Assembly: GCF_037081715.1 (NCBI RefSeq)
Contig: NZ_JAZDDH010000002.1
Span: forward strand, 310,001 to 374,000
Direction: 5' to 3'
Length of the DNA stretch: 64,000 nt
From: Halalkalicoccus sp. CG83
GTDB lineage: Archaea > Halobacteriota > Halobacteria > Halobacteriales > Halalkalicoccaceae
A model generated the notes under the pieces. The model saw only the letters and a program-made list of their open reading frames with translations. It searched no databases and was not told the DNA's origin. Within the stretch, counting starts at the first letter, position 1. Every line of letters starts with the position of its first letter. Below are positions 1-64,000 of this stretch, piece after piece. A program made the translations under genes and the position numbers.

Positions 1-426
1 GTACTCGACCTCGACGACGCCCTTTCGCTTGAGGCTCTGGAGCGCGGAGCGGACCTCCTCGGCCGCGGGGTCGACGTCGTACGCCTCGCGCAGGTCGTGA
101 AGCACCGAAACGACGCTCTGTGAGCGCTCCTCGGGCCCGGCGAGCACCTCGAACGCCTGGCGCTCGAGTCCCGAGACGCGGATCACCGTCTCGCCGTCGC
201 CGCCCTCGACACCCGGCTCGACGTCGACGAGCTCCGCGGCCTCGGGGGTCGCGCGGATCAGGCTGTTCTCGTCGCGGTAGTAGTACTCCGAGAGCTCCTC
301 CTCGAGATAGCCGTGGACCTCGCTCCCGCTCTCGAGCCCCCAGCGTTCCTGCAGCTCCGAGTTCTTCGTCGGCTGCAGCTCGACCACGTCCGCGAGGCGC
401 GCTCTAGCCTCCTCCGAGAGGGTCAT
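1..426 (-). CDS. DUF5797 family protein (partial, C-terminus cut by window)
   Basis: The 142 visible residues begin with MTLSEEARARLADVVELQPT and match the haloarchaeal DUF5797 family. The N-terminal half reads as a winged-helix (LQERWGLESGSEVHGYLEEEL followed by YYYRDENSLIRAT). The second half, LERQAFEVLAGPEERSQ onward, looks like another helical wing ending in LKRKGVVEVEY. A DNA-binding regulatory role is an inference from this fold; no member's function is known to me. The ATG at 426 is preceded on the minus strand by a weak TATA-like gagtaagg about 25 nt upstream, suggesting a leaderless transcript. The stop codon lies beyond the window's first base. Confidence 0.85.
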   Translation of the reverse strand, partial: MTLSEEARARLADVVELQPTKNSELQERWGLESGSEVHGYLEEELSEYYYRDENSLIRATPEAAELVDVEPGVEGGDGETVIRVSGLERQAFEVLAGPEERSQSVVSVLHDLREAYDVDPAAEEVRSALQSLKRKGVVEVEY

Positions 427-668
427 TTGCCAGGCGTACGAAGGGCCGCCACCTTACTCATTCGCTCTCGACACGGAGACCGATCCGGTCGGGACCTCGG
501 ACACTCCACTAGGATCGGTCGATCCGCGACTCCGGTTCCGGGCCGGCGATCCCCGCTCGTCCCCGTTCCGCGACCCGATGCTCGGCCGCGTGACTGGCTC
601 GCGTCTCGAACGGGGAGAGGCGATCCGGGGGGCGAACGTTTAGGACGCCGGCACTCGTGGTCCACGCC

Positions 669-1433
669 ATGTCCGAGAACGTGACGATCGAGCGACGAGG
701 CGGCGTCGCCACCATTACGATCGATCGCCCCGACAACCTCAACGCGCTCAACACCAACACGCTCCACGCGCTCGAGAACGTCCTCGACGAGACCGACGAC
801 GCCCGCACGGTCGTGCTCACGGGTGCCGGCGACGACGCGTTCGTCGCCGGCGCGGACATCGGCTACATGCAGGACCTCTCGACCGAGGAGGCACTCGAGT
901 ACGCCGAACTCGGCCACCGCATCTGCGACCGTCTCGAGACCCATACCGCACCCGTGATCGCCGCGATCAACGGCTACGCGTTCGGCGGCGGCTGTGAGCT
1001 GGCGCTGGCGGCCGACCTGCGGGTCGCGAGCGAGAACGCCGTCCTCGGCCAGACCGAGATCGACCTCGGCATCGTTCCCGGCTGGGGCGGCACCCAGCGC
1101 CTGCCCCGGCTGATCGGCGATCAGGCCGCCCGACGGATGATCTTCCTCGGCGAGCGACTCGATGCCGAAGCGGCGGCGGAGGTCGGCCTCGTCGGCGAGG
1201 TCGTCCCCCAGGAGGAGCTCGATACGGTCGTCGAGGAGATGGCCCAGGAGCTCGCCTCGAAGCCCCGATTCGCGCTCGCGGCGGCGAAGGAGGCGCTCAA
1301 CCAGGTCCACGAGGGGCCGCGATCGGAAGGACTCGCCTTCGAGCGTCGGCTCTGGAGCGGGCTGTTCGGTACCCACGACCAGCGCGAGGGGATGGAGGCG
1401 TTCGTCGAGAAGCGCGACCCCGAGTTCGAGTAA
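669..1433 (+). CDS. enoyl-CoA hydratase / crotonase family
   Basis: This 254-residue protein hydrates trans-2-enoyl-CoA thioesters in fatty-acid or amino-acid beta-oxidation and acts in the cytosol. The crotonase fold is clear: the oxyanion-hole segments are AGADIGYM and FGGGCELALAADLR. The two catalytic glutamates of the hydratase subgroup are both present, in GGGCEL and in GQTEIDLGIVPGWGGTQRLP. Length is normal for the family. An in-frame GTG at 657 exists, but the ATG at 669 fits the family N-terminus and lies about 25 nt below a TATA-like gtttagg near 638. It is a single gene, with no beta-oxidation partner beside it, so the exact substrate is unknown. Confidence 0.93.
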   Translation: MSENVTIERRGGVATITIDRPDNLNALNTNTLHALENVLDETDDARTVVLTGAGDDAFVAGADIGYMQDLSTEEALEYAELGHRICDRLETHTAPVIAAINGYAFGGGCELALAADLRVASENAVLGQTEIDLGIVPGWGGTQRLPRLIGDQAARRMIFLGERLDAEAAAEVGLVGEVVPQEELDTVVEEMAQELASKPRFALAAAKEALNQVHEGPRSEGLAFERRLWSGLFGTHDQREGMEAFVEKRDPEFE

Positions 1434-1435
1434 CC

Positions 1436-2725
1436 TCAGTCCTGCGGCGCGCTCTCCGAGCGGGCCACGGGCGCCTCGCGACCGACGGTCTCCTCGACCT
1501 GCGTGTAGACGAGCACGAGACCACAGATCGCGAGCGCCGCCCCGAAGGCGAACGGGACGAGAAAGCCCAAACTGACGAGGAAGCCCGCGCTGAGCGGGCC
1601 GAGCGCAACGCCGAGGCCGAACGCCATCGTCAGCACCGACAGTTTGGTTCCGGAGTCGCCGCCGGTCGCGAGATCGCCCGCCAGCGCGAGCGCGGGGGCG
1701 AACACCATCGCGCCCGCGACGCCCTGGAGGAACCGCGCGAGCAGCATCAGCTCGGAGCTCAGGATCACGCCCTGGACGAACGTCGAGGGCGCCAGCAGGA
1801 CCAGCCCCCAGAGGATGAACGGCTTTCGACCCCAGCGGTCGCTCCCCCGGCCGATGGGGACCTGCAGGAAGACCTGTGCGATGATGAACGCCGCGAACTG
1901 GACGCCGAACCAGCTCGAACCCTGATCGAGCCGGGCGTTGACCTCGGGCTGGAGGGTGGCGAACAGCGCGATCCCGATCGCCATGAACAGCGAGGCGACG
2001 CCGAGCGTGAAGATCGGATCGAGTCCACCGTCCTCGGCGAACACGTCGACCGAGAGGTCGCCGCCGGCCCTCGAGAGCTCCGCGGGATCGTGAACGAGGT
2101 AGGAGACCAGCACGAACCCGAGCGCGGCGGCTCCGGCGGCGACGTAGAAGGTCGCCTCGAAGCCGCCGAGCGTGATCCCGAGAAGCGAGTAGGGACCGGC
2201 GCTGACCAGCGCGCCGGCGGCGATCGGCCCCGTTCCGAAGCCGACCAGGCGAAAGGTGTTGTAGACGCCCATGTTGCCGCCGCGGGTCCCCGCGTTGGCG
2301 AGTTCGTTGACCAGCGCGACCGACGTCGGGATGATAAAGGCGATCGAGACCCCCTGCAGGGCGCGCACGACGATCAACGAGAGGTACGACCCCGCGAACA
2401 GGTAGAGCAGGTTCGCGGTCGTCAGCCCGCCCAGTCCTAGGAGGATGTAGGGCTTTCGCCGCCCGGTGCGGTCCGAGACCCGCCCGGTGAACGGCTGGAA
2501 GGCGCTGCTGACGAAGCCCACCAGCGAGAGGACGATCCCGATGATCATCGACTCGGTCAGCCCGAACGCCCGCCCCTCGACGACTCCGCTCGCGATGTAG
2601 AGGGGCAGAACGATGATGAGAAAGGAGTTACCGACGCCGTCGGCCATTCTGGCCATGGCGAGCGCGAGGACGCGTCGGTCGGTTCCGAAGAGAGCCACAC
2701 CGGGGCTATGAGGACCGGAAGCCAT
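1436..2725 (-). CDS. MFS transporter
   Basis: This 429-residue membrane protein has about twelve hydrophobic segments. The MFS loop 2-3 signature appears as GRVSDRTGRRKPYILLG (around residue 80), with the pseudo-symmetric copy GRGSDRWGRKPFILWG in the second half. It should move a small solute across the cytoplasmic membrane by proton or sodium coupling, but the substrate cannot be read from sequence. The gene ends 3 nt from the convergent enoyl-CoA hydratase stop. It starts divergently from the DUF5789 gene, so the 51-nt gap at 2726-2776 must hold both promoters. It resembles drug-efflux-type MFS carriers of haloarchaea. Confidence 0.92.
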   Translation of the reverse strand: MASGPHSPGVALFGTDRRVLALAMARMADGVGNSFLIIVLPLYIASGVVEGRAFGLTESMIIGIVLSLVGFVSSAFQPFTGRVSDRTGRRKPYILLGLGGLTTANLLYLFAGSYLSLIVVRALQGVSIAFIIPTSVALVNELANAGTRGGNMGVYNTFRLVGFGTGPIAAGALVSAGPYSLLGITLGGFEATFYVAAGAAALGFVLVSYLVHDPAELSRAGGDLSVDVFAEDGGLDPIFTLGVASLFMAIGIALFATLQPEVNARLDQGSSWFGVQFAAFIIAQVFLQVPIGRGSDRWGRKPFILWGLVLLAPSTFVQGVILSSELMLLARFLQGVAGAMVFAPALALAGDLATGGDSGTKLSVLTMAFGLGVALGPLSAGFLVSLGFLVPFAFGAALAICGLVLVYTQVEETVGREAPVARSESAPQD

Positions 2726-2776
2726 CAGGCTGCCGTTCGGCGAAGGGATAAGAACCCCGCGGACGTATGAGGGGAC

Positions 2777-3034
2777 GTGACACGAGAAGTCAAACTCAGC
2801 CGCGTCGACGAGGTGCTCGACGAGCTCTCCTACCCGATCCCGCGCGACGACGCCGCCATCGAGCTCGAGGACGTGACGCTGCTTCTGGCCGACGGCGAGG
2901 CGAACCTCGGCGAACTCGTCTCCGAGACCGGTAGCGACGCCTTCTCGTCGCAGGAGGACCTCCGAAGCGAGATCAACAACGTCCTGCCCCGCGAGGCGGT
3001 CGGCGAGCCCTACCAGTCCGAGGGGGAGGGCTAG
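2777..3034 (+). CDS. DUF5789 family small protein
   Basis: This is an 85-residue acidic soluble protein of the haloarchaeal DUF5789 family. It begins at GTG (MTREVKLSRVDEVLDEL) and carries the typical block SYPIPRDDAAIELEDVTLLLADGEANLGEL. No catalytic residues, cysteines or membrane segments are visible, and no function is known for the family. The GTG start gives the family's usual N-terminus and there is no ATG alternative nearby. It lies about 40 nt upstream of the TFS gene in the same direction, so the two may be cotranscribed. Confidence 0.85.
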   Translation: MTREVKLSRVDEVLDELSYPIPRDDAAIELEDVTLLLADGEANLGELVSETGSDAFSSQEDLRSEINNVLPREAVGEPYQSEGEG

Positions 3035-3075
3035 CGGAACGGGGCGCTTAATTGGCTGGGTCGGGTAGCCGGAGC

Positions 3076-3387
3076 ATGGAGTTCTGCGACGAATGCGGCT
3101 CGATGATGATGGCCGATAGCGGCGTCTGGGTCTGTAACGGCTGCGGACACGAACAGCCCAAGGGCGACAGCGCCTCGTATACGGTCACCGACGCCCAGGA
3201 GAAGAGCGAGGTCATCGAGTCGGGTGCTGAGAACAGCGGCCTGCCGACGACGAGCGCACAGTGTCCCGAGTGCGGCAACGATCGGGCCTACTGGTACATG
3301 CAGCAGATCCGGTCGGCCGACGAGAGCGAGACGCGATTCTTCGTCTGCACCGAGTGCGAGCACAAGTGGCGCGAGGACGACCACTGA
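3076..3387 (+). CDS. tfs: transcription elongation/cleavage factor TFS
   Basis: This 103-residue archaeal homologue of TFIIS and RPB9/RPA12 rescues arrested RNA polymerase by stimulating cleavage of the backtracked transcript. The N-terminal zinc ribbon is CDECGSMM...CNGCGHEQ. The C-terminal ribbon is CPECGNDRAYWYMQQIRSAD, with the second cysteine pair in CTECEHKW. The acidic pair that reaches the polymerase active site is the DE of SADESETRFF. Both ribbons are intact, so this is the active form and not an inhibitory paralogue. Start ATG 3076 gives the standard N-terminus MEFCDECG. Confidence 0.95.
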   Translation: MEFCDECGSMMMADSGVWVCNGCGHEQPKGDSASYTVTDAQEKSEVIESGAENSGLPTTSAQCPECGNDRAYWYMQQIRSADESETRFFVCTECEHKWREDDH

Positions 3388-3439
3388 GTTCACGGGGGCG
3401 CGAACGGCCCCGGCCGTTCGCGTCGACCCGCTACCCTCG

Positions 3440-3826
3440 ATGCTCCCCGCGCTCGACGAGATGAACTACGACGAGCGATCGGCCGTCGAGGAGATCGAAC
3501 GCGGACTCGAATCGTGTCACCGCGCTTACGGCGCACTCGTGGAGTTCCACCACGCGGCCGGCAGGGCGATAGAACACTTCGACGAGGCGGAAGGTCGCCT
3601 CCGCGAGGAGCACGACGACATCGCCGATCGTCCCGTGGAGGACGCCCTCCCCACGGGGGTCACCGCGGACGGCAAACCGACCCACGAGCTCGTCGCCGAG
3701 TTCGAGGACGACCTCCTGGCGGCGGTCGAGTCGACCGCCGACTCGACTTCGAGGAGCTTCGCCGACGAACGACGCTATCTGAGAGAGCGCGCCGAACGCG
3801 ATCAGGGCGCCGATTCGAGCGAGTGA
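3440..3826 (+). CDS. conserved haloarchaeal hypothetical protein, helical
   Basis: This is a 128-residue, highly acidic, predicted all-helical protein that I cannot assign to a named family. Helices run through YDERSAVEEIERGLESCHRAYGALVEFHHAAGRAIEHFDEAEGRLREEH, then a turn (PTGVTADGKPTHELV) and a C-terminal helix. The heptad-like Leu/Ala spacing suggests a coiled coil. An internal ATG at 3461 (MNYDERSAVEE) is an equally good start and would give 121 residues. It sits 52 nt after tfs and may belong to the same transcript. Function unknown. Confidence 0.7.
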   Translation: MLPALDEMNYDERSAVEEIERGLESCHRAYGALVEFHHAAGRAIEHFDEAEGRLREEHDDIADRPVEDALPTGVTADGKPTHELVAEFEDDLLAAVESTADSTSRSFADERRYLRERAERDQGADSSE

Positions 3827-3927
3827 TCGAGGAGGGTAGCCGGCGACGCGCTGGAGGAACGGAACGCTCGGAGGCTCCCGACGCGAGCCAAGGGAAGCGT
3901 TTTCACGCCGCCGATCGATTCTCCACC

Positions 3928-5166
3928 ATGGGCCCGTTTAGCGGCGATCGCTCGTCGGCCACGGTCGAGTACGAGCCGGTGAGCGTCAAGGACCTGCTCA
4001 TCGAGATGAAGGACACCGCAGAGCTCCTCATCGACCTCTCCTTCTCCGCGGTGCTGCTCAACAGCGAGGCGATCGCCAAGGAAGTGCTCCGTCTCGAGGA
4101 GAAGATGGACGTCCTCCGGCTCCGAGCCCGAATGAGCCTGCTGATGGCCTCGCGCAACCCCAGCGATGCCGAGGCGCTCGCACCCGTGTTGGGAATCGTC
4201 AGCGGCACGGAGAAGATCAGCGACGCGACCGGCGACATCGCGAAGGTCGTCCTCGAGGAGGTCGGCCTCCCCGAGGCGATGCGCACCGCGATCCCGGAGG
4301 CGGTCGAGACGCTCGTCCGGACGAGCGTCGTCGAGGGATCCGAGTACGCGGATCGCACGCTCGGCGAGATCAACCTCGAGTCCGAGACCGGGGTTCGGGT
4401 GATCGCCATCCGTCGTGGCGACGACTGGATCCTCAACCCGGATCCCTCGACCGAGCTCCGGATCGACGACGTGGTTCTGCTTCGCGGTCCCGATGCCGGG
4501 ATCGCGGAGGTCTACGAGACGCTCAGCGACGAGCCGTACACCCCGGTGACCGTCGACGATACGGACGTACAGAGGTTTCAGCACCGCCCTGCAACGGCTT
4601 TCCTCGAACGCGCGGTCGACTCGATCGTACTGATGAGGAACCTGAGCGAACTCGCGGTCGACCTCTCCTACGGCGCGATCCTCTTCGACAACGCGGAACT
4701 GGCCGAGGAGGTCCACAACCTCGAGGTGGAGGTCGACGCGCTCCGCTCGCGGTTCGAGGCCTGGACGCTGCAGGCGGCTGCCGACGCGGACGATCCTATC
4801 GCGCTGCGCGGACTGCTCCATCTCGGGTTCAGCACCGAGGAGATCAGCGATGCGGCCCTCGAGATCAGCGAGGGAGTCCTCCGAGAGATCGACGTCCATC
4901 CCGTCGTCGAGCTCGCGGTCCAGGAGAGCGACGAGATCATCACCCGGGTCACCGTCAACGAGGGAAGCGCTCTCGACGGAACGTCGCTCGTCGAGGGCGT
5001 ACCGGAGGAGGACGTGAGCATCAACGTGCTGGCCGTCAGACGGCCCGAGGAGGGATGGGTGCTCGTTCCCGGCGCCGATACCCGACTCCGGGCGGGCGAC
5101 GTGCTGATCGCGAAGGGAACGCGAACGTCCGAGGAGACGTTCCGCGAGCTGGCGTCGGCCGCATAG
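3928..5166 (+). CDS. tandem PhoU-like / TrkA-C domain protein (K+ channel-associated family)
   Basis: This 412-residue soluble protein is built as a duplicated unit. Each half has a PhoU-like helical domain (VSVKDLLIEMKDTAELLIDLSFSAVLLNSEAIA, roughly residues 17-110, and AVDSIVLMRNLSELAVDLSYGAILFDNAELA, roughly 230-320). Each is followed by a TrkA-C (RCK-C) ligand-binding domain (around 125-205 and 330-408; each ends with a DDVVLLRG or GDVLIAKG-type strand). Databases often name the family potassium channel family protein, but there is no membrane segment and no selectivity filter here, so it would act as a cytosolic regulatory partner. No channel gene is adjacent. Start ATG 3928 gives MGPFSGDR. 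Confidence 0.8.
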   Translation: MGPFSGDRSSATVEYEPVSVKDLLIEMKDTAELLIDLSFSAVLLNSEAIAKEVLRLEEKMDVLRLRARMSLLMASRNPSDAEALAPVLGIVSGTEKISDATGDIAKVVLEEVGLPEAMRTAIPEAVETLVRTSVVEGSEYADRTLGEINLESETGVRVIAIRRGDDWILNPDPSTELRIDDVVLLRGPDAGIAEVYETLSDEPYTPVTVDDTDVQRFQHRPATAFLERAVDSIVLMRNLSELAVDLSYGAILFDNAELAEEVHNLEVEVDALRSRFEAWTLQAAADADDPIALRGLLHLGFSTEEISDAALEISEGVLREIDVHPVVELAVQESDEIITRVTVNEGSALDGTSLVEGVPEEDVSINVLAVRRPEEGWVLVPGADTRLRAGDVLIAKGTRTSEETFRELASAA

Positions 5167-5242
5167 CGATGCGACGGTGCCGGTGACGCGAGATGCGTCG
5201 ACGTGATCGGTGTCCCCCGAGCGTCCGTGGCCCCGGCCGGGA

Positions 5243-6754
5243 TCAGAGGTCGTCCTGGTTGTCGATCAGGTCGGAGGCGGTGACGAGCTGGGCGTCGCTC
5301 TGCTCGATGTAGTCGAGGAGCTCCTCGAGCTGTTCGACGGTCATGTCGGCGAGGGGGTCGTCCTCGATCTCGTCCTCGGGGACGACGCCGTGGGCCAGCC
5401 CGATCGCGAGCTGGTTGTGCTGGGCGGCCACGTCGATCATCGACGTGAACGCGTCGAGATCGAACATGTTGACCCGTGAGAGGTGCATCGGATCGGTGAA
5501 CGGGACGGCGTTCGGCGTCCCGCCGAAGTAGGAGTTCAGTTCGTAGTACTCGCGAACGATGTCGACGACCTCCTGGTTGACGTTGTGGAACGGCACGAAG
5601 TGCGAGCGTGCGCCGTCGGGGAAGCCGCGGTTATCGAGGTACTCCTGATCGGACTGGAGCGCCTCGCGCGCCTCCTCGGGTTCCATCTCCGCGAGTCCCT
5701 GGCTGCGTTCGGACTGGGCGGAGACGTCCCAGCCGGCGTCGCGCATCTCGCGGAGCTGGTCGATGGTGAGTCGCGGGGGGCGATTGAGCGTCGGCGGGAT
5801 CACGGCTGCGACCCCCTGCATGTCGCGTTCCTGAAAGAGGGGAAAGGCGTTCTCGTACTGGGATCGGACGTTGTCGTCGAAGACGAGCATCACGTAGCCC
5901 TGGCTCGCCTGCGGCGTCATCCGGAGGTCGTCGACCCAGAACCGGATGCCGTCTCCCTCCGCCTCCTCGCCGGTCTCGTTCTCCATCTGGAGGAGCGGTT
6001 CGGTCGTGAGCGTGAGCCCCTCGCTCCCGTTTCCGGTCTCGTTCCCCCCGGTTTCGTTCCCACCCTCGGCATCGCCCTCGTCGAACGCCGTCTCGGTCCC
6101 CTCTTCGGTCTCCTCCTCGCCCCCAGTGGCCGCATTCGGATCGTCGAGAGTGATCTGGATCTCCTGGACGTCGTCGAGGAACGGCTCGCCGCGCTGGCCG
6201 GTGTAGCCGACGTCCATCCGAAGCCACCCCTCGTACGGCGAGAGGATCGTCCGCGTACTCCAGACCTGGTCGGCCAGGCCCGGCGCGAGGATCCGAACCG
6301 TCACCCGCGCGGGCCGCGGGGTGGCGACGCGTACCGCAAGCGAGAGGTGTTGACCCTCCATGTTCAGACCGTCGGGGTACGACCGGGCGATGCCTGCACT
6401 CGCACCGTCGCCCTCGATCCGGACGGTTCGTGAACCAGTGAGGAACTCCTCCTCGTCGGCGACCATCTCCCCCTCGAGCGCGAACCACTCGTCGAGATCC
6501 CCATCGAAGTCGCTGACGAGTTCGCCGTGGGTGATCGCGGGTTGGACGACGCTCTCCCCGTTCCCGTCGCCGTCTCCCTCCCCCTCCGGTGCCGTCCCGT
6601 TTCCGTTCGAGTCGTTCTCGCCGCCGTCGTCTCCTCCACCGTTGGAGACCTGATCCGTACAGCCGGCCGCCATCGCTATCGACCCCGCCCCGAGCGTCGC
6701 GAGGAAGCGCCTCCGATTCGTTCGGTCGATCCCCGTAGGTGTTCCGTTTCTCAT
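5243..6754 (-). CDS. secreted lipoprotein with degenerate polysaccharide-deacetylase (NodB) domain
   Basis: This 503-residue protein starts with a Tat-type lipoprotein signal: RRRFLATLGAG and the lipobox MAAGC, so the cysteine near residue 29 would be lipidated on the outer face. A Gly/Asn/Glu-rich linker follows, then a jelly-roll-like module (about residues 75-260). This holds a second acidic Gly/Asn linker (NETGGNETGNGSEG) before WVDDLRMTPQ. The NodB-like domain starts at YVMLVFDDN. The first metal motif is kept as FDD, but the usual HxxxH zinc motif is replaced (VSAQSERSQ), so normal deacetylase chemistry is doubtful. Start ATG 6754; a TTG at 6763 is possible. A TATA-like acgtattt at 6779-6787 fits. 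Confidence 0.82.
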   Translation of the reverse strand: MRNGTPTGIDRTNRRRFLATLGAGSIAMAAGCTDQVSNGGGDDGGENDSNGNGTAPEGEGDGDGNGESVVQPAITHGELVSDFDGDLDEWFALEGEMVADEEEFLTGSRTVRIEGDGASAGIARSYPDGLNMEGQHLSLAVRVATPRPARVTVRILAPGLADQVWSTRTILSPYEGWLRMDVGYTGQRGEPFLDDVQEIQITLDDPNAATGGEEETEEGTETAFDEGDAEGGNETGGNETGNGSEGLTLTTEPLLQMENETGEEAEGDGIRFWVDDLRMTPQASQGYVMLVFDDNVRSQYENAFPLFQERDMQGVAAVIPPTLNRPPRLTIDQLREMRDAGWDVSAQSERSQGLAEMEPEEAREALQSDQEYLDNRGFPDGARSHFVPFHNVNQEVVDIVREYYELNSYFGGTPNAVPFTDPMHLSRVNMFDLDAFTSMIDVAAQHNQLAIGLAHGVVPEDEIEDDPLADMTVEQLEELLDYIEQSDAQLVTASDLIDNQDDL

Positions 6755-6778
6755 CGCTTCCAAGTAGTAACCTGTAAG

Positions 6779-6787
6779 ACAAATACG
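6779..6787 (-). promoter_or_regulatory. TATA-like box for the NodB-domain lipoprotein
   Basis: On the minus strand the AT-rich run reading cgtattt lies 25-33 nt upstream of the ATG at 6754, the spacing expected for a leaderless haloarchaeal transcript. No SD sequence is visible before the start. Confidence 0.45.
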
Positions 6788-7033
6788 TTATGCACGTCCC
6801 GAATCCCCCTCCCGCTCACGCCGGCGAGGCGTCGAATACGAGCGAATGCGGATCGACACGGACGCCGACATCTACGCGGAGTAGAGACGTTCGGCGTCGT
6901 GAGCGCCAGTACGATGCGATGAAGACGTATCATGAGACATTACGTATAATTCAATGAAAACTTACAAGTGATCCCAAGGGAAATCCCGGTAGCAGACCGA
7001 GACGAATCAGGAGAACGACAGGGGGGTGCTGAG

Positions 7034-7321
7034 ATGACGTCGTGGCCGCGGGGGGAACCAGCGTGCCGGCTACCGTACGAGGAGGACGCCTCCTATGCGG
7101 TGATCGAGGCGATCGCGACCGTCACCGATCGATCGCCGACCGACATCGGCCCGTTGAGCGAGGCGATCGATCCAGAGGCGCTCGACGAGGTGTTCGCGTC
7201 GACGTTCGACGACCGCCCGCGAGCGGGCGGAACGATCTGTTTCCCGTTCGAGGGGCTGCTCGTGCTGGTCGATGCCGAGAACCGGGAGGTCTGCGCGTAC
7301 GAGCGGGACGGTCGGCGGTGA
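7034..7321 (+). CDS. HalOD1 output-domain protein
   Basis: This 95-residue protein is a stand-alone HalOD1 domain, a haloarchaea-specific module found alone or attached to response regulators. The family core is recognisable: LPYEEDASYAVIEAIATVTD, then DIGPLSEAIDPEALDEVF, then GTICFPFEGLLVLVDAENREV. It has no enzymatic residues; the family is thought to pass on a sensory signal by protein contact. An in-frame GTG at 6968 lies about 20 nt below the AT-rich tacgtataat (6941-6950) and would add 22 residues. I prefer ATG 7034 because it matches the usual short N-terminus. Confidence 0.85.
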   Translation: MTSWPRGEPACRLPYEEDASYAVIEAIATVTDRSPTDIGPLSEAIDPEALDEVFASTFDDRPRAGGTICFPFEGLLVLVDAENREVCAYERDGRR

Positions 7322-7435
7322 ATCGAGGATCGAATCGCCCTACACGTTCATAGTGGCGAGTCGGCCGGCGCCCGCCGGGAACGAACCGGGATGAATCGGC
7401 GGGAGGTCCCCATCGACGACTGAAGGTCCGTCGGC

Positions 7436-8155
7436 TCAGACGTTCCGCGCGAAGACGAGGTAGCCCGAGTGGCCCACGGGGCCCGTGCTCGGACGCGTCC
7501 CCCTGGCGTCGACGTCGAGTTCGCGTTGAATCGTCTCGACCGCGCGGACCTCGGAGAGGCGCTCGCGGGCTACCTGGACCACCTCGCGGGTGGCCTCGAC
7601 GAACGGCGAGTAGACGGCGAGAAAACCCCCCTCGGACAGCAGACCGGGTGCGCGTTCGACCACCTTCGGGGCGTCCTCGGTGTCGAGGGTGAGGACGTCG
7701 AACCCGCTCGAGAGCGCGTCCAAGTCGTCGAGGACGTCGCCCGTGCGGACCTCGACCCGGTCGGTCACGCCGGCGAGCACCATGTTCTCGCGGGCGACGT
7801 CGGCGAACTCGGGGTCGCGCTCGTAGGTGAGCACGTCGACGCCGAGCCGGCCGAGATAGCCCGCGAGCACGCCGGTCCCGGTTCCGGCGTCGAGTACTCG
7901 ATCACCGGCGGCGACGCCGGTCTCGCCGACGACCAGCCCGACGTCGCGCGGCAGCATCGGCGCGCCGGTGCGCTCGAAGTGGTCGAAGAGATCGGGGCCG
8001 CGGAGCCGGCGGACGCGGAACTCCTCGCCCAGATGCGTCGTGAGAACGTCGCCCGGTTCGGCGTCCCCGGGGATCTCGAGCACGCCGAGGTCGGTCTGGA
8101 GCTCCGTGCCCGGCTCACGGAGGTACTCGCGGTCGTCGTGGACCAGCAGTATCAC
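7436..8155 (-). CDS. trmI: tRNA (adenine-N1)-methyltransferase TrmI family
   Basis: This 239-residue class I SAM methyltransferase is related to TrmI/Trm61, which methylates N1 of A57/A58 in the tRNA T-loop. The N-terminal small beta domain carries the substrate lead-in (LVHDDREYLREPGTELQTDLGVLEIP). SAM motif I is VLDAGTGTGVLAGYLGRLG (around residues 96-114), with the acidic ribose-binding residue in LTYERDPEFA. Motif IV is VLTLDTEDAP, close to the family's LDLPxP. The start is GTG at 8155, which overlaps the stop of the upstream nac gene by 4 nt (GTGA). This means translational coupling of a tRNA modifier to the nascent-chain factor. Confidence 0.9.
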   Translation of the reverse strand: MILLVHDDREYLREPGTELQTDLGVLEIPGDAEPGDVLTTHLGEEFRVRRLRGPDLFDHFERTGAPMLPRDVGLVVGETGVAAGDRVLDAGTGTGVLAGYLGRLGVDVLTYERDPEFADVARENMVLAGVTDRVEVRTGDVLDDLDALSSGFDVLTLDTEDAPKVVERAPGLLSEGGFLAVYSPFVEATREVVQVARERLSEVRAVETIQRELDVDARGTRPSTGPVGHSGYLVFARNV

Positions 8156-8565
8156 TGCGGCTCGGATTCGAGCCGCTCGACCGCTGCCGCGAGGTCGCCG
8201 TCGGTCTCCTCGAGGGCCGCGCGGGCGTCCTCCTCGCCCGCGCCCGTGCGCATCGCGACGATCTCGACGTCGTCCGCGGGGATGTCCGCGTCCTCGATCG
8301 CGGCGTCGTCGCCGGCGTCATCGGCATCGCCGGCGTTGCCCGCGTCCGCGCCGCGGCGCTCGGGCTCGCCGACGATCTGGTAGGTCTGTTGGCCCTGAGC
8401 GTCCATTCGGGTGACGTCGGCGTCGGTGAAGACGAGCTCGTCGCCGTCGCCGGTGGTGATCACGACCTCGGTCGCGTCGAGCTCCTCGACGTCGATCCCC
8501 ATCTGTTTCATCATCTGTTCCATCTTGCGCGGGTCGAGTCCGCCGCCGCCGCCTCCTCCGAACAT
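8152..8565 (-). CDS. nac: nascent polypeptide-associated complex protein (archaeal NAC)
   Basis: This 137-residue homologue of eukaryotic alpha-NAC binds nascent chains at the ribosome exit. The N-terminus is Gly-rich (MFGGGGGGGLDPRKMEQMMKQM). A NAC beta-barrel follows (VEELDATEVVITTGDGDELVF to QTYQIVGEP), then an acidic linker. The C-terminal UBA domain is DVEIVAMRTGAGEEDARAAL to LAAAVERLES. Archaeal NAC works as a homodimer. It is followed by trmI with a 4-nt overlap. The poly-Gly N-terminal run is typical of the family. Confidence 0.95.
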   Translation of the reverse strand: MFGGGGGGGLDPRKMEQMMKQMGIDVEELDATEVVITTGDGDELVFTDADVTRMDAQGQQTYQIVGEPERRGADAGNAGDADDAGDDAAIEDADIPADDVEIVAMRTGAGEEDARAALEETDGDLAAAVERLESEPQ

Positions 8566-8611
8566 ACGCGGCGAGTCGGGTCGTGGGAGGAAAAGGGTAC
8601 CGAACGCCCGC

Positions 8612-9424
8612 TCAGTCGATCATCATCTGCCGAACGGTGACTTCACCGTCGGTATCGACGCTCGCCGAAAGACCCCAGCAGTCGTTTTCGAACGCGTAGG
8701 TCTCAGAACCGCCGTTCTCGACCTCGATCGTGACGTCATACGTCCCACCGTTCACGATCACGTCTCTCACGCGCTCGACGTCGTTTGACTGCATCTCGAA
8801 CGTCTCCTCGACGGTCGTCTCGACACAGCGATCGACCACCCGTAGTCCAACCGACTGCGCCCTCGCACCGTTGTCGATCCGGATCGACGCGCTGTCACCG
8901 GCGTAGCAGTCGTGTTGGGTATCGCCCGGTCCCGATAGGGGCGGGACGAGCCCGAACTCGACGGCATCGGATCCGATGGCGATCCCGTGTCGGTAACACG
9001 AGATCTCCTCCCAGGTCTCGCGCTTCGTCTCGTCGCCGATCGTAACCGTCGCCACGCGATCGCCGTCCGCCGGGAGCGCGCTGTACTCGACGACGCGCTC
9101 GCCGGATTCGAGATCGTATCGCTCCGCGAGGACGGGTGCTTCGGCCCCCTCGACCGTTATCTCGACGGCAGCCTCTAGCGGCTCTTCTCGCTCGTTCTCG
9201 ATCGCGAGCGACGGCTCGGCCCCATCGAAACACGCTTCGGCGCCGCCCTCGGGGACGAGTTGCGAGGAGAGGGGTTCTGCCGCTGCCCCGCACGAACCGG
9301 ACGGCTCGCCCTCCGGAGCTCCGCCCTCGCCGGACGACCCCTGTGACGACTCGCCACGGCCGAGACAGCCGGTCACGGACCCGACGCCGGCCACGACGCT
9401 CGAGAGGAGGGTCCGGCGATTCAT
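8612..9424 (-). CDS. Tat-type lipoprotein, function unknown
   Basis: This 270-residue predicted surface lipoprotein has the N-terminus MNRRTLLSSVVAGVGSVTGC, with a twin arginine and a lipobox ending at Cys20. A Ser/Gly/Glu-rich tether follows, then two beta-rich segments (LAIENEREEPLEAAVEITVEG and SASIRIDNGARAQSVGLRVV) that look like immunoglobulin-like sandwich domains. Five cysteines lie in the mature part (SGSCG, EACFDG, SCYRHG, HDCYAG, DRCVE and ENDCWG), so disulfides on the outside are possible. An ATG further upstream at 9448 would precede the twin arginine and is less likely. No specific family is recognised. Confidence 0.75.
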   Translation of the reverse strand: MNRRTLLSSVVAGVGSVTGCLGRGESSQGSSGEGGAPEGEPSGSCGAAAEPLSSQLVPEGGAEACFDGAEPSLAIENEREEPLEAAVEITVEGAEAPVLAERYDLESGERVVEYSALPADGDRVATVTIGDETKRETWEEISCYRHGIAIGSDAVEFGLVPPLSGPGDTQHDCYAGDSASIRIDNGARAQSVGLRVVDRCVETTVEETFEMQSNDVERVRDVIVNGGTYDVTIEVENGGSETYAFENDCWGLSASVDTDGEVTVRQMMID

Positions 9425-9474
9425 AGCGTCCCTCTGAATCATCCCCACAAGTGCTTTCCGGCGGCCGGTCGGCC

Positions 9475-9939
9475 TCAGTCCCCGGCTCCCTCACGGGTCT
9501 TCACCGCCATCCCTGTCTCGAACTCGAGCATGGCGTCCGCGGGCAGTTCGGCGCGTCCGACCGCGAGCAGGGCTCCCTCCCGGTGAACGACACAGACCTC
9601 GTCGCCCGGTCGCACCGTCGGATCGGTCTCGCGGACGAACTTCGCGAAGGCGTTCTTCCCCTCGCGGACGAACGGCTCGGACTCGTCGCCGACGACGACC
9701 CGCACTGTGGGAGCGTCGAGCGCCTCGAGCAGCCGTCGTCCGCCCGAGAGGCCGAGCGTGAAGCGGCCGTCGGCGCCCAACGAGACGAGCCGGCCCTCGG
9801 GGGCGTGGACCTGTGTCGGCCGACCCGACGACGAGCGCTCGACGCGCAACTCGCCGGCGAACAGCGCGCTCCCGGCCCCGCGGCCGAACTGGTAGTCCGC
9901 GATCCGGCGCAGCCGGGGGGCGTCGTCAGGATCGGTCAT
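9475..9939 (-). CDS. PUA domain protein
   Basis: This 154-residue protein has a C-terminal PUA RNA-binding domain (around residues 70-150). It runs from PTVRVVVGDESEPFVREGKNAF through the GDEV turn (VRPGDEVCVVH) to LLAVGRAELPADAMLEFETG and the closing MAVKTREG. The N-terminal part (LRRIADYQFGRGAGSALF) matches the stretch that precedes the PUA domain in archaeal tRNA-guanine transglycosylase-related proteins. It probably binds structured RNA such as tRNA. The catalytic TGT domain is absent, so this is a free-standing RNA-binding module. The start ATG 9939 is chosen because the upstream methionine would add a non-family extension. Confidence 0.8.
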   Translation of the reverse strand: MTDPDDAPRLRRIADYQFGRGAGSALFAGELRVERSSSGRPTQVHAPEGRLVSLGADGRFTLGLSGGRRLLEALDAPTVRVVVGDESEPFVREGKNAFAKFVRETDPTVRPGDEVCVVHREGALLAVGRAELPADAMLEFETGMAVKTREGAGD

Positions 9940-10018
9940 CGGCGGGAGGTGGCGACCGCCGGCCAAGAAGCCATCGTCCTCCGGTCGCGCCCCTCGGTTG
10001 CGGCTCCGTTTGGTGAAA

Positions 10019-10026
10019 CATATATA
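10019..10026 (+). promoter_or_regulatory. TATA box of the 59-residue membrane protein gene
   Basis: The string catatata precedes the ATG at 10051 by 25-32 nt. This is one of the best TATA matches in the window, and its spacing predicts a near-leaderless transcript. Confidence 0.6.
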
Positions 10027-10050
10027 CCGGGTTGTGCCTAGAGACGAGCA

Positions 10051-10230
10051 ATGGCTTCGGATCAGACCAAACTCGTCGCGGGTGGCGCGCTGTTAGTCCT
10101 CAGTACGATTCTCCTCATCGCCGCCGGAATCGCCGACCTCGTCCCGATCGTGCTCGCGGGGATCGCCACGGCCGGTCTCGCGCTCGGCTCGCTGCTCATC
10201 GGTACCACGGGCAAAGGTCGTTCGGTTTGA
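10051..10230 (+). CDS. small two-helix membrane protein (59 aa)
   Basis: The protein begins MASDQTKLVAGGALLVLSTI and ends in GTTGKGRSV. Two hydrophobic helices (about residues 9-29 and 32-51) are joined by a short AD turn, leaving short polar ends. It is preceded at the right distance by a strong TATA box, and its codon use (GTC, CTC, GCC, ATC) is that of the surrounding genes, which argues for a real gene despite its length. No family is recognised; small membrane proteins of this shape are common in haloarchaea. Confidence 0.7.
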   Translation: MASDQTKLVAGGALLVLSTILLIAAGIADLVPIVLAGIATAGLALGSLLIGTTGKGRSV

Positions 10231-10801
10231 ACCACGGACGCGACGTAACTCGAACGACACCCTTCTGATCGGCGCCTCGCGGACCGTCTAGCGCGTCGAT
10301 GCCGCCGCGAGGCGTCGGCTCTCGGCCGGAGAGGACCACCTCCGTCGGCGTCGGTAGTTTCCCGGCGTCGACGAGGGTCGGCCCTCATGAGCGTGCCGCC
10401 CCGTTTGAAGGAATCCGACGTCGGAGGCTGTCCGAGCGTACGAACGCGGGCCGGCGGCTGACGGACGGCTCCGTTCTGGCCTCGGGCGACGAACGTAATC
10501 GATTCCCCCACCCTAGTCTTATTGTTCCCGCCGACACACGGAACACGTGCCTTCTCGCAAGGCACTTCACGCCCCGAGGAGGGGGTAGAACTCCTCCTCG
10601 AGGCGGTCGAGTCAGAGGCACCCACGGGATGCCCCTGCTCCGGACGTCCCGGAGCGGCTCCGACGAGGTCGTGTGACCGCGGGCGTAGGGAGCTCATCCA
10701 TCTCTCCTCTTCCCGTCCGAGCCGCGGTTACCGATTGAAACGCGACCACCAAACCCGTTGATCCTCAACTGTACGGTTCGTATCGATCCCGCCCTCACTA
10801 C
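10231..10801. other. 571-nt stretch without a convincing gene
   Basis: This lies between the convergent ends of the small membrane protein gene and the large sensor-regulator. Open frames here have Arg/Pro/Gly-rich compositions with no recognisable fold and look like GC-driven noise. The right half (about 10510-10690) carries a run of perfect hairpins, described separately. The left half (10231-10500) shows nothing I can name. Confidence 0.6.
10516..10690 (+). ncRNA. candidate structured RNA: stacked hairpins
   Basis: Perfect hairpins follow one another: GTGCCTT/AAGGCAC (10547-10565, loop CTCGC), CGAGGAGG/CCTCCTCG (10575-10600), GCTCCGG/CCGGAGC (10637-10655, loop ACGTC) and GGTC/GACC (10667-10678). 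A TATA-like gtcttattg at 10516-10524 would place a transcription start near 10545, just before the first stem. It matches none of the known haloarchaeal stable RNAs I can recall (7S/SRP, RNase P, tRNA, rRNA). Transcription from the other strand is equally possible from structure alone. Confidence 0.35.
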
Positions 10802-13800
10802 CTAGGATCGTGGATGCGTGCGACCGTCGCGGTCTGGGGCTCCGGGCGGGTCGTCCTCGAACAGGATCCCGTAGAGCTTCCGTTGGGCCGCTCGGAGGTG
10901 CTCCGTGAACGTCGGCTGGGCGACGTCCAACGACGCGGCGACCTCCCGGCCCGTGCTGACCCGCGGCGATTCGAAGAAGCCGCTGAAGTACGCCGTTCGC
11001 AGCGCCGCAAGCTGTTTCTCGGTCAGACGCTCCTCGTAGATCGTCCGGAACGTCCCGCGCGTCTCGATCGAGCGATCCCGAGCGTGGCGGGCCAGCAGCT
11101 CTACGCCCGAGACGTCTCGCTGTAGCCGCTCGACGAACTCGCGGACGTTCGCGGCGTGGGGGACGTCGACGACGGCGGTCGCCTCCCCGTCCTCGATCGC
11201 GAGCGATCGCACGACCGCGTTCCGTTCGACGATCCGCGCGACGAGCGTCCGCTCGGTCGAGCGTGCCCTGAACAGGGTCTCGTCGGCCCGGTCGGTGATG
11301 GGACGCAGCTCCGCTATCGCGTTCGAACGCTCGCCGGCGGCGCGGAGTTCCTCGGTCGGGGGACCGCTCGCGGTGAAGAAGACGTCGGGTTCGCGATCCG
11401 CTTGATGGACGAACCCCTCGAACTCGATCGTGGCCCCCGTCTCGCGTGCGAGACGACACAGGGGCGTGTTCGACTTCCGGGCGCCGAGCGTGAGTTCGAC
11501 GACGCGGTCGGTGTGGAGCGTCTCCACGGCGTCGATGGCGTGGGCGATCGTCCGGCCGAGCTCCGAGAGCACGGCGTGATCGCGCTCGTCTGGCCGTGGA
11601 CGGTCGGGATAGACGGTCAACACGCCGTGGAGCGATCCGTCGTAGACGAGTGGGACGGCGATACACGAGCGCGCACCCCGTTCGAGGGTAGCCCCCCGCA
11701 GCGGGCCGAAGCGCGTCTCGGTGGCGACGTCGGGTATCACCTGCGTCTCCCGCGTGCGCGCCGCGGCGGCGACGGGGTTGCGATCGGCCGTGTCGCCGTC
11801 GATCGGGATCGCGAGTTCGTCCACGAAGCCGCCGTCGATCCCCGTCCATTCGCGCGGTCGGATCGTCTCGCTGGCGGGATCGCGTTCGCCGATCCACGCG
11901 AACGCGTAACGGTCCGACTCGGCCAGGCGATCACAGACCGCACGGTCGATCGACGCGACGCTGTCGGCCTCCACCAGCGCCTCGTCGATCCTCCGGATGA
12001 GGCCGTTGAGCCGGTCGAGACGCGCGAGCTCCTCGTTCTGTCGCGCCAGCCGCTGCTCGCTCGTCGCTCGATCCCACGCCGTCTCGAGGGTCGCCGCGAG
12101 CGTCTCGACGAGATCGACCCTTCGTTCGTCGAACGCCCCCCTACGAGTGGAGCCCGCACAGAGGACGCCGTATTCGCCGAGCGGAACCAGGACGCGGCTC
12201 CGAAGTGGCGACGCCGGTTCCGTCGACGTGCGCTCGCCCTCACCCTCGTTCTCGGGCGCGGTTTCGTGGCTCCGAACGTCGTTTTCGACGAGGATCTCGT
12301 CGTCGATGAACGCCTGCCAGGCCCGGTCGGGGGTACCGATCGTCTCGTCACGATCCTGATCGGCGTGGCGTCGGAACTCGCCGGTGGCCCCGTCGTAGCA
12401 CCACAGGGCGGCGTAGTCGACGTCGAGTACGGTCCCCGTGAGCTCGGCCGCTCGATCGCTTATCTCGTCCGTGCTCGCTTCCATCAGCCCGCGGCTCGCG
12501 TCGGTGAGACGCTCGAGCGCCTCGTTCGTCCGTTTCAGGGCCTCCTCCGCGCGCTTTCGCTCGGTGATATCGGAGATCGCGCCGTACATGCGGAGCGCCT
12601 CGCCGTCCTCGTCGCATCTGACCTCACCCCGAAGCACCAGCCACATCACGTCGCCGTCGGCGTTCCGGACGCGATACTCCGTGTCGAGTTCCCCCGCTCG
12701 CTCGACCGCCCGCTCGACCCGTTCTCTCAGCCGCTCGCAGTCGTCCTCGTGAACTCGCCCGAAGAGTTCCTCGATCGATACGCCCGTCGCGATCGTCTCC
12801 GGATCCATGCCGTACGACTCCGCGACGTATTCGTCCACGGTCACGACGTCCTCCCGGACGTTCCACGTCCAGAGCCCGACCGAGCCAGCGCTCGTGGCCG
12901 CCCGTAGCTGGTCGTGCGTCTCTTCGAGCGCCCGCGTTCGCTGCTTTCTGTCGGTGATGTCACGAAAGACCACGCCGACCCGCCGGTTCGTCGGATCGCC
13001 GACCCGAAACGCGTGCAGTTCGAGGATCCGTCCCTGGCTCACGAGTTCGCGCTCGAATCGCTTCGTTTCCCCGGTCTGCGCGACGGTATCGTAGATCTCG
13101 ATCCAGTCCGAAGCCTCCTCCGGGATCACGTCTCCGATCGTCTTCCCGACCACGTCACCGATGCCGGTGTGGTCCTCGAACGCGGGGTTCGCTTCCACGT
13201 AGCGGAAGTCAACGGGTTCGTCCGGATCGGCGTCGACCCTCTCGATGACGCAGAAGCCCTCGGTCATCGACTCGAACAGTTCTCGGTAGCGCTCCTCGCT
13301 CTCGCGCAGGGCCTCCTCGGACTGTCGGTTGTTGATGAGGTCGGTGGCTTGGCGCGCGAGCACGTCCAGGAGGCGCAGATCGCGCTCGGAGGGTTCGTGT
13401 GGAGTTTTCCAGTGTGTAGAGAGCATGCCGATGACCTCCCCGCTGCGGGAGACGAGCGGCGTGCTCTGGACCGCACGAATGCCGGTTTCGAGGAGCGTTT
13501 CACGGTCCTCCGTGCCGGCCATGAACTCGCAGGTCTCGACGTCCGATACGACGACTCGTCGGTCGGTTTCCAAGGCCACGCTACACGGCCCGTTCGATTC
13601 GGGAGTCACCCGTTCCCACAGCGGCGTGGTCTCCTCGAATCCGGCGTCGGCCAAGAGCCGGAGGCCGCCCTGGTCGGAGTCACGGAGCTGGAGCCGTGCG
13701 AAGTCCGCGTCCATAACGGTGACTACGGCGTCGAGGATCTCGTCGTAGAGGGCGTCGACGTCCTCTTCCTGGATCAACCGGGTGCTGATCTCCTGTAACT

Positions 13801-14665
13801 CCCGTGTGGCGGCCAGTTCGGCCGTGAGTTTCCGCTCGCGCTCGCGTACTTCGGTATACGCCCGCTCTTTCGCCCGGTGGAGCTGCCGTCCGCGGAGGAT
13901 GATGTCCGTCGTGAGCCGTGATTCGCCGATCGCCCGGTCCTGTAACGGGTCTCCCTCGTCATCCGCTTGCATCTGTTCGACGACCGGCGTCACGTCCTCG
14001 ACGCGGTGAACGATGTAGTCGATCTCGCCCGTAGCGCTGAAGACGGGCGAGTTGCTCGGGCTCCACCACCGATCCACGAACTCCCCCTCGTCGGAGTCGC
14101 GATCCGGTATCGGGTAGTGCGTCACCGGCATCGCGTCGGCCTCCCCCTCAGTCTTCACCCGCTCGAGCGACGTCCGTAATCGGGGGGCGCCCTTGGGATC
14201 CGGATCGTCGGGATCGGTGGGGAAGACCTCGAAGAGCGTCCTTCCCAGGATCTCGTCCCGCTCGGTCATCGTCGCGTCCAGGTACGCGTCGTTCACGGCC
14301 ACGATCTCGTACTCGTCGGGCTCGACGATGAGATAGCAACCGGGGACGTTGTCGAACAGCTGGCGGAAGGTCGATTCGCTGGCCCGGGCTTCGGCCTCCC
14401 GACGTTCGCCTTCACTCGTCCAGTCGGCGTCCCCGTCCGCATCGTGAAGGGGCTCGGTCGGCGGCCGCCACCACACCCGGCCGCGCGCGCCGACCTTCTT
14501 GGTCTCGAGCGCGCCGTCGTCGACGAGCGTGTCGAGCTTGTTGTAGATCGTTCGAGGCGTGCAGTCGAACTCGGCGGCGACCTCCGGCGTCGTGAGCGGC
14601 GTTCCGGGCGGGTCGATCCCGTAGAACACCTCGAGGACGGCCGAGGGAGACGGCGCTGAACTCAT
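10802..14665 (-). CDS. PAS/GAF multi-domain sensor with Bat-type HTH-10 output
   Basis: This 1287-residue one-component regulator has an N-terminal winged helix (residues 5-70; LTTPEVAAEFDCTPRTIYNKL) and a first PAS (about 95-230). A GAF domain follows at about 285-450 (ISTRLIQEEDVDALYDEIL). Two more PAS domains come next (about 460-580 and 590-705, the latter ending in DITERKRAEEALK), then two GAF-like domains (about 720-870 and 890-1035). The bacterioopsin-activator module comes last, with HTH-10 at about 1215-1270 (LTEKQLAALRTAYFSGFFE, then ASLDVAQPTFTEHLRAAQRKL). There is no histidine-kinase domain. Bat-type proteins activate light- or oxygen-responsive genes; the target here is unknown. 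A DNA-binding domain at both ends is unusual. Confidence 0.9.
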   Translation of the reverse strand: MSSAPSPSAVLEVFYGIDPPGTPLTTPEVAAEFDCTPRTIYNKLDTLVDDGALETKKVGARGRVWWRPPTEPLHDADGDADWTSEGERREAEARASESTFRQLFDNVPGCYLIVEPDEYEIVAVNDAYLDATMTERDEILGRTLFEVFPTDPDDPDPKGAPRLRTSLERVKTEGEADAMPVTHYPIPDRDSDEGEFVDRWWSPSNSPVFSATGEIDYIVHRVEDVTPVVEQMQADDEGDPLQDRAIGESRLTTDIILRGRQLHRAKERAYTEVRERERKLTAELAATRELQEISTRLIQEEDVDALYDEILDAVVTVMDADFARLQLRDSDQGGLRLLADAGFEETTPLWERVTPESNGPCSVALETDRRVVVSDVETCEFMAGTEDRETLLETGIRAVQSTPLVSRSGEVIGMLSTHWKTPHEPSERDLRLLDVLARQATDLINNRQSEEALRESEERYRELFESMTEGFCVIERVDADPDEPVDFRYVEANPAFEDHTGIGDVVGKTIGDVIPEEASDWIEIYDTVAQTGETKRFERELVSQGRILELHAFRVGDPTNRRVGVVFRDITDRKQRTRALEETHDQLRAATSAGSVGLWTWNVREDVVTVDEYVAESYGMDPETIATGVSIEELFGRVHEDDCERLRERVERAVERAGELDTEYRVRNADGDVMWLVLRGEVRCDEDGEALRMYGAISDITERKRAEEALKRTNEALERLTDASRGLMEASTDEISDRAAELTGTVLDVDYAALWCYDGATGEFRRHADQDRDETIGTPDRAWQAFIDDEILVENDVRSHETAPENEGEGERTSTEPASPLRSRVLVPLGEYGVLCAGSTRRGAFDERRVDLVETLAATLETAWDRATSEQRLARQNEELARLDRLNGLIRRIDEALVEADSVASIDRAVCDRLAESDRYAFAWIGERDPASETIRPREWTGIDGGFVDELAIPIDGDTADRNPVAAAARTRETQVIPDVATETRFGPLRGATLERGARSCIAVPLVYDGSLHGVLTVYPDRPRPDERDHAVLSELGRTIAHAIDAVETLHTDRVVELTLGARKSNTPLCRLARETGATIEFEGFVHQADREPDVFFTASGPPTEELRAAGERSNAIAELRPITDRADETLFRARSTERTLVARIVERNAVVRSLAIEDGEATAVVDVPHAANVREFVERLQRDVSGVELLARHARDRSIETRGTFRTIYEERLTEKQLAALRTAYFSGFFESPRVSTGREVAASLDVAQPTFTEHLRAAQRKLYGILFEDDPPGAPDRDGRTHPRS

Positions 14666-14763
14666 GACCCTAGGTGAGGAGGGGGGACGAAAAAGATTCC
14701 GTCAATGGAAACGCTCGCGTCGGCGGCTGGGGTCGATCTCGATCGACCGTGACCGCCGTTTGC

Positions 14764-15261
14764 CTACAGCAGAAACGTCTCCTCGCGCTCGGAGAGGTCG
14801 ACGAACGCGTCGGTCGCCTCGCGCAGCTCCTCGGCCGTGGACTGCCCGAACGCCATCACCTCGACGCGGACGCCCTCGTGGCGGAGATGCGAACAGAGCC
14901 GGGAGAAGTCGCCGTCACCCGTACAGAGGACGATCGTATCGACGTGGGAGGCGAGCGTCACGGCGTCGAGGCTCATCCCGACGTCCCAGTCGGCCTTCTT
15001 CGAGCCGTCGCCGAACGTCTTGATGTCCTTGATCTTCGTCTCGAATCCGATGTCCGCCAGCGCGTTGAAGAAGCTCTCCTCGTCGGGCGACTGCGCGCGG
15101 ATCACGTAGGCGATCGCGCGCGTGAGCGATCGTCCCTGGACTGCCTTCTCGAGCAGCGAGGAGTAGTCGATGTTTCGGGAGTAGACGCTGTGTGAGGAGT
15201 GATAGAGGTTCTGTGCGTCGACCAGAACGGCGACGCGTTGGTCCTGGTGGATCTCGGTCAT
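14764..15261 (-). CDS. NYN domain (PIN-like) protein
   Basis: This 165-residue protein has a NYN/LabA-type PIN-like fold. The acidic active-site residues are in VAVLVDAQNLYHS (residue ~15), in DWDVGMSLDAV (mid-protein) and in VLCTGDGDFSRLCSHLR. The family comprises magnesium-dependent RNA nucleases or close relatives, so a role in RNA turnover is likely but not proven. Length is standard for the archaeal members. A TATA-like ataatataa on the minus strand, about 15298-15306, lies about 40 nt upstream of the ATG. Confidence 0.88.
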   Translation of the reverse strand: MTEIHQDQRVAVLVDAQNLYHSSHSVYSRNIDYSSLLEKAVQGRSLTRAIAYVIRAQSPDEESFFNALADIGFETKIKDIKTFGDGSKKADWDVGMSLDAVTLASHVDTIVLCTGDGDFSRLCSHLRHEGVRVEVMAFGQSTAEELREATDAFVDLSEREETFLL

Positions 15262-15598
15262 ACCCCCACGTGTGAAGCCGGTGCGGTAAAACGGTTCGTT
15301 TATATTATCCTTCCGAACGGTTCCGTTCCGCCTGCGAGCGGGTCGTCGAGCCGCTGGTGCCGTCGAGTTCGACCAGGGCCGGCAGCGTTCGCCCGAGGCA
15401 CAAGGGCTAAGTGGAACGACGGTGCTGATTGGGGTATGACGCGACCGGCACGTTCGACGCTCGCCCGGAGCAGCGTGCCGTTCGGCGCTCTTCTGAAAAA
15501 ACGCGCACGATGAGGGCTCCCGGCGAGCGTGGCGACCTCGTCCGGGGCCCGTTCCGAGCCAGTGCGCGCAGACCGACCATCCAGATCCACCGAAACCA
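15262..15598. other. divergent promoter region between the NYN gene and the dap operon
   Basis: The region holds an AT-rich TATA element near 15298-15309 that can serve the NYN gene, a perfect 14-nt dyad GAACGGTTCCGTTC at 15315-15328, and a 25-codon open frame (15436-15513) described separately. I see no clear TATA box directly before dapA, so the operon start is uncertain. Confidence 0.5.
15436..15513 (+). CDS. possible 25-residue leader ORF upstream of dapA
   Basis: The frame encodes MTRPARSTLARSSVPFGALL followed by KKRAR and a TGA, ending 85 nt before dapA. It contains adjacent AAA-AAA lysine codons in a genome that otherwise favours AAG, and it sits directly ahead of a lysine-biosynthesis operon. 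There is no conserved-family support and the upstream promoter is weak, so it may be chance. Confidence 0.2.
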   Translation: MTRPARSTLARSSVPFGALLKKRAR

Positions 15599-16516
15599 AT
15601 GACAGCGTACGACCCCTACCACGGCGTCTTCCCCGCGATGGCGACGCCGTTCGAACCCGACGGAAGCATCGACTTCGACCAGCTCGCGGACGACACGCGG
15701 CGCCTCGAACGCGCCGGCGTCGACGGGCTCGTTCCCGTCGGCTCGACGGGCGAGAGCGCGACGCTCACCCACGACGAACACGTCGAGGTCGTCGAGTGCG
15801 TCGTCGAGGCCGCAGAGGACGTGCCCGTCATCGCGGGCAGCGGCTCGAACAACACCGCCGAGGCGATCGAGCTCTCCGAGCGATCGGCCGAGGCTGGCGC
15901 GGACGGCCTGCTTTTGATCTCGCCGTACTACAACCGTCCCGAGCCCGCGGGGATGGAGGCCCACTACCGCGCGACCGCCGACGCGGTCGACCTCCCACAG
16001 ATCATCTACAACGTTCCCGGGCGCACGGGCCGGGACATCGCCGTCGAGACCGCGGTCTCGTTGGCCGAACACGAGAACGTCGTCGGCTACAAGGCCGCCA
16101 GCGGCGACCTCGGGCGGATCAGCGAGGTGATCGAGCGAACCCGCGAGGAGTCGTTCACCGTCCTCTCGGGCGACGACGGACTCACCCTGCCGACGCTCTC
16201 GGTCGGCGGGACGGGCGCGATCAGCGTCGCCGCGAACGTCGAACCCGAGCGGACCTGTGCGATGGTCGAGGCCGCCCTCGGGAACGACTACGAGCGCGCC
16301 CGCGAGCTCCACCACGACCTCGGCCCGCTCGTTCGCGCGCTGTTCGTCGAGTCCAATCCCATCCCCGTCAAGGAAGCGCTCTCGATCCGCGGCCACGGTG
16401 GGCCCCACCTGCGCTCGCCGCTCTCGCGGCTCTCCGAGGAGCACCGCGACGAGTTGGAGCGGATCCTCTCGGACCTCGAGGAGGAGCCGACACCCGAGGT
16501 CGGGGCCGAAGCGTGA
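15599..16516 (+). CDS. dapA: 4-hydroxy-tetrahydrodipicolinate synthase
   Basis: This 305-residue TIM-barrel aldolase condenses pyruvate with aspartate semialdehyde in the first committed step of diaminopimelate/lysine synthesis. The family signature GLVPVGSTGESATLTHDEH is present near residue 40-58. The catalytic tyrosine lies in SPYYNRPEPAGMEAHY, and the Schiff-base lysine is in VVGYKAASGDL. It opens a six-gene operon; its TGA overlaps the dapB GTG start by 4 nt. Confidence 0.96.
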   Translation: MTAYDPYHGVFPAMATPFEPDGSIDFDQLADDTRRLERAGVDGLVPVGSTGESATLTHDEHVEVVECVVEAAEDVPVIAGSGSNNTAEAIELSERSAEAGADGLLLISPYYNRPEPAGMEAHYRATADAVDLPQIIYNVPGRTGRDIAVETAVSLAEHENVVGYKAASGDLGRISEVIERTREESFTVLSGDDGLTLPTLSVGGTGAISVAANVEPERTCAMVEAALGNDYERARELHHDLGPLVRALFVESNPIPVKEALSIRGHGGPHLRSPLSRLSEEHRDELERILSDLEEEPTPEVGAEA

Positions 16517-17283
16517 GGCTCGCGGTCACCGGCGCCACGGGTCGAATGGGTCGGGAGGTGCTCTCGGCGGCCCGCGAGCGCGAGGGCTGTGAGATCGTTC
16601 TCGCGGTCAGTGACAGCAGTCGCGGCGAGTTCGACGGCGTCGAAATAGAGCCGGCGAGCGAGTTCGGAGCGCTGCTCGAGGCGCGCGAGCCCGAGGTCGC
16701 CATCGACTTCACCGTCCCCGAGGCGAGCGTCGACTACGTCGAGGCCTGCGCCGAGGCGGGCGTCCCCGCGGTCGTCGGTACGACCGGGTTCGACGACGCG
16801 GATCTCGCCGCGCTCCGCGACGCCAGTACGCGAGTACCCGTACTGAAGGCCGCCAACTTCGCGCGCGGCGTCCAGGGGCTCCTGAGCGTGGTACGGGCGG
16901 CCGTCGAGGCGCTTCCGGGCTACGACGTCGAGGTGACCGAGACCCATCACAACGGCAAGCTCGACGCCCCGAGCGGCACCGCCAGGAGCGTCCTCGACGC
17001 GATCGAGGAGAGACGAGACGAAGCGGGCGGGCACGTCCACGGCCGCGAGGGCGAGGCACCTCGTGAGCCGGGCGAGATCGGCGTCCACGCCCGCCGGGCC
17101 GGCGATATAACCGGCGAACACGAGGTGCTGCTCGCGGACAACCACGAGGAGCTTCGACTGACGCATCGCGCCGAGAGCCGCGGGGTGTTCGCCGCGGGCG
17201 CGCTCGACGCCGCCGACTGGCTCGCGGGGCGCTCGCCGGGATGGTACGACTTTTCCGACGTGCTCGCGGATGGCTCCACATGA
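16513..17283 (+). CDS. dapB: 4-hydroxy-tetrahydrodipicolinate reductase
   Basis: This 256-residue NAD(P)H-dependent enzyme reduces the DapA product to tetrahydrodipicolinate. The Rossmann start is VTGATGRMGREV. The substrate-binding loop carries the family motif TETHHNGKLDAPSGTA, with the catalytic His-His and Lys. The C-terminal IGVHARRAGDITGEHEV is also diagnostic. It begins at GTG 16513, overlapping the dapA stop, and ends overlapping the dapD ATG (ATGA). This indicates translational coupling through the operon. Confidence 0.96.
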   Translation: MRLAVTGATGRMGREVLSAAREREGCEIVLAVSDSSRGEFDGVEIEPASEFGALLEAREPEVAIDFTVPEASVDYVEACAEAGVPAVVGTTGFDDADLAALRDASTRVPVLKAANFARGVQGLLSVVRAAVEALPGYDVEVTETHHNGKLDAPSGTARSVLDAIEERRDEAGGHVHGREGEAPREPGEIGVHARRAGDITGEHEVLLADNHEELRLTHRAESRGVFAAGALDAADWLAGRSPGWYDFSDVLADGST

Positions 17284-18116
17284 CACAGCTCGAAGGGGAG
17301 ATCTCCGATCTCTGGGAACGCTACGACGCGGGCGAGATCGACGCCGCGAACGCGAGCGACGGCCACCTCGCTACCCTTGACGCCTTCCTCGACGCACTCG
17401 AGGGCGGCGAGGTGCGGGCGGCCGAGAAGCGCTCGGGAGAGTGGAGGGCAAACGCCTGGGTGAAGCGAGGCATCCTGCTCAACTTCGGCCTGCGCGAGAC
17501 CCGTCCTCGTACCTACGGCGACGTCACCTACCACGACGTGCTCCCGCTTCGCGAGACGAGCGATCTCGGCGAGCGCGGCACCCGAAACACGCCCGACGGG
17601 ACGGTGATCCGCCGGGGCGCCCACGTCGGTGGCGACGCGATTCTGATGAGCCCCGCGTTCGTCAACGTCGGCGCCCACGTCGGGAGCGGAACGCTCGTCG
17701 ACTCCTGTGACACCGTCGGCTCGTGTGCACAGATCGGCTCGGACGTGAAACTCGGCGCGAACACGCTGATCGGCGGCGTCCTCGAGCCCGTCGAGAGCGC
17801 GCCGGTCGTCGTCGAGGACGGCGTTTCCCTCGGCGCGGGCTGTCGCGTGACGAGCGGGTTCGTCGTCGGCGAGGACTCGATCGTCGGCGAGAACACGCTG
17901 CTCACCCCTCGGATTCCGATCTACGACCTCGTCGAGGAGGAGGTCGTCTACGGCGAGCTCCCGCCGGAACGTCGCGCGTTCACCCGGTACGTCGAGTCCG
18001 ACCTGGGCGATCACGAACTGTTCGAGGGCGGGGCGTACAAGCCCGCAGTCGTCGCCCTCGACGTCGAGAGCGAGACGCTCGACGCGACGCGCCGGGAGGC
18101 GGCGCTGCGGGAGTGA
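17280..18116 (+). CDS. dapD: 2,3,4,5-tetrahydropyridine-2,6-dicarboxylate N-succinyltransferase
   Basis: This 278-residue left-handed beta-helix acyltransferase uses succinyl-CoA, which commits this organism to the succinylase branch of the DAP pathway. Helical capping residues (MTQLEGEISDLWERYDAG) precede the substrate domain with GILLNFGLRET. The hexapeptide repeats run from AHVGGDAILMSPAFVNVGAH to LGAGCRVTSGFVVGEDSIVG. It forms a trimer in known members. ATG 17280 overlaps the dapB stop, and lysA starts 2 nt after its stop. Confidence 0.95.
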   Translation: MTQLEGEISDLWERYDAGEIDAANASDGHLATLDAFLDALEGGEVRAAEKRSGEWRANAWVKRGILLNFGLRETRPRTYGDVTYHDVLPLRETSDLGERGTRNTPDGTVIRRGAHVGGDAILMSPAFVNVGAHVGSGTLVDSCDTVGSCAQIGSDVKLGANTLIGGVLEPVESAPVVVEDGVSLGAGCRVTSGFVVGEDSIVGENTLLTPRIPIYDLVEEEVVYGELPPERRAFTRYVESDLGDHELFEGGAYKPAVVALDVESETLDATRREAALRE

Positions 18117-18118
18117 CG

Positions 18119-19387
18119 ATGAGCCGAACGAGCACGACGGCGACGACGGAGAACCCGCCGGTCAGGCGGCTTTCCGACTGGGACGCGGGTCGGCTCCGGG
18201 AACTCGCCGACGAGCACGGGACGCCGCTGTACGTCCAGGACTTAGAGCGGGTCCGCGAGAACTACGCCCGGATGGCGAGCGCCTTCCCCGATGCCGACGT
18301 GCGGTACGCGGCGAAGGCCAACACCTCACGGGCGGTGCTCCGAACGCTGGTCGCCGCCGGCGCGGGCATCGAGTGTGCCTCCGCGGGCGAGGTCGAACGG
18401 GCGCTCGCGGCGGGCTGTCCCGCCGAACGCGTCCAGTACACCGCGGTCAACCCGCCAGGGGAGGACCTCGACTACGCCGCCGAGACCGCGAGCGAACGTC
18501 CGGAGCTGACGATCACCGTCGGCGCGCGCGACACGATCGACCGACTCGAGGAGCGTGGCTTCGACGGCCGGCTCTGTCTCCGCGTCAACCCGGGCGTCGG
18601 CGCGGGCCACCACGAGAAGGTGCAGACGGGCGCGGACGCGAAGTTCGGCGTTCCCTACGACAGGGCTCGAAAAACGCTCGCCGAGGCCGACGAGCGTGGC
18701 TTCGACGTCGTCGGGATCCACGCCCACGCCGGCAGCGGCATCTCGGGCGAGGCGCTCGACTCGCATCGCGAGCTCGTCTCGCGGATGGGCCAGCTGGCCC
18801 GCGAGTCGCCGGTCGCCCTCGAGTTCGTCGACGTCGGCGGCGGCTTCGGCGTTCCCTACCGTCCCGAGGAGGAGCCGCTCGACCTCGAGAGCGTCGCCCG
18901 CGCCACCCGCGAGGCGCTCGGCGAGGTCGAGGCGACGCTCGCCGTCGAGCCCGGCCGGTATCTCGTCGCCGACGCGGGCGTCCTCCTGACGCGGGTCAAC
19001 ACGGTCAAGCCCGTCGCGGACGGCCGCGTCGTCGGGATCGACGCCGGGATGACCCACCTCGCGCGCCCGGCGATGTACGACGCCCATCACGAGATGCGTT
19101 CGCTCGCACCCGATGCCGAGGACCGCGAGCGTGTCGCGTCGACCGTCGCGGGTCCGATCTGCGAGAGCGGGGACACGTTCGGCACCCACGCCTTGCCCAT
19201 CCCCGAGCGCGGCGATCCGCTCGCGATCGGCAACGCCGGCGCCTACGGCTACGAGATGTCGAACCAGTACAACAGCCGGCCCCGACCCGCGACGGTCGTC
19301 GTCGACGGGACGAACGACGCGGTCGACCGCCGGCGGGAGACGATCGCCGACGTCACGCGGCTCGAACGGAGGGTACCATGGGTGTAA
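18119..19387 (+). CDS. lysA: diaminopimelate decarboxylase
   Basis: This 422-residue PLP enzyme removes CO2 from meso-diaminopimelate to give lysine, the last step of the pathway. The PLP lysine is in VRYAAKANTSRAVLR (near residue 62), and the glycine-rich phosphate loop is DVGGGFGVPY. The substrate arginine is within EPGRYLVADAG, and the C-terminal catalytic cysteine is in GPICESGDTFG. The barrel and beta-domain are complete. Its stop overlaps the dapF start by 10 nt. An N-terminal Thr/Ser stretch (SRTSTTATTENPPV) is a short extension. Confidence 0.96.
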   Translation: MSRTSTTATTENPPVRRLSDWDAGRLRELADEHGTPLYVQDLERVRENYARMASAFPDADVRYAAKANTSRAVLRTLVAAGAGIECASAGEVERALAAGCPAERVQYTAVNPPGEDLDYAAETASERPELTITVGARDTIDRLEERGFDGRLCLRVNPGVGAGHHEKVQTGADAKFGVPYDRARKTLAEADERGFDVVGIHAHAGSGISGEALDSHRELVSRMGQLARESPVALEFVDVGGGFGVPYRPEEEPLDLESVARATREALGEVEATLAVEPGRYLVADAGVLLTRVNTVKPVADGRVVGIDAGMTHLARPAMYDAHHEMRSLAPDAEDRERVASTVAGPICESGDTFGTHALPIPERGDPLAIGNAGAYGYEMSNQYNSRPRPATVVVDGTNDAVDRRRETIADVTRLERRVPWV

Positions 19388-20262
19388 GCTACGAGAAGTA
19401 CCACGGCACCGGGAACGACTTCATCGCCGTCGAGGCCGGCGCTTCGGTCGAGGACTGGGGCGCGTTCGCGGTCGAGCACTGCGACCGCGAGACCGGCATC
19501 GAGGTGAACGGCCGCGTGGGTGCCGACGGCGTGCTCGTCCTCTCGCTCGAAGACGAGGACGAGGGCGGCGAGCCCCCGCGCGTTCGGATGCGCCTCTACC
19601 AGCCCGACGGCGGGACCGCGGCGATGTGCGGCAACGGCGCGCGCTGCGTCGCACGGTGGGCCGCGAGGCGCGAGCGAAGCGAGGGCCTCGACGAGCGCGA
19701 ACGGACGGACGATCGGGAGTTCGTCATCGAGACGCCCGCGGGCGATCGCCGGGCTCGCATCGGCGACGGGACCATCGAGATCGAGATGGGCGAGCCGTCG
19801 TTCGCTCCCGGTGAGGTTCCGCTCGCACCCGAACGCGAGGAGCCGTTGATTCGAGAGGAGATCGAGGGCTGGGAGGTGACCGCGGTGAACACCGGCGTCC
19901 CCCACGTAGTCACGTTCGTCGAGGACGTCTCTACCGTCGACCTCGAGGCGATGGCGCCGCCGATCCGTCACGCCGACGTCTTCCCCGAGGGCGCGAACGT
20001 CAACGCCGCCGCCCCCCGAAGGGGCGGCGGTGGGTTCGACGGGCGCACCTTCGAACGCGGCGTCGAGGGCGAGACCCGTTCCTGTGGTACGGGCGCGGTC
20101 GCGATCGCCGCGATCGCGCGGCGACTCGGCCTCGCCGAGGATTCTCGAGTACGCGTTTCGCCGCCGGGCGGCGATCTGCTCGTGACGGTTCCCGACGAGG
20201 GGCCGGCCACCCTCTCGGGTCCCGTCGAGTTCGAGGGAGCGGGTGAACTCCCACTGCCATGA
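19378..20262 (+). CDS. dapF: diaminopimelate epimerase
   Basis: This 294-residue cofactor-free racemase converts LL- to meso-diaminopimelate with a cysteine pair. The first catalytic cysteine is in TAAMCGNGARCVARW and the second in GETRSCGTGAVAIA; both are present. The signature YHGTGNDFIAVE opens the protein. An Arg/Glu-rich insert (ARRERSEGLDERERTDDREF) follows the first cysteine and is a haloarchaeal-type loop. A perfect 10-bp palindrome lies inside the gene at 20006-20030, where the protein reads NAAAPRRGGGGFDGR. It starts 10 nt inside lysA and ends with a 4-nt overlap with dapE. Confidence 0.95.
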   Translation: MGVSYEKYHGTGNDFIAVEAGASVEDWGAFAVEHCDRETGIEVNGRVGADGVLVLSLEDEDEGGEPPRVRMRLYQPDGGTAAMCGNGARCVARWAARRERSEGLDERERTDDREFVIETPAGDRRARIGDGTIEIEMGEPSFAPGEVPLAPEREEPLIREEIEGWEVTAVNTGVPHVVTFVEDVSTVDLEAMAPPIRHADVFPEGANVNAAAPRRGGGGFDGRTFERGVEGETRSCGTGAVAIAAIARRLGLAEDSRVRVSPPGGDLLVTVPDEGPATLSGPVEFEGAGELPLP

Positions 20263-21320
20263 CCGGCGCGTTCGACCCGATCGACTTCCTCGAACGCGTG
20301 GTGCAGCTCCCCTCCCACGAGGACGTCACGGAGATGCGCGAGTTCCTGTGTGAGACCCTGCGTGAACACGGCGTCGAACCGACGGTAGACGACGCCGGCA
20401 ACGTCCTCGCCTCCCGGGGGAGGGGCGAGCCCCACCTCCTGCTCAACACCCATATCGACACCGTCTCGCCGCACGTCCCCTACGAGCGCGAGGAGGGCGT
20501 GATCCACGGGCGCGGTTCCTGTGACGCGAAGGGGCCGCTCGCAGCGCTACTCGCGGCGTTTCTCGCCGTCGAACCCGCGGGCCGGGTGACGCTCGCGATC
20601 ACGCCGGACGAGGAGACGCTCTCGACGGGCGCTCACGCGCTGTCGCTCGACTTCGACGCCTGCATCGTCGGCGAGCCGACCGATCTCGACGTCTGTAATG
20701 CCGCGAAGGGTCGATTCGAGGGCTCTCTCGCGATCAACGGCGAGAACGCCCACGCCGCGGAACCGCAGGAGGGCGAGAACGCGATCCGGGACGCCGGCCG
20801 AGTACTCGCGGCGCTCGAGGGGTTCGACGCCGACCGCGATCCGCATCCGGAACTCGGCGTGCCGACGCTCACGCCCACCGTGATCGAGGGCGGATCGGCG
20901 ACCAACCAGGTGCCCGCGGCGTGTCGGATCACGCTCGATCGCCGCAGCGTTCCCCCCGAGACCGCCGAGGGGTTCGCCGAGGCGGTCTCGGATCACCTCG
21001 ATTCGAACGTTCCCGACGTCGAGGCGACGTTTCGGTTCACCGAGCGGGAGACGCCGTTCCTCGAGGCGTTCGAGACGCCCGACGACGAACGAGTCGTCGA
21101 GGCACTCGTCGGGGCGGGTGCCGGGACGGTCAGACCCTTTACCGCCGCGACCGAGGCCTCGTACTTCGCGAGCGAGGCCCCCACCGTCGTCTTCGGGCCG
21201 GGCGTGCTGGCCGACGAACGGGGCGCCGTCGCCCACGGCGACCGCGAGTACGTCCGGGTGGAGGACGTCGAACGCGCGGCGTCGATCCTCGAGACCGCCG
21301 TGTCGTCGCTCCTCGGGTAG
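20259..21320 (+). CDS. dapE: succinyl-diaminopimelate desuccinylase (M20 peptidase family)
   Basis: This 353-residue dinuclear zinc hydrolase releases succinate from N-succinyl-LL-DAP. The metal motifs are HLLLNTHIDTVSPHVP (first His-Asp) and IHGRGSCDAKGPLAALLAA (bridging Asp). The catalytic Glu pair is in ITPDEETLSTGAH, and the dimerisation domain starts at KGRFEGSLAINGENAHAAEP. It is the last gene of the operon. The transaminase step (DapC/ArgD) is missing here and must be encoded elsewhere. M20 enzymes overlap in substrate range, but the operon context supports DapE over ArgE or LysK. Confidence 0.93.
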   Translation: MTGAFDPIDFLERVVQLPSHEDVTEMREFLCETLREHGVEPTVDDAGNVLASRGRGEPHLLLNTHIDTVSPHVPYEREEGVIHGRGSCDAKGPLAALLAAFLAVEPAGRVTLAITPDEETLSTGAHALSLDFDACIVGEPTDLDVCNAAKGRFEGSLAINGENAHAAEPQEGENAIRDAGRVLAALEGFDADRDPHPELGVPTLTPTVIEGGSATNQVPAACRITLDRRSVPPETAEGFAEAVSDHLDSNVPDVEATFRFTERETPFLEAFETPDDERVVEALVGAGAGTVRPFTAATEASYFASEAPTVVFGPGVLADERGAVAHGDREYVRVEDVERAASILETAVSSLLG

Positions 21321-21425
21321 AACGGTAGGCCTCCCCACGGAGGGGTTCGACCATGGCTCTCCACTGGATTCCTTCGCTCGTCTTCGCGGACGCGACTCCC
21401 TTCCAAAAACGGCACGCTCGCCGGT

Positions 21426-22331
21426 TCACGTCGACCGCTCTGCCGACAGCGCCGCGACGTCCGCGGGCGGCGGGCCGAACTCGTCGGGATGTAGGCAGGC
21501 GGCGAGGCGCTCGGCCGCATCGACGAGTCGGGGACTCCATCGGTTGAGGTAGCTCGCGCCGTCCATCGCGTAGACTCGACCGTTTCTAACGGCCGACAGC
21601 TCCTTCCATCCCTCGCGATCGAGTAGCTCCTCGCGCCTAGCGAGCGTCGTCTCGACGTCGTAGCCACAGGGGGCGGCGACGAGCACCTCGGGGTCGTATT
21701 CTCGTACCTCCTCCCAATCGAGTTCGACCGTCCGGTCGCCCGGCGACGCGAGCCCGTACTCGCCGCCGGCGTGCTCGACCAGCTCGGGCACCCAGTTTCC
21801 CGCCGCGATCGGCGGGTCGAGCCACTCGAGGATCGCCACGCGCGGGCGCTCTCGTCCCTTAACTTGACGATCGATCGTATCGAGACGTCGGCGCAGTTCC
21901 GCGTTCAGTTCGCTCGCACATTCCTCGCGGCCGACCGCCTCACCCACCCGCTCGATACACGAGAAGAGGTCATCGAGCGTGTTCGCCCGCAGGCCCACGA
22001 CGTCGGGGTCCGTATCGAGGTCGCAGAGCACTTCGTCCACGAGCGTCGTATCGACCGCACAGACCCCACAGACCTCCTGGCTGAGGATCAGGTCGGGTCC
22101 CACCTCCCGGAGGGTCTCGACGTCGAGACGGTAGACGTGGCCCTCGGCGCTCACGGTTCGGACGCGGTCGTGGCGCTCGGCGCTCGACTCGCCGCGAACT
22201 CGGGAGAAGTCGATCGAGGGAAGCTCCGCGACGCGAGGCGGGTAGTCACAGGCGTGCGAGACCGCGACGGGTTCGACGCCGAGCGCACAGCAGATCTCCG
22301 TACCCGACGGCGACGTGGAGACGACGTTCAT
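21426..22331 (-). CDS. cobalamin-binding (BtuF-like) protein without signal peptide
   Basis: This 301-residue helical-backbone substrate-binding fold starts directly at MNVVSTSPSGTEICCALGVE. The family elements are DYPPRVAELPSIDFSR, then a cysteine cluster (LSQEVCGVCAVDTTLVDEVLC), then EWLDPPIAAGNWVPELVEHAGG. The last is typical of the cobalamin-associated branch of BtuF/FepB proteins. No signal peptide or lipobox precedes it, so it is probably cytosolic, and no ABC permease or ATPase gene is adjacent. It may bind a corrinoid or a metal chelate inside the cell. It converges with dapE across a 105-nt gap holding a small CCTCC/GGAGG dyad. Confidence 0.85.
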   Translation of the reverse strand: MNVVSTSPSGTEICCALGVEPVAVSHACDYPPRVAELPSIDFSRVRGESSAERHDRVRTVSAEGHVYRLDVETLREVGPDLILSQEVCGVCAVDTTLVDEVLCDLDTDPDVVGLRANTLDDLFSCIERVGEAVGREECASELNAELRRRLDTIDRQVKGRERPRVAILEWLDPPIAAGNWVPELVEHAGGEYGLASPGDRTVELDWEEVREYDPEVLVAAPCGYDVETTLARREELLDREGWKELSAVRNGRVYAMDGASYLNRWSPRLVDAAERLAACLHPDEFGPPPADVAALSAERST

Positions 22332-22362
22332 GCGCGCAGGTGGGGTCGGGTCCGTAGTAACG

Positions 22363-23757
22363 TTATCCGTCGACGTCGTCGACCAGCTCGCTCGCGAGCC
22401 CCGTGTATCCGGCGGGCGTCAACGTCATGAGCTCCTCTCGGGTTCGTTCGTCGACGTCCAGCTCCTCGAACAGCTCCCTGAAATCGTCGAGGGAGGTCCG
22501 CCGACCGCGCGAGAGCTCCTTCACCCGCTCGTAGGCGTCGGTGTGGCCTTCACGGCGCAAGACGGTTTGAACGGCCTCGCCGATCACCTCGGGGTTCGCC
22601 TCCAGCTCCTCGCGCATCACCCGCTCGTTGGGCGTGACCTTCGAGAGCCCGGTCTCGCACTTGCCGTAGCCGATCAGACAGTGGGCGAGCGCCGCGCCGA
22701 TGTTACGCTTCACGGTCGAGTCGGAGAGGTCGCGCTGGAGGCGCGATTTGGTGACGTACTCCCCGAGAAAGCCGAGATCGGAGTTGGCCTTCGAGAGGTT
22801 GCCCTCGCTGTTCTCGAAGTCGATCGGGTTGACCTTGTGCGGCATCGTCGAGGAGCCCGTCTCGCCCTCCACCGCGTCCTGGCCGAGATACCGATCGGAG
22901 ACGTAGAGCCACACGTCGCGGTCGAGGTCCAACAGGACGTCGTTCGCTCCTCTGAGGGCGTCGAACAGTTCGGCGAGGTCGTCACACGGGTTGACCTGCG
23001 TCGTCAGCGCGACGTGCTTGAGCCCCAGCCCCTCGACGAACTCCCGCGAGAACGCCCGCCAGTCGACGTCGGGATAGGCCACCGTGTGGGCGGCGTAGGT
23101 GCCGGAGGCACCAGCGAGCTTCCCCGAGAGTCCGTTCGTCGCGCCCTGGATCCGGCCGAGCGCCCGCCCGAGGCGGGCGGCGTAGACCGCCATCTCCTTG
23201 CCGAACGTCGTGGGGGTGGCGGGCTGGCCGTGGGTGCGTGCGAGCATCGGAACGTCACGGTGTTCGCGCGCGAGGTCGGAGAGCGCGTCCCGGACCTCTC
23301 GGAGCGCGGGGACGAGCACCTCCTCGACCGCCGGACGGAGGAGCAATCGGTGGGCGAGGTTGTTCACGTCCTCGCTCGTCAGCCCGAAGTGGATCCACTG
23401 TTCGCCGACGTTCTCAGGGAGCCCCTCGCGGACGAAGTACTCGATCGCCTTCACGTCGTGGTTGGTCGCGTCGTACGGGCCGTAGCCCTCGGTCTCGATG
23501 CGCTTTATCAGCCGGGCGTCCTCGGGGCCGAACCGCTCGTAGAGCCCTCGAAGCTCCTCTCGTCGCTCGGCGTCGATCACGAGCGGCGTGGCGTCGAGCT
23601 CCGCGAGCGCGAGCAGATACTCGACCTCGACGCGCACGCGGGCGCGCATCAGCCCCGCCTCGCTCGCGTACGGCGAGAGCGGCGCCGTCCTACCTGCGTA
23701 TCGGCCGTCGAGCGGCGAGACGGCGTAGAGGGGATCCGACCGCTGTTCCTGGTTCAT
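22363..23757 (-). CDS. purB: adenylosuccinate lyase
   Basis: This 464-residue member of the fumarase/aspartase superfamily cleaves SAICAR to AICAR and adenylosuccinate to AMP. The superfamily signature GSSTMPHKVNPIDFEN is intact near residue 290. The catalytic-histidine segments ARTHGQPATPTTFGKE and FGLTSEDVNNLAHR are also present. The N-terminus MNQEQRSDPLYAVSPLDGRY is normal. It is divergent from purNH with 165 nt between them, so two purine genes share one control region. The PurB product AICAR is the substrate of the transformylase half of the neighbouring fusion. Confidence 0.96.
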   Translation of the reverse strand: MNQEQRSDPLYAVSPLDGRYAGRTAPLSPYASEAGLMRARVRVEVEYLLALAELDATPLVIDAERREELRGLYERFGPEDARLIKRIETEGYGPYDATNHDVKAIEYFVREGLPENVGEQWIHFGLTSEDVNNLAHRLLLRPAVEEVLVPALREVRDALSDLAREHRDVPMLARTHGQPATPTTFGKEMAVYAARLGRALGRIQGATNGLSGKLAGASGTYAAHTVAYPDVDWRAFSREFVEGLGLKHVALTTQVNPCDDLAELFDALRGANDVLLDLDRDVWLYVSDRYLGQDAVEGETGSSTMPHKVNPIDFENSEGNLSKANSDLGFLGEYVTKSRLQRDLSDSTVKRNIGAALAHCLIGYGKCETGLSKVTPNERVMREELEANPEVIGEAVQTVLRREGHTDAYERVKELSRGRRTSLDDFRELFEELDVDERTREELMTLTPAGYTGLASELVDDVDG

Positions 23758-23845
23758 ACGGCCGGCTACCGAGGCACCCGGCAAAACGATGTCGGTCTCC
23801 CACCACTTCCGTGCATAGAATAGCCATCAGAGCGGTGTTTCGCAC

Positions 23846-23855
23846 TAGATATATA
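23846..23855 (+). promoter_or_regulatory. TATA box of purNH
   Basis: The element tagatatata lies 25 nt before the ATG of a 13-codon ORF at 23880 and 68 nt before the purNH ATG. This spacing puts the predicted transcription start at or next to the first base of the short ORF. Confidence 0.6.
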
Positions 23856-23879
23856 CACGAACTCGAACAACCCCTCCGA

Positions 23880-23921
23880 ATGGATCGCAACGACTTTCGG
23901 GATCGCGGTCGGCCCCTGTAG
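23880..23921 (+). CDS. 13-codon upstream ORF (leader peptide candidate) of purNH
   Basis: It encodes MDRNDFRDRGRPL and stops with TAG one nucleotide before the purNH ATG (TAGTATG). With the TATA box at 23846-23855, the mRNA should start at this ATG, making it a leaderless mini-gene. It is out of frame with purNH, and no SD is visible between them, so ribosomes would reach purNH by termination-reinitiation. Alternatively it is a chance ORF in an untranslated leader. Confidence 0.4.
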   Translation: MDRNDFRDRGRPL

Positions 23922-23922
23922 T

Positions 23923-25500
23923 ATGACACGAATCGCGGGGATGGCGAGCAATCGCGGCCGCAACCTGATGCACCTCGCCGACGGCGCACCCGGCGGTGCC
24001 GAGCTCGCGGTGGTTCTCTCGAACCAGGCCGATGCGCCCGTTCTCGAGAAGGCCGCCGACCGGGGGATCGACACGGAGGTCGTCGAGCGCGAGGAGAGCG
24101 AGGAACGAGCGTCCCACGAACGTCGAATCCTCGACGCGCTCGCCGAGTACGACGTCGACCTGGTCTGTCTCGACGGCTACATGCGCGTGCTCACCGGCGA
24201 GTTCCTCGACGACGCGCCGCTCACGCTCAACGTCCATCCCTCCCTCTTGCCGTCGTTCCCGGGGATGGACGCCCACGAACAGGTGCTCGAGGCGGGCGTT
24301 CGCATCTCGGGCTGCACAGTACATATCGTCACGAGAGAGGTCGACGCCGGGCCCGTCGTTACCCAGGAGTCGGTACCGGTCTACGAGGGCGACGACGAGG
24401 AGAGCCTGAAGGAGCGCGTGCTCTACGAGGCGGAGTTCCGCGCCTATCCGCGCGCGGTTCGATGGTTCGCGGAGGACCGCCTCGACGTGCGCGACGGCGA
24501 GGTCCGCGTCGAGGGCGACGAGGGCGGGCGATTTCCCGCCCGTCGGACCGTCTCGGAGGACCGCTCGACCGAACTCCGGTACGGCGAGAACCCCCACCAG
24601 GAGGCCGCGCTCTACGCCGACGAGACCGAGGAGGAGGCCACCGTCGTTCACGCCGAACAGCTCAACGAGGGCGCGAAGGCGCTCTCCTACAACAACTACA
24701 ACGACGCCGACGCCGCGCTCGGGCTCGTCAAGGAGTTCGACGAACCCGCCGCCGCCGTCATCAAGCACACCAACCCCGCGGGCTGTGCGACGGCCGACGC
24801 CGTAAGCGAGGCTTACGACCGCGCGCTCTCGACCGACCCGATGAGCGCCTTCGGGGGGATCGTCGCGCTCAACCGGGCGTGCGACGAAGAGACGGCGGAG
24901 GCGATCACCGAGTCGTTCAAGGAGGTCGTCGTCGCGCCCGATTATCGTGAAGAAGCGCTGTCGGTCCTCCGGGAGAAGGAGAACCTCCGCGTCTTGGACG
25001 TGGGCCCGTTCGGCGAGCCCGGTCCCCGGCTGCGCGAGAAACAGCTCGCGGGCGGGCGGCTCGTCCAGGAGCGCGACGACCAGCGTCTCTCCCGCGAGGA
25101 CTTGGAGGTCGTCACCGAGCGCGAGCCGAGCGAGGAGGAGTTCGCCTCCCTCCTGTTCGCCTGGCACACCATCAAACACGTCAAGTCGAACGCGATCCTC
25201 TTCGCGAAGGGAACCGAGACGGTGGGCGTCGGCATGGGCCAGGTCAGCCGCGTCGACGCCGTCCGGCTGGCAGCGATGAAGGCCGAGGAGCACGCCGAGG
25301 GCAAGGACAGCGAGGGCGCCGTGATGGCCTCGGACGCCTTCTTCCCGTTCCCGGACGGAATCGAGGAAGCCAGCGAGGCGGGCATCGAGGCCGTGATCCA
25401 GCCCGGCGGCTCGGTCAACGACGACGACGTGATCGAGGCCGCGAACGAACACGACATGGCAATGGTCTTCACCGGCTCGCGGGCGTTCCGCCACGACTGA
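23923..25500 (+). CDS. PurN-PurH fusion: formyltransferase + AICAR transformylase
   Basis: This 525-residue protein begins with a glycinamide-ribonucleotide-formyltransferase fold (about residues 1-180). Its catalytic Asn-His lie in LNVHPSLLPSFPGMDAHEQ and its Asp in HIVTREVDAGPVVTQ. Residues ~205-525 are the AICAR transformylase part of PurH (YGENPHQEAALY, VIKHTNPAGCATADA, SAFGGIVALN, HTIKHVKSNAI). The N-terminal IMP-cyclohydrolase (MGS-like) domain of bacterial PurH is missing and its place is taken by the PurN-like domain. In archaea that lack it, PurO closes the IMP ring. Whether the PurN half acts on GAR or assists formyl transfer here is open. It is divergent from purB. Confidence 0.92.
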   Translation: MTRIAGMASNRGRNLMHLADGAPGGAELAVVLSNQADAPVLEKAADRGIDTEVVEREESEERASHERRILDALAEYDVDLVCLDGYMRVLTGEFLDDAPLTLNVHPSLLPSFPGMDAHEQVLEAGVRISGCTVHIVTREVDAGPVVTQESVPVYEGDDEESLKERVLYEAEFRAYPRAVRWFAEDRLDVRDGEVRVEGDEGGRFPARRTVSEDRSTELRYGENPHQEAALYADETEEEATVVHAEQLNEGAKALSYNNYNDADAALGLVKEFDEPAAAVIKHTNPAGCATADAVSEAYDRALSTDPMSAFGGIVALNRACDEETAEAITESFKEVVVAPDYREEALSVLREKENLRVLDVGPFGEPGPRLREKQLAGGRLVQERDDQRLSREDLEVVTEREPSEEEFASLLFAWHTIKHVKSNAILFAKGTETVGVGMGQVSRVDAVRLAAMKAEEHAEGKDSEGAVMASDAFFPFPDGIEEASEAGIEAVIQPGGSVNDDDVIEAANEHDMAMVFTGSRAFRHD

Positions 25501-25587
25501 GCGCCGTGAGAGAGGGATCCGTTATGCAGCGAAACGGAAGCCGCCGTTTCGGACTCGACCGAACGACCCTTCTCATTCTTGCAGAAC

Positions 25588-25597
25588 GCTTATTTAA
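25588..25597 (+). promoter_or_regulatory. TATA box of the zinc micro-protein gene
   Basis: The element gcttatttaa lies in an AT-rich patch. It predicts a start near 25620, some 10 nt before the ATG at 25632. Confidence 0.5.
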
Positions 25598-25631
25598 TTT
25601 GCATTTTAAACCATCAGGTAGAACATAAAAC

Positions 25632-25760
25632 ATGTCTGGAATGGGAGAGACGCGAACGGATTACTGTCCGAACTGTGAGGAGGAGCGCGAGGTGCGGGTC
25701 TCGGTCGCGTGGCAACCGGACGTCTGTACGGTCTGTAGTGCGGACGTCGAGGAGTCGTGA
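25632..25760 (+). CDS. small zinc-finger protein (42 aa)
   Basis: The protein starts MSGMGETRTDYCPNCEEERE and ends in SADVEES. Two CxxC knuckles (CPNC and CTVC, 18 residues apart) form a single zinc ribbon. The AT-rich promoter patch upstream and ordinary codon use support expression. Haloarchaea encode many such micro-proteins of one zinc ribbon. The role of this one is unknown; protein or nucleic-acid contact is likely. It is a short, complete, independent gene. Confidence 0.75.
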   Translation: MSGMGETRTDYCPNCEEEREVRVSVAWQPDVCTVCSADVEES

Positions 25761-25842
25761 CATCGGTCCTCGTGGGGCCCGGCCGACGACCACCGTCCAT
25801 CGACCGCGAGCCCGTAGGTCGATCCGCTTGCCGTGACCGATT

Positions 25843-26331
25843 CTACGGCTCGAACGTCCAGCGCGTCGCGTCCGCCGGATAGTCGCTCCACGCGAGGACC
25901 TTTCTCGGGTGGACCGCCCAGAAGGGCGTCCCGTGACGGACGCCGTACTTCTCCTCGTACGCTGAGTCGAGGCGCTCGACGAGTTCGGGATCGGCGCTCC
26001 CCTCGGCGAGTTTCCCGGCCGTTCCCTCGATGATCACGACGTCGTCGCCGCTCTCTCGGTGGACGACGATCTCCGAACCGGCCGCGAGGTTTCGCGCCCA
26101 CCGTGTGTGCTCGCCGCCGCCGCAGTGGAACGTGTCGTCGAGCCAGACGCCCCAGACGGGCCGCGCGTGCGGGCGACCGTCGGGGAGCGTCGTCGACACC
26201 CAGTAGTTGCGATCGCCCCGCATCCCCTCGGCGACGAACTCCCAGGGAAGCAATCCCTCGTCGTCCTCGGGTATTCCGTAGCTGTCCTCGGTCTCCGGCC
26301 TGCTTCGGCGTCTGTCGTCCTCGTCGGTCAT
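25843..26331 (-). CDS. pyridoxamine 5'-phosphate oxidase-like flavin-binding protein
   Basis: This 162-residue split-barrel protein is of the PNPOx-like superfamily, which binds FMN, F420 or haem as a dimer. Characteristic strands are NYWVSTTLPDGRPHARPVWGVWLDDTFHC, then EIVVHRESGDDVVIIEGTAG, then KYGVRHGTPFWAVHPRKVLAWSD. Substrate and cofactor cannot be told apart by eye. F420-dependent members share the PHARPVWG pattern. Start ATG 26331 (MTDEDDRRR) is chosen; an ATG at 26358 would add nine residues. Confidence 0.85.
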   Translation of the reverse strand: MTDEDDRRRSRPETEDSYGIPEDDEGLLPWEFVAEGMRGDRNYWVSTTLPDGRPHARPVWGVWLDDTFHCGGGEHTRWARNLAAGSEIVVHRESGDDVVIIEGTAGKLAEGSADPELVERLDSAYEEKYGVRHGTPFWAVHPRKVLAWSDYPADATRWTFEP

Positions 26332-26421
26332 CCCGTCCCGTAGGCTTCGGGACGGCATAAGACCGTTCGGGGCGGACGGTCCGAGGACACGTTTATCGAC
26401 CCGGGTCCCGATCTGCGGGGT

Positions 26422-26955
26422 ATGATCAGGTCCTTCGACGGCGTCGTCCCGGAGATCGCCGACTCGGCCTACGTCGACGAGAGCGCGGTCGTCATCGGCG
26501 ACGTGACGATCGAGAGCGAGGCGAGCGTCTGGCCGGGCGCGGTCCTCCGTGGCGACCACGGAGCCATCACCGTAGGCGAGGGTGCGAACGTCCAGGACAA
26601 CGCCACCCTCCACGAAGGGGTCGAGATCGGCCCCTACACCACCGTCGGCCACAACGCGATCGTCCACGCCGCGATCACCCGGGTGAGAAGCCTGGTCGGG
26701 ATGGGTGCGATCGTGCTGGACGACGTGACGGTCGGCGAGGAGAGCATCGTCGGGGCCAACAGCCTCGTGACCGAGGGAACCGAGGTGCCCGAACGGACGC
26801 TGGTCGCCGGCACGCCCGCGGAGGTCGTGAAGGAACTCGACGACGCCCGGTGGGCGGCCGCCGCCGATCGCTACGTCGAGAACGCCCGCGCACACGCCGA
26901 GCGCTCCGAGGTGATCGAGCGGGGGACGATCCGACCTGGCGAGCGGCTGGAGTGA
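26422..26955 (+). CDS. gamma-type carbonic anhydrase family protein
   Basis: This 177-residue left-handed beta-helix trimer resembles Cam/CamH. The three zinc-ligand histidines are recognisable in ATLHEG, in VGHNAI and in AIVHAA. The Arg/Asp pair that supports the trimer lies in VLRGDHGAI and NVQDNA. After the last histidine the usual GCxIGD turn reads AAITRVRSLVGMG, which is slightly unusual. The C-terminal helices contain acidic residues. The family may interconvert CO2 and bicarbonate, but many homologues are catalytically untested. Confidence 0.88.
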   Translation: MIRSFDGVVPEIADSAYVDESAVVIGDVTIESEASVWPGAVLRGDHGAITVGEGANVQDNATLHEGVEIGPYTTVGHNAIVHAAITRVRSLVGMGAIVLDDVTVGEESIVGANSLVTEGTEVPERTLVAGTPAEVVKELDDARWAAAADRYVENARAHAERSEVIERGTIRPGERLE

Positions 26956-27061
26956 GTTCTCCGAGCGCGCCGGGGCCGAAATCGTGGGCGAGCAGCTCCC
27001 GTCCATGCGTGCCGTGAACGGGCTTCGACACTCCTAAGCGCGCGCCGTTTTTGCTACTCGT

Positions 27062-29485
27062 ATGGAGTTTCACGACGCCGCGAACTTTCTCTTCGATCTG
27101 CGGCGCTTCCGGCCGAAACCCGGCACGGAGTCGACGGCGGACCTCCTCGCGGATCTAGACGACCCACACGAGGGCGTCGATTACGTCCAAGTCGCCGGCT
27201 CCAACGGCAAGGGGAGCACGGCGCGGATGACCGAGTCGGTCCTCCGGCGGGCCGGACTCACGGTCGGGCTCTACACCTCACCCCACCTCGACGACGTCCG
27301 CGAGCGGATCCGTGTCGACGGCCGACCGATCACCGAGGCGGCCCTCGTCGAGTTCGTCGAGCGAGTCAGACCACACGTGGTCGAGCGGGCCGCCGAGGGC
27401 GAGGCCCCTACCTTCTTCGAGACCATGACCGCGATGGCGCTCTGGGAGTTCGGCCGCCGCGACGTCGACGTCGCGGTCCTCGAGGTCGGCATCGGCGGAC
27501 GCTACGACGCCACCAGCGTGGTCGACCCGGTCGCGAGCGCGGTCACGAGCGTCACCCTCGAGCACACCGGAATCCTCGGTGACTCGATCGAGGAGATCGC
27601 CCGCGATAAGGCCCACGTCGCGCCCGCCGGGGCCCCGCTGGTCACCGCGGCGACCGGCAACGCGCTGGCGGCCGTCGAGGAACAGGTTGGCGACACCCTC
27701 GTCGTCGGCGAGGACGGGGAGAACGACGTGCAGGTGCGATATCAGGGGCGAACCGACGGCACCGAGGCGGCGGTCTCGCTCGACGGTCCCGACTGGTCGG
27801 TCGAGACGCGACTGGCGCTTCTGGGCGAGTACCAGGCGCGAAACGCGGGGGTCGCGGCGGCGCTCGCCCGCCAGGTGACGTCGGTCTCGGAGGCGGAACT
27901 CGCCCGCGGATTGAGAAACGCCCACTGGCCAGGCCGGTTCGAGGTAATGGGTAGCGAGCCGCTGGTGGTGCTCGACGGCGCGCACAACCCCGGGGCGTGC
28001 GAGGAGGTGGCGACGACCCTCTCGGAGTTCGAGTACGACGACCTGCACCTCGTGATCGGCGCGATGCACGAGAAGGACCACCGCGGGATGGCGGAGGCGC
28101 TCCCCCACCCCGACCGGGTCGTTGCGACCCAGCCCGATCTCGACCGCGCGGAGGATCGCGCGGTGCTCGCGACCGTCTACGAACGCCGCGCCGACGACGT
28201 GACGACGCGCGCCTCGGTGGCGGGGGCGCTCGAACGCGCGCTGGCGGAGGCCGGCCCTGCCGACTGCGTGCTCGTCACCGGTTCGCTGTTCACGGTGGCC
28301 GAGGCCCGCGAACGCTGGACGCGCACGGTCGTCCCGAAGCGCGTCCGCGATCTGTCGGACGCCCGTGAAGTGCTCGAGGGGAGTCACGTCACCGGACCCG
28401 GCGTCTGGCGGATGCGCGGGAAGGCGGTCCACCGCGTGGTGAGGACCCGCGTCCAGCGCCGCCAGGCCCAGTATCTGAAGGAGGAACTGCTCTCGCTCGG
28501 CGGCGAGTGTGCGACGGCGGGGCTCAACGAGCAGGACGAGGAGCGGATCGACGTCGTCCTGATGGGGACGCTCGCACAGTTCAAGCGCCTGATCGAGAAG
28601 CTCGAGGAGCAGCCCTACGGCCTGCCCGTGGTCGCCAGCGAGCTTCGAGGACGACTCGGGATCGGCGTCGAGACCTCCTCCCGCGGCTATCCCTGGGAGG
28701 ACCACACCGCGGTGATGGGCATCCTCAACGTCACCCCCGACAGCTTCCACGACGGCGGCCGGTACGAGGCGCTCGAGGACGCCGTCGCCCGGGCCGAGCG
28801 GATGGTCGAGGACGGCGTCGACGTCATCGACGTCGGTGGCGAGAGCACCCGTCCCGGTGCGGAGCCCGTCCCGACCGACGAGGAGATCGACCGCGTCGTC
28901 CCCGTGATCGAGCGGATCGCGGGACTGGACGCGATGGTCTCGATCGACACCCGTAAGGCCTCGGTTGCCCGTGCGGCCCTGGAGGCCGGCGCGGACGTGA
29001 TCAACGACGTGAGCGGGCTCGAGGATCCGGGGATGCGCTTCGTCGCCGCGGAACACGACGTCCCGCTGGTGGTGATGCACAGCCTCGACGCGCCCGTCGA
29101 TCCCGGCCGCGAGGTCGAGTACGACGACGTCGTCGAGGACGTGATCCGCGACCTCGAGGAACGGGTGTTGCTCGCGGAGAAGGCGGGGCTCGATCGCGAG
29201 CAGATCGTCGTCGATCCCGGCCTCGGCTTCGGGAAGACCCGAACGGAGAGCTTCGAACTGTTGGGACGGGCCGACGAGCTCCAGGCGCTCGGCTGTCCCG
29301 TGCTGATCGGCCACTCCCATAAGTCGATGTTCGAGCGGGTCGAGCGCGACGCCGGGAACCGGACCGCGGCAACGGTTGCCGGGACGACGATCGCGACCGA
29401 ACGGGGCGCGGACGTCGTTCGGGTCCACGACGTCGCCGAGAACGTCGCGGCCGTGCGAGCGGCCGAGATCGCCGACGACGGATGA
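27062..29485 (+). CDS. folCP: FolC-FolP fusion: folylpolyglutamate/dihydrofolate synthase + dihydropteroate synthase
   Basis: This 807-residue fusion carries two folate enzymes. Residues ~1-430 are a Mur-ligase-type FolC with the P-loop VQVAGSNGKGSTARM, the Omega-loop YTSPHLDDVRERIRVDG, and the ATPase DHFS signature EVGIGGRYDATSVVDP. Residues ~445-545 form a linker domain (RRQAQYLKEELLSLGGEC to VVASELRGRLG) of no known family. Residues ~550-807 are dihydropteroate synthase, with VMGILNVTPDSFHDGG, DVGGESTRPGAEPVP and GLGFGKT. FolP makes dihydropteroate from p-aminobenzoate and FolC adds glutamate, so consecutive steps sit on one chain. This fusion is known from haloarchaea. Confidence 0.94.
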   Translation: MEFHDAANFLFDLRRFRPKPGTESTADLLADLDDPHEGVDYVQVAGSNGKGSTARMTESVLRRAGLTVGLYTSPHLDDVRERIRVDGRPITEAALVEFVERVRPHVVERAAEGEAPTFFETMTAMALWEFGRRDVDVAVLEVGIGGRYDATSVVDPVASAVTSVTLEHTGILGDSIEEIARDKAHVAPAGAPLVTAATGNALAAVEEQVGDTLVVGEDGENDVQVRYQGRTDGTEAAVSLDGPDWSVETRLALLGEYQARNAGVAAALARQVTSVSEAELARGLRNAHWPGRFEVMGSEPLVVLDGAHNPGACEEVATTLSEFEYDDLHLVIGAMHEKDHRGMAEALPHPDRVVATQPDLDRAEDRAVLATVYERRADDVTTRASVAGALERALAEAGPADCVLVTGSLFTVAEARERWTRTVVPKRVRDLSDAREVLEGSHVTGPGVWRMRGKAVHRVVRTRVQRRQAQYLKEELLSLGGECATAGLNEQDEERIDVVLMGTLAQFKRLIEKLEEQPYGLPVVASELRGRLGIGVETSSRGYPWEDHTAVMGILNVTPDSFHDGGRYEALEDAVARAERMVEDGVDVIDVGGESTRPGAEPVPTDEEIDRVVPVIERIAGLDAMVSIDTRKASVARAALEAGADVINDVSGLEDPGMRFVAAEHDVPLVVMHSLDAPVDPGREVEYDDVVEDVIRDLEERVLLAEKAGLDREQIVVDPGLGFGKTRTESFELLGRADELQALGCPVLIGHSHKSMFERVERDAGNRTAATVAGTTIATERGADVVRVHDVAENVAAVRAAEIADDG

Positions 29486-29569
29486 GGCAATGGTTGCCGA
29501 CACCTGCTTGTACCGACGGTTCCCGCCGGTGACCCAAGAAGCCTTAGGGTGGCGCTCCAAGGAGAAGAT

Positions 29570-30463
29570 ATGTCAGAAGCTGACTATGCCAAAGACGTCG
29601 TCGTGAGCGCCGATTGGGTAGAGGATCACCTGGACGAGTTCCAGAGCGACGATCCCGACTACCGACTGCTCGAGGTGAACAATCCAACCGTGACCGCCGA
29701 CTCGGAGTACACCTCCTACGAGGAGGGCCACGCCCCCGGCGCCGTCTTCCTCGACTGGGAGGAGGACTTCACCGACCAGACGACCCGCGACATCCTCTCG
29801 AAGGACCAGTTCGAGGAGACGATGGGTGAGGCGGGCATCACCGAGGACACCACCGTGGTGTTCTACGGCGGCGGGCGCGTCCCCAACTGGTTCGCGCTGT
29901 TCGCCTACTGGCAGTTCAAGTACTACGGCCACGAGGACGCTCGCGTGCTCAACGGCGGGAAGGAGTACTGGGTGAGCAACGACTACCCGCTGACCGACGA
30001 GGTACCCGACTTCAGCCCGCAGGAGTACAACGCCCGCGGCCCGTTCGAGTCGATCCGCGCGTACAGGGACGACATCGAGACGGCGATCGAGCAGGGCCTG
30101 CCGCTCGTCGACGTCCGTTCGCCCGAGGAGTTCACCGGCGAGATTCTCGCACCGGAAGGGCTGCAGGAGACTGCCCAGCGCGGCGGGCACGTCCCCGGCG
30201 CCTCGAACGTTCCCGTCCCGACGATCCTGAACGACGACGGCACGTTCAAGAGCGCCGACGAACTGCGCGAGATCTACGCCGAGCACGACATCGACGGCTC
30301 GGAGTCCACCATCGCCTACTGCCGCGTCGGCGAACGCTCCTCGATCGAGTGGTTCGCGCTGCGCGAACTGCTGGGCTTCGAGGACGTCCGCAACTACGAC
30401 GGCTCGTGGACCGAGTGGGGCAGCATGATTCGCACCCCGATCGAGACCGGCGAGGAGCAGTAA
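29570..30463 (+). CDS. tssA: sulfurtransferase (tandem rhodanese)
   Basis: This 297-residue protein has two rhodanese domains. The N-terminal inactive copy (about 10-145) carries the typical GHAPGAVFLDWEEDF. The C-terminal copy (about 165-290) carries LPLVDVRSPEEFTGE and the active-site loop YCRVGERSS. The loop cysteine receives sulfane sulfur from thiosulfate or a persulfide. An AGGAG-type SD lies close before ATG 29570, and a TATA-like cttaggg 25 nt further up. In haloarchaea such proteins feed sulfur carriers for thiolation; UbaA, encoded at 60.8 kb, also needs a sulfur donor. Confidence 0.92.
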   Translation: MSEADYAKDVVVSADWVEDHLDEFQSDDPDYRLLEVNNPTVTADSEYTSYEEGHAPGAVFLDWEEDFTDQTTRDILSKDQFEETMGEAGITEDTTVVFYGGGRVPNWFALFAYWQFKYYGHEDARVLNGGKEYWVSNDYPLTDEVPDFSPQEYNARGPFESIRAYRDDIETAIEQGLPLVDVRSPEEFTGEILAPEGLQETAQRGGHVPGASNVPVPTILNDDGTFKSADELREIYAEHDIDGSESTIAYCRVGERSSIEWFALRELLGFEDVRNYDGSWTEWGSMIRTPIETGEEQ

Positions 30464-30545
30464 CTCCGCGGCTCGCTTCTCGATCTCGACGGCCGTATCG
30501 ATATCCGTATTTCTTAGATGACGCGACCCGTTGGAGCCGTCCGTT

Positions 30546-31235
30546 TCACGCTCGTTTCGCGACGAACACTGAACGGTCGGCCATCGCCGTTTCGTCGGCG
30601 TCCCAGTCGAGTCGTTTGACGACGAACCCGCGTTCCGCGAGCGAGAGCGCGACCGTCTCGTCGTCGAACGCCGTAAGCAGGTGTCGGTCGACGAACCACG
30701 ACGAGCCGTCGAAGACGAGCGCGTCCATGCACACCCGACGGTCCTCGAGGCGACGACACTGGAGGAGCCGCGCGCAGTCGCCTTCGGGACCGCTCGCGGT
30801 CCGGAGCGTCGGGGCCTCCATCTCGGGGAACTCGTCCGTGTCCAGGACGAGGACGCCGCCCTCGGCCACCCGGTCGGCCAGCGCCGACAGCGCCGGTGCG
30901 AGCTCCTCGGGCTCGAGGCAGTTCACCAGCGTGAAGGGCACCATGACGAGATCGAACCGGCCGCTCACGGGTAGCTCTGGCAGCGAGCCGACGAGGAACT
31001 CGGCGTCGGACTTCTCCCGCGCCCGCCGGACCATCGCGGCGCTGGGATCGACGCCGACGGCGTCGACCCCCGCCTCCTCGAGCTGCCTCGTGTGCTCGCC
31101 GGTGCCACAGCCGACGACCAGCGCTCGCTCCGCCATCGGCACCCGTTCGAGCACGAACGCCACCTCCTCGCCGTACGGTTTGCGAGCGTACAGCGCGTCG
31201 TAAACCGCGGGGTGGTCGTGGAGCACCCGATCCAT
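30546..31235 (-). CDS. class I SAM-dependent methyltransferase
   Basis: This 229-residue protein has SAM motif I ALVVGCGTGEHTRQLEEAG, the acidic ribose-binding residue in VGVDPSAAMVRRARE, and the motif IV region FDLVMVPFTLVNCLEPEEL. The C-terminal half is beta-rich with a cysteine-containing SGPEGDCARLLQCRR segment. The substrate is unknown; the small-molecule methyltransferase (type 11/25) branch is likely. It starts divergently from the S9 peptidase gene, with 64 nt between them. Confidence 0.88.
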   Translation of the reverse strand: MDRVLHDHPAVYDALYARKPYGEEVAFVLERVPMAERALVVGCGTGEHTRQLEEAGVDAVGVDPSAAMVRRAREKSDAEFLVGSLPELPVSGRFDLVMVPFTLVNCLEPEELAPALSALADRVAEGGVLVLDTDEFPEMEAPTLRTASGPEGDCARLLQCRRLEDRRVCMDALVFDGSSWFVDRHLLTAFDDETVALSLAERGFVVKRLDWDADETAMADRSVFVAKRA

Positions 31236-31299
31236 ACCTCCGGTGGCGCCCTACGGGTAATAAATCCGATCGGTCGAGGGTGCCGCGATCCGAACCCCT

Positions 31300-33171
31300 A
31301 TGGCGTCCGCCGTGATACGCCGGCACGTGACATACGAGTTCGAACGGTATCTCAGCGTCCGCAGCGCCTACGGTGCCTCCTTCGGCCCCGAGGGCGAACG
31401 ACTCTCCTTCCTGATGGACACCACGGGCGTCCCACAGGTGTGGACGCTCGACTCCCCGCTCGCGTGGCCCGACCAGCATACCTTCTACGACGAGCGAGTG
31501 ACCTTCGCCTCCTTCTCACCCGAGCGCCCGGAACTCGTCTTCGGGATGGACGAGGGCGGCAACGAGCGCCAGCAGCTCTTCCGACTCGACGTCGAGGACG
31601 GGACGATCACGCCATTGACGGACGCTCCGGAAGCCAAGCATCGCTGGGGCGGCTGGTCGTCGGACGGCGAGCGCTTCGCCTTCGCCTCGAACCGCCGCGA
31701 CGAGTCGGTCTTCGACGTCTACGTCCAGGGCCGCGACGACGAAGAGGCCGAACGCGTTCTCGAGGGCGACGGCTGGCTCGAGGTCGGCGGATGGAGCCCG
31801 GACGACTCGCGGCTGATCGTCACCGAGGCCTCCTCGAGCTTCGATCAGGACGTCTACGTCCTCGAGATCGAGTCGGGGGAGCTGACCCACCTCACGCCGC
31901 ACGAGGGCAACGTCCGCTTTCGGAGCACGAACTGGGGCCCCGACGGCAGGGGGATCTATCTCGTCACCGATCGGGACGCGGACACGCTGTATCTCGCCCG
32001 GCTCGACGCGGAGACGGGCGAGATCGACGTCGTCGAGGAGGGCAGCGACGAACGGAGTTCGTCCGACAGCCGGGCATCGCCCGGCGACGGCGAGTGGAAC
32101 GTCGACGGGGTCCGCCTCGACGAGGAAAGTGGGAGGGTAGTCTACTCGCGGAACGTCGACGGTTACACCGAGCTCACCTCCGGCGAACTCGCCGGGGAGA
32201 CGACGATCCACGAGTTCTCCGCGCCCGACCTCCCCGAGGGGGTCGCAGGCGGGGTGAGCTTCGATCCCGACGGCGAGCGCTTCGCCGTGAGCGCCACCGG
32301 CGACGTCGAGAACACGAACGTCTACGTCGTCGAGACGGAGACGGGCCAGACGGAGCGATGGACGAACGCGGCGACTGGTGGCATTCCCCGCGAGCGCTTC
32401 TCGGGCTCCGAACTCGTGCGCTTCGAGAGCTTCGATGGGCTCGAGGTTCCGGCCTACCTCTCGATTCCGGCGGGAGCAAGCGAGGAGAACGACGAGACGC
32501 CGGCCATCGTCGACATCCACGGCGGCCCCGAGAGCCAGCGCCGGCCCTCGTTTCATCCCGTAAAACAGTACTTCCTCGACCGGGGCTACGCCTACTTCGA
32601 GCCGAACGTCCGGGGTTCCTCAGGGTATGGCCGCGAGTACACCCACCTCGACGACGTCGAGAAGCGCATGGACAGCGTCGCCGATATCGAGGCGGGCGTC
32701 GAGTGGCTCCACGACCACCCCCTCGTCGACGACGACCGTATCGTCGCGATGGGCGGATCCTACGGCGGGTTCATGGTGCTCGCAGCAATGACGGAGTACC
32801 CCGAGCTGTGGGCCGCCGGGATCGACGTCGTCGGCATCGCGAACTTCGTGACGTTCCTCGAGAACACCGGCGACTGGCGCCGCGAGCTTCGCGAGGCCGA
32901 GTACGGTTCCCTGGAGGAGGACCGGGAGTTCCTCGAGTCGATCTCGCCGATCAACACCGTCGATCGCATCGAGGCGCCGCTGTTCGTCCTCCACGGCGCG
33001 AACGATCCCCGCGTTCCCGTAGGGGAGGCCGAACAGATCGCCGATCGGGCGGCAGAGCACGTCCCCGTCGAGACGCTGATCTTCGAGGACGAGGGCCACG
33101 GCTTCACCAAGCTCGAGAACAGGATAGAAGCGTACACCCGGATCGCAGACTTCCTCGATCGTCACGTCTGA
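31300..33171 (+). CDS. S9 family serine peptidase (acylaminoacyl/prolyl oligopeptidase type)
   Basis: This 623-residue protein has an N-terminal beta-propeller (about residues 15-370; repeated WSPDDSRL and FDPDGERFAV blades) that limits access to peptides. A C-terminal alpha/beta hydrolase domain follows. The nucleophile is in VAMGGSYGGFMVLAA, the acid in HGANDPRVPVGE and the histidine in EDEGHGFTKLEN. It is expected to trim short or N-blocked peptides in the cytosol. A Ser-rich insert (SDERSSSDSRASPGDGEWN) in one blade is species-level variation. GTG 31327 would be an alternative start, 9 residues in. Confidence 0.93.
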   Translation: MASAVIRRHVTYEFERYLSVRSAYGASFGPEGERLSFLMDTTGVPQVWTLDSPLAWPDQHTFYDERVTFASFSPERPELVFGMDEGGNERQQLFRLDVEDGTITPLTDAPEAKHRWGGWSSDGERFAFASNRRDESVFDVYVQGRDDEEAERVLEGDGWLEVGGWSPDDSRLIVTEASSSFDQDVYVLEIESGELTHLTPHEGNVRFRSTNWGPDGRGIYLVTDRDADTLYLARLDAETGEIDVVEEGSDERSSSDSRASPGDGEWNVDGVRLDEESGRVVYSRNVDGYTELTSGELAGETTIHEFSAPDLPEGVAGGVSFDPDGERFAVSATGDVENTNVYVVETETGQTERWTNAATGGIPRERFSGSELVRFESFDGLEVPAYLSIPAGASEENDETPAIVDIHGGPESQRRPSFHPVKQYFLDRGYAYFEPNVRGSSGYGREYTHLDDVEKRMDSVADIEAGVEWLHDHPLVDDDRIVAMGGSYGGFMVLAAMTEYPELWAAGIDVVGIANFVTFLENTGDWRRELREAEYGSLEEDREFLESISPINTVDRIEAPLFVLHGANDPRVPVGEAEQIADRAAEHVPVETLIFEDEGHGFTKLENRIEAYTRIADFLDRHV

Positions 33172-33228
33172 TCGCGCTTCGATGCCCGCCTTCGGCGGTA
33201 CGTCCCTCGCCGACCGCGGCGCGTCGAT

Positions 33229-33804
33229 TCAGAGCTCCTCGGGCTGGGTGCCCACGCCCTCGGGCCAGCCCGGCGGCTTCGCCGCCGAGGGTTCCGCGTA
33301 CTCGCGTTTCAGCACCATCGGCGTCCGTTCGAGCGAGAGCACCAGTTCGTCGTTCTGGTTGTACGCCCGTAGCTCCGTGGTGACGATGCCGACGTGGTCC
33401 CGAGAGCTGCTCTCGCGCTTCTCTATCACCTCGCTCTCGGCGAAGATCGTATCGCCGTGGAAGACGGGCGCGTGGTGTCGGATCTCGTCGTAGCCCAGGT
33501 TCGCGGTCGCGTTCGTCGAGACGTCGACGACGCTCATCCCCACCGCGAGCGCGATGACGAAAGTCCCGTCGACGAGCCGCTCGCCGAACTCCGTCCCGGC
33601 AGCGTAGGGCTCGTTGAAGTGCATCGGGTTGACGTTCATCGTCAGGTTGGTGAACCAGACGTTGTCCGTCTCCGTGACCGTCCGGCCGTACGGGTGTTTG
33701 TAGACGTCGCCGACCTCGAACTCCTCGAAGTACCGACCCTGCCAGCCCGAGACGAGTCTGCGGTCGCCGTCGTCGTCACCGTCGCCGTTGTCGTCGTTCG
33801 GCAT
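33229..33804 (-). CDS. MaoC family dehydratase
   Basis: This 191-residue single hotdog domain is of the MaoC/(R)-hydratase family. The catalytic Asp-His region is in TNLTMNVNPMHFNEPYA (Asn-His variant). The remaining fold runs through VDGTFVIALAVGMSVVDVS, HHAPVFHGDTIFAESEV and DHVGIVTTELRAYNQNDELVLS. Related haloarchaeal enzymes hydrate mesaconyl-CoA in the methylaspartate cycle, but no other gene of that cycle is adjacent. A Pro/Gly-rich tail (AEPSAAKPPGWPEGVG) is encoded over a perfect 7-bp palindrome with a TTC/GAA loop (33271-33287). Start ATG 33804. Confidence 0.86.
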   Translation of the reverse strand: MPNDDNGDGDDDGDRRLVSGWQGRYFEEFEVGDVYKHPYGRTVTETDNVWFTNLTMNVNPMHFNEPYAAGTEFGERLVDGTFVIALAVGMSVVDVSTNATANLGYDEIRHHAPVFHGDTIFAESEVIEKRESSSRDHVGIVTTELRAYNQNDELVLSLERTPMVLKREYAEPSAAKPPGWPEGVGTQPEEL

Positions 33805-33908
33805 ACCCGTCCGATCGGACGCGACCGGCATAGTTGTGGTACCCGTCGTCCGCGATTCGGCTCGATCCAACCCGTTCTACTGGCGGTCCCGACTGGCCCG
33901 ATCGCCGA

Positions 33909-34292
33909 TCACTCGCGGTATCTCGCGACCTCCACCAGGTTCCCGTCCGGGTCCCGGAAGTAGACCGATTCGATCGGTCCGCGGGCGCCGGTCCTCTCGA
34001 CCGGTCCCTCGACGATCTCCACGCTCGCGTCGCGAAGTTCGCGCTCCACCGCCTCGATCGGCGTCTCGGTCAGCACGCAGAAGTCACCCGATCCGGGGGT
34101 CGGCCGTTCCGCCTTCGGTTCGTGGTCCCAGCCGTCGGGATGCAGGTTCACCTTCTGGTCGCCGAAGCGAAGCGCCCTCCGGCCCTCGCCGAAGGTGACG
34201 ACCTCGCAGTCGAGGACGCGCTCGTAGAACTCGCAGGCGCGTTCGACGTCCGAGACGGTCAGCACGAAGTGGTCGATGCCGGTCGGCTCCAT
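33909..34292 (-). CDS. VOC family (glyoxalase/bleomycin-resistance fold) protein
   Basis: This 127-residue protein has two beta-alpha-beta-beta-beta units. The metal-binding positions of the VOC fold are H9 (GIDHFVLTVSD), Glu in CEVVTFGEG, H in DFCVL/VNLHPDG and Glu near SVYFRDPDGNLVEVARY. The DPDGNLVE C-terminal signature is typical. The substrate is unknown; small VOC proteins include methylmalonyl-CoA epimerases and dioxygenases. Confidence 0.85.
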   Translation of the reverse strand: MEPTGIDHFVLTVSDVERACEFYERVLDCEVVTFGEGRRALRFGDQKVNLHPDGWDHEPKAERPTPGSGDFCVLTETPIEAVERELRDASVEIVEGPVERTGARGPIESVYFRDPDGNLVEVARYRE

Positions 34293-34386
34293 GGCGTCCG
34301 AACGGAACGCAGCGCCATAGCCGTCTCGCCCGTACGAGCGTCCCGGTTCGAAGGGTCTACCCGTCTCCGCGCTGAGCGTTCGATCG

Positions 34387-35208
34387 ATGCCGAACTACCG
34401 GGAGTGGCTCCGGGCGCTGAGGACGGCAGTCGCGGTCGGCCGGAAACAGCACGTCACCGTCACGGCCGCCGGACTCGGCTACTACGCGTTCAACTCGCTC
34501 GTCCCGCTGCTCCTGCTCGTGACCATCGCCGTCTCGATCGTCTACGACCCCGAGACGACGGCGACGGCGCTCGAGTCGGTCTCCGGGCTCCGCGCCGCCG
34601 AGGTCGAGCCCGTCATCGAGGAGATCGCCGGCGACGGCGGCCGTACCCGGGCGGGGCTGATCGCCGCCGGAATCTTCACCTACAGCACGGCGACGATGTT
34701 CCAGGCGGTGAACATGGCCTTCAGCGAGGTCTACGGGACGCGAAAGCAACGATCGGGGCTTCGAAAGGCGACCGACACCCTCCTGATCTTCGTGATCGTG
34801 ACCGTCGCCGTCGGCCTGCTCGGCGTCGTCGGCGTCGCGTTCGCGCTCGTCGTGGACAGCGTCGCCGTCTCGGTCCTCAGCGTCCCGCTCCTGCTCGGCG
34901 CCTTCCTGCTGGCCTTCCTCCCGATGTACTACCGGTTCCCCGGCGAGCGCGTGACCGTCGGGGACGCGCTGCCCGGGGCGGCGTTCTCGGCGGTCGTGTG
35001 GACCCTCTCGGCGCTCCTCTTTCGCGTCTACGCCGCGACCTCCGACAGCGTCGAGCTCTACGGGGTCGCCGGTGCGGTCCTGCTCGTTCTCACCTGGCTC
35101 TATCTCGGCGGCCTGACCCTGCTGTTCGGCGCGATCCTCAACGCCGTCCTCGCCGGACGGGTCGATGCCGACGAGGGCTGGCTCCCCACGGAGGACATAG
35201 AGGAGTAG
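34387..35208 (+). CDS. YihY/BrkB family membrane protein
   Basis: This 273-residue protein has about six transmembrane helices. Characteristic segments are TVTAAGLGYYAFNSLVPLLLLVTIAVS near the N-terminus and FSAVVWTLSALLFRVYAAT with VLLVLTWLYLGGLTLLFGAILNAVLA at the C-terminus. The family is widespread and often mislabelled ribonuclease BN; its function in membrane or envelope biology is not settled. It sits alone, convergent with egsA (gap 20 nt). Confidence 0.88.
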   Translation: MPNYREWLRALRTAVAVGRKQHVTVTAAGLGYYAFNSLVPLLLLVTIAVSIVYDPETTATALESVSGLRAAEVEPVIEEIAGDGGRTRAGLIAAGIFTYSTATMFQAVNMAFSEVYGTRKQRSGLRKATDTLLIFVIVTVAVGLLGVVGVAFALVVDSVAVSVLSVPLLLGAFLLAFLPMYYRFPGERVTVGDALPGAAFSAVVWTLSALLFRVYAATSDSVELYGVAGAVLLVLTWLYLGGLTLLFGAILNAVLAGRVDADEGWLPTEDIEE

Positions 35209-35228
35209 ACGCGACGTCGACGGCTGCT

Positions 35229-36287
35229 TCAGATCACGCCGGTCACCGTCGCCGCTTCACGGGCCGCCCGATCGTTCATGCCGTTGCCGAGGATGGTGTA
35301 GCGATCGCGGATCTCGTGGGCGTGCGTCAACGCCTCGAGGATCTCCTCCTCGTCCATTCCCAGTTCGTCGGCCGTCGTCGGCGCCTCGATGCTCGCGAGC
35401 GCGTCGCGGATGTTGCTCCACCGGCCGCTCTCGCCGCTGTGGAGGTACTCGATCATGATCGAGCCGACGCCGACCTGGTGGCCGTGGAGTGCCCGACCCG
35501 GCGCGATCCGGTCGAGCTGGTGGCTGAAGAGGTGTTCCGCGCCCGATGCGGGTCGCGAGGAGCCCGCGATCGACATCGCCACGCCCGAGGAGACCAGCGC
35601 CTTCGTGACGATCCATGCCGACTCCTCGAGACCCCTCTTGATCGAACCGGCGTTGCCGACGAGCATCTCGGCGGTCATCTCCGAGAGTGCCGCGGAGTAC
35701 TCGGAGTACTCGACGTTCTGGAGGCGGTTGGCGAGGCGCCAGTCCTTCACCGCGGTGTAGTTCGAGATGATGTCCGCACAGCCCGCCGTCGTCAGCTCCC
35801 AGGGGGCGTTCGCCAACACGGCCGTGTCCGCGACCACCGCGACCGGCGGGTCGGCCGCCACCGAGTGGCGGGTGTCCTTCTCGGGGACCGATCCCCGGCC
35901 GGAGACGATCCCGTCGTGGCTCGCGGCGGTCGGCACGGAGACGAACCCCATCTCGAGGTCGTCGCTGGCCATCTTCGCGATGTCGATCGCCTTACCGCCG
36001 CCGATGCCGACCAGGTACTCCACCTCCTCGGCGCGAGCGGCCTCGATCACCCGCTGGACGGCGTCGAAGCTCGCCTCCTCGACGATGACGGTCGCGGGCT
36101 CGATCCCCCGCTCGCCGAAGTCCTTGATCACCCGGCCGGCGGCGATCTCCTTCGGGGTGGGGCTGGTGACGATCAGCGGGCGGCCCGAGAGGTGGAGGTC
36201 GTCAATCGCCTCGACGGCCCGATCGAGCACGCCGTGACCGATCAGCACGTTCCGCGGAAGGCGGATCCAGCTGGATTTCTCGAACAT
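35229..36287 (-). CDS. egsA: sn-glycerol-1-phosphate dehydrogenase
   Basis: This 352-residue NAD(P)H enzyme reduces dihydroxyacetone phosphate to sn-glycerol-1-phosphate, setting the archaeal lipid backbone stereochemistry. The N-terminal Rossmann-like domain has VGIGGGKAIDIAKMA and the active-site loop FVSVPTAASHDGIVSGRGSV. The zinc ligands are Asp in GCADIISNYTA, His in GAEHLFSHQLD and His in ALHGHQVGVG. All are present and the length is normal. It is diagnostic of archaea. Confidence 0.96.
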   Translation of the reverse strand: MFEKSSWIRLPRNVLIGHGVLDRAVEAIDDLHLSGRPLIVTSPTPKEIAAGRVIKDFGERGIEPATVIVEEASFDAVQRVIEAARAEEVEYLVGIGGGKAIDIAKMASDDLEMGFVSVPTAASHDGIVSGRGSVPEKDTRHSVAADPPVAVVADTAVLANAPWELTTAGCADIISNYTAVKDWRLANRLQNVEYSEYSAALSEMTAEMLVGNAGSIKRGLEESAWIVTKALVSSGVAMSIAGSSRPASGAEHLFSHQLDRIAPGRALHGHQVGVGSIMIEYLHSGESGRWSNIRDALASIEAPTTADELGMDEEEILEALTHAHEIRDRYTILGNGMNDRAAREAATVTGVI

Positions 36288-36383
36288 ACTCGAGGAAGAC
36301 GCCCGCCGGTCAAACCGTTTGCTCTTGAATGGCCTGAACTCTCAGGCAGCGAGCCGACGGTCCGCGCGGCGCTCGATGCCGGT

Positions 36384-36788
36384 ATGGACGAGTCCGAGTT
36401 CTACGATCGAGTGCGGGATCGAGCGTCGTTCGAGAACGAAGGCGAGGCGCTCGCGATCACCCACGCCACGCTCGAGGCGTTCAGCGAGCGGATCAGCGAG
36501 GGCCAGGCCCGTGACCTCTCGGCGGAGCTCCCCCGGCCGATCGCAGAGAGCCTGACACATCACCACGGCAACCCCGCGAAGCTCTCGCTCGCGGAGTTCG
36601 TAGAGCGGATCCAGGACCACGACGAGGTCGACGCCGACCTCGAGGAGCGAGACGAGCGGATCGCCGCGGTGCTCGGCACGCTGGCCGAGGCGACCGACGA
36701 GGAGTTCGATGACCTCCGAGACCAGCTCCCGAGCGAGTTCGAGGAGCTGATCGAGTCCGCGGAAACCGAGCGCGAACTCGAGAGCTAG
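36384..36788 (+). CDS. DUF2267 family protein
   Basis: This 134-residue acidic helical protein is of the DUF2267 family. It starts MDESEFYDRVRDRASFENEG, continues ATLEAFSERISEGQARDLSAELP, and has SLAEFVERIQDHDEVD in its middle. No catalytic residues are visible. Family members occur in many stress-related clusters; the function is unknown. The reading frame is open upstream, but ATG 36384 fits the family N-terminus. Confidence 0.82.
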   Translation: MDESEFYDRVRDRASFENEGEALAITHATLEAFSERISEGQARDLSAELPRPIAESLTHHHGNPAKLSLAEFVERIQDHDEVDADLEERDERIAAVLGTLAEATDEEFDDLRDQLPSEFEELIESAETERELES

Positions 36789-36884
36789 AACCCGCGTCAC
36801 CTCGGAGCCGAGGCCCGTTTTTCACGCCGCGTTCATGCCGGTGCCGGCGACAGATACACGGCCGACCGAGTGCTCTGTGTGTCC

Positions 36885-37880
36885 ATGCCTCTGGCGGCCG
36901 GATTACTCGACTATCTCGCGGATACCGAATCGCTCGCCATCGTCTGTCACGGAAACCCCGACCCGGACTGCATCGCGAGCGCGCTGGCCCTGGAGACCAT
37001 CGCGAGCGAGGCCGGAGTCGCGGACGCCCAGATCTTCTACAGCGGCGGGCTCGGCCACCAGCAGAACAGGGCGTTCGTCAACCTGCTCGACATCGACATG
37101 GAGACGGTGAGCGCCACCACGCTCGAGGAGTACGAACGCGTCGCGCTGGTCGATCACTCGACGCCTCGGATAGCGTCGTTCGAGGTGGGTCCCAAGGACG
37201 TAGACGTCGTCATCGATCGCCATTCGTCGACGGAGACCGTCGACGCCGCGATCGTCGACCGCCGCGAGGAGTACCACGCGACGACGACGATCCTGATCGA
37301 GTACCTCCTCGAACTGGGGATCGAGATCGACTCCCGGCTGGCCTCCGCGCTGCTGTTCGCCCTCCATCGGACCTGTCTCGACTTCGTCCGACGCCCCTCG
37401 ATCCACGAGTATCGGGCCGCGCTCGCCGTCTATCCGCTGGCGGATCTCGAACTGATCGATCACCTCTACGGCGCGGCGTTCACCCATACGACGATGGACG
37501 CGATCGGCGAGGCGATCCGGAATCGGGTCGTCCGGGGCTCGACCCTCATCACGAGCGTGAGTCGTGCCTCGGAGGACGGCGCGCTGGCCCAGGCCGCCGA
37601 TTACCTGCTCGCGCTCGAGGGGATCGACACCGTGCTCGTCTTCGGCAACGCCGACGGCGGCGTCCAGCTCAGCGCGCGATCGATCGATTCTCGCGTGGAC
37701 ATCGTTGACGTCCTCGAACGGGGGTTCGGCGAGTTGGGGGACGTCGAAGGGGACAAGAACAACGCCACCGGGTCGATCGAGATCGGCCTCCTCTCGCTGG
37801 TGGAGGATCACGACGCCGTCTTCGACCTCGTCACCAGCCAGGTCCACCGTCGGTTCTTCGATGCACTCCAGGCCGGCTGA
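36885..37880 (+). CDS. DHH family phosphoesterase-like protein
   Basis: This 331-residue protein is related to NrnA/RecJ-type DHH phosphoesterases. Motif I is VCHGNPDPDCIASALALE. Later metal motifs are ALVDHST (a DHS in place of DHH) and VDVVIDRHSS. The C-terminal DHHA1 domain lacks the usual GGHxxAAG: the equivalent loop reads GDKNNATGSI. It may therefore bind but cleave an altered substrate, or have lost activity. Expected substrates are short RNA or cyclic dinucleotide products. Start ATG 36885. Confidence 0.82.
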   Translation: MPLAAGLLDYLADTESLAIVCHGNPDPDCIASALALETIASEAGVADAQIFYSGGLGHQQNRAFVNLLDIDMETVSATTLEEYERVALVDHSTPRIASFEVGPKDVDVVIDRHSSTETVDAAIVDRREEYHATTTILIEYLLELGIEIDSRLASALLFALHRTCLDFVRRPSIHEYRAALAVYPLADLELIDHLYGAAFTHTTMDAIGEAIRNRVVRGSTLITSVSRASEDGALAQAADYLLALEGIDTVLVFGNADGGVQLSARSIDSRVDIVDVLERGFGELGDVEGDKNNATGSIEIGLLSLVEDHDAVFDLVTSQVHRRFFDALQAG

Positions 37881-37975
37881 CGCTCGACCCCCGACGGCCG
37901 ACCCCGGACGGATCGCGTCGAGTGAGGCTCAACCGTCGAAGCCGTCCGTCACTTCCCTCGTAGACGGTGGCCGGT

Positions 37976-38962
37976 TCAGAGCGTCTCCAGCACGCCCAGC
38001 AGCCGCTCCTCGATCGCGCGGCCGGGGTCGTGTTCGCTCCCGTCGCGATCGCTCTCCTCGTGCTCGGCGACGGTGCGGGCCATCGCCTCCTCGATCGGCG
38101 TCGACTCCCAGCCCAACGCGGCGAGCTTCGCCGTCGTCATGACGTGCGGGTAGTCGCGATACAGGGTGAACTCCTCGGCCGAGAGCCCGACGGCGTCGAG
38201 TTCACGCTCGCCCACATGGACGATCTCCACGTCGGTTCCGGCCACGTCGGCGATCAGGTCGAGGCCCTCCTCGATCGTGGTCAGCCGTCGATCGCCGACG
38301 TTGTACGCCTCCCCGGGGTCGCCGCGTTCGGCGACGATCCGAAGCGCGCTCGCGACGTCCTCGACGTACGCGCGGTGCCAGAGGTGCTGGCCGTCGCCCG
38401 GGACGACGACGCGATCGTACTCGAGCACCCTGGCGATCCAGTAGTCGAGCCGTTCGGTGTAGTCGTACGGGCCGTAGACGACGCAGGGCCGGACGCTCAT
38501 CGCCTCGATGCCTCGGGAGGCGGCCTCGTGCACGGCGCGGTCGCCCTCCGCCTTTCGCGGGCCGTAGGTCGCCGGCGACTCGTCGGTCGCCTGCTCGGGC
38601 GAACAGTCGTGCAGCGGCGTCCCGCCCTCGCGTTTGGGCACCTCCTCGCGGCCGTAGGCGCTGCCGCTCGAGACGTAGACGTAGCGGGCGTCCGAGAACG
38701 CCTCGGTGGCGACCCGAACCCGTTCGGGATGGTAGGCCACACAGTCGATCACGACGTCCGGATCGACCGAGAGTGCTGCGGCCTCCAGGGCGGTTCGGTC
38801 GTCGCGGTCGCCCTCGACGTGCTCGACGTCCTCGACGTCGGAGAAGGGATTTTCGTGGTTGCCGCGGTTGAAGATCGTCACCTCGTAGCCGTGGTTCAGA
38901 AACTCCTCGACGGTGTGTCGGCCGATGAAGCGCGTCCCGCCGATAACGAGCGCCGTATCCAT
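37976..38962 (-). CDS. NAD-dependent epimerase/dehydratase family protein
   Basis: This 328-residue extended SDR has the Rossmann motif ALVIGGTRFIGRHTVEEFLN (GGTxFIG) and an SSGSAYG strand. The catalytic YxxxK is replaced here by YGPRKAEGD, which keeps Tyr and Lys in family spacing. The substrate region is VRPCVVYGPYDYTERLDYW. It resembles NDP-sugar and RNA-binding-type epimerases of plants and haloarchaea. The sugar or other substrate is unknown. It is upstream of, and in the same direction as, no obvious sugar gene. Confidence 0.87.
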   Translation of the reverse strand: MDTALVIGGTRFIGRHTVEEFLNHGYEVTIFNRGNHENPFSDVEDVEHVEGDRDDRTALEAAALSVDPDVVIDCVAYHPERVRVATEAFSDARYVYVSSGSAYGREEVPKREGGTPLHDCSPEQATDESPATYGPRKAEGDRAVHEAASRGIEAMSVRPCVVYGPYDYTERLDYWIARVLEYDRVVVPGDGQHLWHRAYVEDVASALRIVAERGDPGEAYNVGDRRLTTIEEGLDLIADVAGTDVEIVHVGERELDAVGLSAEEFTLYRDYPHVMTTAKLAALGWESTPIEEAMARTVAEHEESDRDGSEHDPGRAIEERLLGVLETL

Positions 38963-39065
38963 ATCGACACCACGGGGACGGGAGCTATAGAGCCGGCGGT
39001 CCGGCGACGGTTCGCGGGACCGAAATCGGAATCGGGGTCGGAATCGAGGTCGGCGTTCCCTCCGC

Positions 39066-39542
39066 TCAGAACGGGTCCTCGAAGTCGTTGCGGATGAAGT
39101 AGCGGACCCAGTTGCCGTACGTGCGGTCGGTGACGTCGTCGGCGACCTGTTCGTACTGAACGACGCCGTCGGTATCGATGACGTAGACGCCGGAGATCCC
39201 GGTGAGGCCGTGGCTGGTCTCCTCGGTGCCGCTGTACTGGTCCGCGACCTCGCCGTCGGGATCCGCGAGCAGCTGGAGGTCGAGGTCGTAGCGGTCGCGC
39301 ATCTCGGTGACCCGGTCGAGCGGGTCGACGACGACCGGGAGGACGTCGACCTTGTCGTTGAACCAGAGGTCGTAGGAGACCTCGCTGAACGTCTGGAGCT
39401 GTTCGGCACAGAAGCTACACCAGTGGCCGCGGTTGACGACCACGACCGCCGGGCCCTCCTCCAGTCTGTCGGAGAGCGTGATCGGTTCGCCGGCAGTGCT
39501 CTCGAGCGTGAAGTCTGGCGCCTGCTCGCCTTCGAGTGACAT
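39066..39542 (-). CDS. redoxin / thiol-peroxidase-like protein (AhpC-TSA family)
   Basis: This 158-residue thioredoxin-fold protein starts MSLEGEQAPDFTLESTAGEP. The active-site region GHWCSFCAEQLQTF holds a CxxC pair in place of the single peroxidatic Cys of classic peroxiredoxins. The rest (VVVDPLDRVTEMRDRYDL, GVYVIDTDGVVQYEQV) is standard for the family. It may reduce peroxides or transfer electrons between thiols in the cytosol. ATG 39542; the longer upstream frame is not family-like. Confidence 0.86.
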   Translation of the reverse strand: MSLEGEQAPDFTLESTAGEPITLSDRLEEGPAVVVVNRGHWCSFCAEQLQTFSEVSYDLWFNDKVDVLPVVVDPLDRVTEMRDRYDLDLQLLADPDGEVADQYSGTEETSHGLTGISGVYVIDTDGVVQYEQVADDVTDRTYGNWVRYFIRNDFEDPF

Positions 39543-39635
39543 TACGTTCGGACGGACGGTACGACGCCGTTTAGACCCCCGTCGGATCGGCACGGCGCTC
39601 GCAAACCCGATGATCGTTCGGGGGGTTCGAACGGA

Positions 39636-40637
39636 TCAGTGATTCCGGTAGTAGACCTTGCCGCCGACGACCACGGTGTCGGGCGACTGGAACGCGCGGG
39701 GGTAGCGGATCCGGTCGACGAGATCCGAGACCTTCCAGCGGAAGGTCCACCATTTGCAGAGGCAGAACCCCAGCGCGATCACGGCGAACCCCATCACGGT
39801 GGCCTCGGTGATCGGTTCGCCGAGCAGCGCCCACCCGCTCGCCGCCGCGACGACCGGCACGGCGTAGCTGACGAGGCTGGTCTCGATCGGGCCGACCCGC
39901 TCCTGGAGGTCGAAGTAGGCGAGATAGCCGATCGCGCTCGCACAGACCGCCAGGAAGACGATCGCGCCGATCGCCTCCGGGGTCCACCGCGCGGCGCCGA
40001 TCGACTCTGCAGGGTGTAGCGCGCTCGTGGTGTGGAGGAAGAGCGCGCCGACGATCATCATCCACGCCTGTAGCGGCACCATCGGGAGGGTCGTCCGGAC
40101 TCGGACCGCGAACACGGCACCGAACGCGAAGCTCATCGCCGATCCCATGAGCAGGGCGATCCCGTAGAGCTGGTCTCCCCCGCTCAGGTCGCCACCCGGC
40201 TGGGCGACGATCGCCACGCCGAGCAGGCCGAGACCGACGCCGAGGACGCCGAGCGGCCCGAGGCGCTCGTCGGGCAGCAGCGCGATCGCGAACACCGGCG
40301 TCACCACCGGCGTGAGGCTCAACACGATCGCGGCGACGCCGCCCGTGACGTACTGCTGGCCGGTAAAGAGCAGCGCGAAGTGTCCACCGATCAGGAGCAC
40401 GCCTCCTATCAGAATCAACAGCCAGTCCTGGTACGTCGTCGGCCGCCAGCGGTAGCCGGCGACGACGACGTAGCCGAACAACAGGACGGCTGCGATGTCG
40501 TAGCGCAGCGCCGCGAACAGCAGCGGCGGAAGCGATTCCAGACCGACGTTGATCGCGGGAAACGACGTTCCCCACACCAACGCGACCACCATGAACAACC
40601 CAACGTTACGGAACTTCGATATGTCTGCATTTATCAT
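39636..40637 (-). CDS. EamA/DMT family transporter
   Basis: This 333-residue membrane protein has ten hydrophobic segments in two EamA repeats (VGLFMVVALVWGTSFPAIN opening the first; AIGAIVFLAVCASAIGYLAY in the second). The conserved proline motif TSFPAIN is typical of drug/metabolite exporters. Substrate unknown. The ATG at 40637 is 23-29 nt from the AT-rich GTATATC at 40660-40666, so the mRNA is probably leaderless. The protein starts MINADISKFRN. Confidence 0.9.
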   Translation of the reverse strand: MINADISKFRNVGLFMVVALVWGTSFPAINVGLESLPPLLFAALRYDIAAVLLFGYVVVAGYRWRPTTYQDWLLILIGGVLLIGGHFALLFTGQQYVTGGVAAIVLSLTPVVTPVFAIALLPDERLGPLGVLGVGLGLLGVAIVAQPGGDLSGGDQLYGIALLMGSAMSFAFGAVFAVRVRTTLPMVPLQAWMMIVGALFLHTTSALHPAESIGAARWTPEAIGAIVFLAVCASAIGYLAYFDLQERVGPIETSLVSYAVPVVAAASGWALLGEPITEATVMGFAVIALGFCLCKWWTFRWKVSDLVDRIRYPRAFQSPDTVVVGGKVYYRNH

Positions 40638-40659
40638 TTCGTGTAGTCGTCAATCCTCA

Positions 40660-40666
40660 GTATATC
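40660..40666. promoter_or_regulatory. near-symmetric TATA element between EamA gene and a short ORF
   Basis: GTATATC reads as GATATAC on the other strand. It lies about 25 nt from the EamA ATG (40637, minus strand) and about 25 nt from a short plus-strand ATG at 40688, so it could direct leaderless transcripts both ways. Confidence 0.4.
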
Positions 40667-40687
40667 GGACGTAGATGGCCTGTACTC

Positions 40688-40822
40688 ATGAATCTTCTCG
40701 AAGAAGCGTTACCGTATCACACGCCCGCATACGGCGATCTAGTCAGGATCTATATAGTAATCTTTCACGCGGATCTCGTCGTTCGACGAGCGGCTACTCG
40801 GCGCCGCGAACGCTGTCGATGA
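40688..40822 (+). CDS. possible 44-residue ORF of unknown function
   Basis: The frame starts MNLLEEALPYHTPAYGDLVR, continues IYIVIFHADLVV, and then becomes arginine-rich before the stop. It lies at leaderless distance from the TATA element at 40660-40666 and is AT-richer than its neighbours. No family is recognised, and the Arg-rich end may be non-coding GC noise. It may be a remnant. Confidence 0.22.
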   Translation: MNLLEEALPYHTPAYGDLVRIYIVIFHADLVVRRAATRRRERCR

Positions 40823-40899
40823 CGGCGTCTCCCTTGGGAGGGGTCGGCGAGTCAGAAGAGCCCGCGGTCGTCGACGACGCGGTCGCGAGCGACCGGCGT

Positions 40900-43800
40900 T
40901 CAGTCCGCGCTCGCGCCGTGGGTCGTGACCGCGTCGGCCGCGTCCGCGGGGGCGGGCGGGAAGTCCCGGACGTCCTCCGCGTCCTGCTCGGTGATGACTT
41001 CGTGGTAGGCGTCGGGCATCACCTTCACGAACTGCCCGACGTACTCCTCCCAGTTCTCGAGGAGTTCGCGGGCGCGCTCGCTGTCGGTGTAGGCGGCGTG
41101 GTTCTCGACCAGCCGCCGGAGCATGCGCTCGTCGCGCTCCTCGAGTTCGTGCGAGAGCGTCACCATTCCCGTGTTCGTGCGCTCCTCGAAGTCGCCCGGC
41201 TCGTCGAGCACGTAGGCCACGCCGCCGCTCATGCCGGCGGCGAAGTTCTTGCCCGTCTCGCCGAGCACGGCGACGACGCCGCCGGTCATGTACTCACAGC
41301 CGTGGTCGCCGATCCCCTCGACGACCGCCTTGACGCCCGAGTTCCGGACGCCGAAGCGCTCGCCTGCCTGGCCGTTGACGTAGAGCTCGCCGTCGGTCGC
41401 GCCGTAGAGCGCGACGTTGCCGATCGCGATGTTCTCCTCGGGGACGTAGCCCGCGTTCTCGGGCGTGTCGATCACGAGCTTCCCGCCCGAGAGCCCCTTG
41501 CCGACGTAGTCGTTCGCGGTGCCGGTGAGGTGCATCGAGACGCCGGGCGCCAGGAAGGCCCCGAAGCTCTGACCCGCGGTCCCCCGCAGGCCCACCCTGA
41601 TGGTGTCGTCCTCGAGTCCCTCGCCGCCGTAGTTCCTGGAAACGCGGTTCGAGAGCATCGCGCCCACGGTGCGATCCACGTTCCGGATCTCGTGCTCGAC
41701 AGCGACCGGCTCGGCGTCCTCGAGGGCGGGTGCGGCCGCCTCGATCAGCTCGCGATCCAGCTGTTCGTCGATCTCGTGGGTCTGCTCGCGCGTCTTCGTT
41801 CGGTCGTCGTCACCCGCGGGTTCGGCGAGCACCGTCGAGAGGTCGAGCTTCCGTGCCTTGGGCTGGCTGACGTCGTCGCGCTGTACGAGGTGCTCCGGCC
41901 GTCCGACCATCTTCTCGACGGTCTCGTAGCCGAGTTCGGCCATGATCTCGCGGAGCTCCTCGGCGATGAAGGACATGTAGTTGATCACGTGATCGGGCTC
42001 GCCGGGGAAGCGCTCGCGAAGGTTCATGGCCTGGGTGGCGACGCCGACGGGGCAGGTGTTGTTGTGACACTGCCGGGCCATCACGCAGCCCGAGGTCACC
42101 AGCGAGGCGGTGCCGAAGATGTACTCCTCTGCGCCCAACAGCGCGGCGACCGCGACGTCCCGGCCCGTCTTCATGCCGCCGTCGGCCGAGACGCGGATGC
42201 GCGATCGGAGGTCGGTCGCGCGGAGCATCTGGTTGGCCTCCGCGAGCCCGAGCTCCCAGGGCAGGCCCGCGTGTTTGATCGACGTCCGCGGCGAGGCGCC
42301 GGTACCGCCCGAGTGGCCCGAGATGTGGACGACGTCGGCGTTGGCCTTCGCGACGCCGGCGGCGATGGTGCCGATGCCCGCCTCCGAGACGAGCTTGACG
42401 TTGATGTCGGCCTCCTCGTTCGCGGACTTCAGGTCGTGGATCAGCTGTTTGAGGTCCTCGATGCTGTAGATGTCGTGCAGCGGCGGCGGCGAGATGAGCC
42501 CGACGCCGGGGGTGGCGTAGCGGACGTGGGCGATCATCTCGTTCACCTTCGAGCCGGGGAGGTGACCGCCCTCGCCGGGTTTACTCCCTTGAGCCATCTT
42601 GATCTGGAGCTCGTCGGCCGAGGAGAGGTACTCGCTGGTGACGCCGAAGCGCCCGCTCGCGACCTGCTTTACGTTACACTCCTTCTCGGTGCCGAAGCGT
42701 TCCGGAGGCTCGCCGCCCTCGCCCGAGTTGGACTTCCCGCCGATGCGGTTCATCGCGATCGAGTTGTTCTCGTGCGCTTCGGGGGAGAGACTCCCCAGGG
42801 ACATCGCCGCCGTCGAGAACCGCTTTACGATCTCCTCGGCGGGCTCGACCTGCTCCTTCGGGATCGGCTCGCGGTCACTCTCGAACTCGAGCAGGCCACG
42901 CAGCGTCTGGAGCTCCTCGTGCTGGTCGTTGATCATCGAGGCGAACTCCTCGTACATCTCGTAGTCGCCGTTACGGACGGCCTGCTGGAGCTTGCCGACG
43001 GTCTTGGGGTTCCACTGGTGTTTGATTCCGCCCGAGCGGTGTTCGAACTCGCCCTGGCGCTCGATCTGCGGGTCGTCGCCGAAGCCGACCGCGTGGCGTG
43101 CGAGCAGGTCCTCCTCGATCTCGTCGATGCCGATTCCCTCCGTCTTGGCGTCGGTGCCCTCGAAGTACTCGGCGACGAAGTCGGAGTCGAGGCCGACGGC
43201 CTCGAAGATCTGGGCGCCCTGGTAGCTCTCGACGGTGGAGATGCCCATCTTCGCCATCACCTTCAGCAGGCCGTCCTCGAGCGCGCCGATGTAGCCCGCG
43301 ATCGCGGCCTCCTCGTTCGCCCCGTCGGACCCCGACACGAGGTCCGCGATCGTCTGATAGGCCAGATAGGGGTTGACCGCGCCCGCGCCGTAGCCCACCA
43401 GCGTCGAGAGCTGGTGGACGGTTCGGGGGTCGGCCGACTCGACGACGAGCCCGGCGTGGTTGCGAAGCCCGTTGCGGACGAGGTGGTGGTGAACCGCGCC
43501 GGTCGCGAGCAGGCTCGGAATCGCGACCCGATCGGGTCCGGTCGCTCGATCGGAGAGCACGATGATCGCGGCGCCGCCCTCGATCGCCTCGACCGCGTGC
43601 TCGCGCACCTCCTCGACCGCGCTCTCGAGGTCGCCCTCCGGGTCGTAGGTGACGTCGATCGTCTCGCTCGTGAGACCGGCGCGGTCGAGATCCTTGATCG
43701 CCGCCGTCTGCTGGTCGGAGAGGATCGGCGAGTCGAGCACGAGCTGGCGGGCGTGTTCGGGCGACTCGTCGAGCAGGTTGGGCTGGTGGCCGAGCCGGCT

Positions 43801-45480
43801 CTCCATCGAGGTCACCAGCTCCTCGCGGATGTAGTCGAGCGGCGGGTTGGTAACCTGTGCGAACAGCTGCTTGAAGTAAGAGAACAGCGGGCGGTTGAAG
43901 TCCGAGAGGACGGAGAGCGGGGTGTCGTCGCCCATCGACCCCACGGGGTCCTTGCCCTTCTTCGCCATCGGCTCGAGCAGGTTGTCGAGCTCGTCGTGGG
44001 TGTAGCCGTAGGCGGCCTGCAGGCTCCGCAGGTCGCCGTCGAGCGCCGAGAGCGAGAGGTCGTCGGGCCGGGGCTGCTCGTCGGTCGAGCCCTGATCGGC
44101 GAGGTCGTCGGCGAGATCGTCGATGTCCACCTGCTCGCTCTCGACCCACTCGGCGTACGTCTCGTCCGTGAGCGAGTCGAACACCTCGGCGTCAGGGATC
44201 ACTCGTCCCTCCTCGGGGTCGGCGAGGAACAGCTGGCCGGGCTGGAGGCGGCCGCGCTCCTCGATCTCCTCGGGGTCGGGATCGAGCGCGCCGGCCTCGC
44301 TCGCCATGATCAGCGTGTTGTCGGTCGTGACGTCGTACCGGCAGGGTCGAAAGCCGTTCCGGTCGAGCACCGCGCCGACGCGGTCGCCGTCGGTCGCGGC
44401 CACGAGCGCCGGGCCGTCCCACGGCTCGGTGAGGTTGGCGTGGAAGTCGTACCACGCCTGCCTGTCGGGGTCGAGGTCGTTGGCCTCGTCGCGCCAGGCC
44501 TCGGGGATCAGCATGCGAAGCGCGTGGGGCAGGTCGCGTCCGCCCTGCATCAGCAGCTCGAGCGCGTTGTCGACGCTCGCGGTGTCGCTCTGGTCGGGGT
44601 CGTCGATGATCGGCTTGATCGTCTCGGTGTCGAGCTTCGAGTGGGAGATGTCGGTCTCGCGGGCGCGCATCCAGTTGATGTTGCCCTTGATCGTGTTGAT
44701 CTCGCCGTTGTGGATGATCCCTCTGAACGGGTGGGCGAGGTGCCACGCGCCCAGTGTGTTCGTCGAGAAGCGCTCGTGGACCATCACGAACGTCGAGCGG
44801 ACGCGCTCGTCGACCAGGTCGGGGTAGTAGTTCGGCAGCTGGCTCCCCTTCAGCAGCCCCTTGTAGACGAGCGTCTTGCGGTCGAGCGAGCAGACGTAGA
44901 ACCGCTCCCAGTCGTCGCGCTCCTCGTCGGTGTCCGCCGTCGAACGTTCCTGTACGCGGTTCTCGACCGCCCGACGGCCGACGTAGAGCGCCCGGTCGAA
45001 CTCCTCGGTCGAGAGGCCGTCGGGGCGGACGAAACACTGGTAGACGTCGGGTTCGGAGTCGAGTGCCGTCTGGCCGATCTCGGAGTTGTCGGTGGGGACG
45101 TCGCGCCACGCGAAGACGTCGAGGTCGTGCTCCGCGAGCGTCTCCTCGATCAGCTCCCGAAGCGTCGTGCGTACCTCCTCGTCCCGGGGAAAGTAGATCG
45201 AACCGACCGCGTACGTCTCGGGAAGCTCCGCGTCGAGGACCTCCTCGAACAGCTCGTCGGGTCGCTGGAGCAGGATGCCGGCGCCGTCGCCGGTGTTCTC
45301 CTCCGCGCCGGTGGTGCCGCGGTGCTCGAGGTTCCGAAGCAGTTCGAGCCCGTCCGCGACGGTCCCGTGGTCCGTGCCGCCGTCGAGATCCATCACGACG
45401 CCGACACCGCAGTTCGATCGTTCCTCGGCGGGATCCGCAAGCCCTCGGGGGGTAGTCGTTCCGCTCACGTGGTCGGTCAT
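40900..45480 (-). CDS. gltB: glutamate synthase, large subunit (single-chain type)
   Basis: This 1526-residue enzyme transfers the glutamine amide to 2-oxoglutarate. The N-terminal glutaminase domain has its nucleophile cysteine at Cys24 in SNCGVGVV, so a propeptide must be removed. The FMN/synthase barrel (about residues 900-1250) contains HISGHSGGTGASPRTSIKH. The iron-sulfur cysteines are in VMARQCHNNTCPVGVATQ. The C-terminal GXGXG-rich beta-helix starts around residue 1280 (GLRGTAGQSFGAF, then GANDYVGKGLSGGKL-type repeats). No gltD is adjacent, so it may be ferredoxin-dependent. It is leaderless: GCTCTTATGC lies about 25 nt above ATG 45480. Confidence 0.95.
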   Translation of the reverse strand: MTDHVSGTTTPRGLADPAEERSNCGVGVVMDLDGGTDHGTVADGLELLRNLEHRGTTGAEENTGDGAGILLQRPDELFEEVLDAELPETYAVGSIYFPRDEEVRTTLRELIEETLAEHDLDVFAWRDVPTDNSEIGQTALDSEPDVYQCFVRPDGLSTEEFDRALYVGRRAVENRVQERSTADTDEERDDWERFYVCSLDRKTLVYKGLLKGSQLPNYYPDLVDERVRSTFVMVHERFSTNTLGAWHLAHPFRGIIHNGEINTIKGNINWMRARETDISHSKLDTETIKPIIDDPDQSDTASVDNALELLMQGGRDLPHALRMLIPEAWRDEANDLDPDRQAWYDFHANLTEPWDGPALVAATDGDRVGAVLDRNGFRPCRYDVTTDNTLIMASEAGALDPDPEEIEERGRLQPGQLFLADPEEGRVIPDAEVFDSLTDETYAEWVESEQVDIDDLADDLADQGSTDEQPRPDDLSLSALDGDLRSLQAAYGYTHDELDNLLEPMAKKGKDPVGSMGDDTPLSVLSDFNRPLFSYFKQLFAQVTNPPLDYIREELVTSMESRLGHQPNLLDESPEHARQLVLDSPILSDQQTAAIKDLDRAGLTSETIDVTYDPEGDLESAVEEVREHAVEAIEGGAAIIVLSDRATGPDRVAIPSLLATGAVHHHLVRNGLRNHAGLVVESADPRTVHQLSTLVGYGAGAVNPYLAYQTIADLVSGSDGANEEAAIAGYIGALEDGLLKVMAKMGISTVESYQGAQIFEAVGLDSDFVAEYFEGTDAKTEGIGIDEIEEDLLARHAVGFGDDPQIERQGEFEHRSGGIKHQWNPKTVGKLQQAVRNGDYEMYEEFASMINDQHEELQTLRGLLEFESDREPIPKEQVEPAEEIVKRFSTAAMSLGSLSPEAHENNSIAMNRIGGKSNSGEGGEPPERFGTEKECNVKQVASGRFGVTSEYLSSADELQIKMAQGSKPGEGGHLPGSKVNEMIAHVRYATPGVGLISPPPLHDIYSIEDLKQLIHDLKSANEEADINVKLVSEAGIGTIAAGVAKANADVVHISGHSGGTGASPRTSIKHAGLPWELGLAEANQMLRATDLRSRIRVSADGGMKTGRDVAVAALLGAEEYIFGTASLVTSGCVMARQCHNNTCPVGVATQAMNLRERFPGEPDHVINYMSFIAEELREIMAELGYETVEKMVGRPEHLVQRDDVSQPKARKLDLSTVLAEPAGDDDRTKTREQTHEIDEQLDRELIEAAAPALEDAEPVAVEHEIRNVDRTVGAMLSNRVSRNYGGEGLEDDTIRVGLRGTAGQSFGAFLAPGVSMHLTGTANDYVGKGLSGGKLVIDTPENAGYVPEENIAIGNVALYGATDGELYVNGQAGERFGVRNSGVKAVVEGIGDHGCEYMTGGVVAVLGETGKNFAAGMSGGVAYVLDEPGDFEERTNTGMVTLSHELEERDERMLRRLVENHAAYTDSERARELLENWEEYVGQFVKVMPDAYHEVITEQDAEDVRDFPPAPADAADAVTTHGASAD

Positions 45481-45501
45481 ACACCCATACGCGGACTACG
45501 A

Positions 45502-45511
45502 GCATAAGAGC
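45502..45511 (-). promoter_or_regulatory. TATA-like box of gltB
   Basis: On the minus strand the run gctcttatgc lies 22-31 nt above the ATG at 45480, the spacing of a leaderless haloarchaeal promoter. Confidence 0.45.
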
Positions 45512-45534
45512 CTGTTCCTGAAGGACTAAGGGTG

Positions 45535-45591
45535 TGTTAATGCCATATTATGATCCTTATGTCACTCATGAACAACCGGGATGTATTAACA
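45535..45591. promoter_or_regulatory. inverted TGTTAAT / ATTAACA pair upstream of gltB
   Basis: TGTTAAT (45535-45541) and its exact reverse complement ATTAACA (45585-45591) are separated by 43 nt in an unusually AT-rich patch 55-111 nt above the gltB start. The flanks also resemble each other (TGTTAATGCCAT and, on the other strand, ATGTTAATACAT). This could be an operator for nitrogen control. The 281-nt gap to proS holds no other gene I can support. Confidence 0.35.
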
Positions 45592-45761
45592 TACGTTCAG
45601 CGGTACTCGGACCCGGATAGTGTTGTTATATGTTTTCCCCCCATCCGCCGGACGAACGTCGGCTTCGGTCGGTGGCCTCTCTCTCGGTTCGCTCGTGGAT
45701 CGGGTAGCGACGGGTTCGAGGGGAAGGGGACGGTCGGGGCGTCGGTCGACGATCGCGCCGG

Positions 45762-47219
45762 TCAGTAGGACTTCGCGAAGTAGGCGGTCTCGGTAGCCGC
45801 CTCGCCACAGACCGCACAGTCGTCCTCGTCGGGTTCGCCGTCGCCCTCGAACGGCACCATCACGATCCCGGCGGCGATCTCGTCCTTGATCGCGGTCTCG
45901 CAGCCCTCGTCGCCACACCACGGCGCGCGGACGTACCCGCCGTGCCGGCCGATCGTTCCGAGGAGTTCGGCGCGGTCGCTCGCCTCGCGGACGTTCTCCT
46001 CGAGGCGTTCCTCGGCGGCGGCGTAGAGCTTCGCGTAGATCGTCTCGAGGTGTTCGTCGACGCTCTCCGCGATCCCCTCGCGGTCCACGACGCTTTTCTC
46101 GCCGTCCGGGCGGTGGACCAGTGTCGCCTCGCCGTCCTCGACCTCGTGGGGGCCGATCTCGACTCTGAGGGGAACGCCATTGAGCTCGTGTTCGTTGAAC
46201 TTGAAGCCGGGGTTGCGCTCGTCGCGGTCGTCGAACTCGACCCTGAGACCGGCCTCGCGGAGCTCCGCGGTGAGCTCCTCTCCGTACTCGAGCACTTCTT
46301 TCCTGTTTTCCTCCTGCCAGATCGGGACGACGACGACCTGCGTGGGGGCCACCGTCGGCGGCAGGACGAGCCCCTGGTCGTCGGAGTGGGTCATGATCAG
46401 CGCGCCCAGCGCTCGCCAGGAGAGACCCCACGAGGTAGTGTGGGCGGTCCGTTCCTGCTCGTCCTCGTCGACGTACGTGATGTCGAACGCCCTTGCGAAG
46501 TGCTGGCCGAGGTAGTGGCTGGTGCCGCCCTGGACCGACTTGCCGTCGGGCATCAGCGCCTCGACCGTGGTGGTGGTGTCGGCGCCGGGGAACTTGTCGT
46601 GTTCGGGCTTTCGACCCCGGAGCACCGGGATGGCCAGGACGTCCTCGTAGACCTTCTCGTACTGCTCGAGGCGGGTCATCGTCTCGTCCCAGGCGTCGGC
46701 TTCATCCCTGTGAGCGGTATGGCCCTCCTGCCAGAGGAACTCCTTGGTCCGGAAGAACGGCTTGGTCTCGGTGGCCTCCCACCGGACGACGGAACACCAC
46801 TGGTTCACCCTCAGGGGTAGGTCGCGGTGACTGCGGACCCACTTGCTCAGGTAGGGGGCGATGATCGACTCGCTGGTCGGTCGGACGGCGAGGCGCTCCT
46901 CGAGTTCCTCGTGGCCGCCCTGGGTGACCCACGCCACCTCGGGGTCGAACCCCTCGACGACCTCCTTCTCGCGTTCGAGGTAGCTCTCGGGGATGAACAT
47001 CGGGAAGTAGGCGTTCTGCACCCCGGTGTCCTTGAACCAGCCGTCGAGGCGGTCCTGGATCGCCTCCCAGAGGGCGTACCCTCGCGGCCGGGTGACGATG
47101 AAGCCGCTCATCGGCGCGTAGTCCGCGAGGCCCGCCTTCCTGACGACCTCGGCGTACCACTCGCCGGGGCTGTGCTGTTTCGACTCGGTGATCCCCAGTT
47201 CCTGCTCGCCGTCGCTCAT
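45762..47219 (-). CDS. proS: prolyl-tRNA synthetase (archaeal type)
   Basis: This 485-residue class II enzyme charges tRNA-Pro. Motif 1 begins around PRGYALWEAIQDRLDGWFKD. Motif 2 is WCSVVRWEATETKPFFRTKEF and motif 3 GLSWRALGALIMTHSD. The C-terminal zinc-binding domain of the archaeal/eukaryotic type carries CGDEGCETAI and CAVCGEA and ends in a conserved tyrosine (AKSY). Its ATG is 24-30 nt from a minus-strand TTTAGTA, suggesting a leaderless mRNA. The shared 90-nt gap also holds the promoter of the divergent asparagine-synthetase-like gene. Confidence 0.95.
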   Translation of the reverse strand: MSDGEQELGITESKQHSPGEWYAEVVRKAGLADYAPMSGFIVTRPRGYALWEAIQDRLDGWFKDTGVQNAYFPMFIPESYLEREKEVVEGFDPEVAWVTQGGHEELEERLAVRPTSESIIAPYLSKWVRSHRDLPLRVNQWCSVVRWEATETKPFFRTKEFLWQEGHTAHRDEADAWDETMTRLEQYEKVYEDVLAIPVLRGRKPEHDKFPGADTTTTVEALMPDGKSVQGGTSHYLGQHFARAFDITYVDEDEQERTAHTTSWGLSWRALGALIMTHSDDQGLVLPPTVAPTQVVVVPIWQEENRKEVLEYGEELTAELREAGLRVEFDDRDERNPGFKFNEHELNGVPLRVEIGPHEVEDGEATLVHRPDGEKSVVDREGIAESVDEHLETIYAKLYAAAEERLEENVREASDRAELLGTIGRHGGYVRAPWCGDEGCETAIKDEIAAGIVMVPFEGDGEPDEDDCAVCGEAATETAYFAKSY

Positions 47220-47277
47220 CGTAGGGGGGTGGGTGAGGGGGCTACTAAAGGCTGTGCGTCTGGATTTAGTTTCTCGG

Positions 47278-47285
47278 TAATTAAA
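47278..47285 (+). promoter_or_regulatory. TATA box of the asparagine-synthetase-like gene
   Basis: TAATTAAA ends 25 nt before the ATG at 47310, giving an expected leaderless transcript. Confidence 0.6.
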
Positions 47286-47309
47286 GGTAGGTCGTCCCTA
47301 GGACCCGCC

Positions 47310-49133
47310 ATGGTCGGTGTCTGTGGCGCGACGGGATCGATAGCGGCCCGTCTCGACGCGCTCGTCGAACCGCTCCGCTGGGGCGAGCACGAGCACGTCG
47401 AGACGACGAACGCCGAGCGGCTCGCGATCGCGTCCGCGAGCCGCGGATCCGACGAGCAGCCGGCTCGAACCGGCGACAGCGACGCGCTCTGGTGTTTCGG
47501 GGAGGTCTACGGGTTCGGGGACGCCGCCGGCTACGAGTCGCGATACGAAACCGGGCTGACGAGCGGCGCCTACGCCGCCGAACGCTACGCCGAACACGGA
47601 CTGGGGTTCGCGGCCGGGATGAACGCGACTGCGAGCCAGTTCGTCCACCGTCCCGACCGGGACGAACTCGTCGTGATCACCGACCGGCTCGGCACGCATC
47701 CCGTCTACTACGCCGCCGTCGACGGCGGGGTCGTCCTCTCGACGAGTATCCAGTCACTCCCCCGCCACCCGGCCGTCGACGCCGAGGTCGATCGAGAGGG
47801 GTTCTACGAGTACCTGGCGTTCAACCGGGTCTCGGGGCTCGAGACGCCGTTCGAGGACGTGAGCACGCTCCCGCCGGGGTCGATCACGACGATCGATCTC
47901 GCGACCGGCGAGCGCGAGACCGAACAGTACTGGCGGCTGCGCTACGAGCCGCTCGATCGGTCGTTCTCCTACTTCGTCGACCGGTTCGTCGAACTCCTCC
48001 AGCGGGTGCTCGAGGAACGCTCCTCGGATCCACGCCGGTACGGTCTCCTGCTCAGCGGCGGCAGCGACTCGCGACTGCTGCTCGCCGCTGCCGACGTTCC
48101 CGTCGCCTACCACCTGGCCGATTGGATGAGCCGCGAGGCGCGCACCGCCGAACGCGCCGCGATGTCGTCGGGGGCGAAGCTCCGTCTGCTGCGGCGGCCC
48201 GACGACCACCACGAGCGCATGCTCGAACACGTCCCCTCGCGAATGAACTTCAACGGGCGGTTCGACCAGGCCCACGTCAACGGGTTCGACGGCCGGCTCC
48301 GCGAGGAGGTCGACGTGTTGATGACCGGTCTCTACGGCGACTCCTTCTTCAAGGGCGGGCTGGTGCCGAAACGCGTCCTCGATCTGGGGGGCGTGGGGTC
48401 GATCACGACGCCGGTCGCCCGGGACCTCGGTTCGGTCGAGGACTACCTCGACGCCCTCGACGGCTCGCTGCCGCCGTACGTCGAACGTCCGCCGTCGATC
48501 GACTCGGTCCTCCGGGAACGGATCGAGGAGCGCGACGACGGTTCGATCGTCTTCGGCGGCGTCGAGTACCCCTCGCTGCGCGAACTCGTCCTCTTCAGCG
48601 ACTACTATCCGCTCTCGAACGACCGCGACTATCACTACTTCGGGCTCACGCAGATGGTCGGTCACTGGGCGCCCTTCCTCGACAACCGGTTCATCGATCT
48701 CGCGCGCTCGATGCCGATCCGCTATCACCTCCAGCGCGACGTGATCGACGCGGCGCTGAGCGCGCTCTCGCCCGAACTCGCCTCGCTGCCGAACGCCGGA
48801 ACCGGCGTGCCGCCCGAGACTCGCTTTCCCCTCAACTACGTCCACAAGTACGGCTCGCTGTTCTGGCGCAAGCACGTCGACGACGAGGAGCTTCCCCGGC
48901 CGTACTACTCCCGCGGGCCCTGGCGCGACCGGGGGGTCGTCATCCGCGAGCGCGGGTTCGGCGAGGCGTTCCTCGAGGAACGCGACGACGCGCTCCGCGC
49001 GCTTCCGTATCTCGACCGCGAGCGCGCCTGGGAGTGTTACCGCGCCCACATGGCCGGCGAGGACTACACCGCCGAGCTCTGTACGCTGTTCACCGTCCTC
49101 GCTGCCCCGGCGTTCGCCGCCGCCGACCGGTAG
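47310..49133 (+). CDS. asparagine-synthetase-like protein (class II glutaminase + ATP-PPase)
   Basis: The 607-residue protein starts MVGVCGATGSIAARLD. Its first cysteine is at position 5, not 2, so a mature class II glutaminase N-terminus would need extra processing; the glutaminase step may be altered. The glutaminase-fold domain spans about 1-190 (DELVVITDRLGTHPVYYAA). The AMP-forming synthetase domain has the PP-loop YGLLLSGGSDSRLLLAAAD (SGGxDS with an unusual Ser at the third position of the usual LDS). Later RYHLQRDVIDAALSAL is typical. It may amidate a non-aspartate acceptor, such as a surface glycan or small molecule. No glycan genes adjoin. Confidence 0.85.
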   Translation: MVGVCGATGSIAARLDALVEPLRWGEHEHVETTNAERLAIASASRGSDEQPARTGDSDALWCFGEVYGFGDAAGYESRYETGLTSGAYAAERYAEHGLGFAAGMNATASQFVHRPDRDELVVITDRLGTHPVYYAAVDGGVVLSTSIQSLPRHPAVDAEVDREGFYEYLAFNRVSGLETPFEDVSTLPPGSITTIDLATGERETEQYWRLRYEPLDRSFSYFVDRFVELLQRVLEERSSDPRRYGLLLSGGSDSRLLLAAADVPVAYHLADWMSREARTAERAAMSSGAKLRLLRRPDDHHERMLEHVPSRMNFNGRFDQAHVNGFDGRLREEVDVLMTGLYGDSFFKGGLVPKRVLDLGGVGSITTPVARDLGSVEDYLDALDGSLPPYVERPPSIDSVLRERIEERDDGSIVFGGVEYPSLRELVLFSDYYPLSNDRDYHYFGLTQMVGHWAPFLDNRFIDLARSMPIRYHLQRDVIDAALSALSPELASLPNAGTGVPPETRFPLNYVHKYGSLFWRKHVDDEELPRPYYSRGPWRDRGVVIRERGFGEAFLEERDDALRALPYLDRERAWECYRAHMAGEDYTAELCTLFTVLAAPAFAAADR

Positions 49134-49159
49134 GACGACCGTGGTACGGACGATCGGGA

Positions 49160-49280
49160 GTCGTCATTACAAGGGTCCTGCTTCTGCCGACGGGCGGCGA
49201 AGGCGCCGGTGGGACGAACGATTGCAGAGTGTGTGCTGCCCTTCCGGGCAGATGCGACGGGACCCGCCCGTCGGCGAAAC
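49160..49280 (+). ncRNA. candidate nested stem-loop RNA element
   Basis: A perfect 12-bp outer stem pairs GCCGACGGGCGG (49186-49197) with CCGCCCGTCGGC (49264-49275). Inside it sits a hairpin CTGCCC/GGGCAG with a TTCC loop (49236-49251). A TATA-like cattaca at 49165-49171 could start an RNA near 49190. It lies just downstream of the asparagine-synthetase-like gene and upstream of a 72-residue ORF, so it could be a terminator, a 5' leader or an independent RNA. Confidence 0.35.
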
Positions 49281-49349
49281 ACCATCCTTTCGCGTGGTCA
49301 CACGCGGGGCGCATCACAGAGCTCAGACGCGTCCCGCGACGGTGACTCC

Positions 49350-49568
49350 ATGTCGGAAAACTCGGAGAGCACGGACGAGAGTACGGGTGTAGAAGCGATC
49401 GAGGGATCCCCGAACGACCGGGCGAAACCGGTTCGACTCGCCCTCCATCACGTCCCGAAACTGGCGGACGAGGGCGTCCACAGGTACGAGCCGGCGTCGA
49501 GTCTGATCGAACTGGACGACGCCGATCGGGCGAATCGACTCCTCGAAACGTGGGACGACGCCGATTGA
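49350..49568 (+). CDS. small acidic protein of unknown function (72 aa)
   Basis: The protein starts MSENSESTDESTGVEAIEGS and contains a more ordered stretch (AKPVRLALHHVPKLADEG and YEPASSLIELDDADRANRLL). The N-terminal third is disordered and acidic. No family is recognised. Codon use is normal for the chromosome. It follows the nested stem-loop by about 75 nt. Confidence 0.6.
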   Translation: MSENSESTDESTGVEAIEGSPNDRAKPVRLALHHVPKLADEGVHRYEPASSLIELDDADRANRLLETWDDAD

Positions 49569-49631
49569 TACCGGAACTCGCGGCGAAAACTCGGTGACGA
49601 TTCGTCGACGAGGGGCTCGTCCGTTCCCGCC

Positions 49632-49991
49632 CTACGCTCCGGTCGAGGATTCGCGATCGTCGTCGAGCCTCTCCAGGGCAGCGATCTCCTCGTCGCTCCA
49701 GTCGTAGAAGCGTCGATCCATCTCCTCGAGCGTCTCGACGCACTCGTTGTATCGCCGGCGCGCGTCGGGGGCGTACGAGTCGTCGGGGTTCTCCTCGATC
49801 CACTCGCGCAGGTCCGAGAGCGCCCGCGGGGAGTAGGTGTCGATGCGGTCCTGGTGTTCGAGTAGCTCGACCTTACGGTCCTCCTGGCGGAGCGTGCGCA
49901 CGAGCGCCCAGATCGCGATCCCCCAGAACGCGAGGATCGTGAAGATCATCGTCGCCCACACCTCGCCAGTGAGCTGTATCGGCGCGAACAT
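49632..49991 (-). CDS. small membrane protein coupled to NSS transporter
   Basis: This 119-residue protein has one N-terminal transmembrane helix (GEVWATMIFTILAFWGIAIW, about residues 8-30). A cytosolic helical tail follows (RQEDRKVELLEHQDRIDTY onward) with Glu/Arg-rich helices. Its ATG overlaps the stop of the NSS-family transporter gene (ATGA), so the two are translated together. Bacterial methionine/alanine-type NSS importers use a small one-helix subunit (MetS-type). This protein is longer and not obviously homologous, but the coupling suggests a similar accessory role. Function otherwise unknown. Confidence 0.75.
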   Translation of the reverse strand: MFAPIQLTGEVWATMIFTILAFWGIAIWALVRTLRQEDRKVELLEHQDRIDTYSPRALSDLREWIEENPDDSYAPDARRRYNECVETLEEMDRRFYDWSDEEIAALERLDDDRESSTGA

Positions 49992-51451
49992 CAGTCGTCA
50001 CCTCCCGCGACGGTTCTCTCCGAGGGCGTTCCGTCGCGTCCCTCCAGGTAGTGCATGACGGCGTAGCTGATGACCGGGAAGCCGATCAGGACGCCCATGC
50101 CCGCGATCATCTCGGGCGTGCCGAACTGGTCGTAGGCGTAGTAGCCCATGATGAACAGCATCACGCCGGGGATGACGAACTTCACCACGGCGTTCCACCA
50201 CCGCCCGATGTAGAGGCCGGCGTTGTTGTTGACCGAGAGCACGCGCAGCCGTTCGGGACCGAGCTTCCAGCCGACGACGCCGATGATACACAGCGTCGCG
50301 AGCGGCAGCCCCCAGCTCCCGAAGACGAAGTCGGCGAAGTCGAGGAACTCCGCGGAGAGCGCGCTCGGCAGGCCGAGCACCCAGATCAGCCCGCAGATCG
50401 CGAGCACCGTCTGGTTCCGCGAGAGGCGCGTCTCCTCGGAGACGGTGGTGACGGCCACCTCGGTGATCACGAGCCCGGACGAGAAGGCCGCGAGGAAGAA
50501 GCCGACGAAGAAGACGATCGCCAGCAGCGCACCGCCGGTGATCTCGGGGAAGATCTGGACGAGCGTGACGAAGGTGAGGCCGGCGCCGGCGTCGGGTTCG
50601 AGCCCGAACGCGAAGACGATCGGGAAGATGGCGAACGCCGCCAGGACCCCGACGCTCGCGTCGGCCAGCGCGGTGAAAACGCCGCCGCCGAGGGGCACGT
50701 CGTCGTACTCCCGCAGGTAGCTCCCCACGGTGAGGGCGATCCCCCAGCCCAGCCCCGTGGAGAACAGCGCCTGTCCGAGCGCCTCGATCCAGGTCGTGCT
50801 GATGAACAGGTAGTTCCAGTCGATGCCGAACGTGAAGGCGAGCCCCTCGGCCGCCCCATCGAGGGTGAGTCCGCGAATCGCGATGATCGCAAGCGAGATC
50901 ACCAGTGCGGGCACGGCGAAGACGACGACGCGCTCGACGCCCCCGCGGATCCCCAGAAACAGGATCACCGCGGTCGCGACCACCACGACCGTGTGCATCG
51001 AGATCGTCAGTGCGGGGTTCGCGAGGAAGGCCTCGAGGAAGGTCCCCGGTTCGAAGCCCGCTCCGGTGAAGGTGAACAGCGCCGAGTGACCCGCGTAGTA
51101 GAGCGTCCAGCCGATCAACGGCGCGTAGTACGACATCAGCGCGACGTTGACCAGCACGACCACGACGCCGAGGCCGACGAGCCCGCCCGGTCCGACGACG
51201 TCGCGGAACGCCCCGATCACCCCCTTACCGGTGTACCGACCGAGCGCCACCTCGGCCATCAATCCCGGCACCGACAGCATGAACAGCAGGACGAGGAACG
51301 CGATGATGAACGCGCCTCCGCCGTTCTGTCCAGCGACGTACGGGAACCGCCAGATGTTCCCCACCCCGACCATCGCCCCCACCATCGCCATCAGGAACCC
51401 GAACCGAGTTCCCCACTCCTCTCGTGCGGTCTTGGCCTGTGTCTCCGACAT
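49991..51451 (-). CDS. sodium-dependent neurotransmitter:sodium symporter (NSS) family transporter
   Basis: This 486-residue member of the LeuT-fold SNF/NSS family has about twelve helices. The family signature GVGNIWRFPYVAGQNGGGAF lies in helix 1, where the unwound middle binds sodium and substrate. Later landmarks are FSTGLGWGIALTVGSYL in helix 6 and a long C-terminal membrane region. It should import an amino acid or related small molecule with Na+. Its stop overlaps the start of a one-helix partner. TATA-like atatgcc on the minus strand (51473-51480) precedes the ATG by about 25 nt, so the mRNA is leaderless. Confidence 0.92.
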   Translation of the reverse strand: MSETQAKTAREEWGTRFGFLMAMVGAMVGVGNIWRFPYVAGQNGGGAFIIAFLVLLFMLSVPGLMAEVALGRYTGKGVIGAFRDVVGPGGLVGLGVVVVLVNVALMSYYAPLIGWTLYYAGHSALFTFTGAGFEPGTFLEAFLANPALTISMHTVVVVATAVILFLGIRGGVERVVVFAVPALVISLAIIAIRGLTLDGAAEGLAFTFGIDWNYLFISTTWIEALGQALFSTGLGWGIALTVGSYLREYDDVPLGGGVFTALADASVGVLAAFAIFPIVFAFGLEPDAGAGLTFVTLVQIFPEITGGALLAIVFFVGFFLAAFSSGLVITEVAVTTVSEETRLSRNQTVLAICGLIWVLGLPSALSAEFLDFADFVFGSWGLPLATLCIIGVVGWKLGPERLRVLSVNNNAGLYIGRWWNAVVKFVIPGVMLFIMGYYAYDQFGTPEMIAGMGVLIGFPVISYAVMHYLEGRDGTPSERTVAGGDD

Positions 51452-51826
51452 TACTTGTCCACTATGTACGACCCGGCATATAGGGTATAGGTATGACCTA
51501 CCACGGTCAGTATGACAGGACGGTGATCGATCCACCGTCACGAACGTCGCCGTCTCCGATAGGATCGGGTTCGAGCCGAGCCGGCAGAGCGGTCCGTTCT
51601 GCCGGGATTGATGGTGTTCGTACTCCATCGCCGAAGCGGGCGCTTCTCGCCGGTAATCTCGCTGAACCACGAGAGACGATCACGGACGTGTCGTTCTGTC
51701 TTGCGACGGAGGAGATGAATCAGACGTCCCCCTCCCGACCGTTATCCAATCGTCGCCATCAGGAATCTACCGTGAACGATATATACTAACGCTAGACCTT
51801 CCGGTGGGAACGGATGAGTGCGATAG
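51452..51826. other. 375-nt region upstream of the NSS operon
   Basis: It holds the NSS promoter (TATA near 51473-51480). It also contains an operator-like dyad TGACC-N6-GGTCA (51494-51509), a dyad GACGGTG/CACCGTC (51519-51539) and a hairpin CCGGCAGA/TCTGCCGG (51581-51605). A second TATA-like atatata (51779-51785) has no supported gene below it. No open frame in this stretch looks like a protein. Confidence 0.5.
51494..51509. promoter_or_regulatory. operator-like dyad above the NSS promoter
   Basis: TGACC and GGTCA are separated by 6 nt. The pair begins about 14 nt beyond the TATA-like element on the upstream side of the NSS gene. The half-site symmetry and spacing suit a homodimeric HTH regulator. 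Confidence 0.3.
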
Positions 51827-52051
51827 TTATCCCCTCTCCTCCCGGGATCGATCGCCCCCTGTGATGTATTCGAAGAAGCGAAAGGCCGTCGCGATGAGAA
51901 AGACGATGACGACGACGACGGTTCCCAGGAGCCAGAGGTTGTACACGGCGACCAGTACCCTCGGCACGCCGGGTTCGAGGGCCGTCATCGCCACCAGCAA
52001 CGCGACGGTTCCGAGGACGGCGACGAGGGTCGCCTTTCTGATCGGGCCCAT
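51827..52051 (-). CDS. small membrane protein (74 aa)
   Basis: This 74-residue protein has two hydrophobic helices (TLVAVLGTVALLVAMTAL and RVLVAVYNLWLLGTVVVVIV, then FLIATAFRFFEY) and a short charged tail (ITGGDRSREERG). No family is recognised. It starts at ATG 52051. Likely an integral membrane protein of unknown role; it stands alone between the NSS gene region and the DUF7282 gene. Confidence 0.7.
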   Translation of the reverse strand: MGPIRKATLVAVLGTVALLVAMTALEPGVPRVLVAVYNLWLLGTVVVVIVFLIATAFRFFEYITGGDRSREERG

Positions 52052-52157
52052 GGTCGCCGTACGCCTTCAGCCGGTTTGAAACCCCGCTACTCGCGGTCGG
52101 ACGTTGCGTCGGCGGGGATCGTTACGCGCGTTGGACGAACGGATATCCGATCGAGAC

Positions 52158-53285
52158 CTACCCGTCGAACCCGGGGGCGTCCTTGCGGGCATCCCGAGCG
52201 CGGTCGCTGGCCTGCTTCGGAAGCTCGTCTCTACCCTCGCGATCGCTCGACTCGTCGGCCGCCTTCCGCTTCGAGTTGTCGTCCTCGTCCGCGCTGCTGT
52301 CGTCGTCCTCCTCTTCGTCACTCTCGCTTTCGTCGTCCCGCTTCCGTTCGTCGTCCCCGTCTCTCGCCTTCCCGTCCTCGTCTTTCTCCTCGTTCTCCCG
52401 TTCTTCTTCCTCGTCCTCTCGCTCTTCTTCTTCTTCCTCATCCTCTCGCTCTTCTTCTTCCTCCTCGTCTTCGTTCTCCTCTTCCTCTGCCTGGTCTTCG
52501 GTTTCCTCGTTGGGGCCGATCGGCTGCGGGACGAGGATGCCCTTGCGAATCAGCTCTTCTTGGCGCTTTGCTACCTCCTTCCGTTCCTCATCGTCCGACT
52601 CGACGAACACCGTCGCGAGGTCGTGGACGACGCCGATGTCGCCGACGTCACGACCGCCGTTCTGGAACGCGCCGTCGACCTCGTCGCCCGACTCGAACAG
52701 GTTCGGTGTGGAGGGGTCGTCGGGACAGTTGAACGTGTCCTCGTCGGTCGTGTTGTAGTGCGGGATGGCGATCATGACCTGGCTCTCGTCGAGCGATCCC
52801 ACGCTGGCCGCTCCGAGTTTCACGGCGGGCGAGTCCGAACGGAAGAGCGGCACTTCCAAGTTCTCGTACGTGCCGGCGGGGAGATACTCCGTGATGCCGA
52901 TCAGCGATTCGCAGATCGGGTTGTCCAGTTCCTCGGGGACTGGGACGTCGTAGTCCTCCGGGTCCTCTCCGTCCGCGAACTGAAAGCGACTGTACTGGTG
53001 GATCGACTGATAGCCACCCTCGTCCATCTCGAGGCGGTCGACCGTCACGGTCGGTCCGCCGTCGTTGTTTGCGACCGTCTGGTCCGAGAAGGTGACGTTC
53101 GCCGTCGGCTCCTCCCCGCCGTCTTCCTCCCCGTCGCCCCCCTCCTCGCTCTCCTCGGTCGACCCGTCCTCCTCGTCGTGGGCCGCGGCGGTGCCGATCC
53201 CGCTCAGGGCGAACAGGCCCGCGGTCGTCCCTCGAATGATGGTTCGTCGCGATACGTCCGTCGAAATCCGGTCCGGTCGGCGCAT
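52158..53285 (-). CDS. secreted DUF7282 protein with long highly charged C-terminal tail
   Basis: This 375-residue protein has a Tat-type signal (SRRTIIRGTTAGLFALSGIG) and a short acidic linker. One DUF7282 domain spans about residues 60-235. It contains TANVTFSDQTVANNDGGPTV, then IGITEYLPAGTYENLEVPL and MIAIPHYNTTDEDTF, and ends before VHDLATVFVESDDEE. The C-terminal third is extraordinary: a near-unbroken run of Glu/Asp/Arg/Lys with repeated REDEEEEEE-type units, coded with many GAA codons on a purine-rich strand. DUF7282 domains occur in haloarchaeal secreted proteins of unknown role. The tail suggests an extended, salt-tolerant surface or ion-binding segment. Confidence 0.82.
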   Translation of the reverse strand: MRRPDRISTDVSRRTIIRGTTAGLFALSGIGTAAAHDEEDGSTEESEEGGDGEEDGGEEPTANVTFSDQTVANNDGGPTVTVDRLEMDEGGYQSIHQYSRFQFADGEDPEDYDVPVPEELDNPICESLIGITEYLPAGTYENLEVPLFRSDSPAVKLGAASVGSLDESQVMIAIPHYNTTDEDTFNCPDDPSTPNLFESGDEVDGAFQNGGRDVGDIGVVHDLATVFVESDDEERKEVAKRQEELIRKGILVPQPIGPNEETEDQAEEEENEDEEEEEEREDEEEEEEREDEEEERENEEKDEDGKARDGDDERKRDDESESDEEEDDDSSADEDDNSKRKAADESSDREGRDELPKQASDRARDARKDAPGFDG

Positions 53286-53585
53286 ACTTCAGGGAGGTCC
53301 GGTTACGGAAGTGTACTTTATGATGGATGATTCTGCCGATAGACACTGTTCGTATACGATACGTCACGGTCCGATTCTGGGGAGGTCACCTCGAACTAGA
53401 CTCGGATCTGACGATATCGGTCCGAAACCACGCCCGAATCGGTGTCCCGTCGCGGATCGATCTCCCGGGATTGACTTCCGAATCGGCTACGTGTTTCGGA
53501 AGAATAGCCGAGTCGGAGACGTTCGGTGATCCGATCTGCTCGGCAATCGTTCACTTCGGGGCGTCGATCGCGCCGGCCGTCGTGC
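53286..53585. other. 300-nt intergenic stretch
   Basis: It contains the promoter area of the DUF7282 gene (AT-rich tactttatgat around 53315-53325 on the plus strand). I see no further gene, repeat or structure worth naming. Confidence 0.5.
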
Positions 53586-54065
53586 TCACGGATCGACGCC
53601 GAACGGACTCTCTGTCTCGGTCCAGTCCCAGCCCGGAACTCGGGTCTGGACGCCCGCCGCGAGCGCCGCGTCGAGGTCGTCCGCGCCCGCGGTACCGGGG
53701 GGGTGGTGGACGACGTCGGCGTAGTGGAAGGTCGCCTCCGCGAGCAGTCGCAGCGGCTGTTCGCGCGCGATCATCGCGGCCAGCTCTCGCCCGAGCAGTT
53801 CGTCGACGACGAACCCCGGGTAGTCCCCCTCGACGTCGAGTTCGCGGAGCAGGCCCACGAGCGCGGCGACGTTCACCGCCCTGTCCCCGTCTGCGAACGT
53901 CGAATCGACGACCGTTCGATAGCCCTCGTCGTCGATCGGATCGACGGTGGTGTCGAAGGCCTCGCCGAGTCCCTCGCGGACGTCGTTGACCAGCGGGACG
54001 ACCACGTCGCCACGGTCCCGGACCCAGTCGCGTTGGGCGACGACCTCGGCGGGAGAGAGATGCAC
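53586..54065 (-). CDS. conserved haloarchaeal hypothetical protein (159 aa)
   Basis: The protein starts MHLSPAEVVAQRDWVRDRGD and is a soluble alpha-helical protein with NVAALVGLLRELDVEGDYPG in its middle. I do not recognise the family. Acidic composition and codon use fit the organism. A TATA-like TTATAAA on the minus strand (54088-54094) precedes ATG 54065 by 23-29 nt, so the mRNA is expected to be leaderless. It is divergent from aCPSF1. Confidence 0.72.
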   Translation of the reverse strand: MHLSPAEVVAQRDWVRDRGDVVVPLVNDVREGLGEAFDTTVDPIDDEGYRTVVDSTFADGDRAVNVAALVGLLRELDVEGDYPGFVVDELLGRELAAMIAREQPLRLLAEATFHYADVVHHPPGTAGADDLDAALAAGVQTRVPGWDWTETESPFGVDP

Positions 54066-54367
54066 GGGCGGAGTTGGGCCGAAGGGGTTTTATAACCCGA
54101 GCGTTATACCTCGGATGAGCGGGTTTTCCCTGGACGACTCCGGGGTTCCAGACCGACCAGCCACGTGTGTTTTCACGCGGGCGGTCGCACTGATCTCCCA
54201 TCCACCACGATGTTTCCCAGATCACGTGAGAACGGATCGAACGCCGTGATTCCCCGTCTCGACCGACAGGACCGGCGGCCGCGTCCGACGGAACGACGCG
54301 ACCAACCGGGGCCGGACGCCCTCCGACGTGACGGCTATGCTGCCCGCGACCTCGACCTCCTCTGACT
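54066..54367. other. 302-nt divergent intergenic region before aCPSF1
   Basis: It holds the TATA element for the hypothetical gene to the left (54088-54094) and must contain the aCPSF1 promoter on the other side. No TATA match is convincing there. No gene, repeat or hairpin is obvious. Confidence 0.5.
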
Positions 54368-56284
54368 ATGAGCACGGTAGACCAGAAACTCGACGACGCA
54401 CTCGCAACGATCAGAAACGAAATTCCGGACGATATCTCCGTCTCCGACGTCACCTACGAGGGACCGGAGTTGGTCGTCTATACGCGCGAACCCAAGAAGT
54501 TCGCCCAGCAGGGCGACCTCGTCCGCCGGCTCGCAAGCAAGCTTCGAAAGCGCATCACCGTTCGACCCGACCCGGACGTCCTTTCCCCGCCCGAGGAGGC
54601 CAAAGAGCGCATCCGATCGGTCGTACCGGAGGACGCCGGCATCACGGATCTCGACTTCCACGCCGACACCGGCGAGGTGGTGATCGAGGCCCAGAAGCCC
54701 GGCATGGTGATCGGCCGCCACGGCTCGACGCTGCGCGAGATCACCAAGAAGGTCGGCTGGACGCCAGAGGTCGTCCGGACGCCGCCGATCGAGTCGCCCA
54801 CGGTCTCGAACGTCCGCAGCTTCCTCAAACAGGAACGCGACGACCGCCGCGACATCCTCGAACGGGTCGGTCGCCAGATCCACCGCGAACAGCTCTCCGA
54901 CGAGCAGTGGGTCCGGATCACCACGCTGGGCTGCTGTCGCGAGGTCGGCCGCGCGGCGTTCGTCCTCTCGACGGCCGACACCCGCATCCTGATCGACTGC
55001 GGCGACAAGCCCGGCTCCGACGACGTGCCGTACCTCCAGGTGCCCGAAGCGCTCGGTTCGGGGGCGAACTCGCTCGACGCCGTGGTGCTGACACACGCCC
55101 ACCTCGACCACTCCGCGCTGCTTCCCCTGCTGTTCAAGTACGGCTACGACGGCCCGATCTACACCACCGAGCCCACGCGGGACCTGATGGGGCTGCTCCA
55201 ACTCGACTACCTCGACGTCGCGGCCAAGGAGGGGCGCACCCCGCCGTACGAGTCGGAGATGGTGCGCGAGACGATCAAGCACACCATCCCGATCGAGTAC
55301 GGCGACGTCACCGACATCGCGCCCGACGTGAAGCTCACGATGCACAACGCGGGCCACATCCTCGGCTCCGCCGTCTCACACTTCCACATCGGCAACGGGC
55401 TTTACAACGTCGCCTTCTCGGGCGACATCCACTACGAGGAGACCCGACTGCTCAACGGCGCGGTCAACGACTTCCCGCGCGTCGAGACGCTCGTGCTGGA
55501 GTCGACCTACGGCGGTCGGAACGACTACCAGACCGACCAGTCCGACAGCGAGGCGTCGCTCAAACGGGTCATCAACGAGACCTACGAGCGCGACGGGAAG
55601 GTGGTGATCCCGGCGTTCGCGGTCGGGCGCTCCCAGGAGATCATGCTCGTCCTCGAGGAGGCGATGCGAAAGGGCGACATCCCCGAGATGCCGATCCACC
55701 TCGACGGGATGATCTGGGAGGCGACCGCGATCCACACCACCTACCCCGAGTACCTCAACGACGACGTCCGCGACCGGATCTTCCACGACGATCAGAACCC
55801 CTTCCTCGCGGACTACTTCAACCACATCGATCGTGGCGAGGACGAGCGCCAGGAGGTCGCCGACGGCGAGCCGTGTATCATCCTCTCGACCTCAGGGATG
55901 GTCACCGGCGGCCCGATCATGTCCTGGCTCGAACACCTCGGGCCCGATCCGGACAACCGGATGGTGTTCGTCGGCTACCAGGCCCAGGGCACCCTCGGAA
56001 GACGGATCCAGAACGGCTGGGACGAGATCCCGATGAACGGTGGCCGCGGGCGCTCGAACCACCTGACCCTGAACCTCGACGTCGAGACCGTCGACGGCTT
56101 CTCCGGTCACGCCGACCGACAGGGTCTCGAGAACTTCGTCAAGACGATGAACCCCCGTCCCGAGAAGGTGCTCTGCGTCCACGGCGACGAGCGATCGACA
56201 CAGGACCTCTCGAGCGCGCTGTATCACGACTTCAACATGCGGACGTTCGCACCCAAGAACCTCGAGACGTTCCGCTTCAAGTGA
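54368..56284 (+). CDS. fttA: beta-CASP ribonuclease aCPSF1 / FttA transcription termination factor
   Basis: This 638-residue archaeal CPSF73 homologue cuts nascent RNA and ejects the polymerase at U-rich terminators. Two KH-type RNA-binding domains (about residues 1-140) contain KPGMVIGRHGSTLREITKK. The metallo-beta-lactamase core begins near ITTLGCCREVGRAAFVLS. Its metal motif HAHLDHS (HxHxDH), AGHILGSAVSHF and the FSGDIHYEE motif are intact. The beta-CASP insert includes VIPAFAVGRSQEIMLVLEE, and the closing domain STSGMVTGGPIMSWLE leads to the last metal-site segment DGFSGHADRQGL and CVHGDE. It is directly followed by an array of seven perfect hairpins. Confidence 0.96.
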   Translation: MSTVDQKLDDALATIRNEIPDDISVSDVTYEGPELVVYTREPKKFAQQGDLVRRLASKLRKRITVRPDPDVLSPPEEAKERIRSVVPEDAGITDLDFHADTGEVVIEAQKPGMVIGRHGSTLREITKKVGWTPEVVRTPPIESPTVSNVRSFLKQERDDRRDILERVGRQIHREQLSDEQWVRITTLGCCREVGRAAFVLSTADTRILIDCGDKPGSDDVPYLQVPEALGSGANSLDAVVLTHAHLDHSALLPLLFKYGYDGPIYTTEPTRDLMGLLQLDYLDVAAKEGRTPPYESEMVRETIKHTIPIEYGDVTDIAPDVKLTMHNAGHILGSAVSHFHIGNGLYNVAFSGDIHYEETRLLNGAVNDFPRVETLVLESTYGGRNDYQTDQSDSEASLKRVINETYERDGKVVIPAFAVGRSQEIMLVLEEAMRKGDIPEMPIHLDGMIWEATAIHTTYPEYLNDDVRDRIFHDDQNPFLADYFNHIDRGEDERQEVADGEPCIILSTSGMVTGGPIMSWLEHLGPDPDNRMVFVGYQAQGTLGRRIQNGWDEIPMNGGRGRSNHLTLNLDVETVDGFSGHADRQGLENFVKTMNPRPEKVLCVHGDERSTQDLSSALYHDFNMRTFAPKNLETFRFK

Positions 56285-56292
56285 AAGCCCTC

Positions 56293-56544
56293 GGAACGCA
56301 CTGGCGTGCGTTCCTCGCCCTTTTCATTTCCTAAGAAAGGCCGCGAAGCGGCCTTTCTGGGTCCCGGAAATCGAAGATTTCCGAAGACCACCAGGCACCG
56401 CCGAGTCGCGCCGGGCGATCGCCCGGCGCTTTCGGGACCAGCCTTTCCCCGCCCCGCTCACGGGACGCGAAGCGTCCCGTTCGCCAGCGAGATCGCTCCG
56501 CGATCTCGCGCTGCTCACGGAGCCGTCGGGAGTGACGGCTCCGT
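56293..56544. repeat. array of seven perfect inverted repeats (hairpin array)
   Basis: Seven hairpins with no mismatch follow each other. Stem positions are 56293-56301/56306-56314 (9 bp), 56334-56344/56348-56358 (11 bp), 56365-56372/56376-56383 (8 bp) and 56408-56418/56419-56429 (11 bp, no loop). The rest are 56460-56468/56472-56480 (9 bp), 56487-56496/56500-56509 (10 bp) and 56517-56527/56534-56544 (11 bp). Three have the loop GAA, two of those within the GCGAAGC minihairpin core. Stem sequences differ from one another, so this is not one repeat copied seven times. A further pair GGTCCCG (56360-56366) and CGGGACC (56433-56439) could enclose hairpins 3 and 4. Confidence 0.85.
56302..56331 (+). 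terminator. probable fttA terminator (hairpin plus T tract)
   Basis: The first hairpin of the array ends at 56314 and is followed by ccttttcatttcc. Archaeal termination depends on U tracts, often with aCPSF1; a T-rich run 35 nt past the stop fits, though the hairpin is not required in archaea. Confidence 0.4.
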
Positions 56545-56637
56545 TCGCGCCGGCCACCATTTTCGCACCGCTATCAATAGGACCTTCACCAGTGACGAAC
56601 AGTAACCGTTCTCAGGACGGACGACGAACGACGTCCA

Positions 56638-57030
56638 ATGCACCGGATCGGCTCACGGGGGTGGCTCGCCCTCGGCACCCTGTTCGCCGCCGTGGCGACC
56701 GCCGGGAGCCTCTACTTCAGCGAGGTCCTCGGGCTGGTCCCCTGTGAGCTCTGCTGGTATCAGCGGATCTTCATGTATCCTCTGATCCCGGTCCTCGGGA
56801 TCGCGGCGATCGAGAACCGGCCCGATGTCTATCGGACCGCACTCGCACTGGCGGTTCCTGGAGCGGGGATCGCCGCGTACCACTCGGCGATCCAGCGTCT
56901 CGGCGGCGAGAGCTGTTCGATCGGGAGCGGCTGTACGACCATCCAGTACGAACTGCTCGGACTCTCCATACCGAACATGGCGTTTCTCGCGTTCGTCCTC
57001 GTAAGCGTCGCGGTGCTGGCCGCGCGCTGA
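56638..57030 (+). CDS. dsbB: disulfide bond formation protein DsbB
   Basis: This 130-residue four-helix membrane protein re-oxidises a DsbA-type thiol oxidase and passes electrons to quinone. The first cysteine pair is in PCELCWYQRIFMYP (CxxC with the family WYQR). The second pair lies in ESCSIGSGCTTIQ. Length and topology are standard. No dsbA partner is adjacent. It follows the hairpin array by less than 100 nt. Confidence 0.95.
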   Translation: MHRIGSRGWLALGTLFAAVATAGSLYFSEVLGLVPCELCWYQRIFMYPLIPVLGIAAIENRPDVYRTALALAVPGAGIAAYHSAIQRLGGESCSIGSGCTTIQYELLGLSIPNMAFLAFVLVSVAVLAAR

Positions 57031-57042
57031 TCGGCTTCGCTC

Positions 57043-57879
57043 CTATTCGACGGTCTCGGCCGGGTCGACCACCTCGCCGTCGATCTCGTCGACGCCGATC
57101 CGCTCGCAGTGATCGTAGAGCGGGCACGCTTCGGGCCCGTCGAGACACGCCGGCTTTCGAGCGGAGCAGTACTCCCGGCCGAATTGGATGCTCGCCGTGT
57201 GGCCGAAGCCGCACTTCTCGGCCGGAACCGCCTCCTCGAGGATCTCCCTGACGCCTTCGTGGTCGGCCTTCGGCGGTGCGATCCCCATGCGCCGGTAGAT
57301 CCGATGGACGTGGGTATCGACGGGGAACACCCCCGAGCGTCCGCCCGAGAACAACAGGACGCAGTCCGCGGTCTTCGGACCGACGCCGTCGATCTCCAGC
57401 AGGCGCGAGCGGACCGTCTCGGGCTCTCCCTCCCTGACGAACGCGTCGAACTCCGCCTCTCCGCCGAACTCCTCGCGGATCTCCGCTGCGGCGGCGATCA
57501 TCACCTCCGACTTCCGGTTGTAGAGGCCCGCCGAACTGATCGTCTCCGCGAGTTCGTCCCGGTGGGCCTCCGCGAGCGCCTCGACGAGGTCCCGATCCTC
57601 ACCCCTCTCGTCGCTCCCATACCGGTCCATCAGCGATTCGTGGGCCGGCTGGCTCGCCTTGTCCGAGGTGTTCTGGCTCAGGATCGTCCGCACGAGACAC
57701 TCGAAGGCGTCCTGTCCGCCGTAGGTCTTCTGCCAGTAGCGCTCGCCCAGCGCGTCGATCACGGCCTCCGCGCGGGTCGCGGCCTCGCCCGGCTCGAACG
57801 CCGTCTCGCTGCCGCCGCCAGAGGGACCGCCGCTGATGTTCTCGCTCGGCTCCTCGGCGCCGCTCTGCTCGTCGCTCAT
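57043..57879 (-). CDS. nth: endonuclease III (DNA glycosylase/AP lyase)
   Basis: This 278-residue base-excision repair enzyme removes oxidised pyrimidines. The helix-hairpin-helix is LLEIDGVGPKTADCVLLF, with the catalytic Lys in GPKTA. The catalytic Asp follows in FPVDTHVHRIYRR. The C-terminal 4Fe-4S cysteines are in GREYCSARKPACLDGPEACP and DHCERIG. A 40-residue disordered acidic N-terminal extension (SDEQSGAEEPSENISGGPSG) is a halophile trait. It is convergent with dsbB, gap 12 nt. Confidence 0.95.
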   Translation of the reverse strand: MSDEQSGAEEPSENISGGPSGGGSETAFEPGEAATRAEAVIDALGERYWQKTYGGQDAFECLVRTILSQNTSDKASQPAHESLMDRYGSDERGEDRDLVEALAEAHRDELAETISSAGLYNRKSEVMIAAAAEIREEFGGEAEFDAFVREGEPETVRSRLLEIDGVGPKTADCVLLFSGGRSGVFPVDTHVHRIYRRMGIAPPKADHEGVREILEEAVPAEKCGFGHTASIQFGREYCSARKPACLDGPEACPLYDHCERIGVDEIDGEVVDPAETVE

Positions 57880-57931
57880 GGTCGTCGGTTCGAGGGCAGC
57901 GCGCAAAAGCGGTGTGGCCCCGTCTGCGGGC

Positions 57932-59155
57932 CTACGGTTCGGCGGCCCGCAGTTTGTAGACGCTCCCGCTTCGTTCGTCGCTCGCCCGGTCGGTGAAGTA
58001 GATCCCGTCGTCGGTCACCAGCGGCGTCGAACTCACGCTGCCCGCCGCCGACGCGCGCCAGACCATCTCGCCGGCCGGCGTCGCGCCGTCCGCGCGGGCG
58101 ACGCAGTAGAGGCTGCCGGCGTTCGAGCCGACGAGCACCGACTCGGGGGTGACGACGGGACAGCCGATGAGCGAGCCGTCGGTGTCGAAGCGCCAGTTCT
58201 CCTCGCCGCTGTCGATATCGAGCGCGTAGAGGTTCGAGTCGTGGCTGCCGGCGTAGACGACGTCGTCGCGGATCGCCGGTCCCGTCATCACTAGGTCGTC
58301 GGCGGCGAACGCCCACTCCTCCTCGCCGTCGGCGAGGTCGACGCGGTAGATCCGCTCGTCCCACGATCCGAAGAAGGCGGCACCGTCGGCGGTCGCGATC
58401 GGCCCCTTGATCTCGCCGCCGGTCTCGAACTCCCAGGCGAACTCCAGTTCGGGGTACGTCCAGGCGTAGAGTACGCCGTCGTTCGCGCCGACGGCGAGCC
58501 TGCCCGCCTCGCGGTCGATCGCGATCGTCGAGTGGGGGTGGTCGGTGATCCGGTCGTCCTCCCACTCGACGCTCCCGTCGAGCGCGTCGACCCCGAAGAC
58601 GCTCCCCGACGGGGTGGGGTACTCGACGGCGATGTAGACCGTGCCGTCGTGATAGGCCGGGCTCGACCCGATCGAGCCGCCGAGCTTCCTTCGCCAGATC
58701 CGTTCGCCGCTCTCGAGGTCGAACGCGTAGAGCGCGCCGTCGTAGGCGCCGACGTAAACCGCCCCGTGGGCGATCGCGGGCGTCCCGTGGATCCCCCGCT
58801 CGGTCTCCTCGACCGACGCCCTCCAGCGACGCTCCCCGTCGGGAGAGAGCGCCCACACCTCGCCGTTGTCGCCCGGAACGACGACGTCGCCGGTCGGCGC
58901 GAGCACGGCGCTTGCCTTCGCGGCGGTGTGCTCGCCCGTGTTGAGGTCGCCCATTCGCCAGGCCCGCTCGACCGACTCCGGCGCGGTTCGGTCCTGAAAG
59001 CCTCGCCGCTGGAGTCCATCGCGAAACTGCGCGTCCGCGGACTCGGCCGCGGGTCCCTCTAACTCCTCGTTGTGCAGACGATCGAGACAGCCCCCGAGGC
59101 CGAGTCCGACCATCGCTCCGCCCGTCGTACGGAGCAGTCCGCGTCGCGTTCGCAT
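57932..59155 (-). CDS. PQQ-like beta-propeller lipoprotein
   Basis: The 407-residue protein begins with a Tat-type lipoprotein signal (MRTRRGLLRTTGGAMVGLGL, then a lipobox cysteine in GGCLD). The rest is an eight-bladed PQQ-like propeller with blades such as GAVYVGAYDGALYAFDLESG and VVYAGSHDSNLYALDIDSGE, each with the W-docking pattern. It resembles BamB-like or quinoprotein-like surface proteins, but the PQQ-binding residues are not evident, so it is more likely a protein-binding scaffold outside the cell. The gene precedes DUF371 and lplA on the same strand, probably independently. Confidence 0.85.
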   Translation of the reverse strand: MRTRRGLLRTTGGAMVGLGLGGCLDRLHNEELEGPAAESADAQFRDGLQRRGFQDRTAPESVERAWRMGDLNTGEHTAAKASAVLAPTGDVVVPGDNGEVWALSPDGERRWRASVEETERGIHGTPAIAHGAVYVGAYDGALYAFDLESGERIWRRKLGGSIGSSPAYHDGTVYIAVEYPTPSGSVFGVDALDGSVEWEDDRITDHPHSTIAIDREAGRLAVGANDGVLYAWTYPELEFAWEFETGGEIKGPIATADGAAFFGSWDERIYRVDLADGEEEWAFAADDLVMTGPAIRDDVVYAGSHDSNLYALDIDSGEENWRFDTDGSLIGCPVVTPESVLVGSNAGSLYCVARADGATPAGEMVWRASAAGSVSSTPLVTDDGIYFTDRASDERSGSVYKLRAAEP

Positions 59156-59213
59156 CGCTTGTCCATCGCGGAGGCGCCATTTGACCGTTGTGCCCGGGCG
59201 TCGGTGCTCTACC

Positions 59214-59627
59214 CTACTCGACGGCCAGTCGCAGTTCGAGGGAGGCTCCCTCGGACAGCGCGCCCACGAGCGCTCGGTCGAGGTCGCCGGCGGCGCTGTC
59301 GGCGCCGATCAGCACCGTCCGCTCGTCGACGTACTCGCTGGTCCGGCCCACGAGGCTTCGGTCGCTCTCGAAGGTGAGATCGGGGTGGCCCGATCCCTCG
59401 ACGGTTTCCACGTGCCCGTCCGCCTCGAAGGTGGCGGTGATCGTCGCCTCCCGATCCCGGCAGGCCTCGACGAACTCGGGCTGGAAGTCGGCGGGCGCTC
59501 GATTCGCCTCGACCGCGAGGATGCAGTCCCCGGCGGGGGTCAGCCAGTCGTCGGTGGTCACCTCGAAGGTGCTCGCGTGCTCGGCGCTGACGTTCTCGTG
59601 GCCGCTCGCGCGGACGATCTCCTCCAT
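59214..59627 (-). CDS. DUF371 family protein
   Basis: This 137-residue archaeal protein of DUF371 starts MEEIVRASGHENVSAEHAST and has the family landmarks TTDDWLTPAGDCILAVEANR and GHPDLTFESDRSLVGRTSEY. The last segment (RTVLIGADSAAGDLDRALVG) is a typical closing strand-helix. Biochemical function is unknown. The gene starts 26 nt below the end of the lplA gene in the same direction, so they are likely cotranscribed. Confidence 0.88.
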   Translation of the reverse strand: MEEIVRASGHENVSAEHASTFEVTTDDWLTPAGDCILAVEANRAPADFQPEFVEACRDREATITATFEADGHVETVEGSGHPDLTFESDRSLVGRTSEYVDERTVLIGADSAAGDLDRALVGALSEGASLELRLAVE

Positions 59628-59652
59628 GGAATGCGTTCCCCGTCCGCTCACT

Positions 59653-60471
59653 TCAGGCGAGCGGATCGATCCGATCGTGGTTCCACTCAGCCGAGGCGAA
59701 CTTCCCCTCGGCGCGCTCGCGGGCGGCCTCGAGCTCCTCGTCGGTCCACGCGCCCTCCTCGGCGCCCGCCCACTCCTGCAGGCTCGCCTCGAACGCTCCG
59801 ACGGCCTCCTCGCGGGAGATCTCGGCGTGTTCACACAGGCCCGTCACTCGCCCCTCGAACTCCTGGGGGGTCGTCCCCGGATCGGCGAAGGTGCCCAAGT
59901 GACGCTCGGGGCGCGTCTCGTAGGTGATCGAGCCGTGCTGGATGATCGCGTCCTTGCGTCGGTACTGGGCGTTGCCGCTCAGCTTCCGCGCTCCGCCCGG
60001 TTCGGGGACTACGACGTCGTGGGCGGGGTGGAGCTCCCGGAGGTAGCAGGCAGGCTCGTGAATCTCCGGCTGGGACTCGGGGGCGAACGTCGCATCGACG
60101 CCGAGGCGCTCGAAGCCGTCGAAGATCGGCTCACACAGCAGCTCGTAGCTCTCCATCAGGTCGCCCGGGAGTTCGTCCGCGGGGGCGATGATCGAGTAGG
60201 AGATGTCGCCGTAGGAGTCGTGGTAGATGCCGCCGCCGCCGGTCGGCCGGCGGGTGACGGTGATCCCCTCGCGTTCGCAGAACTCCCAGTCCACACTATT
60301 CGGATCCTGCCGGTAGCCGAGCGAGAGCGTGCTCGGCTCCCAGCGGTACAGCCGCACGGTCCGTGGACCGCCCGCGGCGGCAGTCGCCGCGGCCACCTCG
60401 TCGAGCGCCATGTTCATCGGTCCCTCCCACGCCTCCTCGCGGATCAGTCGCCAGCGCCGGTCGGTCGCCAT
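59653..60471 (-). CDS. lplA: lipoate-protein ligase family (LplA-type)
   Basis: This 272-residue BPL/LPL-fold protein attaches lipoate (or a related acyl group) to lysine of carrier domains such as the 2-oxoacid dehydrogenase E2 or GcvH. It contains LDEVAAATAAAGG near the start, the ATP-binding TVTRRPTGGGGIYHD, and the catalytic lysine segment GGARKLSGNAQYRRKDAIIQ. The C-terminal part is YETRPERHLGTFADPGTTPQ. In archaea lipoate ligases can be split into two chains; this one looks like the main domain. Start ATG 60471. Confidence 0.9.
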   Translation of the reverse strand: MATDRRWRLIREEAWEGPMNMALDEVAAATAAAGGPRTVRLYRWEPSTLSLGYRQDPNSVDWEFCEREGITVTRRPTGGGGIYHDSYGDISYSIIAPADELPGDLMESYELLCEPIFDGFERLGVDATFAPESQPEIHEPACYLRELHPAHDVVVPEPGGARKLSGNAQYRRKDAIIQHGSITYETRPERHLGTFADPGTTPQEFEGRVTGLCEHAEISREEAVGAFEASLQEWAGAEEGAWTDEELEAARERAEGKFASAEWNHDRIDPLA

Positions 60472-60777
60472 GGTTTCTCTACAGTCCTCTCGGGCCCAAA
60501 GCGGTTCCGTCCTCTCGTGTGATCGCGTGACTTCTCTCGCGACCGGCTGCGGCCCCGGCTGCAGCTCCGGAACCACCCTCGTCGCGTCGATCGATCCCCG
60601 TCCGATCCGGTTCCACCCTCCGTCGGGGGCGCTTTCGCCGATGGCGAGCCTCGACGCGACCGTAGACCGTCCCGACCGCGCGTTTCGGTTCACTCCGGGC
60701 AGAATCGCCGACGAGGACGACGTCGGTCCACCGTTCGTCTCGCTAGGCGCGTTACTCGAGCCGCTCGTCGACCGACC
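60472..60777. other. 306-nt intergenic stretch between lplA and ubaA
   Basis: No convincing gene. A plus-strand open frame from 60641 reads plausibly for about 45 codons and then runs antisense through ubaA, so it is treated as a shadow. The promoter of lplA must lie near 60490-60500, but no strong TATA is visible. Confidence 0.5.
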
Positions 60778-61599
60778 TCAGTCCGCGCTCACGCGGCAGC
60801 CCTCGGCGGCGTACTCCACCTCGCTGATCGAGTCGATGGGGTCCTCGCCACAGACCGGGCAGTCGGGGTTCTTCCTGACGGGCACCTCGTCGAACGTCAT
60901 GTCGCTCGCGTCGTAGACGAGCAGCCGCCCCGAGAGCACCTCGCCGAACCCGAGGACGAGCTTCATCGCCTCGGTCGCCTGGATGCAGCCGACCGTGCCG
61001 GGGAGCACGCCGAGGACGCCGGTCGTCGCACAGTCCGCCACGGCGTCCTCGGGCGGCGCCTCGGGGAACAGACACCGGTAGCAGGGTCCGTCGTCGTCGG
61101 GGAACGTGATCGCCTGGCCCTCGAACTTGTAGATCGCGCCGTGGGAGAAGGGCTTGCCGGCGAGCGTACAGGCGTCGTTCACCAGATAGCGCGTGCGGAA
61201 GTTGTCGGTGCCGTCGACGATCACGTCGTAGTCCGCGATCAGCTCCTCGACGTTGTCGGGTTCGACGCGGACCTGGTGTTTCTCCACGGTCACGTCGGGG
61301 TTGATGCGCTCGACGTACCGCGCCGCGGAGTCGACCTTCGGCTCGCCGACGTCGGCGTCGCCGTGGACGATCTGGCGCTGGAGGTTCGAGCGCTCGACGC
61401 GATCGTCGTCGGCGATTCCCAGCGTGCCGACGCCCGCCGCCGCGAGGTACTGGATGATCGGCGAGCCCAATCCGCCGGCGCCGAGTGCGAGCACCCGGGA
61501 GTCCAGCAGCGCCTTCTGGCCCTCGGGGCCGATCTCGTCCATGATGATGTGTCTGGAGTAGCGATCGAGCTGAGTGGGGTCGAGCGAGAGGTCAGCCAT
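60778..61599 (-). CDS. ubaA: UbaA, E1-like SAMP/sulfur-carrier activating enzyme
   Basis: This 273-residue E1/MoeB/ThiF-type enzyme adenylates the C-terminal glycine of ubiquitin-like SAMPs, used for protein tagging, molybdopterin sulfur and tRNA thiolation. The nucleotide motif is LALGAGGLGSPIIQYLAAAG. The adenylate-site residues are in NLQRQIVHGDADVG, and the catalytic cysteine in VADCATTGVLGVLPG. The structural zinc pair is CYRC (near GPCYRCLFPE) and CPVCG. Length matches the Haloferax enzyme. Start ATG 61599; MG at 61605 is possible. Confidence 0.95.
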   Translation of the reverse strand: MADLSLDPTQLDRYSRHIIMDEIGPEGQKALLDSRVLALGAGGLGSPIIQYLAAAGVGTLGIADDDRVERSNLQRQIVHGDADVGEPKVDSAARYVERINPDVTVEKHQVRVEPDNVEELIADYDVIVDGTDNFRTRYLVNDACTLAGKPFSHGAIYKFEGQAITFPDDDGPCYRCLFPEAPPEDAVADCATTGVLGVLPGTVGCIQATEAMKLVLGFGEVLSGRLLVYDASDMTFDEVPVRKNPDCPVCGEDPIDSISEVEYAAEGCRVSAD

Positions 61600-61641
61600 A
61601 CCCACGGTTCGGTCCCCATCGGGATGAACGCTCCGCCCCGT

Positions 61642-62487
61642 TTACCCGCAGTACCCTAACTGATCGAGCGTTCGATCCAGTTTCCGGCCGTACCGACCCC
61701 CGAAGAGATGGACGTGAACGAGAATCGGATAGCAGACGTACGCCTCGTATCGCTCCTCGAACCCGGGGTCGATCCCGCGGAGCTCGCGATACCGCTCGAA
61801 GAAGGCGTCGCCGAACGTGTCCGTCCACCGGACGTACGCGAGTTCGACCTCGGGGTGGGCGTAGTAGGTCGCCGGATCGAGAAAGGCCCGGACGCGCCCG
61901 TCGTCGGCCAGCACGTTCGTCGTCCAGACGTCGCCGTGGATCAGCGACGGCGAGTCGGGCTCCGTGAGCAACGCGTCCAGGTCGTCCACCAGCTCTAGCA
62001 CCCGCTCGAACCGCTGCTCGGAGAGCGCGCCGTCCTCGCGGGCCAGCCGGGCGACGTGGCTCAGCCGGTGCTCGCCGAAGAAATCGACCCACGAGCCGGT
62101 CCAGGGGTTCGGCTGGCGGACCGGTCCCGTGAGGGTGTCGAACGGGAACCCGAACGCCTCCGCCCCGTGGGCGTGCAGCCGGGCGAGTCGCTCGGCGGCG
62201 TCGCGCTCGACCGCGGGCGTGAACTCGGAGCGTCCCTCGACGTGCTCCATCACGAGCAGGTCGTCCGACGCGTCGTACACCTCGGGGACCGCGAGCCCGG
62301 CCTCGGAGAGCGTCCGGAGCATCCGCGCCTCGACCGACAACGGCGTCGGTCCCGTCTTCGCGACGACCGGTTCGCCCTCCGCGAACTCGGCGCGGACGAC
62401 CCGGCCGATCATGCCGCCCTCGAGGTCCGCGACTTCGATCGGTTCGCGGCCGATGGCGGCTGCTATCCGGCGTTCGAGATCGGACAT
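61642..62487 (-). CDS. fructosamine/ketosamine-3-kinase family protein
   Basis: This 281-residue kinase-fold enzyme phosphorylates the sugar moiety of glycated amines, causing deglycation. The ATP-binding lysine is in VVAKTGPTPL. The catalytic HGD is in LIHGDVWTTNVLADDGR, followed by the magnesium-site DPATYYAHPEVELAY. It is related to aminoglycoside phosphotransferases, and the DPATYY signature supports fructosamine kinase. It starts 13 nt before rpl15e ends on the same strand. Confidence 0.9.
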   Translation of the reverse strand: MSDLERRIAAAIGREPIEVADLEGGMIGRVVRAEFAEGEPVVAKTGPTPLSVEARMLRTLSEAGLAVPEVYDASDDLLVMEHVEGRSEFTPAVERDAAERLARLHAHGAEAFGFPFDTLTGPVRQPNPWTGSWVDFFGEHRLSHVARLAREDGALSEQRFERVLELVDDLDALLTEPDSPSLIHGDVWTTNVLADDGRVRAFLDPATYYAHPEVELAYVRWTDTFGDAFFERYRELRGIDPGFEERYEAYVCYPILVHVHLFGGRYGRKLDRTLDQLGYCG

Positions 62488-62499
62488 GAAAGGGGCGCG

Positions 62500-63075
62500 T
62501 TACTGGCTGCTTCGGCTGGGTCGGGTGTGTTCGGTGCCCTTGCCCTTCGTACCGAGGCCGCGGTTACGCTTGCCCGCACCCGTCAGGCCGCGAAGCGCGC
62601 GGTTCTGCTGGTTCTCGTTGCAGATCCAGTTGAGGTCGTCGTCGTTCTGGATCGCGGGGTGTTCGGGGTCGAGCAGGATCACTTCGAACCACTTCTGCGA
62701 GCCGTCCTGGCCGACGCCGTAGGAGTTGAGCACGCGGAGGTTGCGGAACTTACGGGTCGCGCGCTCCTCGGCGATGCGTTGGAGGTTCTTCGTCCGCGTG
62801 ATCCGGCTGACGCCCTGGCGCTTCGACCGGCGACCCGCCTTGTGACGCTGCTTGCGTGCGGTCCCCTTGCGGACGCTGACCCGGGCGACGACGACGCCCT
62901 GTTTGGCCTTGTAACCGAGTTCGCGGGCCTTGTCCAGCCGCGTGGGGCGCTCGATGCGTTCGATCGCGCCCTCCTCGCGCCACTGCTGTTTTCGTCGCCA
63001 CTGTAGCTCGCCGAGGTCCCCGTCGCCGGGGTCCTTCCACGCGTCGCGAATGTGTGAGTAGAAGCTTCGTGCCAT
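62500..63075 (-). CDS. rpl15e: ribosomal protein L15e
   Basis: This 191-residue basic large-subunit protein, found in archaea and eukaryotes only, starts MARSFYSHIRDAWKDP and contains KARELGYKAKQGVVVARVSV, RRSKRQGVSRITRTKNLQRI and EERATRKFRNLRVLNSYGV. A Lys/Arg-rich tail (GKRNRGLGTKGKG) is typical. The gene stands alone, not in a ribosomal operon. Confidence 0.97.
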   Translation of the reverse strand: MARSFYSHIRDAWKDPGDGDLGELQWRRKQQWREEGAIERIERPTRLDKARELGYKAKQGVVVARVSVRKGTARKQRHKAGRRSKRQGVSRITRTKNLQRIAEERATRKFRNLRVLNSYGVGQDGSQKWFEVILLDPEHPAIQNDDDLNWICNENQQNRALRGLTGAGKRNRGLGTKGKGTEHTRPSRSSQ

Positions 63076-63227
63076 GTGTATCACCACGGGCGTTGGGTGG
63101 TTCAGCCACGCGGATCGTCGTCGAGCCGCCGGCCACATTCCGTCCTGCGTCCGCGGCAGGTGCCCGCTGGTGCCCGTTCGCCAGCGAGTGGCCGGTTCTA
63201 CCGCCGAGTCGCGGTTAAGCCCTTCGA

Positions 63228-64000
63228 TCAGCGCCCGCGCTCGCTCTCGATGACTGCGGTCTCGAGCCAGCCCGTGAGGATCTCCGCCAGCACCGTCGCG
63301 AAGCCGCTCGACTCGCTCCAGATCGCCGCCTCCTCCTCGTGGCCGGTGCCGGCCTCCCCGTGGACGCTCAGGAGTACCGCGGCGTCGTCGGCGACCAACA
63401 TCCGGGCGGCACGCTCGTTTCGCAGGCTCTCGGGGGGTGCATGGACCGTAATCACGCCCCCCTCGAACGGTCGCCGGACGTCGGGGTCCTCGCTCACGAC
63501 GACGACCTCGACGCCGCCGTCGGCCGCCGCGAACAGCCGTTCGCGGATCGTCTCGGTGAGCAGCGTCGCGTTCGCCGCCCCGAAGACGATCGTCTCGTTC
63601 GCACCCTCGAGGAGGTGCTCGATCCGGTCGTCGACGTGCTCGGTCCCGTTGACCGACCAGATGTCCTCGCGTTCCTCGCCGGCCTCGTTGCGGTCGCGCA
63701 CCGACTCGAGGAACTCGAACGCCTGGGAGCGTTCGCGCTCGAAGCGTTCCTCGAGCAGCCGTTCGGCCTCCTCCAGGCTGACGGGACGGTACTGCATCGG
63801 CGTCGAGTGCTGTACCTCGACCAGCCCCCGCTCCGCCAGGCTCTCGGCCGCCCCGTAGACCTGGGACCGAGGGATCTCCGAGACGCGATAGACGTCACGG
63901 GCGGTCCCCGTGCCCAGCGTCTGGAGTGCGATGAACACCTTCGCCTCGTAGTTCGAGAGCCCGAGTCGTTCCAGCGCGTCGACGGCTGCCGTTTCGTCGG
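63228..64000 (-). CDS. TrmB family transcriptional regulator (partial, N-terminus cut by window)
   Basis: The visible 257 codons contain a winged helix (ALERLGLSNYEAKVFIALQT, then IPRSQVYGAAESLAERGLVE) of the sugar-specific TrmB type. A coiled linker follows (RPVSLEEAERLLEERFERE). The C-terminal domain ends in HEEEAAIWSESSGFATVLAE. TrmB proteins bind sugars through the C-terminal domain and repress sugar uptake or central carbon genes. The start codon is just beyond the window end. No sugar genes adjoin in the visible part. Confidence 0.9.
   Translation of the reverse strand, partial: DETAAVDALERLGLSNYEAKVFIALQTLGTGTARDVYRVSEIPRSQVYGAAESLAERGLVEVQHSTPMQYRPVSLEEAERLLEERFERERSQAFEFLESVRDRNEAGEEREDIWSVNGTEHVDDRIEHLLEGANETIVFGAANATLLTETIRERLFAAADGGVEVVVVSEDPDVRRPFEGGVITVHAPPESLRNERAARMLVADDAAVLLSVHGEAGTGHEEEAAIWSESSGFATVLAEILTGWLETAVIESERGR

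Follow-up and report, generated by a model that had tools for sequence, protein, structure and literature searches.

The gene for the archaeal termination factor FttA (aCPSF1) of Halalkalicoccus sp. CG83 is followed by a dense run of hairpins, and the question raised by this locus is what these hairpins are and whether they serve the factor encoded just upstream. An earlier note on the window (the whole 64,000-nucleotide stretch of DNA analysed here) had described them as seven exactly complementary hairpins and suggested self-regulated termination of the fttA transcript. Comparison with other genomes indicates instead a single copy of a modular element that occupies intergenic sites in the Halobacteriales. 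We read it, with an even chance of being right, as a strand-symmetric terminator or insulator with a mobile-element-like history.

A composite element behind fttA

Direct inspection of the sequence confirms seven perfect hairpins at 56293–56544. Dinucleotide shuffles of these 252 nt (300 replicates) contain 0.1 such hairpins on average and two at most, the predicted RNA fold of the array reaches −155.4 kcal/mol (z = −9.2), and the hairpin list of the window holds no second cluster of equal density. All Rfam families score below the gathering threshold (best 27.7 of 39.8 bits). Pfam matches bear out the names given earlier to the two flanking genes. The features of the locus are as follows.

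54368–56284, + strand: fttA, the host gene (Pfam KH_TffA, Beta-Casp, RMMBL and Lactamase_B; PF17214, PF10996)
56283–56558, + strand: composite element in full, 276 nt (about 161 nt of core, 58 of Y and 57 of X); boundaries GAAAG and GGCCACC by comparison of copies
56283–56337, + strand: H1 module, by match to covariance model R1 (73.8 bits) and covariation; the last bases of the match already lie in insert Y
56293–56314: hairpin 1 (H1 stem), 9 bp, loop TGGC
56332–56389, + strand: insert Y (hairpins 2 and 3), 58 nt, approximate boundaries by comparison of copies
56334–56358: hairpin 2, 11 bp, loop GAA
56365–56383: hairpin 3, 8 bp, loop GAA
56408–56429, + strand: hairpin 4 (H4), palindrome of 11 bp without a loop, GATC centre (CGATCG); most core copies have a counterpart hairpin with other stems
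56438–56459, + strand: conserved linker CCAGCCTTTCCCCGCCCCGCTC, from alignment A5
56458–56514, + strand: insert X (hairpins 5 and 6), 57 nt, flanked by the direct repeat GCTCACGG
56460–56480: hairpin 5, 9 bp, loop GAA
56487–56509: hairpin 6, 10 bp, loop TCC
56517–56544, + strand: hairpin 7 (H7), 11 bp, loop GGGAGT; 7 of 10 pairs changed on both sides in A5
56638–57030, + strand: dsbB, the downstream gene, outside the element (PF02600)

The fttA 3′ regions of relatives, together with further copies found elsewhere in this genome, indicate that the seven hairpins are parts of unequal standing: a core of H1, H4 and H7 (~162 nt) and two inserted double-hairpin units, 2+3 and 5+6. This composite build was overlooked in the first reading, as were the start of the element inside the fttA stop codon (TGA, 56282–56284, whose GA doubles as the element start) and its 3′ limit at 56558, past the 252-nt array. 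Without inserts, the core measures 158–168 nt (160–168 nt in the 22 copies chosen for alignment) and reads GAAAGCCCTC, H1 stem, TGGC, complementary stem, TCGCCCTTTTCAT, H4, a linker resembling that of the window, H7 and the 3′ end CGCGCCGGCCACC; H1 stands about 10 nt from its 5′ end and H7 about 14 nt from its 3′ end. The H1 module consists of a GAAAG/CTTT(T)C outer helix, a CCCTC/TCGCC internal loop, the 9-bp stem with its TGGC loop, and the tail CCCTTTTC.

Insert Y, located between H1 and H4, is missing from the fttA copies of four genomes (G001, G002, G003 and G006) and from three other copies in G000 (L041, L042, L043); the G004 copy has it with an altered stem. Insert X was found in five genomes, all of this genus, and its first hairpin nowhere else. 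Its location varies: before H7 in the window, within the 3′ side of H1 in G004, and after H7 in a further G000 copy (L051), and the G003 copy lacks precisely its 57 nt. All inspected X copies lie inside core elements, beside H1 or H7. Elsewhere, H1 modules occur in tandem or nested, inside or beside one another (L053, L137, L142, L096), and an irregular ACCGC-rich tail often stands 3′ of the element (L058, L086, L062, L073), also in Halococcus and Halapricum.

Two details of the hairpins had attracted attention earlier. The three GAA loops and the two GCGAAGC cores are there, yet this heptamer is no genome-wide signature: it is rarer (568 + 595) than its reversed control (856 + 825), and the cores are incidental. 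The complementary sequences GGTCCCG and CGGGACC, thought able to join hairpins 3 and 4 in a larger branched structure, likewise exist, but the minimum-energy fold does not pair them across the two hairpins and, by eye, the G004 copy has not kept them. A 99-residue open frame built wholly of hairpins (56306–56605) continues in frame with fttA past its stop. Read-through of FttA was considered and rejected: other elements show no preference for this frame, the median open frame past the stop (79.5 codons) being not clearly longer than in the other two (66.5 and 68.5).

Pairing and turnover of the stems

In the alignments the loops and linkers of the element are conserved, and its stems are exchanged for unrelated but complementary ones. 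Across 25 H1 modules, all nine stem pairs change on both sides, with 87 double-change cells against 28 in shuffles, and pairing falls to 30–44% when the structure is slid; the collecting pattern fixed the flanks of most of these modules, so the invariance of the flanks is partly by construction. The core alignment (22 members) has 127 double-change cells against 35.5 after shuffling; here H7 covaries too, and the outermost H1 pair goes jointly from G-C to A-U. The 15 copies at fttA sites of different genomes, taken alone, give 50 against 15.4, again with all nine H1 pairs changed on both sides. These counts ignore phylogeny and leave out H4, which MAFFT misaligned. The earlier preference for selection on structure over recent copying is strongly supported by stems that covary fully in relatives and by an array position kept within the genus; the lack of conservation that the earlier note had named as refuting did not arise.

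Wobble pairs are nearly absent: 1248 pairs of H1 stems contain nine G-U and seven A-C. In a control of only three tRNAs, four of 69 pairs are G-U and none is A-C. Since G-U is no commoner than A-C, the pairing is maintained equally for both strands, either by a process at the DNA level or because both transcripts need to fold. A further 85 mismatches are T.C or C.T, mostly in a recurring CTCG/CTCG motif. This symmetric motif, with its tandem T.C and C.T mismatches, is seen in stems, at stem bases and beside insert X (e.g. L043, L041, L139). Insertion of the hairpin into an older CTCG site was rejected, as 117 genomes hold no hairpin-less version barring two degraded matches in G001. One G001 locus (L209, C4:58220–58243) carries GAAAGCCCTCACTCTTTGCATGTC, which has no hairpin and may have arisen from H1 by deletion.

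The turnover of stems is rapid. H1 stems are alike at no fewer than eight of nine positions in 18% of same-site pairs between congeners and in 2–3% of different-site pairs. Even the latter figure is well above the chance level, roughly 0.01% for random 9-mers by our own estimate, so stem alleles are common to different sites. In congeners whose FttA C-terminal regions are 91–94% identical to that of the window, stems at the orthologous site can differ completely. Homogenisation of stems within genomes was rejected, because different sites share stems at 2.1% within genomes and 2.9% between them. A stem change seems to require no second copy as donor, because stems differ even among family f8 genomes in which the only copy detected is the one at fttA; these genomes may, however, hold a copy too weak to be detected. 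A test for shuffling of H1, H4 and H7 alleles is suggestive only, its loose clusters lumping unlike H4 and H7 stems.

Host genes, sites and signs of movement

Among 117 genomes of the Halobacteriales, 45 contain a match to the H1 covariance model. In a phylum sample it matches 19 of 393 genomes, all 19 in the same order, and the core was not found outside Halobacteriales in that sample. Better assemblies of Halalkalicoccus carry 8–25 copies and the incomplete G005 six; the core also occurs in other families. A viral or plasmid origin was rejected after two exact-pattern scans of viral sequences and one plasmid BLAST gave no match.

The most widespread host gene is fttA (families f1, f6, f7 and f8). 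The single copy detected in f8 sits there in all four genomes concerned (G016, G067, G105, G438), and exact-pattern loci of two Natrinema species are likewise at fttA. Other recurrent hosts encode glutamate dehydrogenase, GyrB, a PhoU-domain protein, gamma-glutamyltranspeptidase (ggt), an IscA-like protein, EF-1 beta, a small protein ending in RRYQM (L054/L063/L128) and a SWIM-like protein (L041); the last two have no Pfam match, and "SWIM-like" is our own reading. In f5, three genomes of genus g38 have a single detected copy each, and it adjoins the RRYQM gene. When 40 further fttA genes were examined, most lacked the element: G087 has a match, G032 and G060 have foreign hairpin units within H1, and the G081 site appears degenerate. 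The sister genus (G007, G008) has no element at fttA.

Of 147 elements, 92 start −2 to +4 nt from where a same-strand stop codon ends, compared with 2.2% of random positions in the same loci, and the commonest overlap is the GA of TGA. The 5′ edge is flush, and a spacer is usual on the 3′ side. Many of the remaining elements adjoin a divergent gene and begin 36–45 nt before its start codon, which by eye places them against the outer border of the core promoter. The right-hand neighbour is convergent in 53 cases and tandem in 38 (rough gene calls from open frames and base composition).

Occupancy varies among Halalkalicoccus congeners at several sites. Two unoccupied sites (L253, site S8 of G006, and L243, site S4 of G000) keep GGCCACCGC or CCACCGCACC, as if a deletion had left the 3′ end of the element. 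Where a copy lies antisense to the 3′ end of an acyl-CoA dehydrogenase gene, 30–57 bp of that gene end recur as a direct repeat on the far side of the copy. These cases come from several genera (L060, L067, L075/L117, L076 and L151, the last at about 3960 on the reverse strand) and resemble a long target duplication; at most sites no target duplication was seen. Comparison of congeners revealed no clean unoccupied site that would show a short target duplication, most empty intergenic regions there being too diverged to align. The only transposase profile sought, PF01797 (Y1 transposase), was undetected in seven copy-bearing genomes (G000, G001, G002, G014, G041, G042 and G052), several of the richest among them. 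From the varying occupancy, the 3′-end stubs and the direct repeats, and with PF01797 undetected in several rich genomes, the family behaves as though its members had once moved or been exchanged, even as individual sites endured.

Function and the nearest known systems

The element appears to be previously unnamed; no description of the family was found in the open literature (most subscription papers were outside reach), and the nearest in kind are the PATEs and SMRs of Haloquadratum. In bacterial REP elements the palindrome sequence itself is conserved, whereas here the structure is conserved and the palindrome sequence is not, few stems being alike even at the same site. REP and REPIN elements share with it the build of extragenic palindromes in composite multi-copy arrays (PMC3116915, PMC2817692). 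PATEs, the palindrome-associated transposable elements of Haloquadratum walsbyi, come closer: they too are haloarchaeal, short, non-coding, multi-copy, heterogeneous and attacked by smaller elements, carry palindromes close to each end, show no terminal inverted repeats and are too short to hold a transposase gene (PMC3119063). Unlike them, the present element is tied to stop codons, promoter edges and conserved host genes and has variable stems with kept pairing. The palindromes of PATEs are related in sequence to the ends of IS605-type transposons; no Y1 transposase was found here in several rich genomes. PATEs make no target duplication, and the present sites are mixed in this respect, most showing none and those at acyl-CoA dehydrogenase genes showing long direct repeats. 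SMR-A elements are ~110 bp long, have prominent inverted terminal repeats and insert in the near-terminal palindromes of PATEs (PMC3119063). Units X and Y are also small and lie inside a larger palindromic element beside its hairpins, but they are about half that length and consist of two separate hairpins each.

A further likeness is to haloarchaeal terminators. In Haloferax volcanii, the intergenic termination motif is a T stretch ending at C, hairpins lie upstream of 503 sites, and the median 3′ UTR is 97 nt (PMC7237163). The window copy has the same arrangement behind its gene, a hairpin followed by CCCTTTTC 41 nt past the stop; many other copies have TTT only (TTTGC, TTTCAAT). Those terminators are a loose motif (PMC7237163), whereas the present element is a homologous family with a conserved loop, internal loop and linkers.

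We propose that the H1 module, with its GAAAG/CTTTTC outer helix, GC-rich hairpin and TTTTC, would act as a transcription terminator or insulator on either strand. The transcript would fold into the hairpin, and at the T-rich tail the polymerase would be released or FttA would cut. Stem sequence could vary freely as long as it stayed palindromic, specificity residing in the loops, the internal loop and the tail, and a need to fold on both strands would explain the near-absence of G-U. Covariation in H1, in the core and at fttA sites, abutment on stop codons, the fit of the tail to the Haloferax motif, the excess of convergent over tandem neighbours and the strand symmetry of the pairing all argue for this reading. 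It is weakened by the many copies between divergent promoters, where a terminator is unneeded and an insulator or passenger fits better, by the short T tract of many copies, by the gyrB–gyrA copy, which would cut a likely operon, and by the sites empty in congeners, at which the element must be dispensable.

The main rival is non-autonomous mobile DNA of PATE or REP kind, whose hairpins would be used as single strands by an undescribed transposase or recombinase and for which gene-side sites would be safe landing places. The earlier note's alternative of a mobile palindromic cluster is partly right in this sense: four of the seven hairpins belong to nested inserts, copies are many and patchily spread with occupancy differing inside the genus, and the long direct repeats and the divergent sites, which need no terminator, point the same way. 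But the same host genes recur across families, the one copy detected in f8 is always at fttA, and neither PF01797 in the seven genomes, despite their many copies, nor a clean empty site was seen; we consider this origin possible, though doubtful. A process at the DNA level fits the shortage of G-U equally well, and stems replaced wholesale, with alleles common to different sites, could be by-products of palindrome correction by template switching at hairpin-prone sites, devoid of RNA function. Such correction leaves the conserved loops, internal loop and T tail and the exact abutment on stop codons unexplained, and we regard it as very improbable.

The link to fttA itself suggested by the earlier note holds in part. 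As the most widespread host, the sole site found in f8 and a site at which stems covary on their own, fttA could carry a feedback signal through which its product would cleave or end the fttA transcript, copies elsewhere being secondary. Many unrelated genes serve as hosts, however, one family has its only copy at another gene, and the sister genus and most of the further fttA genes lack the element; such a signal is improbable as the origin of the family. Self-regulation is not the general explanation, because the element also follows other genes and adjoins divergent promoters; specific to FttA, it is possible but unproven. The bolder combination, a strand-symmetric element defined by loops and linkers, whose stems are swapped without relocation at orthologous sites of one copy each and which is kept behind fttA across several families as a feedback terminator, seems unlikely to us.

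Haloarchaeal termination signals have so far mostly been described as loose T stretches. A homologous, structure-conserved family at the stop codons of housekeeping genes, fttA included, would be a defined and portable test object for archaeal termination and for site choice by FttA, and the element also offers a naturally occurring case of very rapid compensatory change.
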